From: a virus
DNA: 43,287 nucleotides
IMG/VR virus record: IMGVR_UViG_3300024518_000009
Span: 1-43,287 of that record
Strand: one strand, 5' to 3'
Shown: one piece after another, positions 1 to 43,287 of the stretch
Position numbering within the stretch: position 1 is the first letter of the stretch
Layout: the number at the start of each line of letters is the position of its first letter
The notes under the pieces: model-generated
Told to the model about the DNA's origin: nothing
Database searches by the model: none
The model's input: only the letters and a program-made list of their open reading frames with translations
Position numbers and translations under genes: made by a program

Positions 1-127
1 CTATGACAATAGGAGTTAATATGGCAGAAGAAAAGAGTACACTCGAAAGATACCTTGCTGGAGAAATAGGGATTGACGAATTTGACCAGGCGACCAAGCT
101 GGCCATACTTGAGTTCGGTGTCGATCT
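1..127. repeat. Left copy of 127-bp terminal direct repeat
   Basis: Bases 1-127 are identical to 43161-43287. The sequence therefore closes on itself, giving a unique length of 43160 bp. The repeat covers the Shine-Dalgarno site and first codons of the first late gene, so the cut falls inside a gene. A repeat of exactly 127 bases is a common assembler overlap length. I infer a circular or permuted assembly rather than a true short terminal repeat. Confidence 0.95.
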
Positions 128-1019
128 TTTGGACCCTGTTGAGAATAGCGAGTTTGGTATCGACCCATTGGCAGATGCTGCTGGTGACCCAGAAAAGCTT
201 GCTGCCCTACAAGCGCAATTCGCAGATCAGGATGAATCAGCACCTAGAGAGATCACTAATTTAGATGAAATTCAAGAAGACCCAAATAGTTTGGAGAACG
301 CTACTCTAGGAGCTGGTGTCGCAGCTGCTGGGATTAATAACATTAGGAACAAGAATATACGCCCCAAGGATTCCAAAGTTGGGGATATTAGACCTGACTC
401 AGTTGAAGGTGACGAAGTTAGAGCGAATCAGGTAGTAGAAGAAGCTGCCCCAGAGCCAGAAAAGAAATCTACCAAACTAAAGAAAGCTAAGGCGAGAATC
501 AAGAAGCCTAAGGCTGATGACTTTTTCCCTTTCGTGGATGCAGCTGGTCAGGATATTGAAGATCAAATAAAGGCCAATGGTAAAGTTGCACCAAAAGGCT
601 CGCTACCATCAATTGAAAATTTTGAGCAGCGATCAAGACTGGATAAGTTACCCGCCCCTTCTGAGATAGCGTCAAGCAGAAGACTGCCCAATGTTGTAGA
701 AGGCGCTCTTAACCCTGGGATAATTCCAACTAAAGAACAGAGGATATTACTGGAAAACAAGAACCTTCTCAAAAGAGTGGACCAGATGCTTAAGGCTGGG
801 TCAAAAATGAAAGGGATACCTGGTGGCACTGCAAAACTGCTTCGTCGTTTTGTTCCGTGGAAATTTCTACTGGGAGCAGGAGTGGGAACAGCTGGTGCAT
901 TATATCTCTCAGGCAGAGGTGATGACGTAAAGGCGCAGAAAGAAAGAAAGGCTCTTGAGAAGCAAGAGAAAGATGCTAACAGTTTCGAAGCAATAAGAAA
1001 AAGACACGGGAGAAAGTAA
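21..1019 (+). CDS. Hypothetical charged protein with one membrane segment, first gene of late operon
   Basis: A 332-residue protein of unknown function. I start it at ATG 21 because AGGAG lies at 11-15; the in-frame ATG at 3 has no ribosome site. The N-terminal 100 residues are acidic. The middle is rich in Lys, Glu and Pro (low complexity). Near residues 282-300 a Gly/Ala-rich hydrophobic stretch (WKFLLGAGVGTAGALYL) could span a membrane, and the tail is highly charged. The stop overlaps the next start (TAATG). Being the first late gene just before the terminase genes suggests a virion or packaging-associated role, but no family is recognised. Confidence 0.85.
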   Translation: MAEEKSTLERYLAGEIGIDEFDQATKLAILEFGVDLLDPVENSEFGIDPLADAAGDPEKLAALQAQFADQDESAPREITNLDEIQEDPNSLENATLGAGVAAAGINNIRNKNIRPKDSKVGDIRPDSVEGDEVRANQVVEEAAPEPEKKSTKLKKAKARIKKPKADDFFPFVDAAGQDIEDQIKANGKVAPKGSLPSIENFEQRSRLDKLPAPSEIASSRRLPNVVEGALNPGIIPTKEQRILLENKNLLKRVDQMLKAGSKMKGIPGGTAKLLRRFVPWKFLLGAGVGTAGALYLSGRGDDVKAQKERKALEKQEKDANSFEAIRKRHGRK

Positions 1020-1351
1020 TGGCAGGATTTGAAGAAATGGCCCAAGCGCTACAGGGAGCAGATGCCCAGAGCGAACTTGACCAGTTGAAGATGACTAAGA
1101 GCAATATGAATAGCGCGATGGATATTGAGATTTCCAAGAAGGAGATCGAGGTTAACGCTGATAAGGCGGCCGAGAAGGAAGCTAAGCTCAACGAGAAGAT
1201 CGTCAAGGAACTACTCAAGGCGCAACAGGGCCAGCCAGTATCTGGACAGACTCAGGTTATTGATGACTTCATCCCTGAGCCTGAGGAAGGTGTCCCTGAT
1301 GCAGAGCTTCCTAATATTAGCCAGTTCCAAAACATAGATCAATTCGCATAA
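1019..1351 (+). CDS. Hypothetical coiled-coil protein
   Basis: A 110-residue protein. Its start overlaps the stop of the upstream gene by one base (TAATG), with a GGGAGAAAG ribosome site just upstream. Residues about 20-70 are Lys/Glu/Leu-rich with heptad-like spacing, predicting a helical coiled coil. The C-terminus is acidic and Pro-containing. Function unknown; translational coupling to the upstream gene suggests joint expression. Confidence 0.8.
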   Translation: MAGFEEMAQALQGADAQSELDQLKMTKSNMNSAMDIEISKKEIEVNADKAAEKEAKLNEKIVKELLKAQQGQPVSGQTQVIDDFIPEPEEGVPDAELPNISQFQNIDQFA

Positions 1352-1387
1352 TTTGACACAGACCAAGTATTAGATTAACCTAATGAC

Positions 1388-2056
1388 ATGGATGAATCAG
1401 AAACAAAAGCACTAGACAAGTCGTTCTTTACGGACGCACTGTACCGATCAATTCAAAGTATCCCAGATGGATACAGAGATATGTCTGAGGAAGAAGCCAG
1501 GAAGCTGGCCAAGCCCAACATGCTCTTGTATGAGTTAAAGCAATCATGGTGGACCGAGTACATCCATGCCCAGGAAACTGGGAACAAGATGCGTGTCTAC
1601 AAGATATACACAGGCGTCTGCCACAAAGACCACTTCTATAATCGTGTTATTAAAGACCCAAAAAGAATGGCCTGGTTAATCCAGCCGCTTGAGACTTATG
1701 AAGTTAAGGTCAGTGCGATGCTACAGAAGGCGCTAGAGCGTGTACCTGAAATGCTTGGCATGGAATTAACGAGCAAGAAATATAAGAAGGTTGATGGAGT
1801 CATGGAGAGCTGGGACGAGACTGACCCGAAAAAAATCATGGCCCTATTAGAGGTCGTTAAGCATTTGGACAACAGGGTCAAAGGATCGTTTATCCAGAAG
1901 CAGATCAATATCAATCAGCATCAGAAGACTACTGACAATGTTTCCAATGAGAGTTCGTCAGATATTGATAAGAGAATCAAAGAAATTGAACAACAGCTTT
2001 CAGGCGACAAGCCGAAGCTTATAGATACTGTGGAGGTAGAAGTTGTCGAGGGGTAA
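1388..2056 (+). CDS. Probable terminase small subunit
   Basis: A 222-residue protein two short genes upstream of the large terminase, the usual place for the small, DNA-recognising terminase subunit. The middle (about residues 95-175) is predicted helical and amphipathic. A Gln/Asn-rich segment follows, then a charged helical C-terminus that could form an oligomerisation coil. I see no strong Shine-Dalgarno site before ATG 1388, so the start is less certain. The call rests mainly on position and size; an HTH is not obvious by eye. Confidence 0.55.
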   Translation: MDESETKALDKSFFTDALYRSIQSIPDGYRDMSEEEARKLAKPNMLLYELKQSWWTEYIHAQETGNKMRVYKIYTGVCHKDHFYNRVIKDPKRMAWLIQPLETYEVKVSAMLQKALERVPEMLGMELTSKKYKKVDGVMESWDETDPKKIMALLEVVKHLDNRVKGSFIQKQININQHQKTTDNVSNESSSDIDKRIKEIEQQLSGDKPKLIDTVEVEVVEG

Positions 2057-2249
2057 GCTAATTAAACATTGGACAAAAATCAGAGACAATGCAGCAACAA
2101 GAGCATTAGAAACTGAGGATTTTATACGCAAGAATGATATGGGTAATGGGCGTTTGGATGTGCAGATAAGAAACCTATCTGTTAATTTATCCCTTAGAGA
2201 TATGGCCCAGTCTAAGCTTAACAAGTTCGAGAACGGTATCTATCAATAG
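2043..2249 (+). CDS. Small basic hypothetical protein (TTG start)
   Basis: A 68-residue protein. It starts at TTG 2043 inside the end of the upstream gene (14-base overlap). A good GGAGGT ribosome site stands 6-7 bases before it, which decides this start. It is rich in Arg, Lys and Asn and predicted helical. It lies between the terminase genes, so a packaging role is possible, but nothing in the sequence proves it. Confidence 0.75.
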   Translation: MSRGKLIKHWTKIRDNAATRALETEDFIRKNDMGNGRLDVQIRNLSVNLSLRDMAQSKLNKFENGIYQ

Positions 2250-2257
2250 GAGAAGAC

Positions 2258-2554
2258 ATGGCAGAATATGAAGATGAAAAGCCGGAAGAGAAGCCGGAAG
2301 AGAAAGTAGAAGATAAGAAGAATCTAAATATGGACGACCTGAAAAGAATGTCCAACGGTAACGAAACTAAAGGTGACCATGTGCATGAGTTGTCGAACCA
2401 GACATTAACTGGTGGAGCAATACCAGCACTAACGAGAGAAGGTCATCACTTTCACTTCTTTGGAGAAGACGGCAAGGCCAGGACTCAGGATGCTGAGGAT
2501 GGTGGCGATCATAGCCATGACTCAGACCTAGGGGAGACTGGTGGCCCTAGATAA
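2258..2554 (+). CDS. Acidic His-rich protein with three HxH-type motifs
   Basis: A 98-residue protein with an AGGAG site before ATG 2258. The N-terminus carries a repeated Lys-Pro-Glu-Glu segment. The C-terminal half contains three histidine clusters of the form HVH, HHFH and HSH, separated by roughly 20-30 residues and set in Gly/Asp-rich loops. Such HxH clusters bind metal ions in some trimeric phage fibre and spike proteins. Its stop lies 14 bases inside the large terminase gene. Function unknown. Confidence 0.8.
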   Translation: MAEYEDEKPEEKPEEKVEDKKNLNMDDLKRMSNGNETKGDHVHELSNQTLTGGAIPALTREGHHFHFFGEDGKARTQDAEDGGDHSHDSDLGETGGPR

Positions 2555-4115
2555 TACTCTAAAACTTAAACGAGAGAAGCTTAGGTTATATGAGGAAAAG
2601 CTAGAGAGGATGCAATGCCTCCCGCATTTGTATGCCTTCAAGAAGTATAAGTGGCAAGCTGATTACTGCAAGGCTCGCATGAAGTACAAGCGCATGATTT
2701 GTGCTGCCAATCAGATCGGAAAGTCCTCTATACAGATATGTGACAGGATTGATATCGCGACAGACTCAAGCGCATGGCCTGAGCTATGGCCTAAGCAGTT
2801 TGAGTTCCAACCAAAAACAAGACCGTACAGCTGGTATCTTTATCCCAACCAGGACACAGTGATGTCTGAGTTCAAGGAAAAGTGGGAACCATACTATCTG
2901 CCTCGCGGTAAATTCAAAGAGCATCCAGTGTTCGGCTGGAAAGAGACTATTGTTAATAAAGTGCTTAAGTATATCGAGTTCAATTCTGGGTATAAAATCT
3001 ACTTCAAGACATACAACCAGAACGTGATGGACTTGCAGTCAGGAACGGTCTTCGCAATAGACTGTGACGAAGAGCTGCCTGAGCATTTGCTTCCAGAGCT
3101 TGAAGCCAGGCTGTTTGCTAGTGATGGCCAAATGTCTATGGTGTTCACTGCAACATTAGGGCAGGAGATATGGCGTCAAACCATAGAGGGCACAGGTGTT
3201 GAAGAGAAGTTCCCAGAAGCTTTCAAGAGACAGGTCAGCATGTATGACTGTTTGGAGTATGAGGATGGCTCACCTACGCCGTGGACCAAGGCTCGCATAC
3301 AAAGAATAGAGAGATCATGTAAAGATAAGAACGAGAGAGACAGGAGGGTCTATGGACGCTTTGTTTTGGATAGCGGCCTCAAGTATCCTGGCTTCGATAG
3401 GGAGCGCAATTATAAGCCTTATCCTAAAGGACCAGATGGAAGTTACTATAAAGGCGTACCGAAGGGATGGACGTGTTACGGCTCTATTGATCTTGGGAGT
3501 GGTGGAGAAGATAATCATCCTACCGCTATGGGTCTACTTACTGCATCTCCTGATTTTGATAAACTTAGACTTATTAGAGTCAAGCGGCTTGATAAGATAG
3601 AGACGACCCATGGTGACTCATATAAGTTCTACCGTAGATTCAGAGGCAAGACAAAACTGGTATCACAGTGCTATGATCATGCAGCCAAGGACTTTGGAAC
3701 AATCACAACGAGGGCTGGTGACTACTTTGAGAAAGCGAAAAAGGACCATGAAATCGGTGAAGAGGCGCTCGACACTCTGCTCAAGAGTGGAACACTCGTC
3801 ATATATTATGACCCTGAGGATGATGACGGAGAAGCTCTCAAGCTCGCTAGGGAATTTGAGACGCTCAAGACGAGTACCCCGAAGACAAAAGCTAAAGACG
3901 ACTTAATAGATATGGCGCGCTATAATATTATGCAAGTCCCTGTTGACTGGGAGAAGGTATTGTTAGGCATGCCTGAGCAAAAACAATTAGAGAAACCTGC
4001 GGAAGGTACTGCAGAAAAGGAGAGGCCCCGTGACTACTGGAAGACAGAAGAAGACCGCCAAGAAATCGAAGGCGATATCGAGTCCGAGTTCGAGGAATGG
4101 AATGAGCTGTACTGA
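2541..4115 (+). CDS. terL: Terminase large subunit (packaging ATPase and nuclease)
   Basis: A 524-residue motor that pumps DNA into the procapsid and cuts the concatemer. The GTG start at 2541 is preceded by a GGGGAGA site. The N-terminal ATPase shows a Walker A-like loop AANQIGKSS (residues 55-63), a Walker B strand FAIDCDEE (171-178) and a coupling motif TATLG (203-207). The C-terminal RNase H-like nuclease shows Asp317 (SIDLG), Asp379 (YDHAAKDFG) and the Asp453/454/457 cluster (KDDLIDMA), a metal-binding acidic triad. The length is normal for the family. It overlaps both neighbours and is followed by the portal gene after one small ORF. Confidence 0.95.
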   Translation: MALDNTLKLKREKLRLYEEKLERMQCLPHLYAFKKYKWQADYCKARMKYKRMICAANQIGKSSIQICDRIDIATDSSAWPELWPKQFEFQPKTRPYSWYLYPNQDTVMSEFKEKWEPYYLPRGKFKEHPVFGWKETIVNKVLKYIEFNSGYKIYFKTYNQNVMDLQSGTVFAIDCDEELPEHLLPELEARLFASDGQMSMVFTATLGQEIWRQTIEGTGVEEKFPEAFKRQVSMYDCLEYEDGSPTPWTKARIQRIERSCKDKNERDRRVYGRFVLDSGLKYPGFDRERNYKPYPKGPDGSYYKGVPKGWTCYGSIDLGSGGEDNHPTAMGLLTASPDFDKLRLIRVKRLDKIETTHGDSYKFYRRFRGKTKLVSQCYDHAAKDFGTITTRAGDYFEKAKKDHEIGEEALDTLLKSGTLVIYYDPEDDDGEALKLAREFETLKTSTPKTKAKDDLIDMARYNIMQVPVDWEKVLLGMPEQKQLEKPAEGTAEKERPRDYWKTEEDRQEIEGDIESEFEEWNELY

Positions 4116-4365
4116 TATCTGCAGCATTATCAAACAATGCGGCGAATCGGGCGTGACTGAGCTTAAATATGCAGGATTTCACGCTTTATTCGGGGATAAG
4201 GTTGAATTGTACGAAGAAAAACCCATATTACCTATTGCATTGCAAGATGAAGTAGTAAACAATGAAGTCATGGACATAGATTCCGAGGATTACAATCCAT
4301 TGGAAGATGATCAGCTGTTAAACGACCCTGAGGCTTTTGAAGAAAGTCATTTGAGAGAAGAGTAA
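4102..4365 (+). CDS. Small acidic hypothetical protein between terL and portal
   Basis: An 87-residue protein. I choose ATG 4102 rather than an upstream in-frame ATG (4030) because GAGGA lies just before it and the overlap with terL is then a normal 14 bases. The N-terminal half has two Cys; the C-terminal half is strongly acidic (Asp/Glu). The stop codon directly abuts the portal start. No family recognised. Confidence 0.75.
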   Translation: MSCTDICSIIKQCGESGVTELKYAGFHALFGDKVELYEEKPILPIALQDEVVNNEVMDIDSEDYNPLEDDQLLNDPEAFEESHLREE

Positions 4366-6420
4366 ATGCCTGATTTTACATTACAGAAACTCAAGAAAAT
4401 GTACGAACAAGGTAAGCAATGCGACAGTAAGATTTTTGCTGAGCAGCGAACCAATGTATTACTCCGCAGTGGGCAGCACTATAACAAAAAATCCTCCCCT
4501 GCTGGTAACTACAGGAGTAAGGATGAAAAGAAATCTAGTCAAAAGATTCGTATCACCAAGAATCATATACATAGAATTACTAATATTTATTCTGATAATA
4601 TCCTGTCTGGCAATCCAGACGTTGTTGCTCATCCATATAATGAGGCTGAGTTAAGCGATAGAAAGTCTGCAGAGATGCACCAAGCTGTTGTTGACAATGT
4701 TCAAGACTCAAACAGATGGAAGAAGAAGAGACTCAAACATGTCAATGATTTCGTTGTATTGGGCGAGACTTTTGCTAAGGTCACGTTTGATTACGACAAC
4801 GGACCCGTGACTGGGACTAATGAAGAGACTGGTGCGCCGACTCGCTTAGGCGAGGTTATCATAGACAGGGTGTTTGGTTTTGATATCAAGCGCGACCCAC
4901 AAGCCAGAGACTTCTCTGAGGCCAGATGGTTGATTCAAGAGAGCATGGTTGACAAGGAAGAGTTCGAGGCCCTCATAAAAGCAATCAGACCGAAGGATAT
5001 TGACAAGATATCTCCTGGTTCAAAGAACGTAACAAGAATCTTTGACACCAATACTGGTGGCTACAAGAATGTTAAAGACCAATATTTTATTCGCGAACTA
5101 TACGTCCGGCCTAGTCATACAGTACCGCATGGGTTCTATGTTCTATTTACCGACGAATTAAAAGTTATTGAGCAAGAGCTTCCTTTTGGTATATGGCCAT
5201 GGGCTTATGCTGGTTTTGACGAGCAGACCACATCAGCTCGCGCAAGCTCTATTATTAGAGTGTGTCGCCCGTATCAGGTTGAGATAAATCGGTCTAGTTC
5301 TAAAATGGCCGAACATCAGATTACGCTAGGTGATGACAAAGTATTTATTCAAAGCGGGACCAAGATAAGCAGTGGTGGGAATATGGCTGGCGTTAGGGCT
5401 ATTAAAGTCAATGGACCGCCTCCGACTGTTCAGCCTGGAAGATCGGGCGCTCAGTATCTTGACTACGGTATCCAGCAGATCAAGGAAATGTACGAGGCCT
5501 GCAACCTGTCATTTATAATGGACGACAAGCAAACGCAGGGCGACCCTTATGCTTTGTTATTTAAGTCCATGAACGATAAGAAAAGATTCGCTAAGTATGC
5601 AGATAAGTATAACCAGTTCGAAGTGGATGTCTTTGGCATCGCAATGGAAGTGGCTAAGAAGTATTTGACTCCTGAACATATCATTAAGATTAATGGTCGC
5701 GAGGAAATGGTTAACGTGCCAGAGTTCCAAAGAACGGACAATACTGGTTTTGAATTTAAATTGATAGCTCAGTCTGGAGATATCGAAGAGAAGTTCGGGA
5801 AGGTTTTGGCCATTACCCAGACGCTCCAGTACGCTGGCTCTTCGTTGCAACCAGACCAATTGGGCAATCTTATAAAGCAGCTACCATACGGTAACCAGAA
5901 AGCTGCGTTCTCAACTCTTACAGTTGACCAGGATAACATTGAAAACGATATCTTGGCACTGGACCGTGGAGAAAAAAGGCCAGCGGGCTTCAACGACAAC
6001 CATGAGTTTGTTATGAAGGGGCTGGACCACCGTATGAAAAAGGGAGACTTTAGGTTTCTCGATGAACAGATACAAGGTAATTATTTTGAGAAACTCAAAC
6101 AGCACCAAATGCAGTTTGCAGCACAACAAGAAATTGCTCGACGAGCGCAGCTAGGACTCATCCCGTCAGGTGGGTTTTTGACAACCATCAATGCCAGTTG
6201 GTTAAATCCTGCGACTCAGAGAGTAGAAAGAATAAAGGTGCCATCGGACGCAATCCAATGGCTCGTTAGCAAGTTGAATGAACAGGGGACTTTTTCCACT
6301 TCGTTAGATGCTCTGCCACCGCAATCGCAGCAAGCCATTAACGCAAGCTTAGCTCCTAAAGATGATGTACAGTCCCTACCGCAAATAGGGCAATCCGATA
6401 ATAGAGCCGCAAGCTCATAA
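4366..6420 (+). CDS. Portal protein
   Basis: A 684-residue protein that should form the dodecameric portal ring, the DNA channel at one capsid vertex and the docking site for the terminase. The evidence is position (terminase, portal, scaffold, capsid order), length typical of podovirus portals (P22-type are about 700 residues), and a mixed alpha/beta N-terminal body followed by a long helical, Gln-rich C-terminal region (about residues 540-684), as in barrel-bearing portals. ATG follows the upstream TAA directly, with a GAGAGAAGAG site. The family assignment is by pattern and context, not by alignment. Confidence 0.88.
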   Translation: MPDFTLQKLKKMYEQGKQCDSKIFAEQRTNVLLRSGQHYNKKSSPAGNYRSKDEKKSSQKIRITKNHIHRITNIYSDNILSGNPDVVAHPYNEAELSDRKSAEMHQAVVDNVQDSNRWKKKRLKHVNDFVVLGETFAKVTFDYDNGPVTGTNEETGAPTRLGEVIIDRVFGFDIKRDPQARDFSEARWLIQESMVDKEEFEALIKAIRPKDIDKISPGSKNVTRIFDTNTGGYKNVKDQYFIRELYVRPSHTVPHGFYVLFTDELKVIEQELPFGIWPWAYAGFDEQTTSARASSIIRVCRPYQVEINRSSSKMAEHQITLGDDKVFIQSGTKISSGGNMAGVRAIKVNGPPPTVQPGRSGAQYLDYGIQQIKEMYEACNLSFIMDDKQTQGDPYALLFKSMNDKKRFAKYADKYNQFEVDVFGIAMEVAKKYLTPEHIIKINGREEMVNVPEFQRTDNTGFEFKLIAQSGDIEEKFGKVLAITQTLQYAGSSLQPDQLGNLIKQLPYGNQKAAFSTLTVDQDNIENDILALDRGEKRPAGFNDNHEFVMKGLDHRMKKGDFRFLDEQIQGNYFEKLKQHQMQFAAQQEIARRAQLGLIPSGGFLTTINASWLNPATQRVERIKVPSDAIQWLVSKLNEQGTFSTSLDALPPQSQQAINASLAPKDDVQSLPQIGQSDNRAASS

Positions 6421-6432
6421 CTAGGAGATTAC

Positions 6433-7323
6433 ATGTCGGAGCATGTTGAAGAAGGGGACTTAACCCCAGAAGAGCCAGTGATTGAAAACGCTGAGCTTAG
6501 TCCAGAAGACACGGAAGAGTATACGCCAAACTATTCCTACAACTTCAAGGACGAAGAAAGAAGTTTTGATGACCGCCTGCATGGTGCCATTAAAACAAAA
6601 GAGGATGAAGACTACATTCGCGATCTTATTACAAGGTCAGAAGGATTAGACGACATCAAAGCTGATCGTGATAAGTGGAAAACTGACCACGGTCAAGTCC
6701 ATGAGCAAGCCGGACTACTTTCAAAGGGATACCAAAACATGGTTGACTGGAGAGAGAAGGGCGAACTTGATAAGCTTTTTACAGCTTTTAAATTGGACGA
6801 CCAGGCCATCATAGACTACGCCCTTAGAAGAGCTGAGTTCTACGAGAAGTCTGAGGAAGAACAGGCGAAGATCAACGCAGACAAGTCCACAGCGGATGAA
6901 GTCGCAGCCCTCAGAGCTGAGGTTGCTGGGTTTAAAACCGAAAGGGGACAAGCCAGTGTTCAGCAAGAGATCGCAAGTGTTGATGTTCTAGTTGCTTCCG
7001 AAGAGCATAAACCTGTCTTTGATGCACTAGTATCAAAAGGGATAGTCACAAATGCCCGTGACGTAACCGAAATGGTTATTGAATATGGCATGGGAGTATT
7101 CCAAAGGACGGGCAAGGAGCCTTCAATTGACCAAGCCGTGAATCAAGTAATGGCCAGGTATCAAGGGTTAGTTCCTGCTGCAGACCTTGGCGAAGGCAAT
7201 GGTGCCCCAGCCGAAGGAAAGCCCACTCTCCCCAGACTAAATGGTGGTGGTGGCAAACCTGTGTCTAGACCAATCGGAAGCCTTCAACAGCTTAAAGATT
7301 TGGCAGCACAGATAGAAACCTAA
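6433..7323 (+). CDS. Probable capsid scaffolding protein
   Basis: A 296-residue acidic, helix-rich protein directly between portal and major capsid genes, the classic scaffold position. The first 45 residues are Glu/Pro-rich. Residues about 55-190 are charged with coiled-coil character. The last 40 are Gly-rich then basic/helical, like the capsid-binding tail of scaffold proteins. A clear TAGGAG site lies 7 bases before ATG 6433. No protease motif is seen, so it is more likely a plain scaffold than a protease fusion. Confidence 0.8.
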   Translation: MSEHVEEGDLTPEEPVIENAELSPEDTEEYTPNYSYNFKDEERSFDDRLHGAIKTKEDEDYIRDLITRSEGLDDIKADRDKWKTDHGQVHEQAGLLSKGYQNMVDWREKGELDKLFTAFKLDDQAIIDYALRRAEFYEKSEEEQAKINADKSTADEVAALRAEVAGFKTERGQASVQQEIASVDVLVASEEHKPVFDALVSKGIVTNARDVTEMVIEYGMGVFQRTGKEPSIDQAVNQVMARYQGLVPAADLGEGNGAPAEGKPTLPRLNGGGGKPVSRPIGSLQQLKDLAAQIET

Positions 7324-7337
7324 TATAGGAGTATATT

Positions 7338-8621
7338 ATGTCAACGACTGAATCGTTTAATAACATGCTCAAGAAGTATATGCCTTACTCTCTTTTATTT
7401 GAAGAGCTTGTAAAGCGTGACTATTTCTTGACAAAAGTAGAGAAGGACCAAAAGTGGAAGGGCGGCGAAATGCAAGTTCCTTTCCGTGGTGGTAAAGCAT
7501 CTTCTTTCTCACAAGGGTCACTAACGGCCGAAGCTGATGTCACTGAGACATCCCACGTTCTTGGAACTGTACCTGGATATAAAGAAATCTGGGGCACTAT
7601 GGTCTTCCATCAAAAAGACTTGGACCAACATGACAGCATGGAGCAGTCTTTTATTAAGATTCTCCCTGACCAGTTGGAAGAGTTTATTGATGACATGAAG
7701 GACATTGTTTCTACGTCTTTACTTAATGGTCAGTCTATCGACCCATTAACTATTGGTGGAGCAGGGGAAGACTTGGTCAACGGGGTTGTTGTAGTTAAAC
7801 GACCTGCCCGTCTTCAAATTGGACAGTACCTTGAATTTGGTACAGAAGGTCCAGCTGCTGTCGCTAAAGGTTCTGGTTATATTAGCCAGATCGTTGTGGA
7901 CACTAAGCTTGTCACTATCGTGACCAACAAGGATTTAACTGGCCCTGTGGTCGATTTATCTGCTACAGGTGCAAACCTTATCGCAGGTGACAAGGCTTAT
8001 ATCCGTGGTGCTATTGATGACGCCAATACTTTCACAGCGCTACCTGATCAGCTTTTATCAGCTGCTAACGGTGGGTCTGCTGCATTGTTTGGTCAAACCA
8101 AGCTAGCATTTCCTCACCTACAAGCGCAGAACTTTGATGGGTCAACCATCACTGCGGCCAACTTGCTACAAAAGATTTTCGAGTTCCAGAATGAGACTCG
8201 TCAACTTGGTAAAGGTTCGCCTACTGATGCTGTTATGTCTTACAAGAACCTTGCATCAGCCATGCAATCTCTTGAAGGGCCTGCATCTGCTGTGTCTCAA
8301 GGTCGTCAATTCTCAGCCACTGATACCCGCGCAAGCGTTTTTGGTTGGACCGAGATTGATATCGTAGGGGTTCGCGGTAAGCTGACTATCGTTGGTGTCC
8401 ATGAAATGGATGACGATAAGATTCTTATCATGGATTGGAGAGCATTAAAACTGCACTCTAACGGTTTCTTTGAGAGACGTGAGTCTCCCAATTCAGGGAA
8501 TCAGTTCTACGAAGTTCGTGCCACTAGTGGGTATCAATACTTTGTGGATACTCGCTTCTATGGAGAGCTTGTAGTTAGCAAGCCATCTATGTGCGGTATC
8601 ATCCATACCATTAATTACTAA
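7338..8621 (+). CDS. Major capsid protein
   Basis: A 427-residue protein with a strong ribosome site (ATAGGAG) right after the scaffold gene. It is followed immediately by a hairpin terminator, a common layout for the most abundant virion protein. The N-terminal helical stretch and the alternating beta-rich body fit an HK97-fold coat protein, but I identify it from order, size and codon-dense composition rather than a motif. It forms the icosahedral shell around the DNA. Confidence 0.88.
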   Translation: MSTTESFNNMLKKYMPYSLLFEELVKRDYFLTKVEKDQKWKGGEMQVPFRGGKASSFSQGSLTAEADVTETSHVLGTVPGYKEIWGTMVFHQKDLDQHDSMEQSFIKILPDQLEEFIDDMKDIVSTSLLNGQSIDPLTIGGAGEDLVNGVVVVKRPARLQIGQYLEFGTEGPAAVAKGSGYISQIVVDTKLVTIVTNKDLTGPVVDLSATGANLIAGDKAYIRGAIDDANTFTALPDQLLSAANGGSAALFGQTKLAFPHLQAQNFDGSTITAANLLQKIFEFQNETRQLGKGSPTDAVMSYKNLASAMQSLEGPASAVSQGRQFSATDTRASVFGWTEIDIVGVRGKLTIVGVHEMDDDKILIMDWRALKLHSNGFFERRESPNSGNQFYEVRATSGYQYFVDTRFYGELVVSKPSMCGIIHTINY

Positions 8622-8630
8622 TACTAATTA

Positions 8631-8660
8631 GGAGAGGGGGTCTTCGGACCCTCTTTTTTT
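8631..8660 (+). terminator. Rho-independent terminator after major capsid gene
   Basis: A GC-rich stem (8634-8642 with 8647-8655; core GGGGGTC/GACCCTC with one G-T wobble) closes a TTCG tetraloop. A run of Ts (8654-8660) follows. It starts 10 bases after the capsid stop. The T-run ends exactly at the ATG of the next gene (8661), so terminator and downstream start region are fused. It probably lowers transcription past the capsid gene. Confidence 0.9.
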
Positions 8661-9335
8661 ATGGCATTTAACCCGCTCAAGTTTGACATTAACGAATGGC
8701 TAATCCTGGAGAATACAAATATCCTGGCGAAGGTCTGTAATGTTTATGACGCCGAAGGGTTGCTGACTGAGAGGTATAGAACAAGACTACATATAGTTCC
8801 TGTGGGTGAGCAGAATTTTGAAGGCAACGTTATCAACTCTGCCCCTTCGTTATTCAGAGCGTTCTCCTACGACGAGGCAGGTAACCAGCTAGCTAGTATC
8901 CCTGAAATGAGGGAGTGGTCCCAGGCTTGTGAAGACGCTGCAATAGGAATACTCCCAGGGTTCGACCCTTCGACTGGTATACCTATAGGCTTAAAGGTTG
9001 CGAAGATAACCAACACTTATGGGGAGCAGACTGGTGTAGCATCTGGTGCGGAAGTAACGCTCGCATCTCTAACAGTCCCTGTAGACAGGAAGGTCTTTGT
9101 TAGATCAGCACTTGGCCAGGGTGACAATAGAGGGCTTTATACTGTGTACATTGATGCAGTCCCAGAAGGACAAAAGAGAGGATGGTGGACTAACGCATTT
9201 AATATGGACATGGATTTTTCCTCAGCCAATGGTGGTATCGAAGTTGACGCTGGTATATTAATAGAGTTGAAGGTTAGAAACGACGGCCCTGCTGGTGCAG
9301 ACTTTAGTGGAGCCATACAGACGGTGCTTGTATGA
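8661..9335 (+). CDS. Hypothetical structural protein downstream of capsid
   Basis: A 224-residue protein, beta-strand-rich by eye, in the position often held by a head-completion or decoration protein. No ribosome site lies in the usual place. The only Shine-Dalgarno-like AGGAG (8630-8634) is upstream of the terminator hairpin, about 26 bases from the ATG. Folding of the hairpin would bring it near the ATG. The stop overlaps the next gene (ATGA). Function not recognised. Confidence 0.8.
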   Translation: MAFNPLKFDINEWLILENTNILAKVCNVYDAEGLLTERYRTRLHIVPVGEQNFEGNVINSAPSLFRAFSYDEAGNQLASIPEMREWSQACEDAAIGILPGFDPSTGIPIGLKVAKITNTYGEQTGVASGAEVTLASLTVPVDRKVFVRSALGQGDNRGLYTVYIDAVPEGQKRGWWTNAFNMDMDFSSANGGIEVDAGILIELKVRNDGPAGADFSGAIQTVLV

Positions 9336-9511
9336 GTCTAGAAATCGAACGTAAGAAGATGGAAAGAAAAAGAGTTCTATTATCTTGCGATGAATATAAA
9401 TTTAAAATACTCGAAAGAGAGGAAGACATAAGGAAACTGAAAGTTCAGATTGAAGTCCAAGAGAAAAGGTTAATAGAAATAGATGAGCAATTAAGCCAAC
9501 AGGAGAAATAG
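9332..9511 (+). CDS. Small coiled-coil protein, 59 aa
   Basis: ATG 9332 overlaps the TGA of the upstream gene (ATGA) and reads to TAG at 9511. The product is very rich in Lys, Glu, Arg and Leu, with a heptad-like pattern through most of its length, so a single helical coiled coil is expected. It has one Cys. Its end carries the AGGAG site of the next gene. Real by coupling and spacing; function unknown. Confidence 0.7.
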   Translation: MSLEIERKKMERKRVLLSCDEYKFKILEREEDIRKLKVQIEVQEKRLIEIDEQLSQQEK

Positions 9512-9512
9512 C

Positions 9513-10064
9513 ATGGCCGATGCAGATACAAGTATGCCGATCAAAACAGAGTCGGATGTAGACGAAAAAGTACAAGTCAAGATGGTCGATTACACGACCC
9601 CTTCCCAGGGTCAAGAGATTGATACTGATGGCGATGCCCACGTAAAGGCGAAGCTTAGGGATGACACTGGTGCCGCATTTGGTACTGAAGCAAACCCGGT
9701 CAGAGTTGCTGAAACAGAAGACCCAGGGGACGAGGTAGAAGATTATCAAACTTCCGCAGCGGTTGCGAAAGATGCTGAGGCAGACCACGATTACACCGTG
9801 ACTGCTGCCAAGACTTTCAAGGCTATACAGCTAGTTGTTTCTTCTGCTGGTGAATTTAAGGTTGAATTAAAGAAAGAGACAGCACCTGCTTCGGGAATTT
9901 ATACAACACTGTATGTTGGGTTTAAGCAAGCAGCTGACCCAACATTTGTTCTACCTCTTTATAAAATATTTAGGCAAGTAGCTACTGCGAAAATCAGAGT
10001 TACCATCACCAATAGAGATAAGGTTACTGACCTTTATTCAACTCTGTCTGGTATAGAGGCTTAA
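9513..10064 (+). CDS. Hypothetical virion protein, beta-rich C-terminus
   Basis: A 183-residue protein with AGGAG 6-7 bases before ATG 9513. The N-terminal 80 residues are acidic and probably flexible. Residues about 85-183 form a predicted beta-sandwich (alternating Val/Ile/Thr strands). It lies in the head/tail structural block and may be a head decoration or fibre-anchoring protein. This is inferred from context only. Confidence 0.75.
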   Translation: MADADTSMPIKTESDVDEKVQVKMVDYTTPSQGQEIDTDGDAHVKAKLRDDTGAAFGTEANPVRVAETEDPGDEVEDYQTSAAVAKDAEADHDYTVTAAKTFKAIQLVVSSAGEFKVELKKETAPASGIYTTLYVGFKQAADPTFVLPLYKIFRQVATAKIRVTITNRDKVTDLYSTLSGIEA

Positions 10065-10067
10065 TAA

Positions 10068-11312
10068 ATGTCTGACCTATCTGGAGATGATTCAACTCAG
10101 GATGTAAAAATCCATGACCCTGTAGAGGTGACACCGCCTATGGGGTCTATTGATACTTCTGGTAGGAGTAGGGTCTCTAATGAAAATATTCTAGCAGAGC
10201 ATCCTCATACACTGGGGAAAGGTGATCGCTATTGGCATGAGAAGATAACTGGAGATGCTTCGGCTTCCTGGGATTCTGACATGTACGCGGTTGTCTCAAG
10301 CTCTGGTCTAGCGATTAATGCAAAAGTTGAGCGCCAGACCTACAGAGTTATGCAATATTTTAAAGGAGCATCAGCTTTTTCATTATGGTCCATTAGCTTT
10401 GTGGAAGAGAGGGCTGGCTGTGTTAAATGTTTTATGGTCGGCGATCAGTTTAATGGAGTAGGCCTTCAGTTAAATGGGTCAACTTTGCAAATGCTTATCA
10501 GGAGCGATGTGTCTGGCTCGGTTGTTGAAACAGTTATTGACCAGGCCGATTGGAGCGAAGACAAGCTTGATGGTACAGGGAAATCTGGTGTCACTCTTGA
10601 TATCACAAAAGATATGCTTGTCGAGTTTTCATATACCCACCTAGGCGTAGGGCCAGTTAGATTATCTATTCATGTCGGCGGGGATATTATATTCGCGCAT
10701 GTACATAAGACTGCAAACTTCCTTGCAGCTCCATGGTGTAAATCTGGCAGTCTCCCTATGCGAACAGAGATGACCAATACTACTGCCCAGGGCACAGAGA
10801 CCACTATGCGAATGAACTGCGCTAATTTTGTCAGTGACGGTGGTTCGGTTAACCAAGGTCTAATTCTCCCTTTTAGTACAGGAGTAAACACGGTCTCAGT
10901 TAATAGAACCGAGTCTGTAGTATTTGGCATTAGGCTTAGTGAGGCAACTAGATACCTATCGGCACTGCCTATTGGGTATGACATGAAAACCAAATCAGGC
11001 TCCAAGCATGTCTTCTGGAGAGTTTTATATAGACCCACTATTGTTAATGGTGTTTGGTCAGCAATAAATGGAGTCCTCGATAAGCTGGATTCGTACTCAT
11101 CTTACTCTGGAGGTTTTTCTATTGCAGAAGGACACTTTGATTTGTCTGTAGAAGAGTCGGAGTTTATTAATCTTATCGAAGGTGCTTTCGCCAGAGATGC
11201 TTATCTTGGGTACGACATAGACCATAACTCTGAACCATTACTACTTGTAGCTGAAACAGTATCAGGGTCAGGTTCTATTTTCGTAGCAGGAAGTGCGAGG
11301 ATATTCTTATGA
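10068..11312 (+). CDS. Probable structural (tail or decoration) protein
   Basis: A 414-residue protein, largely beta-structured. Near residues 30-48 it has a segment GRSRVSN...PHTL. It resembles the R-V-S-x-P-x-T-L signature at the N-terminus of a widespread group of phage structural proteins, as I recall it. The remainder looks like a jelly-roll or lectin-like domain with many Gly/Ser/Thr. Its stop overlaps the next gene's ATG (ATGA). Exact role unknown. Confidence 0.7.
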   Translation: MSDLSGDDSTQDVKIHDPVEVTPPMGSIDTSGRSRVSNENILAEHPHTLGKGDRYWHEKITGDASASWDSDMYAVVSSSGLAINAKVERQTYRVMQYFKGASAFSLWSISFVEERAGCVKCFMVGDQFNGVGLQLNGSTLQMLIRSDVSGSVVETVIDQADWSEDKLDGTGKSGVTLDITKDMLVEFSYTHLGVGPVRLSIHVGGDIIFAHVHKTANFLAAPWCKSGSLPMRTEMTNTTAQGTETTMRMNCANFVSDGGSVNQGLILPFSTGVNTVSVNRTESVVFGIRLSEATRYLSALPIGYDMKTKSGSKHVFWRVLYRPTIVNGVWSAINGVLDKLDSYSSYSGGFSIAEGHFDLSVEESEFINLIEGAFARDAYLGYDIDHNSEPLLLVAETVSGSGSIFVAGSARIFL

Positions 11313-11740
11313 GCGATACTTCTTTTACAGCTCGAAGTGGGCAAGATGCAAGACTAGCAGGTATGCCACTAGCTTCGGCTCCGGCTGAACAAATTAGTGT
11401 GCACTACTTTGACTTTCTGTTCGACTGTAAATTTGAAGGCCTTGACTTTTACGCATGGGACTCTAACCCTGGCGATACGTTAACACTGGAAACAGAGTAT
11501 TACGCAGGCGAAACCTATGGATGGATTAGATACAAGAAGTTCGGCAAAGCCTGGAATATATTCCCTAATGAGAAACTCAGAATTATCTTGTTCCCCACGG
11601 AGCCAATCCTAGGGGTCAGAGCCAAGTTTTCCTATGACAACAAGGGAACACAGCCAGTTAAATTTGCAGCCAACATGTTCCAATTTATAGATCACAAGAC
11701 TGTCAACCCAGCGATTCTGGGAGAAGGAGAGGACTGGTGA
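11309..11740 (+). CDS. Hypothetical structural protein
   Basis: A 143-residue protein that is translationally coupled to the upstream gene (ATGA at 11309). It is rich in aromatic residues and predicted beta strands (for example around residues 45-80). It probably works together with the upstream protein. No family recognised. Confidence 0.75.
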   Translation: MSDTSFTARSGQDARLAGMPLASAPAEQISVHYFDFLFDCKFEGLDFYAWDSNPGDTLTLETEYYAGETYGWIRYKKFGKAWNIFPNEKLRIILFPTEPILGVRAKFSYDNKGTQPVKFAANMFQFIDHKTVNPAILGEGEDW

Positions 11741-11976
11741 ACCTTACTGTATTATTCATAGTGACTGCTGCGGCCATAGCTATAATTTTTGATGTGTATA
11801 TTATTATGAAGAAAGGCAAGAGCGAATCTATCTCGGCTCATATTATACGGGGCAGCTACAAATACCCGTTGGTAGTCCTTGTTTTTGGCATGCTACTAGG
11901 CCATCTGTTCTGGAGTATGAAGACTCAAGATGTTTACAAGAACGTAGAATGTGTGGAGGTATCAAATGACAAATAA
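11737..11976 (+). CDS. Small membrane protein with two transmembrane segments
   Basis: A 79-residue protein with a GTG start at 11737 overlapping the upstream TGA, preceded by GAGAAGGAGAGG. It has hydrophobic segments at about residues 3-24 and 44-60, with a basic loop between them (MKKGK). This size and hairpin topology fit a small holin or a tail-associated membrane protein. It sits in the structural operon, next to another single-pass protein. Whether it acts in lysis is undecided, as a second holin candidate lies at 29467-29658. Confidence 0.7.
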   Translation: MNLTVLFIVTAAAIAIIFDVYIIMKKGKSESISAHIIRGSYKYPLVVLVFGMLLGHLFWSMKTQDVYKNVECVEVSNDK

Positions 11977-12187
11977 GAAACTGATCGGGACCGTTTGTGC
12001 AGTCTTGGTAGGCCTCGCGATAACTGGCGCATGGAACGGTGCATGGTCCACATACCAGGATACTCGGGACAATACAACACGGTCAAAAGCAAATGCTAGT
12101 GAAATCAAGGGCATGAAGACACAGGTCAACGAAATTCACTGGTTACTAATTAAGAGTAAAAATGTTAAGATACCTAGTAAGAAGTAG
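11966..12187 (+). CDS. Small N-terminally anchored membrane protein
   Basis: A 73-residue protein. I choose ATG 11966 because GGAGGT precedes it by 6 bases; an in-frame ATG at 11951 lacks a site. Residues about 4-25 are hydrophobic (inner-membrane anchor or uncleaved signal). The rest is polar and helical and ends in a basic tail. It overlaps the preceding membrane protein gene by 11 bases, so the two probably act together, in the manner of a holin with a partner or an inner-membrane spanin-like protein. This is inference. Confidence 0.65.
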   Translation: MTNKKLIGTVCAVLVGLAITGAWNGAWSTYQDTRDNTTRSKANASEIKGMKTQVNEIHWLLIKSKNVKIPSKK

Positions 12188-12195
12188 GAGAAATT

Positions 12196-12447
12196 ATGGC
12201 AGACAGTAAGGCAAGGGATTTTATACGATCTCAAATGCAGGAAGGGATGCAGACATCTCATGTATATGACGCAGCAGGTAGGATAGAATCTTTATTTGAA
12301 GCGCCTATTAATGTCACTCTTGGGCAGCCTTGTCTTTTGACAGAGTTTAAATATGTAGGTGGAGCGCTCGGGACAAACCGTAACGTACTGGCTATGAGGG
12401 AATCTGTTGGAGCCTGGCCCCTACCTGACTTCGACGCACTACCATAG
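12196..12447 (+). CDS. Small hypothetical protein before fibre genes
   Basis: An 83-residue protein with a good AGGAG site before ATG 12196. The N-terminus is helical and charged; the C-terminus is mixed. It stands directly upstream of the three fibre genes and may help attach or assemble them. Nothing diagnostic is visible. Confidence 0.7.
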   Translation: MADSKARDFIRSQMQEGMQTSHVYDAAGRIESLFEAPINVTLGQPCLLTEFKYVGGALGTNRNVLAMRESVGAWPLPDFDALP

Positions 12448-12455
12448 GATAAACA

Positions 12456-14567
12456 ATGCCTAGTTTTGAACACAACAGATTTAACGTATTTAGTGCGCAT
12501 CAGCATTTGTTTAGGCATGGACTTAACGAGTTTGCCTATTCCCATAATGCTCTGCCTCCTGGTGTCACTGACGCACAGGCCGCACTTGATTATGTTTTTA
12601 ACGTATTATATCCACGGAACAAGCCAGCTGTCGCAACGCCAGCAGACCTTCCCACGGGGCTAGATACCCCAAACCTAGGCGACGTAACGCCGAGTGCTAA
12701 TGATTACCGTATCGTTAATGACGATGGAGATGGTAAATCTGCAGCATATCTATTCGCCCAGTTTGATGGTGACGTTATTGCCATCTGGCATAAGGTTGCT
12801 GACTTTGACTGGGGTATCAATAACCTAGTCCAGGGAGCGTTTGACCAGACTCAAATCTACTACGCTCACAGACTAGGGCGCACAGACCATGACGATCTTG
12901 GTGTCCCTATTGCTGGAATCTTCGCAGGACAGCATATTTTTGGGGGCGACCTTGCTAATCAAAACCTTACTCTATCTGCTAATAACGGCGATGCCGTTGG
13001 GGTTCACACTGGCTTTATTCAGTTTAATGATGCTGTTAGACCAACGCTTGATAATCAATTTGATATCGGGACTGCTGCTCTACGCATTAAAGATATTTAT
13101 TCTGTTAGCGGCATCTTTACTGATGGAGTTAATAGCCTTACAGTAGCCTCAGGACTTATCACTGACTCTAGCGGGAGCATTAGTTTTGACAACGAAAACC
13201 TTTCTACTACAGGAACACTGGCTTCCGGCATTGCAACCATATCAGGCACACTTGTTCTTGGCTCTGGTTCCATTACTGATACTGGTGGGACTATATCATT
13301 TGGTGATGAAAACCTCGACACCACAGGCACACTTGCGGCTGGTGTTTCTACTTTTGATTCCACTCTGGTTATTGCCACAGGCAGCATCACAGACACCTCA
13401 GGAGCCATTAGCTTTGGAGATGAGAACCTCACCACAACGGGAAATATCACAGGCGCTGTCGGGCAATTCGATCAACTAAATGTAGACAACCTTCGCTTAG
13501 ATTTAAACACATTATCATCTACGCTTCTTAATGGAAACGTGGACATCCTGGCCAATGGCACAGGAGTTATAGACCTCCAAAGCCCAGTCACAAGTCTTGG
13601 GCAGACGGTCACTGGTATCATGGATATCACTGGCCAATTAAATGTTGATAACATCACGATCAATGCAGCAACTCTCACGTCCAACACTGGGGAGATTCTT
13701 TTCGGAGACGATCTGAAACCTAGTGCAGATGCTACTTTCGATATAGGGGCCACAGCAGCCAGGCCACAAGATATTTATTTCAGTAATGCGTTAAGAGATG
13801 GTACGAACTTCATCCTAAACTCAGAGCTTATGGCCCTGCGCTTTAGCGTCTATCAGGATACTGGCAAGGTTACACCAGCTGCTGACGGGGACGCTTTGTT
13901 TTATGATCTGGCTAGCGGTACATGGCTTGCCTCAGCTCCTGACACGGAGATAGACCACGGTTCAATCTCTGGCCTTCCAGATGATGACCACACACAATAC
14001 GCTCTCTTAGCAGGGCGCTCAGGAGGCCAGACGCTTCTTGGCAGTACGCTAACCACAGAGACTTTGACATTACAGGCTAATGGAATTGACGCTGGTGCTT
14101 TCGTACTGGAACCTGCTATACTTAGAGCAAGTACAGATAACACGGCAGACCTCGGTAAGGCAGCGAATAGGTTCAAAGACTTATATCTCGCAGGCCAGGC
14201 CATAGGGCTAAGGGCAGAAAATGACACAGTTGCCAACATATCAGCAGCAGCAGCAGCAGGCACAATTGGAAGATTGTGGTATGCAACAGACGACTCGCAG
14301 CTATATGTTGACCAAGGTGGTACTGCTGTACCTGTTGGGAACAAGGGCTATAGCTCTCTTCACACCGATGTGCAGCTCAGTGCAGGAGTTAATGTATCAG
14401 CTGACATTGATGATGCAAGACAGTGTATCTGGCAGATATGCGATGTCACAAATAACGAAGAAATCATGGGTCTTGAAGTCACGAAAACCGCTACTACTGT
14501 GACGGTCAATGACGAGATTGCCCTTATCGCTGGGAACTACAGGTTGCTAGGTATTCAAATAGGATAA
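12456..14567 (+). CDS. Tail fibre protein with internal repeats
   Basis: A 703-residue fibre-type protein. Two repeat systems are visible. The first is a roughly 38-residue unit occurring three times in tandem at about residues 232-345, each with ITD(S/T)xGxISF and a xENLxTTG core. The second is a motif of the form D(I/L)GxxxxRxxD(I/L)Y at about 203, 429 and 565, a hallmark of phage fibre shaft repeats. A short Ala run near residue 600 is encoded by tandem CAG/GCA triplets. Gly/Thr/Asn-rich beta-helical shaft composition fits a trimeric fibre that contacts the host surface. The ribosome site before ATG 12456 is weak (AGGATAAA). Confidence 0.85.
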   Translation: MPSFEHNRFNVFSAHQHLFRHGLNEFAYSHNALPPGVTDAQAALDYVFNVLYPRNKPAVATPADLPTGLDTPNLGDVTPSANDYRIVNDDGDGKSAAYLFAQFDGDVIAIWHKVADFDWGINNLVQGAFDQTQIYYAHRLGRTDHDDLGVPIAGIFAGQHIFGGDLANQNLTLSANNGDAVGVHTGFIQFNDAVRPTLDNQFDIGTAALRIKDIYSVSGIFTDGVNSLTVASGLITDSSGSISFDNENLSTTGTLASGIATISGTLVLGSGSITDTGGTISFGDENLDTTGTLAAGVSTFDSTLVIATGSITDTSGAISFGDENLTTTGNITGAVGQFDQLNVDNLRLDLNTLSSTLLNGNVDILANGTGVIDLQSPVTSLGQTVTGIMDITGQLNVDNITINAATLTSNTGEILFGDDLKPSADATFDIGATAARPQDIYFSNALRDGTNFILNSELMALRFSVYQDTGKVTPAADGDALFYDLASGTWLASAPDTEIDHGSISGLPDDDHTQYALLAGRSGGQTLLGSTLTTETLTLQANGIDAGAFVLEPAILRASTDNTADLGKAANRFKDLYLAGQAIGLRAENDTVANISAAAAAGTIGRLWYATDDSQLYVDQGGTAVPVGNKGYSSLHTDVQLSAGVNVSADIDDARQCIWQICDVTNNEEIMGLEVTKTATTVTVNDEIALIAGNYRLLGIQIG

Positions 14568-14570
14568 CGT

Positions 14571-15320
14571 ATGCATGTTTTTGGACAATTATTAGAGGCT
14601 CAGTTAGAGGTAAAGACTACCGCAGCACTAGGGCCTGGCAAAAAAGCACTCATCAGGTTTGACGATACCCTAGGTAAGCTTGTTGTTTTTGACGGCACAG
14701 CATGGGTTGAGTACCTAACTACCAACAACGATGCCAGTGCGCTCGGTGACATCAAGACATCCCAATTAGCAGATGACCCTAACCCTACTCCAGCAGCTGG
14801 TACATTCCAGGGCGAGCATAATACCTCATGGCAGCTATGTGATGGGTCAAACGTGTCAGGCTCTGATTATCATACAGTCACAGGGAATGTTACAGTACCA
14901 GACTTCCAGGCAGTACCAGTGGTCACAACCAAGAAATTAACAGCAGATAGCGCAGCTGTTCTTACAGACCTTGGCGACACAAGCCTTGTCATCGGTGAGA
15001 GGTATGAACTATCGGGACAAATAAGCGTTGCGGCTGTCGGTTCAGTTTCAGACATCGGTGTGAAAATTGAGCATGATGGTAATATTATCGCACAGGTCTT
15101 AAATGGTGAGCAGGCCGCAAACAACGGATGGTGCATACCATTCTGTGTTAAATTCCTGGCCACTGCAAACGACCTTGTGTACACGCCGATCAATATGGGT
15201 GGGACAGTCAGGGGTAACAATACTTTCGAAGAGACATTTAGCCAGCTAGAAAAAGTATCAGGCCGCAAAGAGTTCTTGGACTTAAACTACTTTATTAAAA
15301 TTAACAGGAATCCGATCTAA
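14571..15320 (+). CDS. Short tail fibre / adaptor protein
   Basis: A 249-residue protein. Its first 45 residues (FGQL followed by a basic, beta-rich segment) resemble the N-terminus of the next gene product, suggesting a shared virion-docking module. Residues about 80-115 contain SWQLCDGS and later VPDF, similar to the collar-type W-x-L-C-D-G segments of phage tail tip proteins. The C-terminal domain is beta-rich. It is coupled to the next gene by TAATG at 15318-15322. Probably one of several fibres attached at the tail. Confidence 0.75.
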   Translation: MHVFGQLLEAQLEVKTTAALGPGKKALIRFDDTLGKLVVFDGTAWVEYLTTNNDASALGDIKTSQLADDPNPTPAAGTFQGEHNTSWQLCDGSNVSGSDYHTVTGNVTVPDFQAVPVVTTKKLTADSAAVLTDLGDTSLVIGERYELSGQISVAAVGSVSDIGVKIEHDGNIIAQVLNGEQAANNGWCIPFCVKFLATANDLVYTPINMGGTVRGNNTFEETFSQLEKVSGRKEFLDLNYFIKINRNPI

Positions 15321-17554
15321 TGCAATTCTTTGGACAACTAAAAAAAGCAATCCTTGAGCGCCTTGCAGCTAGTTTTTCGCAAGGTGACCAGGGCCGTATT
15401 GGATTTAACACTACGTCCAAGCGAGCTATCCTGGATGATGACACAGCTGTCACCGAGTTCACGGTAAAGAACACTCTTATCGCTGACCTTATTGACGAGA
15501 TGCCTACTACCGTTGCGCAGGACCAGAAGGTGCCTGAGCTTAACCCGGCGCTTAATGATTTTGTCTGGGGCAATGGTGTCATATCTGACACAAAAGCAGG
15601 CATAGATGCCAGGGCCAGAACGGCTAAGCTTATCTATTACGCTACCGATATTAATAAATACTTTGGCGATGACGGTACAAACCTGATTGACCTTGGTGGT
15701 GGTTCTGGTGGAGTTGACATATTCCATATTGAAGACTTTGAGATTACCGACGCAGCAGACTTAACGTCAGGTGACAACGCTACCTTGCTTGGTGGCGGTA
15801 CAATCTCTGGTACATTGGCCGATGAGGCAGTCACACAGCTAGCGGGCAACGAGTCACTTAAGTATACTCAAGCAGCTGGTTCCTTAAACGACTACTTCCT
15901 ATCTCCTGTTATTGATGTTGACTTAAGAGATCGCGGCAATGATATCGGTATGTCGTTCTACTCAATGTATGACGGCCTTGACAATGATATCCAGGTCGGC
16001 CTTTATGATGTCACTAACACAACTATAATATCCAGCAACCTTGACTTTGTTAAAGCCAGTTCGGATGCAAGAAAGCATTTCGTTTCAGCGTTCCTACCAA
16101 GCTCTGCCACGCAGGTACGATGGTTCTTTCATGTCAAGGCACTAAGCAATGGAGCAGTCCTTAAGGTTGACGACATAGAGATCAAGACAAACCCTGTTAA
16201 TTATAACAATCTCATGGACTTCCAGTACATCCATCAGAATACCTCCAATGGTTATGGTGGAGCTGGTGCTTCTCGTATTGGGCGCATGACTAACACTGAT
16301 ACCAATACTGGCGCAAACCTAATTACGATAACTGATGATGCCACAGACGGCACACAGTATACGGCCAATAGAAGGTGTCTTGTTATTGCTTCTGCTTCTC
16401 ATAACTATAGCACTGCAGGGCGAATGGGCTTCTCGTTAAACAGTAACCAGTTGACCACAAATATTGAAAGCATTACAGCGCAACATAGAATCAATCTAAA
16501 CCATGAGCAGAACGCTACTAACGCAAGTGCCACAATGACAGCTCCTATTGTTATGGAAGCTGGTGATGTCTTAAGAAGACATGGTGATGCTAGCGCTGAT
16601 GGTACAGCAGGAAGGGCAGTTGTTGTTATAGCAGCACAAGCCATAGCTGAGCATGTAATAACTCCCGCTAAGTCAAATATCTCAGCATGGGAAGAATATT
16701 CTCCTACTGTGGTAGGCTTTGGTACTCCGGCTGCTGCTTCAAACTACTGGCACCGACAAGATGGGCCAGACGTACTTCTTATGGTTTTCATTGACCCAGG
16801 CACACCAACGGCAACAGAGGCCCAGGTTCCGCTACCTCCAGGGTTGTCTATTCTTGCAGCCCTTAATGGGCTTACTACTATAGGGTCAGGGGATGTTCAC
16901 AACTCAGTAACAGGAGTCAATGTTCTAGGGACAGGCGGGGATACGTTTGTTAACCTATGTAGACATGATTTAAACTCTGCGCTAGTTGCTCAAGATGGTA
17001 ACGCTATTGTTGGTAGTACCGATAATCTTGCTTTCTTTGCAAGGATTCCTTGTGAGGAATATAAAAATTCTTCCAATGTATCCTTCTTGGCTGCTGTGCC
17101 TGTGGCAAAAGTAGCCTACCTTAAAGACATTAAGTCTGCTGGGACTAACGGTGGAACTTTCACCCTTGGAGCTTGGCGTATAAGAGACCTTAACACGCTG
17201 TCTGGTGATGAAGAAGTAATGTCTGCTGATGGGACCAATGAATTTACCCTTGGTCCTGGTCAATATGATATTGAGTTCTCTTCACCTGGTAACAATGTTG
17301 GCGTCCACCAGGCTAGGCTTAGAAATATTACAGATGGTGTCACAGCAATTCCTGGCACTCCTGTAACAATGAATGGTGGAGAAATAAACACTATCCGATC
17401 TATCGGCATGGATAGAATCACTTTAACGAAAACTACAGACTTTAGAATAGAACACCAGTCGCAGTTAACCCAGGTAACTACAGGGTTTGGTGGTGCTGGT
17501 AACTACGGAGAAGATGAAACTTACGCGCAAGTGAAAGTAACAAAACTGAGGTAA
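15320..17554 (+). CDS. Large tail fibre / receptor-binding protein
   Basis: A 744-residue protein. The N-terminus (FGQL module, about residues 1-50) matches the upstream short fibre. A Gly/Ser linker (about 131-137) leads into a jelly-roll-like domain (about 140-295). Another beta domain follows (about 300-440). The C-terminal 140 residues follow a pattern seen in many phage receptor-binding tips: GGTFTLGAWRIRDLNT, then YDIEFSSP, a Thr-Asp-Gly segment and a final GFGGAGNYGE strand. It should bind the host surface. The start overlaps the upstream stop (TAATG). Confidence 0.82.
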   Translation: MQFFGQLKKAILERLAASFSQGDQGRIGFNTTSKRAILDDDTAVTEFTVKNTLIADLIDEMPTTVAQDQKVPELNPALNDFVWGNGVISDTKAGIDARARTAKLIYYATDINKYFGDDGTNLIDLGGGSGGVDIFHIEDFEITDAADLTSGDNATLLGGGTISGTLADEAVTQLAGNESLKYTQAAGSLNDYFLSPVIDVDLRDRGNDIGMSFYSMYDGLDNDIQVGLYDVTNTTIISSNLDFVKASSDARKHFVSAFLPSSATQVRWFFHVKALSNGAVLKVDDIEIKTNPVNYNNLMDFQYIHQNTSNGYGGAGASRIGRMTNTDTNTGANLITITDDATDGTQYTANRRCLVIASASHNYSTAGRMGFSLNSNQLTTNIESITAQHRINLNHEQNATNASATMTAPIVMEAGDVLRRHGDASADGTAGRAVVVIAAQAIAEHVITPAKSNISAWEEYSPTVVGFGTPAAASNYWHRQDGPDVLLMVFIDPGTPTATEAQVPLPPGLSILAALNGLTTIGSGDVHNSVTGVNVLGTGGDTFVNLCRHDLNSALVAQDGNAIVGSTDNLAFFARIPCEEYKNSSNVSFLAAVPVAKVAYLKDIKSAGTNGGTFTLGAWRIRDLNTLSGDEEVMSADGTNEFTLGPGQYDIEFSSPGNNVGVHQARLRNITDGVTAIPGTPVTMNGGEINTIRSIGMDRITLTKTTDFRIEHQSQLTQVTTGFGGAGNYGEDETYAQVKVTKLR

Positions 17555-17556
17555 CC

Positions 17557-18330
17557 ATGACAAGATCAGACATTCTTAGTACATACTCATCGGGGGACAT
17601 ATTGGTCCTTACTCTTGAGGACGTTATAGAAGTTGTTCTTACTGACCTATTGGATGAGCAATACTTACCAGAAGGGGAAGAGTTGTTTACTGTAGACGAA
17701 GGCACAGAGCCATTTATGGGGAGATTGCATATCAACCCAGCGTTTGTAGCCCCAGACATCCAGACATTACAGGAGCATAAAAAGGTTGTCATAGATAGCT
17801 TGTCTGCAACAAAGTACCAGCAGGAAATAAAGGCTGTTGAAGACGCTATTGTTCAGGCAGAGATAGACAGAGTGGTCGCAATTGAAACAAGAATCGCGGC
17901 GATACATGAGCCAGCGCTGGCCAAATACACAGCAGACGCTGGGTTCACCCATAGGTCTTTACTGGTTAATAGCATAATCGCTGATGATGACATGGTTTCG
18001 TTGCAGCTTTTAGAGGACTTATCTGCTACAATGATGACAGCAAGCATTAAATTTGAAGCCAGGCGCTCCAGGAAAGAAGCAGGAAGGAAGCGTAAGGCTG
18101 CATGCGATGCAGTATATCACCTTGTTATAGGATGGAATGATGAAGCAGGCAAGGACGAAGCGCAGATTGACCAAATGGAACTCGGGTTCTCTGAGATCAA
18201 GGATTCGCTTAGAGCTGGAAGGCCTGCAAAATCTAGGAGACTTATTAATTTGGTCGTCCCTGACGGCGTGGTTGTCACGCAAGAAATGAAAGATGAGATA
18301 TTAGACGAGTTCGCGACCTTTGGATTTTAG
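17557..18330 (+). CDS. Hypothetical protein after fibre genes
   Basis: A 257-residue protein starting 3 bases after the receptor-binding gene. The N-terminus is acidic with a mixed fold. Residues about 75-180 are strongly helical with coiled-coil pattern. The C-terminus holds a basic segment (about residues 155-170 and 215-222). This layout recalls fibre chaperones or assembly proteins, which often follow fibre genes, but the function is not demonstrable from sequence. Confidence 0.75.
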   Translation: MTRSDILSTYSSGDILVLTLEDVIEVVLTDLLDEQYLPEGEELFTVDEGTEPFMGRLHINPAFVAPDIQTLQEHKKVVIDSLSATKYQQEIKAVEDAIVQAEIDRVVAIETRIAAIHEPALAKYTADAGFTHRSLLVNSIIADDDMVSLQLLEDLSATMMTASIKFEARRSRKEAGRKRKAACDAVYHLVIGWNDEAGKDEAQIDQMELGFSEIKDSLRAGRPAKSRRLINLVVPDGVVVTQEMKDEILDEFATFGF

Positions 18331-18338
18331 GAGAAAGT

Positions 18339-18755
18339 ATGCCAATTGATATTGTAGGAACGGAACTTTACTCTGGCGGTGCCATTGAGAAGCCTCTTAA
18401 TAAAGACCAAGGTAACGATGTCTTCGCTACCCTTGAAGCTTTTATGGAAAGATTGGCTACCCATGACCACACGGGCCAAGACTCTAAGGTAATTAGTTTA
18501 AATATCTCTAAAGACATAGAGCTGTTTCAGGTAGGAATTAATCTGACCTGGACCGCTCAAGGTGACGATATCTATAGGGCTACTGTCCCTGTTCCTGTTG
18601 CCACTACTTATGACGCAAGCATCAGAAAGTTCCTGTTTGATGATGGTGCAGGTAATTTTGCTGAGTTTTATCCAAGAGTAGAAAAGATTGATGCTAACAA
18701 TTATTATGTTTATGTCAACGATAACACTTTAGATATAACGGTGGTGACCCTATAA
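18339..18755 (+). CDS. Probable tail-associated protein with DHTG motif
   Basis: A 138-residue protein with TAGGAG before ATG 18339. Near residues 42-48 it carries HDHTGQD, a motif common in short phage tail and fibre-attachment proteins. The C-terminal 75 residues are beta-rich. It abuts the nozzle-type gene directly (stop 18755, start 18756), suggesting the two proteins meet in the tail. Confidence 0.75.
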   Translation: MPIDIVGTELYSGGAIEKPLNKDQGNDVFATLEAFMERLATHDHTGQDSKVISLNISKDIELFQVGINLTWTAQGDDIYRATVPVPVATTYDASIRKFLFDDGAGNFAEFYPRVEKIDANNYYVYVNDNTLDITVVTL

Positions 18756-21014
18756 ATGCCATTACAATACCAACAGTTAGAGCTTAGAGATTTCTCTGGT
18801 GGGATAACAGACAAGATAGTAAACGCTGCCCCTAACCAATACTCAAGAGCCGACAATCTATTTATTTCAGAATACAACACTCTGGAGAGCAGACCTGGAT
18901 ACAATGTTATGTATGACCAGATTGTGCTGTCTCCAATACTAGGGCTGTTTGATCTTAACGACGAGACGTTTGCTGTGAGGCAACAGAGCTTGTTCTTGTT
19001 TAATACAGGAACAGATGCGCTTGACATTGTCGCGACTCCTAATGCTAATAATTTTTTTATCGTAGGCGCTGCTGCTTTCCCCAATGCTTCCGAGTGGAGG
19101 GACCAGCTTCACTTGTTAAACACTGGTGCAACAGGGCCTACTGAATACAACAGACCAATGAGGGTTTGGAGAGATGGGGCCAATGCTTTACAGTCCGTTG
19201 AAATGGGCATCCCTTATGTGGACATGTCAGGGGTATCAATCATCCCTTCGATGGCTGGTGCTAATAGTTACCAATACTCATTTCACTACTCTTATACCTA
19301 CATTGTTAAAGACACTACTTTTAGAAACGTAGGGCCTATCACTGTTGCTACGGCAGTTCTTTCTACTGACCCTGGCACCAATCAGATTGATGTCCAGTTA
19401 ATTCCAGTCATATCTTCGGCGTTAAACAACCTGGATACAGCTACAATTAAGTGCGAGATTTACCGCACTAATGGTGCTGCTGGAACAGTCTTCTACAAAG
19501 TAGGGGAAGTCACTAATGGGACCACTGTTTTTGTTGATAATATATCTGATGCTACGGCTATTCAGAACGCTACCATATACAACACAGGGGGCGAGGTTGA
19601 ACACTTCCAAGCACCCAAGTCTAAGTACATGACAATTGTTAATGATATAGCGTGGTACGGGAATGTCTTTGAGGACTTTCTTGATGGCTCTTCTGAGGCC
19701 AGACCATATCGTATTCACCAAAGCATCCCAGGCGTCCCGTGTTCTGTTGACCCGTCAGCTTTCGAGGATATGGATGATGAAGTCATTGGCGTGGATAGTA
19801 TTGGTGGTGTTCCTATTGTATTCACTCGGTCATATATATACAGGCTAGAAGGGAAGATTAATTCAATAGGTCAAGGGTCAGTAAGAAAACGAGTTATATC
19901 AAACACTGCTGGCTGCGCTAGTCACAACAGTATCGTAAAGACCAACACTGGTTTATATTGGGCAGGAAAGACTGGCTTCTATCATACCGACGGGTTCAAT
20001 GTTCAGTTACTAACTCCAACCCTTGAGGAATCATTCAGGCAGATTGCGCTCAATGAATCAAGGCGCGAGAAGTTTGTTGGCACCTATGAGGAAGTTAATA
20101 AAAGAATTATCTGGGCAGCGGGAGAGAGCGATACACAAAACGATTTATGGTTCACACTGCATTTAAAAGCGGGCGGGTTCACTACCGCGTCAGGGACTTT
20201 GTTTTTTTCTAATTCACTACTGGCCAGAGACGGCAAGATAATGAGAGGCGACAACCAGGGGTATATCTATGAGCATGCAGAAGACGAGCGTTCTGATTAC
20301 GTTAGAGACTCAGCGGTTGCTGCAAGCCTTTGGAATCGTACCAACATTCCTTATGATTACGAGTCTATCGCTCTTGACTTTGGCCGTCCTGGGGTTCGTA
20401 AGTGGGTTAGCCAGACAACGATCGCTTCAAAGAGTGACACGAACTTCGGATTCAAACTCACGTCAAACAATGACGACAAGGGAATAAGGGCTGACCTTAA
20501 AGAGGTTAGAGTCTTTGGTACTATGTTTTGGGACGACCCTGACTTTGTCTGGGGTGATTCTGATATCATTTGGCAGCGCAAAGAAACCCATACAAACCAG
20601 AGGCATTTCCCAAGAGGCTCTATGAGATGCCGTAGGAAGCAGATAGGCTTCCAATCTGCAGAGGTTGTCATCTATAAGTCCGATACCTTTAATCCGGCTG
20701 ACGTGGCCTATGACAACCCTGTCACGCCGACTGAGTTCTTGGTCACTATCGCTGGTATCAAGTGGCCCACAAAGGCTGTTGGATACCGCATCGCGTTCAA
20801 TGGAAGCAGCGAGAAGCTTAATATTACAGCAAGAACAGACACTACCCTGACTGTTTCTTTAGGCTCTCAGCTACCTGTATTGGCTGCAGACTGGGAGATA
20901 TCAGGCTTCCCTAAGGAACAAACCGTTGAAATCAAGTCGATTGTGGTTGATTTTGCATACCTTGATAACGTAGGCGATAAGTTTAAGTCTACTGAGGACG
21001 GTGGAAATGCCTGA
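18756..21014 (+). CDS. Tail nozzle / stabilisation-type protein
   Basis: A 752-residue beta-rich protein. The N-terminal signature DFSGGITD ... RADNLF ... LESRPGY is the pattern seen at the start of podovirus tail tube/nozzle and DNA-stabilisation proteins (P22 gp10 and T7 gp12 functional class), which form the hexameric end of the short tail. Long repeated beta blocks fit a propeller-like body. It lies next to the adaptor gene, as in podovirus tail modules. Class-level identification only. Confidence 0.78.
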   Translation: MPLQYQQLELRDFSGGITDKIVNAAPNQYSRADNLFISEYNTLESRPGYNVMYDQIVLSPILGLFDLNDETFAVRQQSLFLFNTGTDALDIVATPNANNFFIVGAAAFPNASEWRDQLHLLNTGATGPTEYNRPMRVWRDGANALQSVEMGIPYVDMSGVSIIPSMAGANSYQYSFHYSYTYIVKDTTFRNVGPITVATAVLSTDPGTNQIDVQLIPVISSALNNLDTATIKCEIYRTNGAAGTVFYKVGEVTNGTTVFVDNISDATAIQNATIYNTGGEVEHFQAPKSKYMTIVNDIAWYGNVFEDFLDGSSEARPYRIHQSIPGVPCSVDPSAFEDMDDEVIGVDSIGGVPIVFTRSYIYRLEGKINSIGQGSVRKRVISNTAGCASHNSIVKTNTGLYWAGKTGFYHTDGFNVQLLTPTLEESFRQIALNESRREKFVGTYEEVNKRIIWAAGESDTQNDLWFTLHLKAGGFTTASGTLFFSNSLLARDGKIMRGDNQGYIYEHAEDERSDYVRDSAVAASLWNRTNIPYDYESIALDFGRPGVRKWVSQTTIASKSDTNFGFKLTSNNDDKGIRADLKEVRVFGTMFWDDPDFVWGDSDIIWQRKETHTNQRHFPRGSMRCRRKQIGFQSAEVVIYKSDTFNPADVAYDNPVTPTEFLVTIAGIKWPTKAVGYRIAFNGSSEKLNITARTDTTLTVSLGSQLPVLAADWEISGFPKEQTVEIKSIVVDFAYLDNVGDKFKSTEDGGNA

Positions 21015-21162
21015 TCTTAACTATGATATTGAGAAAGATGAGCTTAGGCTTGATTTAGATGACATATCGCGAGATAATATCCTGGCCCTAGAACGTAGTC
21101 TCGATAAGATACAAGAGATTCTGACCGATATTGACGCTCGACTAACAGCAGGTGGATTGTAA
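21007..21162 (+). CDS. Small acidic helical protein, 51 aa
   Basis: ATG 21007 lies inside the end of the nozzle gene, with GAGGAC a few bases before it. TAA at 21160-21162 overlaps the next ATG. The product is acidic (Asp/Glu/Leu/Ile-rich) and predicted to be one amphipathic helix pair. Tight coupling on both sides supports a real gene, perhaps a tail assembly helper. Confidence 0.65.
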   Translation: MPDLNYDIEKDELRLDLDDISRDNILALERSLDKIQEILTDIDARLTAGGL

Positions 21163-21869
21163 TGTCAAAGACATTAAAGCAAATAAGAGATCAGGTAATA
21201 GACGATCTTGATTTAGCCGAGCAAACATTTATCACGAACACTGATCTGGACCGCTGGATTAACCAAGGCGTTAAAGCTGCCGAGGTTTCCATCCATAAGC
21301 TACACCAGGAGTATTTCCAGGTGCAACAACCAGCTGTTGCTATCAGCACTGCTAGTAATCTAGTGGACTACCCTTCGGATATTTACGCCAACAAGATTAA
21401 GAAGATTATGTTTGTTGAAGGTTTGAATAGTCAAACAAATAGCCACAAGGTTAAGCGAGATAGAAACACGGAACGTATGCAGAATCGTGACACCTACGAG
21501 GACACTAATACTAATCCGTTATTAACCTGGGCACCAACCAATGATGCCACAGTAGGCCGCAAGATCAGGTTGTTCCCTGACAATTCTCGTAATGGATTCT
21601 TATGGATATGGTATATTCGCAATGCCAAGGTTCTAGTTCTTGATGCAGACATTTGTGACATCGACGAGTTCGAGGATTTTATTATCCAGTTCACAAAGAC
21701 GCAGGCTTATCTTAAAGACGGTGACCCCAGAGCGGATGACTCAAAGGTTCTAGAGCAGCAATTAAAAGAGTCGATGGACGTTGCGTTGGAAGACATGACG
21801 GCAGACGAAGACGATACAGAAGTTGAGATGGACATGAGTTTTTATGATGACCACATTGGAGCAGGATAA
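21162..21869 (+). CDS. Head-tail adaptor protein
   Basis: A 235-residue protein. Residues 1-45 match the typical adaptor opening: a helix with IRDQVIDDL, then a TNTDLDRWINQG segment where a Trp/Asn pair starts the second helix. Such proteins form the ring under the portal (P22 gp4 or T7 gp11 functional class). A beta insertion (about residues 55-150) and a helical, very acidic tail follow. It is coupled to its neighbours by one-base overlaps on both sides. Confidence 0.78.
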   Translation: MSKTLKQIRDQVIDDLDLAEQTFITNTDLDRWINQGVKAAEVSIHKLHQEYFQVQQPAVAISTASNLVDYPSDIYANKIKKIMFVEGLNSQTNSHKVKRDRNTERMQNRDTYEDTNTNPLLTWAPTNDATVGRKIRLFPDNSRNGFLWIWYIRNAKVLVLDADICDIDEFEDFIIQFTKTQAYLKDGDPRADDSKVLEQQLKESMDVALEDMTADEDDTEVEMDMSFYDDHIGAG

Positions 21870-22483
21870 TGGGACTATTTAAACGAGCATTACAGGCGGT
21901 AGGGCTAAAAGGGCAGGACGCTCAGCAGTTCAATCCAACAGTCATTACGGAAGCGCAGCTTGCTCCGTTGAAAGCTTCGGTTAAGCGCGTTGATGATCTA
22001 GCAGACAAGGATATTACTGGCGTTAGAGATTCTACACAGATTCAATTGGACCAACTTGGTCAAGACAGATTGAAATCCGCAGACAGTTTAAGGTCACAAG
22101 GCCAGGGTTTGTTCTCATCTCTATCGGCTCAGTCAGAACTGACTGGTCAAGGGGGAGGGTCAAGCGAGAGACTGGGTAGGAATATCTCGCAGGATGTAGT
22201 TAAATCTCAACAAGAAAACACTGGGAACTTTGACAGACTTGCTTCTGGTTTAACGTCTCAAGATTTTGGGCAACAGGAAGCCAACAAGGATAGGGCTATA
22301 TTCTCTTCCCCTGAGCTTCATGCGTTACCTTTACAGATACAAGCAGGAATTAATAGTACGATAAACAGAGCAGCTGCTGGCAACGCTCAGTCTAGAGCAA
22401 GAGCAGAGACGGATTCACTAGGGAGACTTAGTGGCTCCATCCAAGGCGTCGCATCAATGTTTGGTAAGCCGCCAACAGGCTAG
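21869..22483 (+). CDS. Probable internal/ejected virion protein
   Basis: A 204-residue protein rich in Gln, Ser, Ala and Gly with predicted long helices and no hydrophobic core signature. Its ATG overlaps the adaptor stop. Small Gln/Ser-rich helical proteins directly before the giant internal protein are typical of podovirus ejection proteins, which leave the capsid with the DNA to build a channel across the envelope. Inference from order and composition. Confidence 0.65.
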   Translation: MGLFKRALQAVGLKGQDAQQFNPTVITEAQLAPLKASVKRVDDLADKDITGVRDSTQIQLDQLGQDRLKSADSLRSQGQGLFSSLSAQSELTGQGGGSSERLGRNISQDVVKSQQENTGNFDRLASGLTSQDFGQQEANKDRAIFSSPELHALPLQIQAGINSTINRAAAGNAQSRARAETDSLGRLSGSIQGVASMFGKPPTG

Positions 22484-22491
22484 GAGAAATT

Positions 22492-23121
22492 ATGGCAGGA
22501 ATATTTAAAGGACTAAGAGACTTACCCACAGATGGTTCAGGAAGAATGGGGGCAGATAACCCTGACTTTTCACTAAACCCAGAAGCTCCTAGCGAGAAGA
22601 AGATGAATAATGTGAAGGCAATCCCTGGGGGTGAAAACCTCAAAAAGGTCTTGTCTGCAGTAGGTGCAATAGACCCAGACCAGGCGAATGTTAACAAAGC
22701 TACAGGCTCTGGTTCGTTTGGCCCAGAAGGAGAGCTTGTCGAAGAAGACAATCTTTCAATGGAAGACCCTGATAGCTTTCTTAACAAGACTGGAGATTTC
22801 TTCTCAGGACTGGGAGATAACTTTAAGGGCAATATGCAAAGCCCAGAGTTTATGCAGGGACTACTTGCACACCTTGACGCACAAGGAAGAGCCTCAAGGG
22901 CTGGCCATTTAGAGGCTGCTGATGCCGCTTTTGCTCCTTTTTCAGGCGTAAAAGTAGGCAAAAAAGGGTCTAAAATGCCGTCTTTTTCGCAGCTAATTAA
23001 GGGATTACGCTTGTCAAATAAGAAGCAGCAGGAAATAGAAAGACAGAGAGGTGTCAATAAAACCAAGCAGGAGCTTGAGTTAAAGGCCCTACAGGACAAG
23101 GCTAGAAACCCTGAGCTTTAA
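22492..23121 (+). CDS. Probable internal virion protein
   Basis: A 209-residue protein with AGGAG before ATG 22492. It has a Gly/Asp/Pro-rich N-terminal half, a central Gly/Phe segment (about residues 95-115) and a basic, helical C-terminal coil (about 165-205, Lys/Gln/Glu-rich). It sits in the presumed ejection-protein cluster. No family recognised. Confidence 0.65.
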   Translation: MAGIFKGLRDLPTDGSGRMGADNPDFSLNPEAPSEKKMNNVKAIPGGENLKKVLSAVGAIDPDQANVNKATGSGSFGPEGELVEEDNLSMEDPDSFLNKTGDFFSGLGDNFKGNMQSPEFMQGLLAHLDAQGRASRAGHLEAADAAFAPFSGVKVGKKGSKMPSFSQLIKGLRLSNKKQQEIERQRGVNKTKQELELKALQDKARNPEL

Positions 23122-23172
23122 AAATAACAGCAGTTATCCCCCCAAAAAAAACGGCTCACGCGAGGATTTTTA

Positions 23173-24177
23173 ATGGACCCAATGGATATGGACGCATCAA
23201 GAGTAGATGACGATCTTCTTGACGAAGAGAAGCTTGATCAGAGAATTGTTGAGTCGATTAAGAAACGCAAAAGTAAGAAGGGCCGCAAGGTGCCTAAGCG
23301 AAATGTTCACGAAACCATTAATGAAGAGATACCTAGCGCTGTTATCGACGCGCTTAGGCAAGCCCAAGGAAAAGCGGGAGTTAAAATGTCTGACAAGAAT
23401 CCAGTAAAGCAACCAAGAGAAGAGGCTGGTTCTGATTTTATGCTAAACCTGCTTGGCTTACCAGGCATAGACCCAGTTGATGTACCCTTTGAGTCTGATG
23501 CCATGAGGCGCTCTGGTAAAATTTCTCCCAAAATGAAGGAGTTTATGGAAACTCAAGACGAACTAGAACAAAGGCTAAAGGATGAGGCCCCGTCAAAAAA
23601 ACCCAGAACTAGTATTGACGACATCCTTTCTAATATTCAGCAAGTATTAACATCAGGCTCTGGAGGTAGTTCGAATATTGAACTAGCTGCCAAGAAAGGG
23701 GTTACTGATGAGCAAAGAAAATCGCTGCTCTCTACACCTATAGACGCTTCGGCAGACGCTTTCGCGTTTGACCTAATTAATTCTGTTCTTAATGAAGCAG
23801 AAGGTATTAAGGGCCAGCAGCCACAGGCCTCCAGGCTTAAAGCATTTGCTCCTGCGGCCAGCCCAGAGCAATTGTCACTTCTTAGAGCCAAGGCGTCTAA
23901 CCCTAGCTTAAAAGCCATCCTCGCGGCCCAGGGACTTACTGCCAAGTTGCAGAAAATAAAGTCTGATGCGGCTTTAAACGAAGCCAAGATAACCAAAATG
24001 GGGACGGACGCTGCGAACGCAGAGCTGGTAGAAAGCGGTCTGGCTTACCTCCATGATGTAATGGGAAGCACTGCAACTAAGTCTCAGAAAGCACAGGCAA
24101 TTAGAGAAGAGTCTGTTAGAATGAGAAAACCCCTAGCATGGGTTGAGAAGCAATTGGGCGTTGGTAAGCGCCAATGA
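23173..24177 (+). CDS. Probable internal virion protein
   Basis: A 334-residue protein; a GAGG site precedes ATG 23173. The N-terminal 60 residues are highly charged with a Lys/Arg cluster (about residues 33-45). Residues 145-160 are Gly/Ser-rich, and the C-terminal 180 residues are Ala/Leu-rich helices. This build (flexible charged head, helical tail) fits a DNA-associated ejected protein. The 51-base gap upstream (23122-23172) contains a C-run and an A-run but no clear promoter. Confidence 0.68.
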   Translation: MDPMDMDASRVDDDLLDEEKLDQRIVESIKKRKSKKGRKVPKRNVHETINEEIPSAVIDALRQAQGKAGVKMSDKNPVKQPREEAGSDFMLNLLGLPGIDPVDVPFESDAMRRSGKISPKMKEFMETQDELEQRLKDEAPSKKPRTSIDDILSNIQQVLTSGSGGSSNIELAAKKGVTDEQRKSLLSTPIDASADAFAFDLINSVLNEAEGIKGQQPQASRLKAFAPAASPEQLSLLRAKASNPSLKAILAAQGLTAKLQKIKSDAALNEAKITKMGTDAANAELVESGLAYLHDVMGSTATKSQKAQAIREESVRMRKPLAWVEKQLGVGKRQ

Positions 24178-24184
24178 GGGATTA

Positions 24185-27100
24185 ATGACAAGTAGTCAAG
24201 GATTGACCCTAGAGGAAAGAATAGCTCTAATGGACCAAAGGTCTTTAGAGCAGCGGATATCTGACAAAGAGTCTGATCAGGCCAGGTTCGACAAAGAACT
24301 TCAACCCGCTCTTCACCCCCTAGAGACAATATTTAAAGGTATTGGAAAGACTGGCTCAATGAGCCGTGAGGCGCTTGATCAATTGGGATTAGTTCTCCAT
24401 GGTGGGGAATTTGAACCCGATAAATTTGCCGACATTATGAAAGGCAAGACTGTTATTAGTGCGCAGGATGTCAAGAAGGATATAGAGAAAAAGTTTGGGA
24501 TTGACTTAACGCTTGATGACGAGACGCTAGGTAAGAATACAGCCACTGCTGTCAATCTGGCCTCTGATGTTTTCATTGATGCAGTCACCGACCCTATCGG
24601 ATTCGTAGCCCTACCTAAGCTCTTCTCTTATGTTAATAAAGGGATAGGCGCTTCTAAGTTATCTCAAGGAGTCGCAGCAAAGTTTGGAGAAAAAGCAGGC
24701 AAGGTTGTGGACCTGGGGGCAAAAGGTGTTTTACCAGGAGCCACTATAGGCGCGTTATCCATGGACGAAAATGACACTGCTGCCGACATTCTTGGCAAAA
24801 CTGTAATGGGAGCAGTTGCTGGTGCATCATTAGGCATGATGGCTGGCGCATCTATCCCAGCAATCCAGACCGTAACAGACGCAATGTATCTCCAGTATTT
24901 AAAAGTCACAAGACCAAAGGCCGTAGGTGACATCCTTGAGCAAATTGGGAAATCTGGCCTTGAGGATAAGACACTCAGGGGATTAGTGAAAGCAGCCAAT
25001 GGTCTAGATAGTGACCCCCAGAGACAGCAAATAGCAAGAAAGATACTTGAGGGCAGGACAGAACTGATTGATGATTTACACAAAAGGTTTGGTGACGATG
25101 CAATCCTTCAAAGCCAAGACATAGTTGACAGCGCGCTAGAGCAGACCATTACTCGCAGACACCAGTTTGAGGATGTGTTCCTTAAAAATATCCACAAATT
25201 ATCCAACGGAAGCCCTACTCAGTTAAAGCAGAATTTATTAAAGCGAGCAAGAAAAGACTTGGGCTCAATGGGTATATCAGAAACCGATGCCAAGCGTTTG
25301 ATAGACGAGATTGTCCCAACCCTGGATGATAAGTTTGCGCCAACACAGGCCTCTTTAAACATAGGGACCAAGGAATCTAACACCTATGTTCGCAACTGGT
25401 TACAGCATAAGTACGTTAACCAAATCAAAGACCCTGCGTTAAGACAGCACATGACTTCTTTTATGGATGACTGGGCTGTTATAAACAGAGAAGCCATAGA
25501 TGGTTACAACAAGGTCAAAAAAGGACAGTCACTAAAGCTTGCTGATGACGAGCATATCGACATAGCGGCTATTGATTTTCATACTGGTGAGTTTTTAGAC
25601 GATGAAGTCTTGGAGAAATTGTCTACTGGTGAAGGTTTTATTTCACCCAAGGCTCTTGCTGAGTTTAAGAAAAAGTCAAGAACATCAGTCAGGGACTTTA
25701 AAGAGATTCACGAATTGGTTAAAAAAGACCCAAGGAACGCTGCCATAATAAGGGCAGAGATAGGCAGAAGAAGGATGTTGAACAGTCTGGCTGACCAAGG
25801 TGAAAAATTCGCCAGAAGAGTTGTGGCCAAATTGCCTGATACAGACGTTGAATTATCTGGATTGACTGGCGACGTATTTAAGAACTTTGAAAAGAGCGTC
25901 GAGCTGTTCGACGAGTACACTTCATATTTCAAAAGCATGGTGCTTGGCCTTAATCACGCCTGGATAAAGAACAATTATTACGATAACGCCTTAAAGGCTA
26001 TAATGGAGCTAGGACTAGATGGTGCCGACATAAGCATGCGATCTAATCCTGCCGCTAGATGGCTACCTAAAAGCACCATGGCTCAACTAGCTAGAGCAAG
26101 TGACCCCAAGAAAGCATATAGAGGGATAAAGTTTGATGACGAGAGTCTTCGTGTCGCCCAAGATATGGGGCTTGTAGATAATGACTTTTTTAAATCCATA
26201 AGAGACGTGGGTCAAGAGGACATGGTGGAGCTGTTGGCTTTTAATTCAACAGACCAAGTGGCGGCCAAGCTTGCCAAGCTTGAAGCAAAAAACAAGGGGA
26301 CTAGAGGGCTGCTAAATGACTTCCAGAAACAGACAAGCGACAGAATGATACGATGGGGAAGTGTCATGGAAGGGACATTTAAGGCAAAGAGTTTTGATGC
26401 GTACCTTAAGGGATTATTAAAGTCTAAGAACCCGACAGCCGTGGCCGCGAAGAAAGCAATAGATAATATTGGCCTAGAGAAAGCTATGCTCAACTCTCCT
26501 GAGGCTAAAGAGATTGCCATCAGGGCAAGGGATATGGTCAATAAAACCTTTTTTGATTACAACAATCTATCACTAGGCGAAAGAGCTATAGCTAAAAGAA
26601 TCATGCCTTTTTATACATTCTTCTCTAGAAACTTTGAGTTCTGGGGGAAGAAGGCCGTGGAAGAGTTTGATAAATTCCAGGCTGCGCTACGACCTGGTTT
26701 AAATATAGGACGAGAGCCAACCAAAGAAGAGCGTAGAGCAATCCCTGAGTACATGCTAAAGAACGCTCCCCGTATCAGAAACACTCTATCTGATGGGTCA
26801 ATAGAAGTAGCCACTATGCCCCAAATGTCTTTCAATGAGGCGCTTATAATGCTTGGATTCAATGGAGACTCTGCTAACTCAAGCGAGGCACTAAATAAAT
26901 TCAACCCTCTACTCAAGTCTGTCTATCAAATGGCTTTTGACAAGGACGTGTTTCTTGGTGGCGAGTTCTGGCCATCGTCAAAATCAAGTGGCAAGAAGTC
27001 AATCTTTCAAGCAGCTCCGTTTGACATACCTTTTGGCAACGGATTTCTTGATACGGACCCCAATACTAAAAGAACCACTACTTCGCATGATATTTACGCA

Positions 27101-27325
27101 GGCGCTCAAGAGCTATTCAACCTGGGTCTACCTCTTCCTGTTCTACAAACAGCACTATCTAAAGCCAGAAAACTAGGGCAAGGTAAGATTAACCTTGATG
27201 ACGTAAAAGAGTCATTGCTTACGCCTGTCCAGCCCAAGACAATAGAACCCAGGACTCAAGCTATGACGAAAAGTATTAAACTTAGAAACACTCAGCGAAA
27301 ACTCAGAATGAAAGGTGGTAAATAA
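24185..27325 (+). CDS. Giant internal virion / ejection protein
   Basis: A 1046-residue protein, the largest in the genome. I start it at ATG 24185, just after the upstream stop. An in-frame ATG at 24143 would overlap that gene by 35 bases and has no ribosome site. It is mostly helical. A Gly/Ala-rich hydrophobic stretch lies at about residues 190-235. Near residues 800-825 is a segment LGERAIAKRIMPFYTFFSRN, resembling the MPFYT(W/F)xRxN signature I know from the C-terminal part of very large phage internal proteins. No transglycosylase or polymerase motif was found. It probably forms part of the DNA-ejection channel. Confidence 0.75.
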   Translation: MTSSQGLTLEERIALMDQRSLEQRISDKESDQARFDKELQPALHPLETIFKGIGKTGSMSREALDQLGLVLHGGEFEPDKFADIMKGKTVISAQDVKKDIEKKFGIDLTLDDETLGKNTATAVNLASDVFIDAVTDPIGFVALPKLFSYVNKGIGASKLSQGVAAKFGEKAGKVVDLGAKGVLPGATIGALSMDENDTAADILGKTVMGAVAGASLGMMAGASIPAIQTVTDAMYLQYLKVTRPKAVGDILEQIGKSGLEDKTLRGLVKAANGLDSDPQRQQIARKILEGRTELIDDLHKRFGDDAILQSQDIVDSALEQTITRRHQFEDVFLKNIHKLSNGSPTQLKQNLLKRARKDLGSMGISETDAKRLIDEIVPTLDDKFAPTQASLNIGTKESNTYVRNWLQHKYVNQIKDPALRQHMTSFMDDWAVINREAIDGYNKVKKGQSLKLADDEHIDIAAIDFHTGEFLDDEVLEKLSTGEGFISPKALAEFKKKSRTSVRDFKEIHELVKKDPRNAAIIRAEIGRRRMLNSLADQGEKFARRVVAKLPDTDVELSGLTGDVFKNFEKSVELFDEYTSYFKSMVLGLNHAWIKNNYYDNALKAIMELGLDGADISMRSNPAARWLPKSTMAQLARASDPKKAYRGIKFDDESLRVAQDMGLVDNDFFKSIRDVGQEDMVELLAFNSTDQVAAKLAKLEAKNKGTRGLLNDFQKQTSDRMIRWGSVMEGTFKAKSFDAYLKGLLKSKNPTAVAAKKAIDNIGLEKAMLNSPEAKEIAIRARDMVNKTFFDYNNLSLGERAIAKRIMPFYTFFSRNFEFWGKKAVEEFDKFQAALRPGLNIGREPTKEERRAIPEYMLKNAPRIRNTLSDGSIEVATMPQMSFNEALIMLGFNGDSANSSEALNKFNPLLKSVYQMAFDKDVFLGGEFWPSSKSSGKKSIFQAAPFDIPFGNGFLDTDPNTKRTTTSHDIYAGAQELFNLGLPLPVLQTALSKARKLGQGKINLDDVKESLLTPVQPKTIEPRTQAMTKSIKLRNTQRKLRMKGGK

Positions 27326-27540
27326 TGAGCCTATTCGACCCACGCAATACACAACTTGAAGACATGAAAGACATGAAAGAGCAGCCCATTGAGCGAACTG
27401 ATGGCCTGCCAACTATCGACGATCTTAAGAAATTAAAGAAGGGCGACAAAGTAGACGACCCTCATGCTAAGCCAGAAGACCCAAGTATCGAAAAAATAGA
27501 TGGAACTACCCAGATCATTATCAAAATTGTATCGGGTTAA
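27325..27540 (+). CDS. Small charged protein ending the late operon
   Basis: A 71-residue hydrophilic protein rich in Asp and Lys, starting in a one-base overlap (TAATG) with the giant protein gene. The last residues form a short beta-like hydrophobic end. It is the last clear gene of the late block. Function unknown. Confidence 0.75.
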   Translation: MSLFDPRNTQLEDMKDMKEQPIERTDGLPTIDDLKKLKKGDKVDDPHAKPEDPSIEKIDGTTQIIIKIVSG

Positions 27541-27658
27541 CGCACATCTGAGAAATGAATGTCTATGAAATCATTACCTTTCTTGATTATGTACTTGCAT
27601 CACATACTTACGGCCGTTCTTATGTATCTTGTAGGCAGCCACTAGCACCAGCCAGTAG

Positions 27659-27718
27659 ACATTAATAACCAGACCATTTGACCTGACAGCTAGCTTGCTG
27701 TACTCTTGTTATTAATGT
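27659..27718 (+). repeat. Nested inverted repeat upstream of tRNA-like gene
   Basis: An 11-bp perfect inverted repeat (ACATTAATAAC at 27659-27669, GTTATTAATGT at 27708-27718) encloses a 5-bp stem (ACAGC/GCTGT, 27686-27701). It ends two bases before the tRNA-like gene. It may be an RNA hairpin marking the tRNA 5' side for processing, or a transcription pause site. It has no T-run, so it is not a classic terminator. The rest of 27541-27658 contains only an ACGGCCGT palindrome and a weak 36-codon ORF. Confidence 0.6.
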
Positions 27719-27720
27719 TT

Positions 27721-27798
27721 GGCCTGTGGGACTGCTTGGTGTGGTCGCTTGATTGTCTATCAGGAAACAGGTGGGTTCGAATCCCACACAGGCCGCCA
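27721..27798 (+). tRNA. tRNA-Asp (anticodon GUC), unusual conserved positions
   Basis: A cloverleaf folds from 7-bp acceptor arms GGCCTGT/ACAGGCC. The D stem is GACT/GGTC with GG in the loop. The anticodon stem CTTGA/TCAGG holds loop TTGTCTA (U33 present, anticodon GUC). A 6-base variable region follows, then T stem GTGGG/CCCAC with loop TTCGAAT. The discriminator is G, as expected for Asp, and CCA is encoded. The gene departs from consensus: position 8 is G not U, position 14 is G not A, and position 37 is U not a purine. It may be a diverged or tRNA-like molecule. A T-run follows the CCA. Confidence 0.8.
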
Positions 27799-27817
27799 TT
27801 TTTTATATTGAGGCGAC

Positions 27818-28066
27818 ATGAAGAACGACATAACAAATTGTGTACTACAGAGCAACGGGAAGTATGAGCCAGAACACTGGTATCATGTCCTTATCCAGAA
27901 GAAAGTTGGCCATTACGTCTCATTCGATGTTAATAACTTCAACGTAGGGTCTATCTCCATTGACGATCTTGACGGTTACAAGATTGTCCCCTATTCTAAA
28001 ATTTACGGCTCCAAAGAAGCTTATGAAGAAGACCTGTTTGACGGCAAAGAGAGGTGGCTACAGTGA
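27818..28066 (+). CDS. Small hypothetical protein after tRNA
   Basis: An 82-residue protein with GAGGCGAC before ATG 27818. It is rich in aromatic residues and predicted mixed alpha/beta. The stop overlaps a GTG start of the next gene (GTGA), supporting a two-gene unit at the right end of the late transcript. No family recognised. Confidence 0.65.
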   Translation: MKNDITNCVLQSNGKYEPEHWYHVLIQKKVGHYVSFDVNNFNVGSISIDDLDGYKIVPYSKIYGSKEAYEEDLFDGKERWLQ

Positions 28067-28275
28067 TTGAAAAGACAACATATTTTCAAGGTGGGGTATT
28101 TGACCCTAGCATTGGAGGATACAGGATGTCATACGAGCGCGTGTTTACAGAACTAATTCCCTCTAAGCACGAAGAAATTGACCTGTCCAGCGACGATGCT
28201 TGTCTAGTTCTAGAGGAATCAGTATCGGATTGCCTTGTAAAATCATGGTGCAGCCGAGTTGAGGCCGCTTCTTAA
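28063..28275 (+). CDS. Small protein overlapping the phosphoesterase gene tail-to-tail
   Basis: A 70-residue ORF from GTG 28063 with a GAGGTGG site, coupled to the upstream gene by GTGA. Its last 113 bases run antisense through the end of the leftward phosphoesterase gene, so the C-terminal half may be shaped by that gene. The first 33 residues lie in unshared sequence. Real translation is plausible but unproven. Confidence 0.45.
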   Translation: MIEKTTYFQGGVFDPSIGGYRMSYERVFTELIPSKHEEIDLSSDDACLVLEESVSDCLVKSWCSRVEAAS

Positions 28276-28915
28276 ATGTCTTATTGTAGAACATAGCTAA
28301 GGCTTTATCGTCCACTAAACAGCCGCCTTGGACAGCCCACATAGGCTTATCGTAACCGCCCCACCATCTAGATATTCCGAACTTCTCATGGTAATGGCCC
28401 TCAACGGTACACATTCCCACTTCTTTAGCGAGTCCACCGATAGCACCAGACTTCCCATGGCAAAATAATACACGCCGCCCGTCACTCATCCTGACTACGA
28501 GTTCGGCGTGATAGCTCCATCCTGGAACTTTAAGTATCTCTATGTTAGTTCTTAATGCTTGGTGTGGCAACCCTGCATCGTGTCCTTTACGGGCTACGAG
28601 CGAGCCATGGTTACTATCCATGACGTGATACTTGTACGGGTTAAAGAATTGGTAATACTTCTGGTTCTTCTCTATCGCTAGTTCCAGCTCAGAGCTGCTA
28701 GAATGGCCTATATTAGGGTTCTTGTTGTGGTAAGACCAGCAATGCCCATCTATCTCGTCCCCGCTGTCTATGACCAAGTCAGGGCCGTAGTGTTGAGCCA
28801 CTGCCTGTATGAAGTAGAACGCATCGGGATGCGAAAAAGGCTCATGTCTGTCGGGGATATTCAGGACTCTGTCATAAGTCCCATCAAGGATTCCATTTTC
28901 TAAGTCGCTATTCAT
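28163..28915 (-). CDS. Calcineurin-like metallophosphoesterase
   Basis: A 250-residue dimetal phosphoesterase. The family motifs appear in order: D22-R-H24, G52-D-E-I-D56, N102-H103, H153 (FCHGKSG) and G173-H-Y-H176. The N-terminal hydrophobic strand typical of the fold (RVLNIPDRHEPF) is present. Related phage enzymes act on nucleotides or nucleic-acid phosphate esters, but the substrate cannot be told here. No Shine-Dalgarno site is evident before ATG. A leftward terminator lies just upstream, so expression needs read-through or an unseen promoter. Its end overlaps a rightward ORF. Confidence 0.85.
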   Translation of the reverse strand: MNSDLENGILDGTYDRVLNIPDRHEPFSHPDAFYFIQAVAQHYGPDLVIDSGDEIDGHCWSYHNKNPNIGHSSSSELELAIEKNQKYYQFFNPYKYHVMDSNHGSLVARKGHDAGLPHQALRTNIEILKVPGWSYHAELVVRMSDGRRVLFCHGKSGAIGGLAKEVGMCTVEGHYHEKFGISRWWGGYDKPMWAVQGGCLVDDKALAMFYNKTFKKRPQLGCTMILQGNPILIPLELDKHRRWTGQFLRA

Positions 28916-28940
28916 AAACTTAGTGTGACACAGGTCTAGA

Positions 28941-28985
28941 TAAAAAGCAAGCTAGCGTTAACATGGGGCGTAATACTAGCTTGCT
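28941..28985 (-). terminator. Leftward rho-independent terminator
   Basis: Read on the minus strand, AGCAAGCTAG pairs perfectly with CTAGCTTGCT (10 bp; 28976-28985 with 28946-28955). After one mismatch a further 4-bp stem follows, then a 10-base loop, and a TTTTT run comes after the hairpin. It lies 26 bases beyond the last lysis-type gene and separates it from the phosphoesterase gene. Confidence 0.8.
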
Positions 28986-29010
28986 CATATAATAGCGATG
29001 AGAGCGACAA

Positions 29011-29331
29011 CTATTTTGTAGCACTTCTCCTACATATAATCAAGTCTTTTCGCAAATCGGCACAATAGTTCAAGAGTGCTTGAAAGTCTGTAGCTTTCGT
29101 GCATACGTCACCTTTAAACAACTGCCGGAAATACTTCCTGTCCTTCTCTAGCAATCTCTTATCATTACATGCAAGCTCACCTGGCTGGAATCCTGATGCC
29201 ATGCATAGTTCTGACTTAGGTGGTGGGTGCTTCCTACATCCACTTATTATCAACAAGGTCATTAAGATCAGAAACAATGCCAAGCATTTCGTCGCGGTCT
29301 TTGGTAAGTGCGAATCGGTGTGTGAGGACAT
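29011..29331 (-). CDS. Lipoprotein, probable outer-membrane spanin-like
   Basis: A 106-residue protein with a signal peptide and lipobox (ISGC, lipid-bearing Cys32). A strong AAGGAG site 7 bases before ATG 29331 fixes the start inside the preceding gene, giving a 98-base overlap in another frame. After the anchor comes a short Pro-rich stretch (HPPPK), then Cys residues and a charged helical region. A lipoprotein gene overlapped by its upstream neighbour next to a holin candidate is the layout of spanin pairs, which fuse inner and outer membranes at lysis. The spanin assignment is inferred. Confidence 0.65.
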   Translation of the reverse strand: MSSHTDSHLPKTATKCLALFLILMTLLIISGCRKHPPPKSELCMASGFQPGELACNDKRLLEKDRKYFRQLFKGDVCTKATDFQALLNYCADLRKDLIICRRSATK

Positions 29332-29467
29332 TCACTTTCTCCTTAATTTCTTGGAACTGCTGCTCCGTCTTGTTGTTGGCCATTGTCTTAATCTCTGCTC
29401 TAACTCCCTCTATGGCTTGCACCAGTAGAGGAAGGGCCTTGAGAGCAGCGACAATCGTCGCAACCAT
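29234..29467 (-). CDS. Small helical protein in lysis cluster
   Basis: A 77-residue protein starting in a TAATG overlap with the holin-like gene. Residues 1-22 are moderately hydrophobic and amphipathic (VAALKALPLLVQAIEGV). The remainder is a charged helix with coiled-coil pattern. It could be the inner-membrane partner of the overlapping lipoprotein, though the N-terminal segment is weak for a membrane span. No clear Shine-Dalgarno; probably translated by coupling. Confidence 0.6.
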   Translation of the reverse strand: MVATIVAALKALPLLVQAIEGVRAEIKTMANNKTEQQFQEIKEKVNVLTHRFALTKDRDEMLGIVSDLNDLVDNKWM

Positions 29468-29658
29468 TATTCAGTAAGGGTCACTTTGTCTTTAGTAACC
29501 ATGCGAAGGACAACCGTTAGCGCCCCCCATAAGATACCCACTGTCGCTGTGTGTTCCGACACAAAAGCCTGGGCAGAATCTGACATGATCGGCAGCAATG
29601 CTGTGATGACACCAAAGTAAAACGTCTTAGATAAATAAAGCTTTTTCTTATTGAACAT
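29467..29658 (-). CDS. Holin-like small membrane protein
   Basis: A 63-residue protein with a very good GGAGGT site before ATG 29658. A basic N-terminus (KKKLYLSK) precedes two hydrophobic segments (about residues 11-25 and 38-52), ending in a charged tail (TKDKV). The pattern SKTFxFGVxTALLP...GILWGALTVVLRxVTKDK is that of a group of small phage holins, which permit endolysin release. It overlaps the upstream gene by 11 bases. Confidence 0.72.
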   Translation of the reverse strand: MFNKKKLYLSKTFYFGVITALLPIMSDSAQAFVSEHTATVGILWGALTVVLRMVTKDKVTLTE

Positions 29659-29998
29659 TTTCTACCTCCACGATAGGTCCAAGGTTAACAATATCTTGTG
29701 CGGTAACAAAAGCAATGATCTCACCAGCAGGAATTGGTTTAAATTCAAATTCCTTATCCATTGCCGCAAGCTCGTCCTTCTCTTCTGGCGACTCTAGGCC
29801 AGACATTGAGTCTGCAACCACTTTACCCCAGTCTGTTAACTGAGCCTTTAGTGACACTAGACCCAGCTTGTTGGCAGGACTTAGTTCTTTGACGAACATT
29901 AATGTGTTCAATGATGTGGCGAATGATTGGTTGTAAAACATGCTATTCTGCAGCACGATTACTGTCTTCCCTTCTAAGTTTAATACTTCTGCTGTCAT
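29648..29998 (-). CDS. Hypothetical protein upstream of holin
   Basis: A 116-residue protein. ATG 29998 is chosen because AAAGGAGAAAG precedes it and it overlaps the helicase TGA (ATGA); a longer in-frame start at 30022 is less well placed. The N-terminal half is a mixed fold, the middle acidic (ESPEEKDELA), the C-terminus beta-like. No family recognised. Confidence 0.75.
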   Translation of the reverse strand: MTAEVLNLEGKTVIVLQNSMFYNQSFATSLNTLMFVKELSPANKLGLVSLKAQLTDWGKVVADSMSGLESPEEKDELAAMDKEFEFKPIPAGEIIAFVTAQDIVNLGPIVEVENVQ

Positions 29999-31623
29999 GG
30001 CTTTCTCCTTTGTTTTTTCCATGCTAAGTAACTTGTGTATGCCCCACTACGAGGCTGTTTCATTCGTAATACATTCCAGTAGGCGTAAGGAACTTCCTCA
30101 AACAATCTTCCTTGATGCTTACCTTCTGGGACAATATCTATCTTAGCAGGTTTCCATCCATTGGCAAGTTTGTGGCCTCGAATTATATTGGAAGCCTCTT
30201 GTTTGCTGATGCCCTTAGTTGGCAGGTTGTTGTTCTTAAGGTAGCCCCACTGTCCTGGCGTCATCTCTGTGTTCTGCCCCTTCTTGCCTACACTCATAGG
30301 CGGTCTGGCCACAAAGACATCCAGTAGTTCTGGTGGAAATTCTTTCTTTAAGATCGCTTCTGATATTCCAGCCATTCCACGCTTGGCCACGTCCTTGGCG
30401 AGGTCAACGACTCCCTGCGTCCACTCAAACCGCTCAGCTGACATTTGTTCTTTAAGGTATTCGATCTCGTCACTGTAGTCGTCATAAGATTTTGCACCAG
30501 CCTTAAGAATTTGAGTAGTAATCTTTTCCCAGAAGCCAGGCTTGATGCCTGGGGAGTTTGCACCTGCGTATATTTTGCAGCAATCCTTATCTTCGTCTGG
30601 TCGCAGACCACGCCCCACTCGTTGTAGATAGGTCGTAATGGAACCGACTTTATACGGCATAAAGATCGCTCTAATGTTTGGTGAGTCGAATCCTGCTGTG
30701 AGTACATCCACTGTTGTAAGGATTTCCGCTCCCTCCACATGGCCACTTGTATATTTTTCGAGAACTTCATCTCTTGCGTCTCCTGTTAGTTTTGACGTTA
30801 CGGCACTGGACTTTATCCCTGCCTGGATTAATACGTTTCTTAATAGCTCTGCTTCCTCGATCGACTTCATGTAGACAACAGCCTTCTCGCCGCTGTGATT
30901 CGTCTTGTAGACGTTGATGATCGAAGCGAATAGCGAAGCCTGGTCATGGACATCAAAGTCCACTAGGCGTAAATCTGGAGGCACTAGATGCCCTAGATCA
31001 ATCAGCTCCTGCATTGATATGGTGTAGATAACCTGGTCAAACATATCAGTCATCAGCTTATTCTCCCTGAATGGAGTAGCTGTGAAGCAGATCGTCTGCA
31101 CGTTAGGAAAATAACCAAGGATATCCTGGTATGATTTGGCCCCCAGGAAGTGGCCCTCGTCAATGATGATGATCTTGACGTTAAGTCGCTCTCTGTCCAT
31201 AGAGAAGAACGACCCCATGCCTGCCCAATAGTCTAGCTTTGATTCTTCTCGGAAGCTTTGCATGGTAGTGATGACGCATCGTGTGTGTCTGTCTGGGTAT
31301 TTATCGGCTTGTAAAATTCCTGCGTCGATGTCCCAGTCTTTCTTGAATCGCTTAGTAGTTTGCTGAGTGAGCAGACCAAGGTGTGATATGACGACAACTT
31401 TGGGCAAGGCTTGTACATTCTGTTGCGTCCAAGTCCTTCCGGCTGCGTTAACTTTATTGCGTTCTTGTAACTCTGTTTCGTCAAGATAATCTTTGATAAA
31501 CGCTCCGAAAACCACCGTCTTTCCACTGCCCGTAGGTGCGATGACCCCAGATAACTTGGTCCCACTTTGAATAGCGGATGCGCATGCTTGTGTACAGTCA
31601 TTCTGATACTCCCTCAATTCCAT
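29995..31623 (-). CDS. Superfamily 2 DNA/RNA helicase
   Basis: A 542-residue DExH helicase that should use ATP to unwind or translocate nucleic acid during replication, recombination or repair. Motifs (numbered from ATG 31623): Q/Y region near residue 6, motif I APTGSGKT (29-36), motif II DEGH (155-158), motif III TAT (181-183), motif IV-V region VVYMKS and TVDVLTAGFDSP (304-315), motif VI QRVGRGLRP (334-342). A 190-residue C-terminal extension follows. I prefer ATG 31623, which has a GGGGG site, over ATG 31635. It overlaps the nuclease gene by 26 bases. Resembles UvsW/RadD-like phage helicases by layout. Confidence 0.92.
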   Translation of the reverse strand: MELREYQNDCTQACASAIQSGTKLSGVIAPTGSGKTVVFGAFIKDYLDETELQERNKVNAAGRTWTQQNVQALPKVVVISHLGLLTQQTTKRFKKDWDIDAGILQADKYPDRHTRCVITTMQSFREESKLDYWAGMGSFFSMDRERLNVKIIIIDEGHFLGAKSYQDILGYFPNVQTICFTATPFRENKLMTDMFDQVIYTISMQELIDLGHLVPPDLRLVDFDVHDQASLFASIINVYKTNHSGEKAVVYMKSIEEAELLRNVLIQAGIKSSAVTSKLTGDARDEVLEKYTSGHVEGAEILTTVDVLTAGFDSPNIRAIFMPYKVGSITTYLQRVGRGLRPDEDKDCCKIYAGANSPGIKPGFWEKITTQILKAGAKSYDDYSDEIEYLKEQMSAERFEWTQGVVDLAKDVAKRGMAGISEAILKKEFPPELLDVFVARPPMSVGKKGQNTEMTPGQWGYLKNNNLPTKGISKQEASNIIRGHKLANGWKPAKIDIVPEGKHQGRLFEEVPYAYWNVLRMKQPRSGAYTSYLAWKKQRRKP

Positions 31624-31990
31624 ATAAACCCCCATGTTTGATTAATTCCTTAGCTTCTGCTAAAGATCGTGCTACTCCTGCAATACCGCCCTCGCGAGCA
31701 ATGCGTCTAAGGAAGCTAACCTGAGCCGTAGTTGGCTGACCTCCTTCTCGTTTAACTTCGATACACAGACACCGTCCTTGATAGACACCAATAATGTCGG
31801 CGACTCCCGGTGGTTTAAACTTGCTAGTGACTTTTCTAAACTTGCCTCTGGCTGGGTCATATACACCTGTGTTGTCGTTCTTCCATGCGTAACATCCTGG
31901 CAGGTAATTAAGCCACTCCAGTATAATTGTCTCGATGACTCGCTCTTTAACGGGTCGCCTTTTAATGCCATCTTTCTTCTCCTTAGTCAT
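31598..31990 (-). CDS. VRR-NUC-type nuclease
   Basis: A 130-residue PD-(D/E)XK-superfamily nuclease of the VRR-NUC type. Motif GVADIIGV supplies the Asp, followed by IEVKREGGQPT with the E-x-K catalytic pair and QVSFLRRI helix. These stand-alone phage nucleases often sit beside SF2 helicases, as here, and may resolve branched DNA. Start ATG 31990 overlaps the preceding small gene's TAA (TAATG), which favours it over an upstream GTG (31999). Confidence 0.88.
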   Translation of the reverse strand: MTKEKKDGIKRRPVKERVIETIILEWLNYLPGCYAWKNDNTGVYDPARGKFRKVTSKFKPPGVADIIGVYQGRCLCIEVKREGGQPTTAQVSFLRRIAREGGIAGVARSLAEAKELIKHGGLYGIEGVSE

Positions 31991-32142
31991 TACGGCCACT
32001 CTATTGGGAACTCTGGCCCATCGTCATCACTCTCACATACAGAACACTCACCGCTAGGGTCAAGCTCTGTTCTGCACAATGGGCAATAACTAGACAGGCT
32101 GTTAAACAAAACTGCGTACCACATGGTAGATAGTGTTGCCAT
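31990..32142 (-). CDS. Small zinc-ribbon protein, 50 aa
   Basis: Reads from ATG 32142 with a GAGAGGGGG site, ending in TAA at 31990-31992. It has two Cys pairs, CPLC and CSVC, spaced 10 residues apart, a rubredoxin/zinc-ribbon knuckle layout. A hydrophobic N-terminus and an acidic tail (ESDDDGPEF) surround it. It is coupled to the nuclease gene (TAATG). It may be an adaptor or DNA-binding helper; function inferred only. Confidence 0.75.
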   Translation of the reverse strand: MATLSTMWYAVLFNSLSSYCPLCRTELDPSGECSVCESDDDGPEFPIEWP

Positions 32143-32340
32143 TTATTCCCCCTCTCGCTCTTTCAATGCGACAAGCTGGGAGTGCCAATGGGTAGCTGCT
32201 CTGGATTCTATTTTTAGTTTTTCCTCTAGCCTCTCTATCTTTTCTTGTTGGTGGTTCCAGGCTTCCCTGGAAGTATGCTGTGAATTATAATCGCTAGCCT
32301 CTCCAAATCTATTTGAATACCACTCTTCAAAAGTTTCCAT
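32143..32340 (-). CDS. Small coiled-coil protein
   Basis: A 65-residue protein; residues about 28-63 are Glu/Lys/Leu-rich in heptad pattern. The stop is directly followed by the start of the zinc-ribbon gene; the start overlaps the upstream TAA (TAATG). Function unknown. Confidence 0.7.
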   Translation of the reverse strand: METFEEWYSNRFGEASDYNSQHTSREAWNHQQEKIERLEEKLKIESRAATHWHSQLVALKEREGE

Positions 32341-32510
32341 TAGAACCCCATCGCCTTAAGAAACTTAGCCTTGAATCCTACCTTCGCTCTGTTCTGATGC
32401 CTCGCATCCTTCCAGCTGTAGCGGCAAGCCTCCATTCCTTTGGCGTGTCCTGGCTTCATGCGCATGCTGCGCTTGCGTGACTTCTCTGATTTGTATTGTT
32501 GCTTGCTCAT
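32340..32510 (-). CDS. Small highly basic protein, 56 aa
   Basis: A strong AGGAGG site lies just before ATG 32510. The product is rich in Lys and Arg (charge strongly positive) with several Met, suggesting nucleic-acid binding. TAA overlaps the next ATG. It fills the gap between the NlpC/P60 gene and the coiled-coil gene. No family recognised. Confidence 0.75.
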   Translation of the reverse strand: MSKQQYKSEKSRKRSMRMKPGHAKGMEACRYSWKDARHQNRAKVGFKAKFLKAMGF

Positions 32511-32519
32511 GTCGTCCTC

Positions 32520-32936
32520 CTAGTACGGCAGCCTAGTGATAGCCACTAAGTCTTTTCTATAATTAATAGGTCTGATTCTGACAGAAGCGTTGCGCTTGAT
32601 AGCATCCTCTACTGTCTTAACTCGACTGTCTCCACCGCCAGCTTCAATCATTTGCCATGCGTTGATAGCCACTGCTATGTGAGTAATCTTGTCTGCACTC
32701 TTACCAAAGAAGATAATCTCCCCTCCCTTTACCATGCGTCGGTCTGTTGAAAGCGCGTAAGGGACATCCTGGAGCCTCTCATAAATCTGTTGGCTGGTTA
32801 AATCTTCTCTTGTCTTGAGAAAACCAACACTCTTGAGGCCCTCGCATACTAGCCCTGAACAATCAAGTCCTTCACTAGGATGGTTACCTCCCCACTTATA
32901 GGGTCGGCCGAGAAAGCTTTTTAGATAGTTCACCAT
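32520..32936 (-). CDS. NlpC/P60 peptidoglycan hydrolase (candidate endolysin)
   Basis: A 138-residue cysteine peptidase of the NlpC/P60 fold, which cleaves peptide bonds in cell-wall peptides. Cys26 in LDCSGLVC is the nucleophile, His86 (KITHIAV) the base, and Glu98 the likely third polar residue; YKWGGN precedes the Cys as usual. Start ATG 32936 has AAGGAGA upstream; a longer in-frame start (33077) has no site and would overlap deeply. It lies in the replication operon rather than beside the holin, so it could be an endolysin or an early wall-modifying enzyme. No signal peptide. Confidence 0.88.
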   Translation of the reverse strand: MVNYLKSFLGRPYKWGGNHPSEGLDCSGLVCEGLKSVGFLKTREDLTSQQIYERLQDVPYALSTDRRMVKGGEIIFFGKSADKITHIAVAINAWQMIEAGGGDSRVKTVEDAIKRNASVRIRPINYRKDLVAITRLPY

Positions 32937-33117
32937 TTCTCTTCTCCTTATTTGATTTGTATAACTTGAACACGATCTCAACTTGGACCCAGTTCTTTGT
33001 TTCATGTCTAACCTTGCTATGTCCGTCAAGCTCAAGAGTTTGAAAGATACGATACAAGCTATCAGGTGTGCCGCCATTGAACATCACCGCCCAGGCTGCT
33101 TTAAATCTTTTCCACAT
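32896..33117 (-). CDS. Small basic hypothetical protein
   Basis: A 73-residue protein with AAGGAG before ATG 33117. It overlaps the end of the primase gene (34 bases) and the start of the NlpC/P60 gene (41 bases). An amphipathic, aromatic N-terminus is followed by a Lys-rich C-terminus. Function unknown. Confidence 0.7.
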   Translation of the reverse strand: MWKRFKAAWAVMFNGGTPDSLYRIFQTLELDGHSKVRHETKNWVQVEIVFKLYKSNKEKRNGELSKKLSRPTL

Positions 33118-34091
33118 TCCTCACTCCTTATGAAAGTTTTGATTGATGTCTCATTGAATGGGCAGAGCGTGTCACAGTATTGCCTAAGTAGGTCAGCATC
33201 GCTGCCTGACTTGCATCCTATCCTCGCCTTGCCTGATCTATAAACACAGACAACAACCTTGGTATATTCTCTTACTGTATAGTACCCGAAAAAGTGATGG
33301 GCGGCAAACTTATCCGTCGCCTCGTCCTCAGTTAATCCTGACTGGAAGCAATGACGCGCCATCAAATGTATCAGCTTGTGCCTGTACCCTTCGGGTGGAG
33401 TAGGCATAGTCCATAGCTGCTTAAGGCATGGTGTCATGTCCTCAAACTCGCCGTCCTTTTTCTGTTCTATCTTGCTGTAATCAGGGAGAAGTTCAATGGC
33501 TCTTGCCACTATCTTTTCCCACTGTTCCGTGGTCTGGTATGGACGCGATGGGAACAGGTAATCTCTTGGCTCACTGGCCCAGGATAGAACAAAGTCTAGG
33601 CTCATTGTGTTATTAACTTCGACCTTGTACTTGCCTGACTTCTGGTTCACGGTGCCTGCTGCCCGTAGCATGGCCAGTGATCTGTAGACCTGACGGTCAT
33701 AGTCATAGCTGCCAAACATTTTCTCGGCTATGATCTTGGCTACCTCATGGCAGCGTGGGTGCTTGATGTACAGCGGCACCTTGATGTGAAAGCCTTTGCT
33801 CCCACTGAAATAAACCTGGCTGTCAACACCTAGCTCGCCGCCGATGTCGCTCCATAGTCCCCACGTTTCCTTGTAGGAGTCGTAAAGATTGGGGCTGTCA
33901 ATGTCGAAGTAAAGAGGGCAGCCTATTACGTTACCATCCTGGTCGTAGTCTTGGGTAGTCACATGAACCTCTTCGTCCTGCGGTGTGTGCTTGATTAGAG
34001 TATTGACCTGGCTGTAATTTAACAGCTCGTATCCATGCTCGTAACCACCCTTGTCTATCCATCTTAAATACTTATACATCATCAGCCCCAT
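33084..34091 (-). CDS. Archaeo-eukaryotic-type DNA primase (AEP superfamily)
   Basis: A 335-residue primase that should make primers for replication. The AEP motifs are clear: motif I YFDID (D63, D65), motif II SGSKGFHI (S96 to H102), and motif III near YDRQVYRSLAMLRAAG (about 131-146), followed by KSGKYKVEV as in PrimPol-type enzymes. No zinc-finger or helicase domain is fused; the C-terminal 150 residues are helical. The first Met may be 34091, 34082 or 34079; a GGGGCTG just before the last two is the best site. It lies with SSB, Sak4-like ATPase and exonuclease genes. Confidence 0.88.
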   Translation of the reverse strand: MGLMMYKYLRWIDKGGYEHGYELLNYSQVNTLIKHTPQDEEVHVTTQDYDQDGNVIGCPLYFDIDSPNLYDSYKETWGLWSDIGGELGVDSQVYFSGSKGFHIKVPLYIKHPRCHEVAKIIAEKMFGSYDYDRQVYRSLAMLRAAGTVNQKSGKYKVEVNNTMSLDFVLSWASEPRDYLFPSRPYQTTEQWEKIVARAIELLPDYSKIEQKKDGEFEDMTPCLKQLWTMPTPPEGYRHKLIHLMARHCFQSGLTEDEATDKFAAHHFFGYYTVREYTKVVVCVYRSGKARIGCKSGSDADLLRQYCDTLCPFNETSIKTFIRSEECGKDLKQPGR

Positions 34092-34104
34092 TGATTAATT
34101 GCTA

Positions 34105-34509
34105 CTAGAACGGTACGTCGTCAGCGCTCACTGAACTACCAGGTCCATCAGTTGCTTCGACAAAGTTATAGAAGTTTGTGTACTCCCCTTTGATCTTAGC
34201 TACCGACTTGGCCTTGCGTCCCAGTAAACCAGCTGGCTGGATACCTGCTCGCATTTCTTCTGGTGTATAGAAGGCACCAAGCAATCCTATCCATAGCTTC
34301 TTGGACACAGCGTTGTCGCGGAAGAAGTGAGAGTAGGCTCGGCCATCAAACTCACCGCCGACGATGCCGCACTTGACCTGGATGTAGTCATCCTTCTGGT
34401 CCACTGCCTTGATCAAGAAGGTGTAAGGTTCATTGTTCTTAAAGACAGGGTTACCATCACTGGCCGCTTCTTTAATTTCTGCTTCTGTTGGTTGAAAAAA
34501 GTTCTGCAT
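34105..34509 (-). CDS. Single-stranded DNA-binding protein-like
   Basis: A 134-residue protein with AAGGAGA before ATG 34509. The central part is predicted OB-fold (alternating strands with YTFLIKAVD, IQVKCGIVGGEFDGRAYSH). The C-terminus ends in an acidic-hydrophobic tip DDVPF, the protein-docking tail of SSB proteins. It sits between primase and Sak4-like ATPase genes, the expected partners. It should coat ssDNA during replication and annealing. Confidence 0.8.
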   Translation of the reverse strand: MQNFFQPTEAEIKEAASDGNPVFKNNEPYTFLIKAVDQKDDYIQVKCGIVGGEFDGRAYSHFFRDNAVSKKLWIGLLGAFYTPEEMRAGIQPAGLLGRKAKSVAKIKGEYTNFYNFVEATDGPGSSVSADDVPF

Positions 34510-34519
34510 AGTATTCTCC

Positions 34520-34933
34520 TTAAAGTGCTACCGTGGGTCGTCCAGGTAGGTCGTTGCGTAATTCACTATGGTCTACTACCGCAGTGTTGATGCCAAGCTT
34601 GATGTCAATAGCATCCAGCCTGTTGTTAATGCGGAAGATTCCTTTCAGTATCTTATCCAACTTTAATAACAAGTCACCTTCTGGTGCGTCAAGAACTGGT
34701 GCGTCTATGAAAAACATTGGCGACTTAAACAATCCTGCCCTCAAGTTTGACTTGATCTCGCCTCCAGTAAACTTAAGACAATCGACATGGAACATCCTCC
34801 TGTTCGCCCCTCTTAGTGCCCATGGGAATGAGCCACCCTTGGCCCATGCCCCGATACATGTGGTTGTTACCCCATGCGCTTTCGCTAATTGTACTGGTGT
34901 CACTGTAAACTCTGCTTTGTATGCTGGTGTCAT
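34520..34933 (-). CDS. HTH DNA-binding protein
   Basis: A 137-residue protein with AAGGAG before ATG 34933. Residues about 11-50 (VTPVQLAKAHGVTTTCIGAW) read as a helix-turn-helix of the MerR/excisionase/Nu1 kind. A wing-like stretch (RRMFHVD) follows and then a helical C-terminus with Leu/Ile repeats (about 85-115), probably for dimerisation. It might regulate transcription or mark an origin. Confidence 0.65.
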   Translation of the reverse strand: MTPAYKAEFTVTPVQLAKAHGVTTTCIGAWAKGGSFPWALRGANRRMFHVDCLKFTGGEIKSNLRAGLFKSPMFFIDAPVLDAPEGDLLLKLDKILKGIFRINNRLDAIDIKLGINTAVVDHSELRNDLPGRPTVAL

Positions 34934-34934
34934 G

Positions 34935-35633
34935 CTATGCTCCTTGCCTTGCGGCTTCTAGTACCCCGTCAATAACAGAGTAGTTGTTAGTTTCAAACTT
35001 CTTTAATTGCTTGATGCTCGACGCTCGGCTCCTTGCCGTTATGCGTTGGTCACCCTGGGTCTGCACCCAGTAGTCTTGCTTCCCATCCTTGGGACCACAG
35101 TCATGGTACATCACGACATCGAAGTACCCAGCCAGGTCGTAACGAAACGAGCCTTGCACGTTAGGGTAAATCTTAATGCCACCAGTCAAGTCGTCCTTGG
35201 ATTCCATTGCCATCGCTGACATGTGGACATGGGTTGGGCATGACTTGGTCAGCCAGTTGACTGTCTTGCGTAGCGTTGCGAGTACCTCACCCCACTGCGA
35301 CTGAGTCAGCTTGCCATCCTTGTTCAATCCAAACATCAGGTACTGTTGTAGCCTAGTGAATGAATCAATAGCTAGATGCGTGTAGCCTTCCTTCTCCCAG
35401 TTGGCCATGTACCACTTGCATGCCTCGCCAAACTCTTCGAAGCTGTCCACTTCAATGAAGTCAAACTCACGGTCAGCTATGGTAGTCAAACCTTTCTCGC
35501 TGCTGATGATGAATGGCTTTCCGAAGTCACACATGGTGCCAATGAAATGGGTCTTGCCCTTGCCACTGTCTCCAATGCTCAACGTGTTAAGCTTTAGGTT
35601 ATGCAACAGGTCGCTGCTCTTACTTATCTGCAC
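34935..35633 (-). CDS. Sak4-like RecA-fold ATPase (recombinase or annealing factor)
   Basis: A 232-residue P-loop ATPase. Walker A is IGDSGKGKT (residues 20-28), Walker B is HLAIDSF (Asp90), and beta-rich C-terminal strands end in QGDQRITARSR. The size and one-domain RecA core match Sak4-type phage recombination proteins that act with SSB. The SSB-like gene is one gene away. GTG start at 35633 with GGAGGT upstream decides the start. Confidence 0.8.
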   Translation of the reverse strand: MQISKSSDLLHNLKLNTLSIGDSGKGKTHFIGTMCDFGKPFIISSEKGLTTIADREFDFIEVDSFEEFGEACKWYMANWEKEGYTHLAIDSFTRLQQYLMFGLNKDGKLTQSQWGEVLATLRKTVNWLTKSCPTHVHMSAMAMESKDDLTGGIKIYPNVQGSFRYDLAGYFDVVMYHDCGPKDGKQDYWVQTQGDQRITARSRASSIKQLKKFETNNYSVIDGVLEAARQGA

Positions 35634-35635
35634 TC

Positions 35636-36319
35636 TTACCTCCAGTATTTTCGTGCCATCTCGGCTACGATGTTAGTGTCTACTTGATTGTAGTTGACCA
35701 GCTTGGCCCATAGTTCTGACTCGGTCTGTCCATCCTTGTCGATAGCTGCTGCCATGATGTCGTCGTACAGTTTCTGCACGTCACCACCACCCATTGGCTT
35801 ATCACTCAGGTTCAGGCCATGACTGTATTCGGATAGCTTGCCCCTCTGTCCACTCGCGGAAGAGTAACCAAACATATCGTCGGTATCAAACTGGCTGTAC
35901 CTGTCCATCAGGACATCAGGTATCGGCAGGTCGTTTGCCATGTAGCGTCCAACCATGAAAGGGAAGTCGAAGTTCTTCGAGTACATCCCGATGGTAGTGC
36001 GCGCCTTGTCAAGTGATGCAGCCAACTGCCGCAGCACATCAGTCTCGTTGTGTCCATAGAAACACTGGCGGTACTCAGGCATGTCGCATCGCTCAACAGC
36101 TACGCTAATGATCTTACCTGTCCACCACTTGAGGCCATGCTTATGCGCTGCTTCCTCTCGCTTCTTGTCGGTCACTCTCTTGATAGCTTCCTCAGTCTTG
36201 GCATTGCCTGGGCTGTAGTATGCCTTGTCAGTGAAGTCCTTAGCTACCTTACCTTGGCTCACTGTCTCAATGTCAATGGCCATCATGCCCTTGAGCTTCT
36301 CAGTGTAGGGTCTAGTCAT
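35636..36319 (-). CDS. DnaQ/PolB-like 3'-5' exonuclease
   Basis: A 227-residue DEDD-family exonuclease resembling the stand-alone exonuclease domain of B-family polymerases. Exo I has AIDIE (D16, E18). Exo II region is YSKNFDFPFMVGRYM. Exo III is YNQVDTNIVAEM with the final Asp. No polymerase domain is attached. ATG 36319 (site AAGGGG) is preferred over TTG 36325. It overlaps the upstream gene by 8 bases and leaves 2 bases before the ATPase GTG. Likely proof-reading or end-resection. Confidence 0.82.
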   Translation of the reverse strand: MTRPYTEKLKGMMAIDIETVSQGKVAKDFTDKAYYSPGNAKTEEAIKRVTDKKREEAAHKHGLKWWTGKIISVAVERCDMPEYRQCFYGHNETDVLRQLAASLDKARTTIGMYSKNFDFPFMVGRYMANDLPIPDVLMDRYSQFDTDDMFGYSSASGQRGKLSEYSHGLNLSDKPMGGGDVQKLYDDIMAAAIDKDGQTESELWAKLVNYNQVDTNIVAEMARKYWR

Positions 36320-36587
36320 TACCAAACCCCTTCTCGATAATGGCTAGCTCTGTTACATTTTCGCCGTCACATCCTTGAGTCAAGCAAGGTGAATAAAAAT
36401 TACACTCTCTAACTTGGTAATAGTCGCAGTCTCTAAAGTCCCCGCCATCTTTCTTTGTCTTAACGGCTAGCATCACGTCGCCTATCTCTAAGTCTCCATC
36501 AACTCCCGCAAAGTATCCGCCGCCAATCCTTCCCAAGAGAACTAAGTCTCCTACTTTTGCTTCTTTAATCCTATGCCCTTTCATCAT
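36312..36587 (-). CDS. Small hypothetical protein with SH3-like beta core
   Basis: A protein of about 91 residues. An AAGGAG site precedes a GTG-ATG-ATG run; start 36587 or 36584 is likely. A segment KVGDLVLL...GDVMLAVKTK suggests a small beta-barrel, and three Cys lie in CNFYSPCLTQGC. Function unknown. Confidence 0.7.
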   Translation of the reverse strand: MMKGHRIKEAKVGDLVLLGRIGGGYFAGVDGDLEIGDVMLAVKTKKDGGDFRDCDYYQVRECNFYSPCLTQGCDGENVTELAIIEKGFGND

Positions 36588-36780
36588 CACTCCTTGTTAT
36601 ACCGAGCCGCTTAAGTACAGCTCTGTCCTTGGCTGCGTTATTGCATGCCTTACAGTCGGACCTTAGTCCGTCTTTACTCTTCTTGTCTGCGTAAAAAAAC
36701 TTGGTAGTCGCTGGCAATTCCTTGCCGCATGCCCCTCGCGAGCAGGTCTTATGTCCCTGCCCGTCACTCGTTTGATTCAT
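36571..36780 (-). CDS. Small zinc-finger protein
   Basis: A 69-residue protein with GGAGGG before ATG 36780. Cys pairs KTCSRGACGK and CKACN flank a ...TTKFFYADKKSKDGLRSD... block, the CxxxxCxK...F...DGL...CKxC knuckle found beside HNH and other phage DNA-binding domains. No HNH motif follows. The upstream gap (36781-36832) holds a 5-bp hairpin (AACGT/ACGTT) and a weak TATATT -10, so a minor internal promoter is possible. Confidence 0.72.
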   Translation of the reverse strand: MNQTSDGQGHKTCSRGACGKELPATTKFFYADKKSKDGLRSDCKACNNAAKDRAVLKRLGITRSDDERA

Positions 36781-36832
36781 TGTCCCTCCAATTGTGAACG
36801 TGATACGTTGATACTTCCAATATAATAATTAG

Positions 36833-37348
36833 CTAGTCATTAGCTAATCCATCTAATTTCTTAGTCAGCTTGTACATCCGATAGCTACCTGACCTGGCTC
36901 GATGGAGCGGGAGGTCAAGGCGCACGTCATACTGCTGGTACTCCTTGTTCGTACCCTTGTGGACAGCCGCATCATTGTGCTTGTCTGCCCTCACTGATAT
37001 GTATGCACTGCATCCTGGCTTGAGTAGCCGCTCGATGTCGCGCAGTATCACATCCCTTACGTCTTGGTCCACCACGTTAAGAACATAATGGCAAGTGATA
37101 AGGTCGTATGAATTGTCCGGTGCATCAATCAGTCCCATCATCGGGTGGTCTGTCCTGCTGTCGGTGATCATACCCTTGGTGAAGTGCGGGTCATAACAAT
37201 CCATGTCATAATGCTTGGCGTCCCTGCCTCTACCGCACCCATAGTCCAGTGCGTTAGTGTTCATTGTTAGTATGCCTGCGTCAAACAGGTAGCGCATTGG
37301 TGCGCTGGCCTTGGTTCGCCCTATTGCTGAGCGCCATGTGTTAGTCAT
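36833..37348 (-). CDS. Class I SAM-dependent methyltransferase
   Basis: A 171-residue Rossmann-fold methyltransferase. Motif I is ALDYGCGRGRD (residues 33-43), followed by an acidic strand end (YDPHF). YDLITCHYVLNVV is the motif IV region. The short length and absence of a DPPY-type motif argue against a typical N6-adenine DNA methylase. Some related enzymes are annotated as phosphorothioation-associated or DNA-modification methylases, but the substrate is unknown. ATG 37348 follows GGAGAAGG. Confidence 0.82.
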   Translation of the reverse strand: MTNTWRSAIGRTKASAPMRYLFDAGILTMNTNALDYGCGRGRDAKHYDMDCYDPHFTKGMITDSRTDHPMMGLIDAPDNSYDLITCHYVLNVVDQDVRDVILRDIERLLKPGCSAYISVRADKHNDAAVHKGTNKEYQQYDVRLDLPLHRARSGSYRMYKLTKKLDGLAND

Positions 37349-37580
37349 CACCTTCTCCTTGTAGTTTCTTCATTAGACTCTGTGCGTAGTAGCCACCGTA
37401 TCCATCAAACGCTGCGCCGTCGCTGCCGTCATGGCATGAGGCATAACACTCAGCTATATCATTCGCCTTGTTGATTACACCCTGCAAAAAATCTGCCTTG
37501 ATGTGCTTGATGTTGAGCGTCTTAACTTCCAGCTCTCCAATGCAAGCAAGCACCATGTCAATCTCGTTCTTGTCTACCAT
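37341..37580 (-). CDS. Small hypothetical protein
   Basis: A 79-residue protein with AGGAATG before ATG 37580; its stop overlaps the methyltransferase start by 8 bases. Helical N-terminus, then a Gly/Asp/Tyr-rich segment (about residues 45-66). No family recognised. Confidence 0.68.
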   Translation of the reverse strand: MVDKNEIDMVLACIGELEVKTLNIKHIKADFLQGVINKANDIAECYASCHDGSDGAAFDGYGGYYAQSLMKKLQGEGDD

Positions 37581-37581
37581 G

Positions 37582-37830
37582 TCACATTCCTAGTTGTGCT
37601 GCCTGCTTACGCAGTGCTAGCTGTTGCTTAGTGTGTTCGACTGGTGCCCATGCACCATCCGTATCCAGGTAGAACTGGATGTCGTGAGAGTAGACGCTGC
37701 CTGTCTCAGTGTACATGCCGTACACCTTGGCCAGCCTAGTGTTGCCTCTCATGTTGTCGGCAAGCTCAGCCTCCCAGCCTGTGCCTCGCAGCTTGACTCG
37801 CTGCCCCTTCTTTAATGCGTTAGTCTTCAT
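37582..37830 (-). CDS. Small basic hypothetical protein
   Basis: An 82-residue protein, ribosome site AGGGGAT before ATG 37830, overlapping the upstream gene (ATGA). A Lys-Gly-Gln-Arg-Val start and alternating strands suggest a small beta-barrel (SH3-like), followed by a Gln/Ala-rich helix. Function unknown. Confidence 0.7.
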   Translation of the reverse strand: MKTNALKKGQRVKLRGTGWEAELADNMRGNTRLAKVYGMYTETGSVYSHDIQFYLDTDGAWAPVEHTKQQLALRKQAAQLGM

Positions 37831-38285
37831 GCGTTATCCCCTGTTAGTAAGTTGGCGATCTTGTCTACATCGCACGTTGTTATCTTGAACCACTCGCCTC
37901 TCATTCTCTTGTCCGAGAAGCGACGGTGCAGGTCGCGCTCATAGCTGCGCGCCAAGCCTCTTGTTTTAAAAACCACAGTCTTATAGACCTCGATATGTTG
38001 CGGGTTGCCAGACTGTAGCGAGTTCCTTCGCTTCACCACGTCATTGGCTATGCCGATCTTGATCATGTCCAACCTCTTGCACTGCATAAAGTACAGGGTG
38101 CATGGCTTACCAGTCGCGTTAGACACAGTGCGCCTTGACGACTCGGCCTTGACGCATGCCTTTGCTGCTGCTCTCCATAGCTTGACATCATGCACGTTGT
38201 CAAAGAAAGGACTCTTGGTTGTGATACCTCGCGTCGTTATCTGTGACCTGTAGCGCATGCCGCATTGGGTCTGCCTAGTTTCCAT
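37827..38285 (-). CDS. T5orf172 / GIY-YIG-type domain protein
   Basis: A 152-residue protein. Residues about 60-145 show the T5orf172 (MUG113-like, GIY-YIG superfamily) pattern: LYFMQ, then MIKIGIANDVVKRRNSLQSGNP, an Arg-Ser-Tyr-Glu block, LHRRFSDKR and GEWFKIT. Such domains bind or nick DNA. ATG 38285 overlaps the upstream TAA (TAATG) with AAAGGGA before it; a longer in-frame start (38333) lies inside the lipoprotein gene and is unlikely. Confidence 0.8.
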   Translation of the reverse strand: METRQTQCGMRYRSQITTRGITTKSPFFDNVHDVKLWRAAAKACVKAESSRRTVSNATGKPCTLYFMQCKRLDMIKIGIANDVVKRRNSLQSGNPQHIEVYKTVVFKTRGLARSYERDLHRRFSDKRMRGEWFKITTCDVDKIANLLTGDNA

Positions 38286-38542
38286 TACCGTATCCCTTTG
38301 ATACAGGATATGCCCCGCGTTACCACATAGCACACCGTGTTGTACTGCTTGTCATAGTACCTATAGATTGGATACCCTGACTTGTTCCCCTTTGTTAGCC
38401 GCATCGAGTTAGGTAGCTCGACCTTGACTGGCCGCTTGTCTTTTTGACACGGTACACCTGGCACTTTGCCATAACATACCTCGTCATCAGTCCTGCTTGT
38501 GCAGCTGGCTAGTACCAATGCTGCTATGAGTAGTAGTTTCAC
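38285..38542 (-). CDS. Small lipoprotein
   Basis: An 85-residue protein with a short signal (KLLLIAALVL) and lipobox LASC (Cys14). The mature part is small, with four more Cys that could form two disulfides. GTG start at 38542 overlaps the upstream TGA (GTGA) with GGGG nearby. Expressed in the early/middle block, it might be exposed at the envelope, for example for superinfection exclusion. That role is inference. Confidence 0.72.
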   Translation of the reverse strand: MKLLLIAALVLASCTSRTDDEVCYGKVPGVPCQKDKRPVKVELPNSMRLTKGNKSGYPIYRYYDKQYNTVCYVVTRGISCIKGIR

Positions 38543-38811
38543 ATTACCCCCTGTCCAACATGCTTAAAATGCTCGCTGTCTCTTAGCACTCCCAGCACAT
38601 AGCCGGACGGCACCCTGAATCGTAGCTCTAATCCGCATTGACACTTGATGTCAGGTGGACTTGCTGTTGTGCAGTATCCTTCCTCGGTGCCATCAGCACC
38701 GGACTCCTTATTGCGCGGCCTGTCTTTATCATCAGGCCAGGTTAGATACTCCCCCATTATGTGCATCGCTTCACACTTTGGGCATGGTTCTTGAATGATT
38801 GATTCTGTCAT
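38539..38811 (-). CDS. Zinc-ribbon-like small protein
   Basis: A 90-residue protein with AAAGGAG before ATG 38811. Cys pairs CPKC (10-13) and CQC (about 58-60), with HIMGEY between, suggest a zinc ribbon with an inserted charged loop. Function unknown. Confidence 0.68.
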   Translation of the reverse strand: MTESIIQEPCPKCEAMHIMGEYLTWPDDKDRPRNKESGADGTEEGYCTTASPPDIKCQCGLELRFRVPSGYVLGVLRDSEHFKHVGQGVM

Positions 38812-38814
38812 GCG

Positions 38815-39096
38815 TTATCTCCTTTCGTTATGCGGTAGCCCGTAACTTCTGACGCCGCTTGTTAGTTCTGATATTAATAACTTATTCCTTACGCCCCATG
38901 TCAGTGCTAGCTGTATGTCGCACTGAAGTATGGGCCAATTCAAATGGATGTTGCTGCTGCTTACTGCGCATAGCCAATACCCTACGCTGCCTTGCACTAG
39001 GTATGTCCTACCTCCATTGCGCACCTCGTCTTTGAGTTCGCTTCGCACCTGGTCAACGATTCGCCTGCTCCTTTCTTTACGCTGTGCCCTATTCAT
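38815..39096 (-). CDS. Small basic hypothetical protein
   Basis: A 93-residue protein; GGAGAT before ATG 39096, overlapping the upstream gene by 4 bases. The first 25 residues are very basic (RAQRKERSRR), the remainder hydrophobic and mixed. No family recognised. Confidence 0.68.
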   Translation of the reverse strand: MNRAQRKERSRRIVDQVRSELKDEVRNGGRTYLVQGSVGYWLCAVSSSNIHLNWPILQCDIQLALTWGVRNKLLISELTSGVRSYGLPHNERR

Positions 39097-39698
39097 TTAA
39101 GTATCTCCTTGACATCGTGTGTCTTATTGCCGATGGTGTAGCACGTCATACAATCTTGGCATTTCTTGTGCCCACAATTAATATACTCGGCACCTTTATG
39201 CGTCTTGTCATAGACAGTGAACGTCTTATCAAAGTGTTGCGGCAGTGGGTCAACCACGTTTAGTTGATTGCTGCTGCGTATCAGTATTAAATTACTCGGC
39301 TTGTCAAAGTCTCGCAGCACCTTGGCGACCAGGTCAACGCGCTTAGTCCAAAGCGTGAAGGTGGTCTTAGGATTGGCGCGGCATATCAATAGCAGGTTAG
39401 CTAAGTGAGTACCATTGTGCAGCTCACCATGCGCACTGAATCGTACAGTCAATGCGTTGAGTCGTGGTACTTGCCAGTCTTCTAGCATGGCACCCTTTAA
39501 TAACTCACCGTTTCTTTGGAACGCAGCTTCGGCATTTTTGTACCGCGCCATAGTCTTTCGAGAGTAACACTCTCCGCATGGCCCATCGTCTAGCTTGCTC
39601 ATTGCGTTACAGAAATCGTTACTCAGTGGGTCAGTATTGATAGACATAAAGCCCGTCATCTTACCAGTCATGCGCTTAGTTATATGCACTGCGTTCAT
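39093..39698 (-). CDS. Cys-rich protein resembling phage gp88-type family
   Basis: A 201-residue protein. CGECYSRKTMARYKN near residues 42-56, a strand FSAHGELHNGTHLANLL, NPKTTFTLWTKR and a C-terminal cluster CGHKKCQDCMTCY follow the layout of the phage gene-88-type family as I remember it: Cys-rich start, barrel-like middle, Cys cluster end. The Cys set could hold zinc or an iron-sulfur cluster. Its mRNA leader contains hairpin A (39722-39761), and AAGGAG stands 6 bases before ATG. Confidence 0.6.
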   Translation of the reverse strand: MNAVHITKRMTGKMTGFMSINTDPLSNDFCNAMSKLDDGPCGECYSRKTMARYKNAEAAFQRNGELLKGAMLEDWQVPRLNALTVRFSAHGELHNGTHLANLLLICRANPKTTFTLWTKRVDLVAKVLRDFDKPSNLILIRSSNQLNVVDPLPQHFDKTFTVYDKTHKGAEYINCGHKKCQDCMTCYTIGNKTHDVKEILK

Positions 39699-39704
39699 CG
39701 TTAA

Positions 39705-39761
39705 CTCCTTGTGTTAAACGGTTATGGAGAGGCGCGTCGTTTGTGACACACCTGACCATAA
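39705..39761 (-). promoter_or_regulatory. Leader hairpin A upstream of the gp88-like gene
   Basis: On the minus strand a 40-base hairpin runs from 39761 to 39722. Outer stem TTATGG/CCATAA (6 bp), a 2x2 internal loop, inner stem AGGTGTG/CGCGCCT (7 bp, two G-U) and a 10-base loop. Exactly 11 bases separate it from AAGGAG (39705-39710). It has the same build as the element at 40681-40722, with compensating base changes. No T-run, so not a terminator. Confidence 0.75.
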
Positions 39762-39765
39762 GCCC

Positions 39766-39903
39766 TTAACTTAGTTTAGGCTCAAGCATCCCGTACTCTT
39801 CTTTAGCAATTCTCAACGCCTCGCGTTCAGTCTCGGCCTCTATATCCTGGCCGTAAACTTGGGACTCATTGACGCGCTCGTCATAAATCATGTAGCTATT
39901 CAT
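39766..39903 (-). CDS. Small acidic protein, 45 aa
   Basis: ATG 39903 is chosen because it overlaps the upstream gene end by only 8 bases; the longer ORF from 39981 would bury most of its N-terminus in that gene. The product is Glu-rich and helical. Its stop is followed after 4 bases by leader hairpin A. Function unknown. Confidence 0.6.
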   Translation of the reverse strand: MNSYMIYDERVNESQVYGQDIEAETEREALRIAKEEYGMLEPKLS

Positions 39904-40078
39904 AGTCGTACCATCCTGTGCGTTGCAGCGTGTATTCATGGGGTGCCATGTCATGGATGTCCCATAGTTGCTGCGCGGCATGCTGCTTAGTGCTAGCTAC
40001 CAGCTCAATCGTTGTGCTGTGCATTGCGTGTCCTGGTTCAGTCAACACGGCATGCCATATAGTTCTGCGTCTAGTCAT
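39896..40078 (-). CDS. Small hypothetical protein, 60 aa
   Basis: ATG 40078 with AGGGGGA upstream, overlapping the upstream stop (ATGA). The longer ORF to 40108 lacks a site. The product is rich in His, Thr and aromatic residues; no family recognised. Confidence 0.65.
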   Translation of the reverse strand: MTRRRTIWHAVLTEPGHAMHSTTIELVASTKQHAAQQLWDIHDMAPHEYTLQRTGWYDYE

Positions 40079-40230
40079 AGTTCCCCCTGGTGCTGGCAGT
40101 CCCAGCATATTGCGTCATAGTCACGCGTAGTTAATAAGCACTTGCAGTTATTGCAATGCGTTTCAAGATCACTGATAATAGCTCGGGCCGTAGCGTCAAA
40201 CTTGTCGTGTGCATCATCCTCTTGACTCAT
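40075..40230 (-). CDS. Small zinc-ribbon-like protein, 51 aa
   Basis: ATG 40230 with a GGGG site, overlapping the upstream stop (ATGA). An acidic helical N-terminus is followed by Cys pairs CNNC and CWDC, separated by 12 residues (a compact zinc ribbon). Function unknown. Confidence 0.68.
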   Translation of the reverse strand: MSQEDDAHDKFDATARAIISDLETHCNNCKCLLTTRDYDAICWDCQHQGEL

Positions 40231-40658
40231 AGCCCCAACCTTGCTCGACACGATGGGCCGAACCCTGACGCTATGCTTTCTGGTACGGTCAGTGACTTGC
40301 CGCATCTAGCGCAGTGTCCTTCATGCTGCACGTCAAGCTTGCGTAGGTCATCATTCACTATTGCTTGCCATGCGTAATTGAAGGCAAGATGACTCGGTGC
40401 ATTCACTCCGATTCTACTTTTCTTGCCCCGTGTGTAGCGCAGGTTGTCAACCCAGATTTGACCCAGGTAGTTATATTGTTCGTCGCAGCCCGTCAGAACC
40501 TCAACGAAACGGACGTTCGCGTCATGGTCTGTCTTATGACCGCCCGCATCAGTGAGCACACTCGGTGCCTTGACGCGGTAGGTAAACCTCTTGCCCGTGG
40601 CCTTGCTCGTAACTGTGAACACAGCTCGGCCCGCCAAGACAAATGCCTTGTTATTCAT
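40227..40658 (-). CDS. DUF6011-like zinc-ribbon protein
   Basis: A 143-residue protein. The C-terminal signature CARCGKSLTVPESIASGFGP..C (about residues 116-138) is the DUF6011 pattern: a Cys knuckle, then a P-E-S-I-A-x-G-x-G-P turn and final Cys. The N-terminal 100 residues are mixed alpha/beta. AAGGAG lies 5 bases before ATG 40658, preceded by leader hairpin B. Function of the family is unknown to me. Confidence 0.72.
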   Translation of the reverse strand: MNNKAFVLAGRAVFTVTSKATGKRFTYRVKAPSVLTDAGGHKTDHDANVRFVEVLTGCDEQYNYLGQIWVDNLRYTRGKKSRIGVNAPSHLAFNYAWQAIVNDDLRKLDVQHEGHCARCGKSLTVPESIASGFGPSCRARLGL

Positions 40659-40663
40659 ACTAA

Positions 40664-40722
40664 CTCCTTGCGTTAGAAGGTTATGCAGCAGGCCAAGTGA
40701 TTAGGCTTGACCCGTAGCATAA
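40664..40722 (-). promoter_or_regulatory. Leader hairpin B upstream of the DUF6011-like gene
   Basis: On the minus strand a 42-base hairpin runs from 40722 to 40681. Outer stem TTATGC/GCATAA (6 bp), a 2x2 internal loop, inner stem CGGGTCAAG/CTTGGCCTG (9 bp, two G-U) and an 8-base loop. Eleven bases then lead to AAGGAG (40664-40669), the same distance as for hairpin A. It begins 11 bases after the preceding stop codon. Confidence 0.75.
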
Positions 40723-40733
40723 GTTCCTAATGC

Positions 40734-41015
40734 CTATGGTTTAAAGTGGACGATGTATTTGCCATCTGTGTCATGGTAGAAAATGGTGTGGGTTTCGCTG
40801 CGCTTCCCATGGAAAGCTGGACGCTTTTCAGCATGCTTAATTGCCTTGATGCGGCCGTCCATATCCTTGGCACCGTCAGGAAATTTCCTCCACGCCTGGT
40901 CTAGTGCGTTTTTGTATTGTATCGCGCCCTTTAATAGCGCATCCCATGCCGCCTGACTTGGGTTGAGATGAATAGTTTCTACATCCGACGTACTAGAATG
41001 AAATGAATTTGCCAT
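40734..41015 (-). CDS. First gene of the leftward early operon
   Basis: A 93-residue protein with AAAGGAG before ATG 41015, about 30 bases downstream of the predicted transcription start. It has a polar N-terminus, a helical middle with Trp/Lys/Arg, and a beta-like C-terminus with His-Thr-Ile-Phe-Tyr-His. As the first early product it may modify the host, but no family is recognised. Confidence 0.78.
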   Translation of the reverse strand: MANSFHSSTSDVETIHLNPSQAAWDALLKGAIQYKNALDQAWRKFPDGAKDMDGRIKAIKHAEKRPAFHGKRSETHTIFYHDTDGKYIVHFKP

Positions 41016-41051
41016 GATAGCTCCTTTGCTATTGCTTGATTTCTTAATACG

Positions 41052-41080
41052 ATCTTAGAATCGTGGTCACGAAAAGTCAA
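41052..41080 (-). promoter_or_regulatory. Strong leftward sigma-70-like promoter
   Basis: Read on the minus strand: TTGACT (41080-41075), a 17-base spacer and TAAGAT (41057-41052). An A/T-rich block with an A8 run (41098-41120) lies upstream, like an UP element. The -10 sits inside a symmetric ACGAT...ATCGT sequence, and the spacer holds CGTG/CACG, so a repressor could bind here. It should start the whole leftward early transcript near 41045. Confidence 0.85.
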
Positions 41081-41883
41081 GCGAGTGGGTCGATTTATTT
41101 GCTCTTTATAAGCTTTTTTTTCGGCCGCTTGTTTCGATCAATTGTTTGCCTGATCTCTTTAACCATAATAGCAGGTGATCACGATAATAGAAGTCTAAAG
41201 ATTAGATAGTCAGCATCTAATAATTAGATAATGTCTGCCGCTCATAGGTTGGTTAATATGTCAAATTTAGCCCATAACTTTTGTCTATAGCTGGAGCAGT
41301 TGGCATTAGTTTAGCTTATGGTTGGGTTGGGGGAGATGTTGCTAGGGGATAGTGTCACCCGCCTACCTTTTCCCTCAGCCCTACACCAGGCTATCCAAGA
41401 AGCCAAGCCGCAGGCAGTCATCATTACTGCGCAGATTCTATGCTGCTGGTCGGTCAGCGTTAGGCCCACCGCACCAGGATGCTGGACGCAGTCCGTATGC
41501 GTGACTCGTCGCGCAACCCGTGTCTGTCAACCTACAAAGATTCCTTTCAGTAGGAAGGGGGGCTATGGGTCTAGATACCATACTGTATTTAAATGTACCT
41601 GTGACACCCACCCAGAAAAATCCGACAACCCAGCCTAGCCAGAACCGACTGAAAAAATAACCAAGCTATTAGACGAGCCTTCTACAGTCTGCCCAAGTAT
41701 AAGCAAAGCTAATACATAGCCAGCTTTTTCCGATTTGCAAATTGTGAACATCCATGCTACCCTCTTTAGTAGACCAGCTAGCCACGTTTCAGACATACAG
41801 GCAAGCATCCACGGTCTCGCCACTTCTTGGTTATTAATGTATTTTATTTTAGGCAGTACCTGCGCCTTGTGCTAGAATTAGGT
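41081..41883. other. Non-coding control region without convincing genes
   Basis: About 800 bases. The ORFs seen (41318-41638 plus, 41635-41823 minus) lack ribosome sites and plausible composition. Features are an A/T-rich tract (41098-41120), a GTGATCAC palindrome (41175-41182), a weak rightward promoter-like TTGTTT/CATAAT pair (about 41142-41169, spacer 16), the ATTAGAT symmetry, a G-rich stretch (41320-41335) and a TGCTAGAAT extended -10 near 41870. A replication origin or regulatory RNA could lie here, but I see no proof. Confidence 0.6.
41201..41229. repeat. Triple ATTAGAT / ATCTAAT symmetry element
   Basis: ATTAGAT (41201-41207), its reverse complement ATCTAAT (41215-41221) and ATTAGAT again (41223-41229). 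The last two form a perfect 15-base palindrome around a central A; the first two form a 7-bp stem with a 7-base loop. The middle copy can pair with either neighbour. This looks like an operator pair or an alternative-hairpin switch in the divergent control region. Confidence 0.7.
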
Positions 41884-42150
41884 ATGACTGACGAATACCA
41901 ATACCCACATCCCATGCTCTACCCCAAGACTGTCTTCACCAGCTACATAGTCCATGACATGCTTAAGTACAGGGACATGCTCTACGGCTTTAAGATTATA
42001 TCCTGTGCCGAGTGCCCAGCTGATATGATGTACATCACTGACTGGGAGGGCCTGATAGATACGACGGTCCATAGCGTAGGGAAGAATGACAGGAAGCTGA
42101 TTAACCAGTTGTTAAAGCGGAAGGGCAAAGAAGTAGACCACGCCAACTAG
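41884..42150 (+). CDS. Small hypothetical protein, 88 aa
   Basis: ATG 41884 is chosen; upstream TTG 41827 is in frame but sits in the A/T-rich promoter area. It is rich in Tyr, Met and Asp with two Cys (SCAECP). The TGCTAGAAT extended -10 just before suggests an own promoter, perhaps with a very short leader. Its stop overlaps the stop of the leftward secreted protein gene by 3-4 bases. No family recognised. Confidence 0.62.
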   Translation: MTDEYQYPHPMLYPKTVFTSYIVHDMLKYRDMLYGFKIISCAECPADMMYITDWEGLIDTTVHSVGKNDRKLINQLLKRKGKEVDHAN

Positions 42151-42380
42151 CAGCCGTACTTATACCACGGCGAGTAGCAATCTAAATCCCCAGACATTTC
42201 CTGATAGAACAGACGGCCATCGATCATGGTCCAGACTTCCACTGTAGTCTCTGGCTCTGTGTCGTACTCGTAAAGTATTAGTTCATCCTCATGTACATCG
42301 CTGTATGGATTAGGTTCAACTAATATATCGTAGGCGTGGAGCTGACTGCTGAGCAGCAGCATGACAAGAAGCTTCATCAT
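42147..42380 (-). CDS. Small secreted or periplasmic protein
   Basis: A 77-residue protein with a signal peptide (MKLLVMLLLSS, probable cleavage after Leu-His-Ala near residue 16), then a strongly acidic, Tyr-rich mature part with two Cys. It runs against its neighbours: convergent with the 88-aa gene and divergent from the next rightward gene, whose promoter lies in its first codons. No ribosome site is evident. Role unknown; envelope modification is possible. Confidence 0.55.
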   Translation of the reverse strand: MMKLLVMLLLSSQLHAYDILVEPNPYSDVHEDELILYEYDTEPETTVEVWTMIDGRLFYQEMSGDLDCYSPWYKYGC

Positions 42381-42388
42381 GTTATAAT
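42361..42388 (+). promoter_or_regulatory. Rightward sigma-70-like promoter
   Basis: ATGACA (42361-42366; 5 of 6 to TTGACA), a 16-base spacer and TATAAT (42383-42388). Start expected near 42395, about 20 bases before the AAGGAG site of the gene at 42415. It overlaps the first codons of the leftward secreted-protein gene. Confidence 0.8.
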
Positions 42389-42414
42389 GGTATCACACTA
42401 ACAAGGAGCATTAT

Positions 42415-42642
42415 ATGAAGACATTAAAAGATGCAGGCATAGGGCTACTGGCCCTCTTGTTCTGCTTGACAGTAGGAGCCTATCTAATATTATCGTCTCC
42501 ACTAGAGGCAGTGATTTGGAATGACCTAAGTACGAACTGGAAGCTTTTCTATGTACCAGGCAATCTGTTTTGGGGATGGTCGGCCGTTCAGGGTTTAGCG
42601 TGTCTAGGCAAAGATTTTCTCAAGGACACTAGTCATGTCTAA
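42415..42642 (+). CDS. Small membrane protein
   Basis: A 75-residue protein with AAGGAG before ATG 42415 and the promoter just upstream. Residues about 9-27 form one clear hydrophobic span (GIGLLALLFCLTVGAYLIL); a Trp/Phe-rich segment follows (NLFWGW). It overlaps the next gene by 8 bases. Likely an inner-membrane protein of unknown role. Confidence 0.75.
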   Translation: MKTLKDAGIGLLALLFCLTVGAYLILSSPLEAVIWNDLSTNWKLFYVPGNLFWGWSAVQGLACLGKDFLKDTSHV

Positions 42643-42898
42643 AGAACTTAAGATGGGCCAGTTTTCAGTGGCTTACAGTACAGAGCGTAATTGCGTTTGC
42701 CTAAGGGCAACTATAGGGGAAACTTTTATAGAGGCTGATATGGACGATATGGAGGCCGTAACTTTGGCTAACTCTCTGTTATCGCACAGCACCATGGTTG
42801 ATCTTGATCGGGTAACTTATCCAGGGTATACTGAACCAGATGAGCGAACCTTTAAAGAAAAAGTCGCCGACCACTGTTCTGAGATTAGTAACAAATAG
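42635..42898 (+). CDS. Small acidic hypothetical protein
   Basis: An 87-residue protein with AAGGA before ATG 42635. Beta-like N-terminal half (including CVCLRATIG) and acidic helical C-terminal half (DMDDMEA). No family recognised. Confidence 0.7.
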   Translation: MSKELKMGQFSVAYSTERNCVCLRATIGETFIEADMDDMEAVTLANSLLSHSTMVDLDRVTYPGYTEPDERTFKEKVADHCSEISNK

Positions 42899-43067
42899 CG
42901 ACCCTGACCACGACCCTATCGAGCATAGGTTTGACACTATTATCGAATACATGCAGGACTTCGAAAGCGAGGAACTGGATGACCCGAATGAGTGGGTGCG
43001 TCTGAAAGTCCAGTTAGATATCCTGGCTGCCAAGCTTTTATATATACACTGGCGAGACGATCTATAG
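42840..43067 (+). CDS. Small acidic hypothetical protein, overlapping start
   Basis: A 75-residue ORF beginning 59 bases inside the upstream gene, in another frame; no ribosome site is seen, so the start is uncertain. The C-terminal part is outside the overlap, acidic with a Leu/Ile/Trp helix (about residues 50-72). The stop is immediately followed by the late promoter -10. Confidence 0.55.
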   Translation: MSEPLKKKSPTTVLRLVTNSDPDHDPIEHRFDTIIEYMQDFESEELDDPNEWVRLKVQLDILAAKLLYIHWRDDL

Positions 43068-43073
43068 TATAAT
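43045..43073 (+). promoter_or_regulatory. Candidate late-operon promoter
   Basis: A perfect TATAAT at 43068-43073 with a 17-base spacer to TACACT (3 of 6 matches to the -35 consensus). The weak -35 suggests help from an activator. Transcription would start near 43080 and give a leader of about 100 bases before the first late gene. Confidence 0.65.
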
Positions 43074-43089
43074 TTAAGTATCAAATCAG

Positions 43090-43130
43090 GTACTCGCCTT
43101 CTGCGGGAGGCGGTACTACCTTCGGGTTAG
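43090..43130 (+). promoter_or_regulatory. Tandem hairpins in late-operon leader
   Basis: Hairpin 1: GTAC, one bulged T, then CGCCTTC (43095-43101) pairs with GGAGGCG (43106-43112) and GTAC (43113-43116) around a TGCG tetraloop. Hairpin 2: CTACC (43116-43120) and GGTTAG (43125-43130) around TTCG, with one bulge. They lie about 50 bases before the first late gene. No T-run follows, so they probably stabilise the transcript 5' end or serve as a recognition site. Confidence 0.7.
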
Positions 43131-43160
43131 CCCTTGCATCCATTCCTGTCCTTTGTTACC

Positions 43161-43287
43161 CTATGACAATAGGAGTTAATATGGCAGAAGAAAAGAGTAC
43201 ACTCGAAAGATACCTTGCTGGAGAAATAGGGATTGACGAATTTGACCAGGCGACCAAGCTGGCCATACTTGAGTTCGGTGTCGATCT
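43161..43287. repeat. Right copy of 127-bp terminal direct repeat
   Basis: Identical to 1-127. It joins the leader (43074-43160) to the first late gene and shows that the sequence is a closed circle opened inside that gene. Confidence 0.95.
43181..43287 (+). CDS. Start of the first late gene (partial; continues at 128)
   Basis: Second copy of the first 107 bases of the gene at 21-1019, with the same AGGAG site (43171-43175). Cut by the end of the window. Together with the leader at 43074-43180 it shows the true upstream context of that gene. Confidence 0.9.
   Translation, partial: MAEEKSTLERYLAGEIGIDEFDQATKLAILEFGVD

Follow-up and report, generated by a model that had tools for sequence, protein, structure and literature searches.

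Two minus-strand leaders of an unclassified phage carry a real structured RNA. As judged from its anatomy, this RNA probably serves as an RNase III-type processing signal whose sequence type is new; the chief competing reading is an operator bound by a protein. The phage is IMG/VR record IMGVR_UViG_3300024518_000009, whose 43,287 nucleotides are referred to as the window, and its leaders at 39770-39705 and 40731-40664 share a three-tier hairpin made up of an outer helix P1, a middle helix P2 (TTATGN/NCATAA) and an upper helix P3, with small internal loops between them. In the reading to which we give about an even chance (0.5), these hairpins, H1 and H2, represent a single structured element that occurs twice, marks gene gaps within an operon and is cut by host RNase III.

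Architecture of the two hairpins

H1 (39713-39770, minus strand; -27.6 kcal/mol, z -5.85) lies upstream of a GP88-like gene and H2 (40672-40731, minus strand; -24.8 kcal/mol, z -6.05) upstream of a DUF6011 gene, with extents taken from the model alignment. The order of elements in H1 is P1 GTTAAG (39764-39769), P2 TTATGG (39756-39761), TC, P3 AGGTGTGTC (39745-39753), the 6-nt loop ACAAAC, the 9-bp partner strand GACGCGCCT (39730-39738), CT (39728-39729), CCATAA (39722-39727) and TTTAAC (39714-39719). In H2 it is P1 TTAGGA (40725-40730), P2 TTATGC (40717-40722), TA, P3 CGGGTCAAG (40706-40714), the 8-nt loop CCTAATCA, the 9-bp partner strand CTTGGCCTG (40689-40697), CT (40687-40688), GCATAA (40681-40686) and TTCTAA (40673-40678). 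A preliminary description had placed hairpins of one architecture at these sites, with the 6-bp stem now called P2 and a CT on the 3' side of the internal loop, all of which the folds bear out. It missed the outer helix P1, and its inner stems of 7 and 9 bp with loops of 10 and 8 bases hold for H2 and not for H1.

Both hairpins stand at the stop codon of the upstream gene and, as had been described, in the leaders of two genes, which belong to one operon: the stop TAA lies inside the P1 5' strand of H1 (39766-39768, minus strand), and the stop TAG upstream of H2 (40736-40734, minus strand) ends 3 nt before P1. On the other side, the gap to the Shine-Dalgarno sequence AAGGAG is 2-3 nt in both leaders (39705-39710, with the ATG of the GP88-like gene at 39698; 40664-40669, with the ATG of the DUF6011 gene at 40658), and the 11 bases previously noted to lead to AAGGAG are indeed identical at eight positions (CCGTTTAACAC vs CCTTCTAACGC). 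The downstream strand can also form a 5-bp hairpin, P4, which excludes P1 and holds the Shine-Dalgarno sequence in its loop (TTAAC-ACAAGGA-GTTAA at 39701-39717 for H1 and CTAAC-GCAAGGA-GTTAG at 40660-40676 for H2, minus strand). Perfect 5-6-bp hairpins with a Shine-Dalgarno sequence in the loop are found in the 41015 leader (about 41016-41036, minus strand) and the 7338 leader (plus strand) as well as at these two sites, and of these four leaders, three follow one another as the non-coding leaders in the H1/H2 operon.

Evidence for selection on RNA structure

When H1 and H2 are aligned, 8 of the 21 base pairs differ on both sides with pairing kept, and P1 carries its own compensatory change from A-U to G-C. 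Paired cells make up 97.6% of this alignment, falling to 36-45%, with 0-1 double changes, once one strand is shifted by 1-3 columns against its partner. The same two sequences can be regarded as direct repeats, spaced about 960 bp, that have diverged but still contain long identical stretches, and hence as a recently duplicated leader or a recombination boundary around a cassette (H2, four small ORFs, H1) in which structure is a by-product; this is very improbable, given that double changes preserve pairing precisely in P3, which has diverged most.

Folding of the individual sequences leads in the same direction. None of 200 dinucleotide shuffles matched the fold of H1 and none of 200 that of H2, and in a sliding fold of both strands of the whole window the two hairpins, neither of which lies in coding sequence, rank 6th and 8th in stability among non-overlapping 70-nt stretches. 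A generic descriptor of the geometry, allowing any letters, matched six times in other sequence amounting to 4.4 Mb with both strands counted, and none of the six combines an upper stem of at least 9 bp with a loop of at most 8 nt, whereas the window has both H1 and H2. Owing to G-U pairs, the fold of the sense strand is 5-8 kcal/mol more stable than that of the antisense strand (-27.6 vs -19.6 for H1 and -24.8 vs -20.0 for H2), a preference which argues for action at the level of RNA and not for a DNA inverted repeat.

The covariation had earlier been called direct evidence for selection on structure. The compensatory changes and the sense-strand preference uphold the substance of that claim, but its strength has to be reduced, since H1 and H2 are paralogous leaders of one genome, so that the argument rests on eight pairs in two sequences, and 3 of 500 sets of shuffled partners reach the same level of covariation. 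No Rfam family matches H1 or H2 at or above its gathering threshold, in keeping with the proposal that the element is apparently new.

A probable third copy in another phage

A pattern scan of IMG/VR, repeated with a richer pattern, revealed the whole architecture in a further contig, L022 (IMGVR_UViG_3300038673_000693; L277 6053-6110), in the order ACTGTAATC TTATGT TA TGCCGTATAG TTAA CTATACGGCA CT ACATAA CTTTATAAA, followed by AGGAG and ATG. P1 of L022 pairs in the register common to H1 and H2. L022 agrees with H2 in the TA x CT of the upper internal loop, and with H1 in that the P1 5' strand contains the stop codon of the preceding gene; the next gene downstream is on the same strand. Over all three copies, the letters CTTATG / T[AC] / CT / CATAAC are invariant and flank a variable P3.

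A covariance model of both hairpins had been suggested as a means to find relatives. Such a model, R3, had H1 and H2 as its only members, so that L022 serves as an independent test (in R3, as in the related model R2, two loop bases of H2 were omitted to hold the stem register), and it scored L022 at 38.8 bits, with an E-value of 2.2e-6 in 1.0 Mb. Everything else outside the window stayed at or below 14.6 bits in 1.9 Mb of sequence, a set that includes well over a hundred stretches picked for identical core letters. Over all of IMG/VR, the E-value of L022 is estimated at about 0.1, assuming tens of Gb. It is nevertheless probable that L022 is a further copy of the H1/H2 element, as its setting, with a stop codon in P1, genes on the same strand and a ribosome site, speaks against chance. 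With L022 added, 10 of the 21 pairs change on both sides, a level reached by none of 500 shuffles; thus, the case for structural selection improves, though with a lone example whose collection-wide E-value is near 0.1.

The suggested search yielded one outside match. Among the 193 distinct core matches listed from the viral and genome collections, the upper stem runs to 0-6 pairs, except in H1 and H2 (9 each) and L022 (11). The core pattern gave 91 matches in the genome collection, none of them structured; a complete scan with GGA added to the pattern gave no additional structured match, and a strict hairpin pattern gave no match at all. In the search for close relatives, neither blastn with positions 36000-43287 against phages nor the portal protein gave any match, and blastn of the hairpins against phages returned nothing useful. 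Relatives of the GP88 gene are limited to three distant loci (35-41% identity) whose leaders are without the element, and those of the DUF6011 gene are distant, the one inspected (L053) being without such a hairpin.

No protein common to the L022 contig and the present phage is detectable, and the element should therefore be either mobile between phages or answering something general in the host. By eye, an intein-like insert with an HNH endonuclease ORF in another frame (9392-10108) seems to split the ORF for the large terminase subunit in the L022 phage (L277 8451-10892).

Operon context

On the minus strand, the window presents in succession a candidate promoter of sigma-70 type (TTGACT-17-TAAGAT, 41052-41080; a match to consensus only), an ORF at 40734-41015, H2, the DUF6011 gene, small ORFs, H1, the GP88-family gene and a set of replication genes (Sak4-like ATPase, exonuclease, primase and helicase). 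The gene downstream of H2 (40227-40658) belongs to phrog_20259 (E 1e-31) and has a DUF6011 C-terminus (E 3.8e-13), its relatives being found in Caulobacter, Brevundimonas and Rhizobium phages, and the gene downstream of H1 (39093-39698) encodes a GP88 protein (PF17338; Pfam E 3.8e-13). Further matches in this phage concern portal, tail-fibre and internal-virion proteins; among the larger proteins tested there is no T7-type RNA polymerase. The gene order suggests that the genes around the hairpins are co-transcribed, and they are presumably early genes. Most genes of the operon overlap or abut, and the hairpins occur at only two of its many junctions, a point against the RNase III reading.

Could RNA polymerase itself read the element, as an antitermination or termination signal of the HK022 put type? 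Two related RNA elements per phage, as found here, offer an analogy with HK022, but the put sites act at transcript starts, whereas H1 and H2 lie inside the operon, about 1300 and 300 nt downstream of the candidate promoter, respectively, and the run of T that an intrinsic terminator would have is absent after the stems of both. Such a role is very improbable. A strong hairpin elsewhere in the window (GAGCAAGCTAG...CTAGCTTGCTTTTT, 28916-29010, minus strand), located after the ORF 29011-29331 near the end of the minus-strand operon, is likely an intrinsic terminator. Stable folds on both strands are also present at 41318-41515, a stretch without a convincing gene between the minus-strand operon and the right end.

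Proposed processing by RNase III and competing readings

The preliminary description left the function open among several roles; the anatomy favours processing by RNase III. In a long transcript, each hairpin would form a helix with hardly an interruption, some 25 layers long when its 21 pairs and two small internal loops are counted together. Host RNase III would bind this helix and cut its 3' strand at the upper internal loop, the predicted position being directly after CT (39728/39727 in H1, by analogy with T7 R sites, and 40687/40686 in H2). The upstream message would then retain most of the hairpin as its 3' end, and the downstream message would start with a leader of 28-29 nt, in which the freed strand could refold into P4 with the Shine-Dalgarno sequence in the loop. 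As an outcome, the genes after each hairpin may gain independent stability and translation. The pattern of conservation, with P2 and loop letters kept and P3 letters free, fits a signal read as double-stranded RNA shape. A precedent is the T7 R1.1 signal of 60 nt, in which a single RNase III cut gives fragments of 47 and 13 nt, and R1.1 is also cleaved by the RNase III of an alphaproteobacterium (PMC6121014, PMC4858673).

The invariant P2 letters and the C/T letters of the loop, however, exceed the conservation that RNase III is known to require, which suggests a specific ligand. One phage RNA-binding protein could read the P2/internal-loop face and repress or activate both genes together: the invariant letters surround a variable P3 in all three copies, the element is common to two genes of one operon, and with the hairpin ending so close to the Shine-Dalgarno sequence, a bound protein could block the ribosome. 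Against this operator, which we consider rather unlikely, stand the lack of any candidate regulator and the occurrence of the third copy in a phage with no detectable common protein, so that a regulator specific to one phage would need to have arisen by convergence or to have moved horizontally. Well-known operators (MS2 coat-type, T4 gene 32, regA) extend over part or all of the ribosome site, and their protein partner is known; they resemble H1 and H2 in being structured RNA near the Shine-Dalgarno sequence, but H1 and H2 leave that site open, the sequence being unpaired at a probability of at least 0.91 in the uncut full-leader fold. A related and doubtful notion is an undescribed class of leader RNA common to unrelated phages, in which the CTTATG-T[AC]/CT-CATAAC core would bind a dedicated factor and P1 and P4 would trade as upstream translation ends.

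A leader acting passively would need neither a dedicated protein nor a cut. The hairpin would shield the upstream 3' end from exonucleases or keep the Shine-Dalgarno sequence open, and part of this reading is that a ribosome completing the upstream gene may drive a switch between P1 and P4. The stable fold beside an open Shine-Dalgarno sequence, the stop codon within or just before P1, a compensatory T-A to C-G change in P4, and the occurrence of Shine-Dalgarno loops in 4 of 44 leaders (1.0 expected, P 0.017) are all in accordance with it. It leaves the fixed letters and the identical internal loops unexplained, and the balance of P1 and P4 is uneven: in H1 the two are nearly equal when more upstream sequence is included, whereas in H2 P1 is favoured by about 5 kcal/mol. 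Taken together, a passive stabiliser is quite unlikely. Since P1 wins clearly in uncut H2 and is only even in H1, a general P1/P4 switch is not claimed, and these unequal energies also weaken a strict P1/P4 riboswitch.

Comparison with T7, T3 and gh-1

Returning to RNase III processing, the R sites of T7 and T3 (R0.3-R18.5) are the nearest known counterpart. Like H1 and H2, they are intergenic in phage polycistronic RNA, lie about 30 nt before the start codon with the Shine-Dalgarno sequence also shortly downstream, and have an upper stem near 9 bp with a small loop, an internal loop and one or two lower stems, amounting to some 20 pairs. In the folds made here from T7 and an annotated T3 record, the upper stem measures 9-10 bp and is capped by a small loop, below it come an internal loop and the lower stems, and the T7/T3 consensus has 20 pairs. 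The closest geometry is that of T7/T3 R1 (9 bp, TA x AAT, 5 bp, 1x1, 4-5 bp), T3 R1 having a P3 of 9 bp, a TA x AAT loop, a P2 of 5 bp, a 1x1 loop and a P1 of 5 bp. The two groups differ in their internal loops, 2x2 in H1 and H2 as opposed to 2x3 and 1x1 in the R sites, and H1 and H2 are without the AAGGTC/GGCCTT upper stem with TTTATGA on the 3' side. By eye, H2 and T7 R1 have CTTAT..TAC.GGTCA / TGGCCTG in common.

A covariance model made from twelve T7/T3 R sites recovers the sites of K1F (E 1e-9 to 2e-4), but matches none of H1, H2 and L022 at an E-value of 10, and H2 was for this reason dropped as a homologue of T7 R1. The model is narrow, as it also misses the annotated sites of gh-1; its failure lowers the probability that the element is an R site and leaves unaffected the proposal that it works like one. 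The putative RNase III sites of the podovirus gh-1 (annotated R1-R13), matched by neither the R-site model nor the H1/H2 model, are, like H1 and H2, stem-loops, several of them intergenic; unlike H1 and H2, they have heterogeneous folds and no common internal loops.

Should the element be an RNase III signal, phage messages are processed in the T7 manner also outside the T7 group, under a different sequence signature, and a three-sequence model is available for finding more; if the fixed letters instead denote a dedicated binder, they offer an entry to a new phage RNA regulator. In T7 itself, the Shine-Dalgarno sequence of gene 0.5 lies in a 6-bp hairpin just after R0.5 (L070, about 1180-1197), in parallel to P4.
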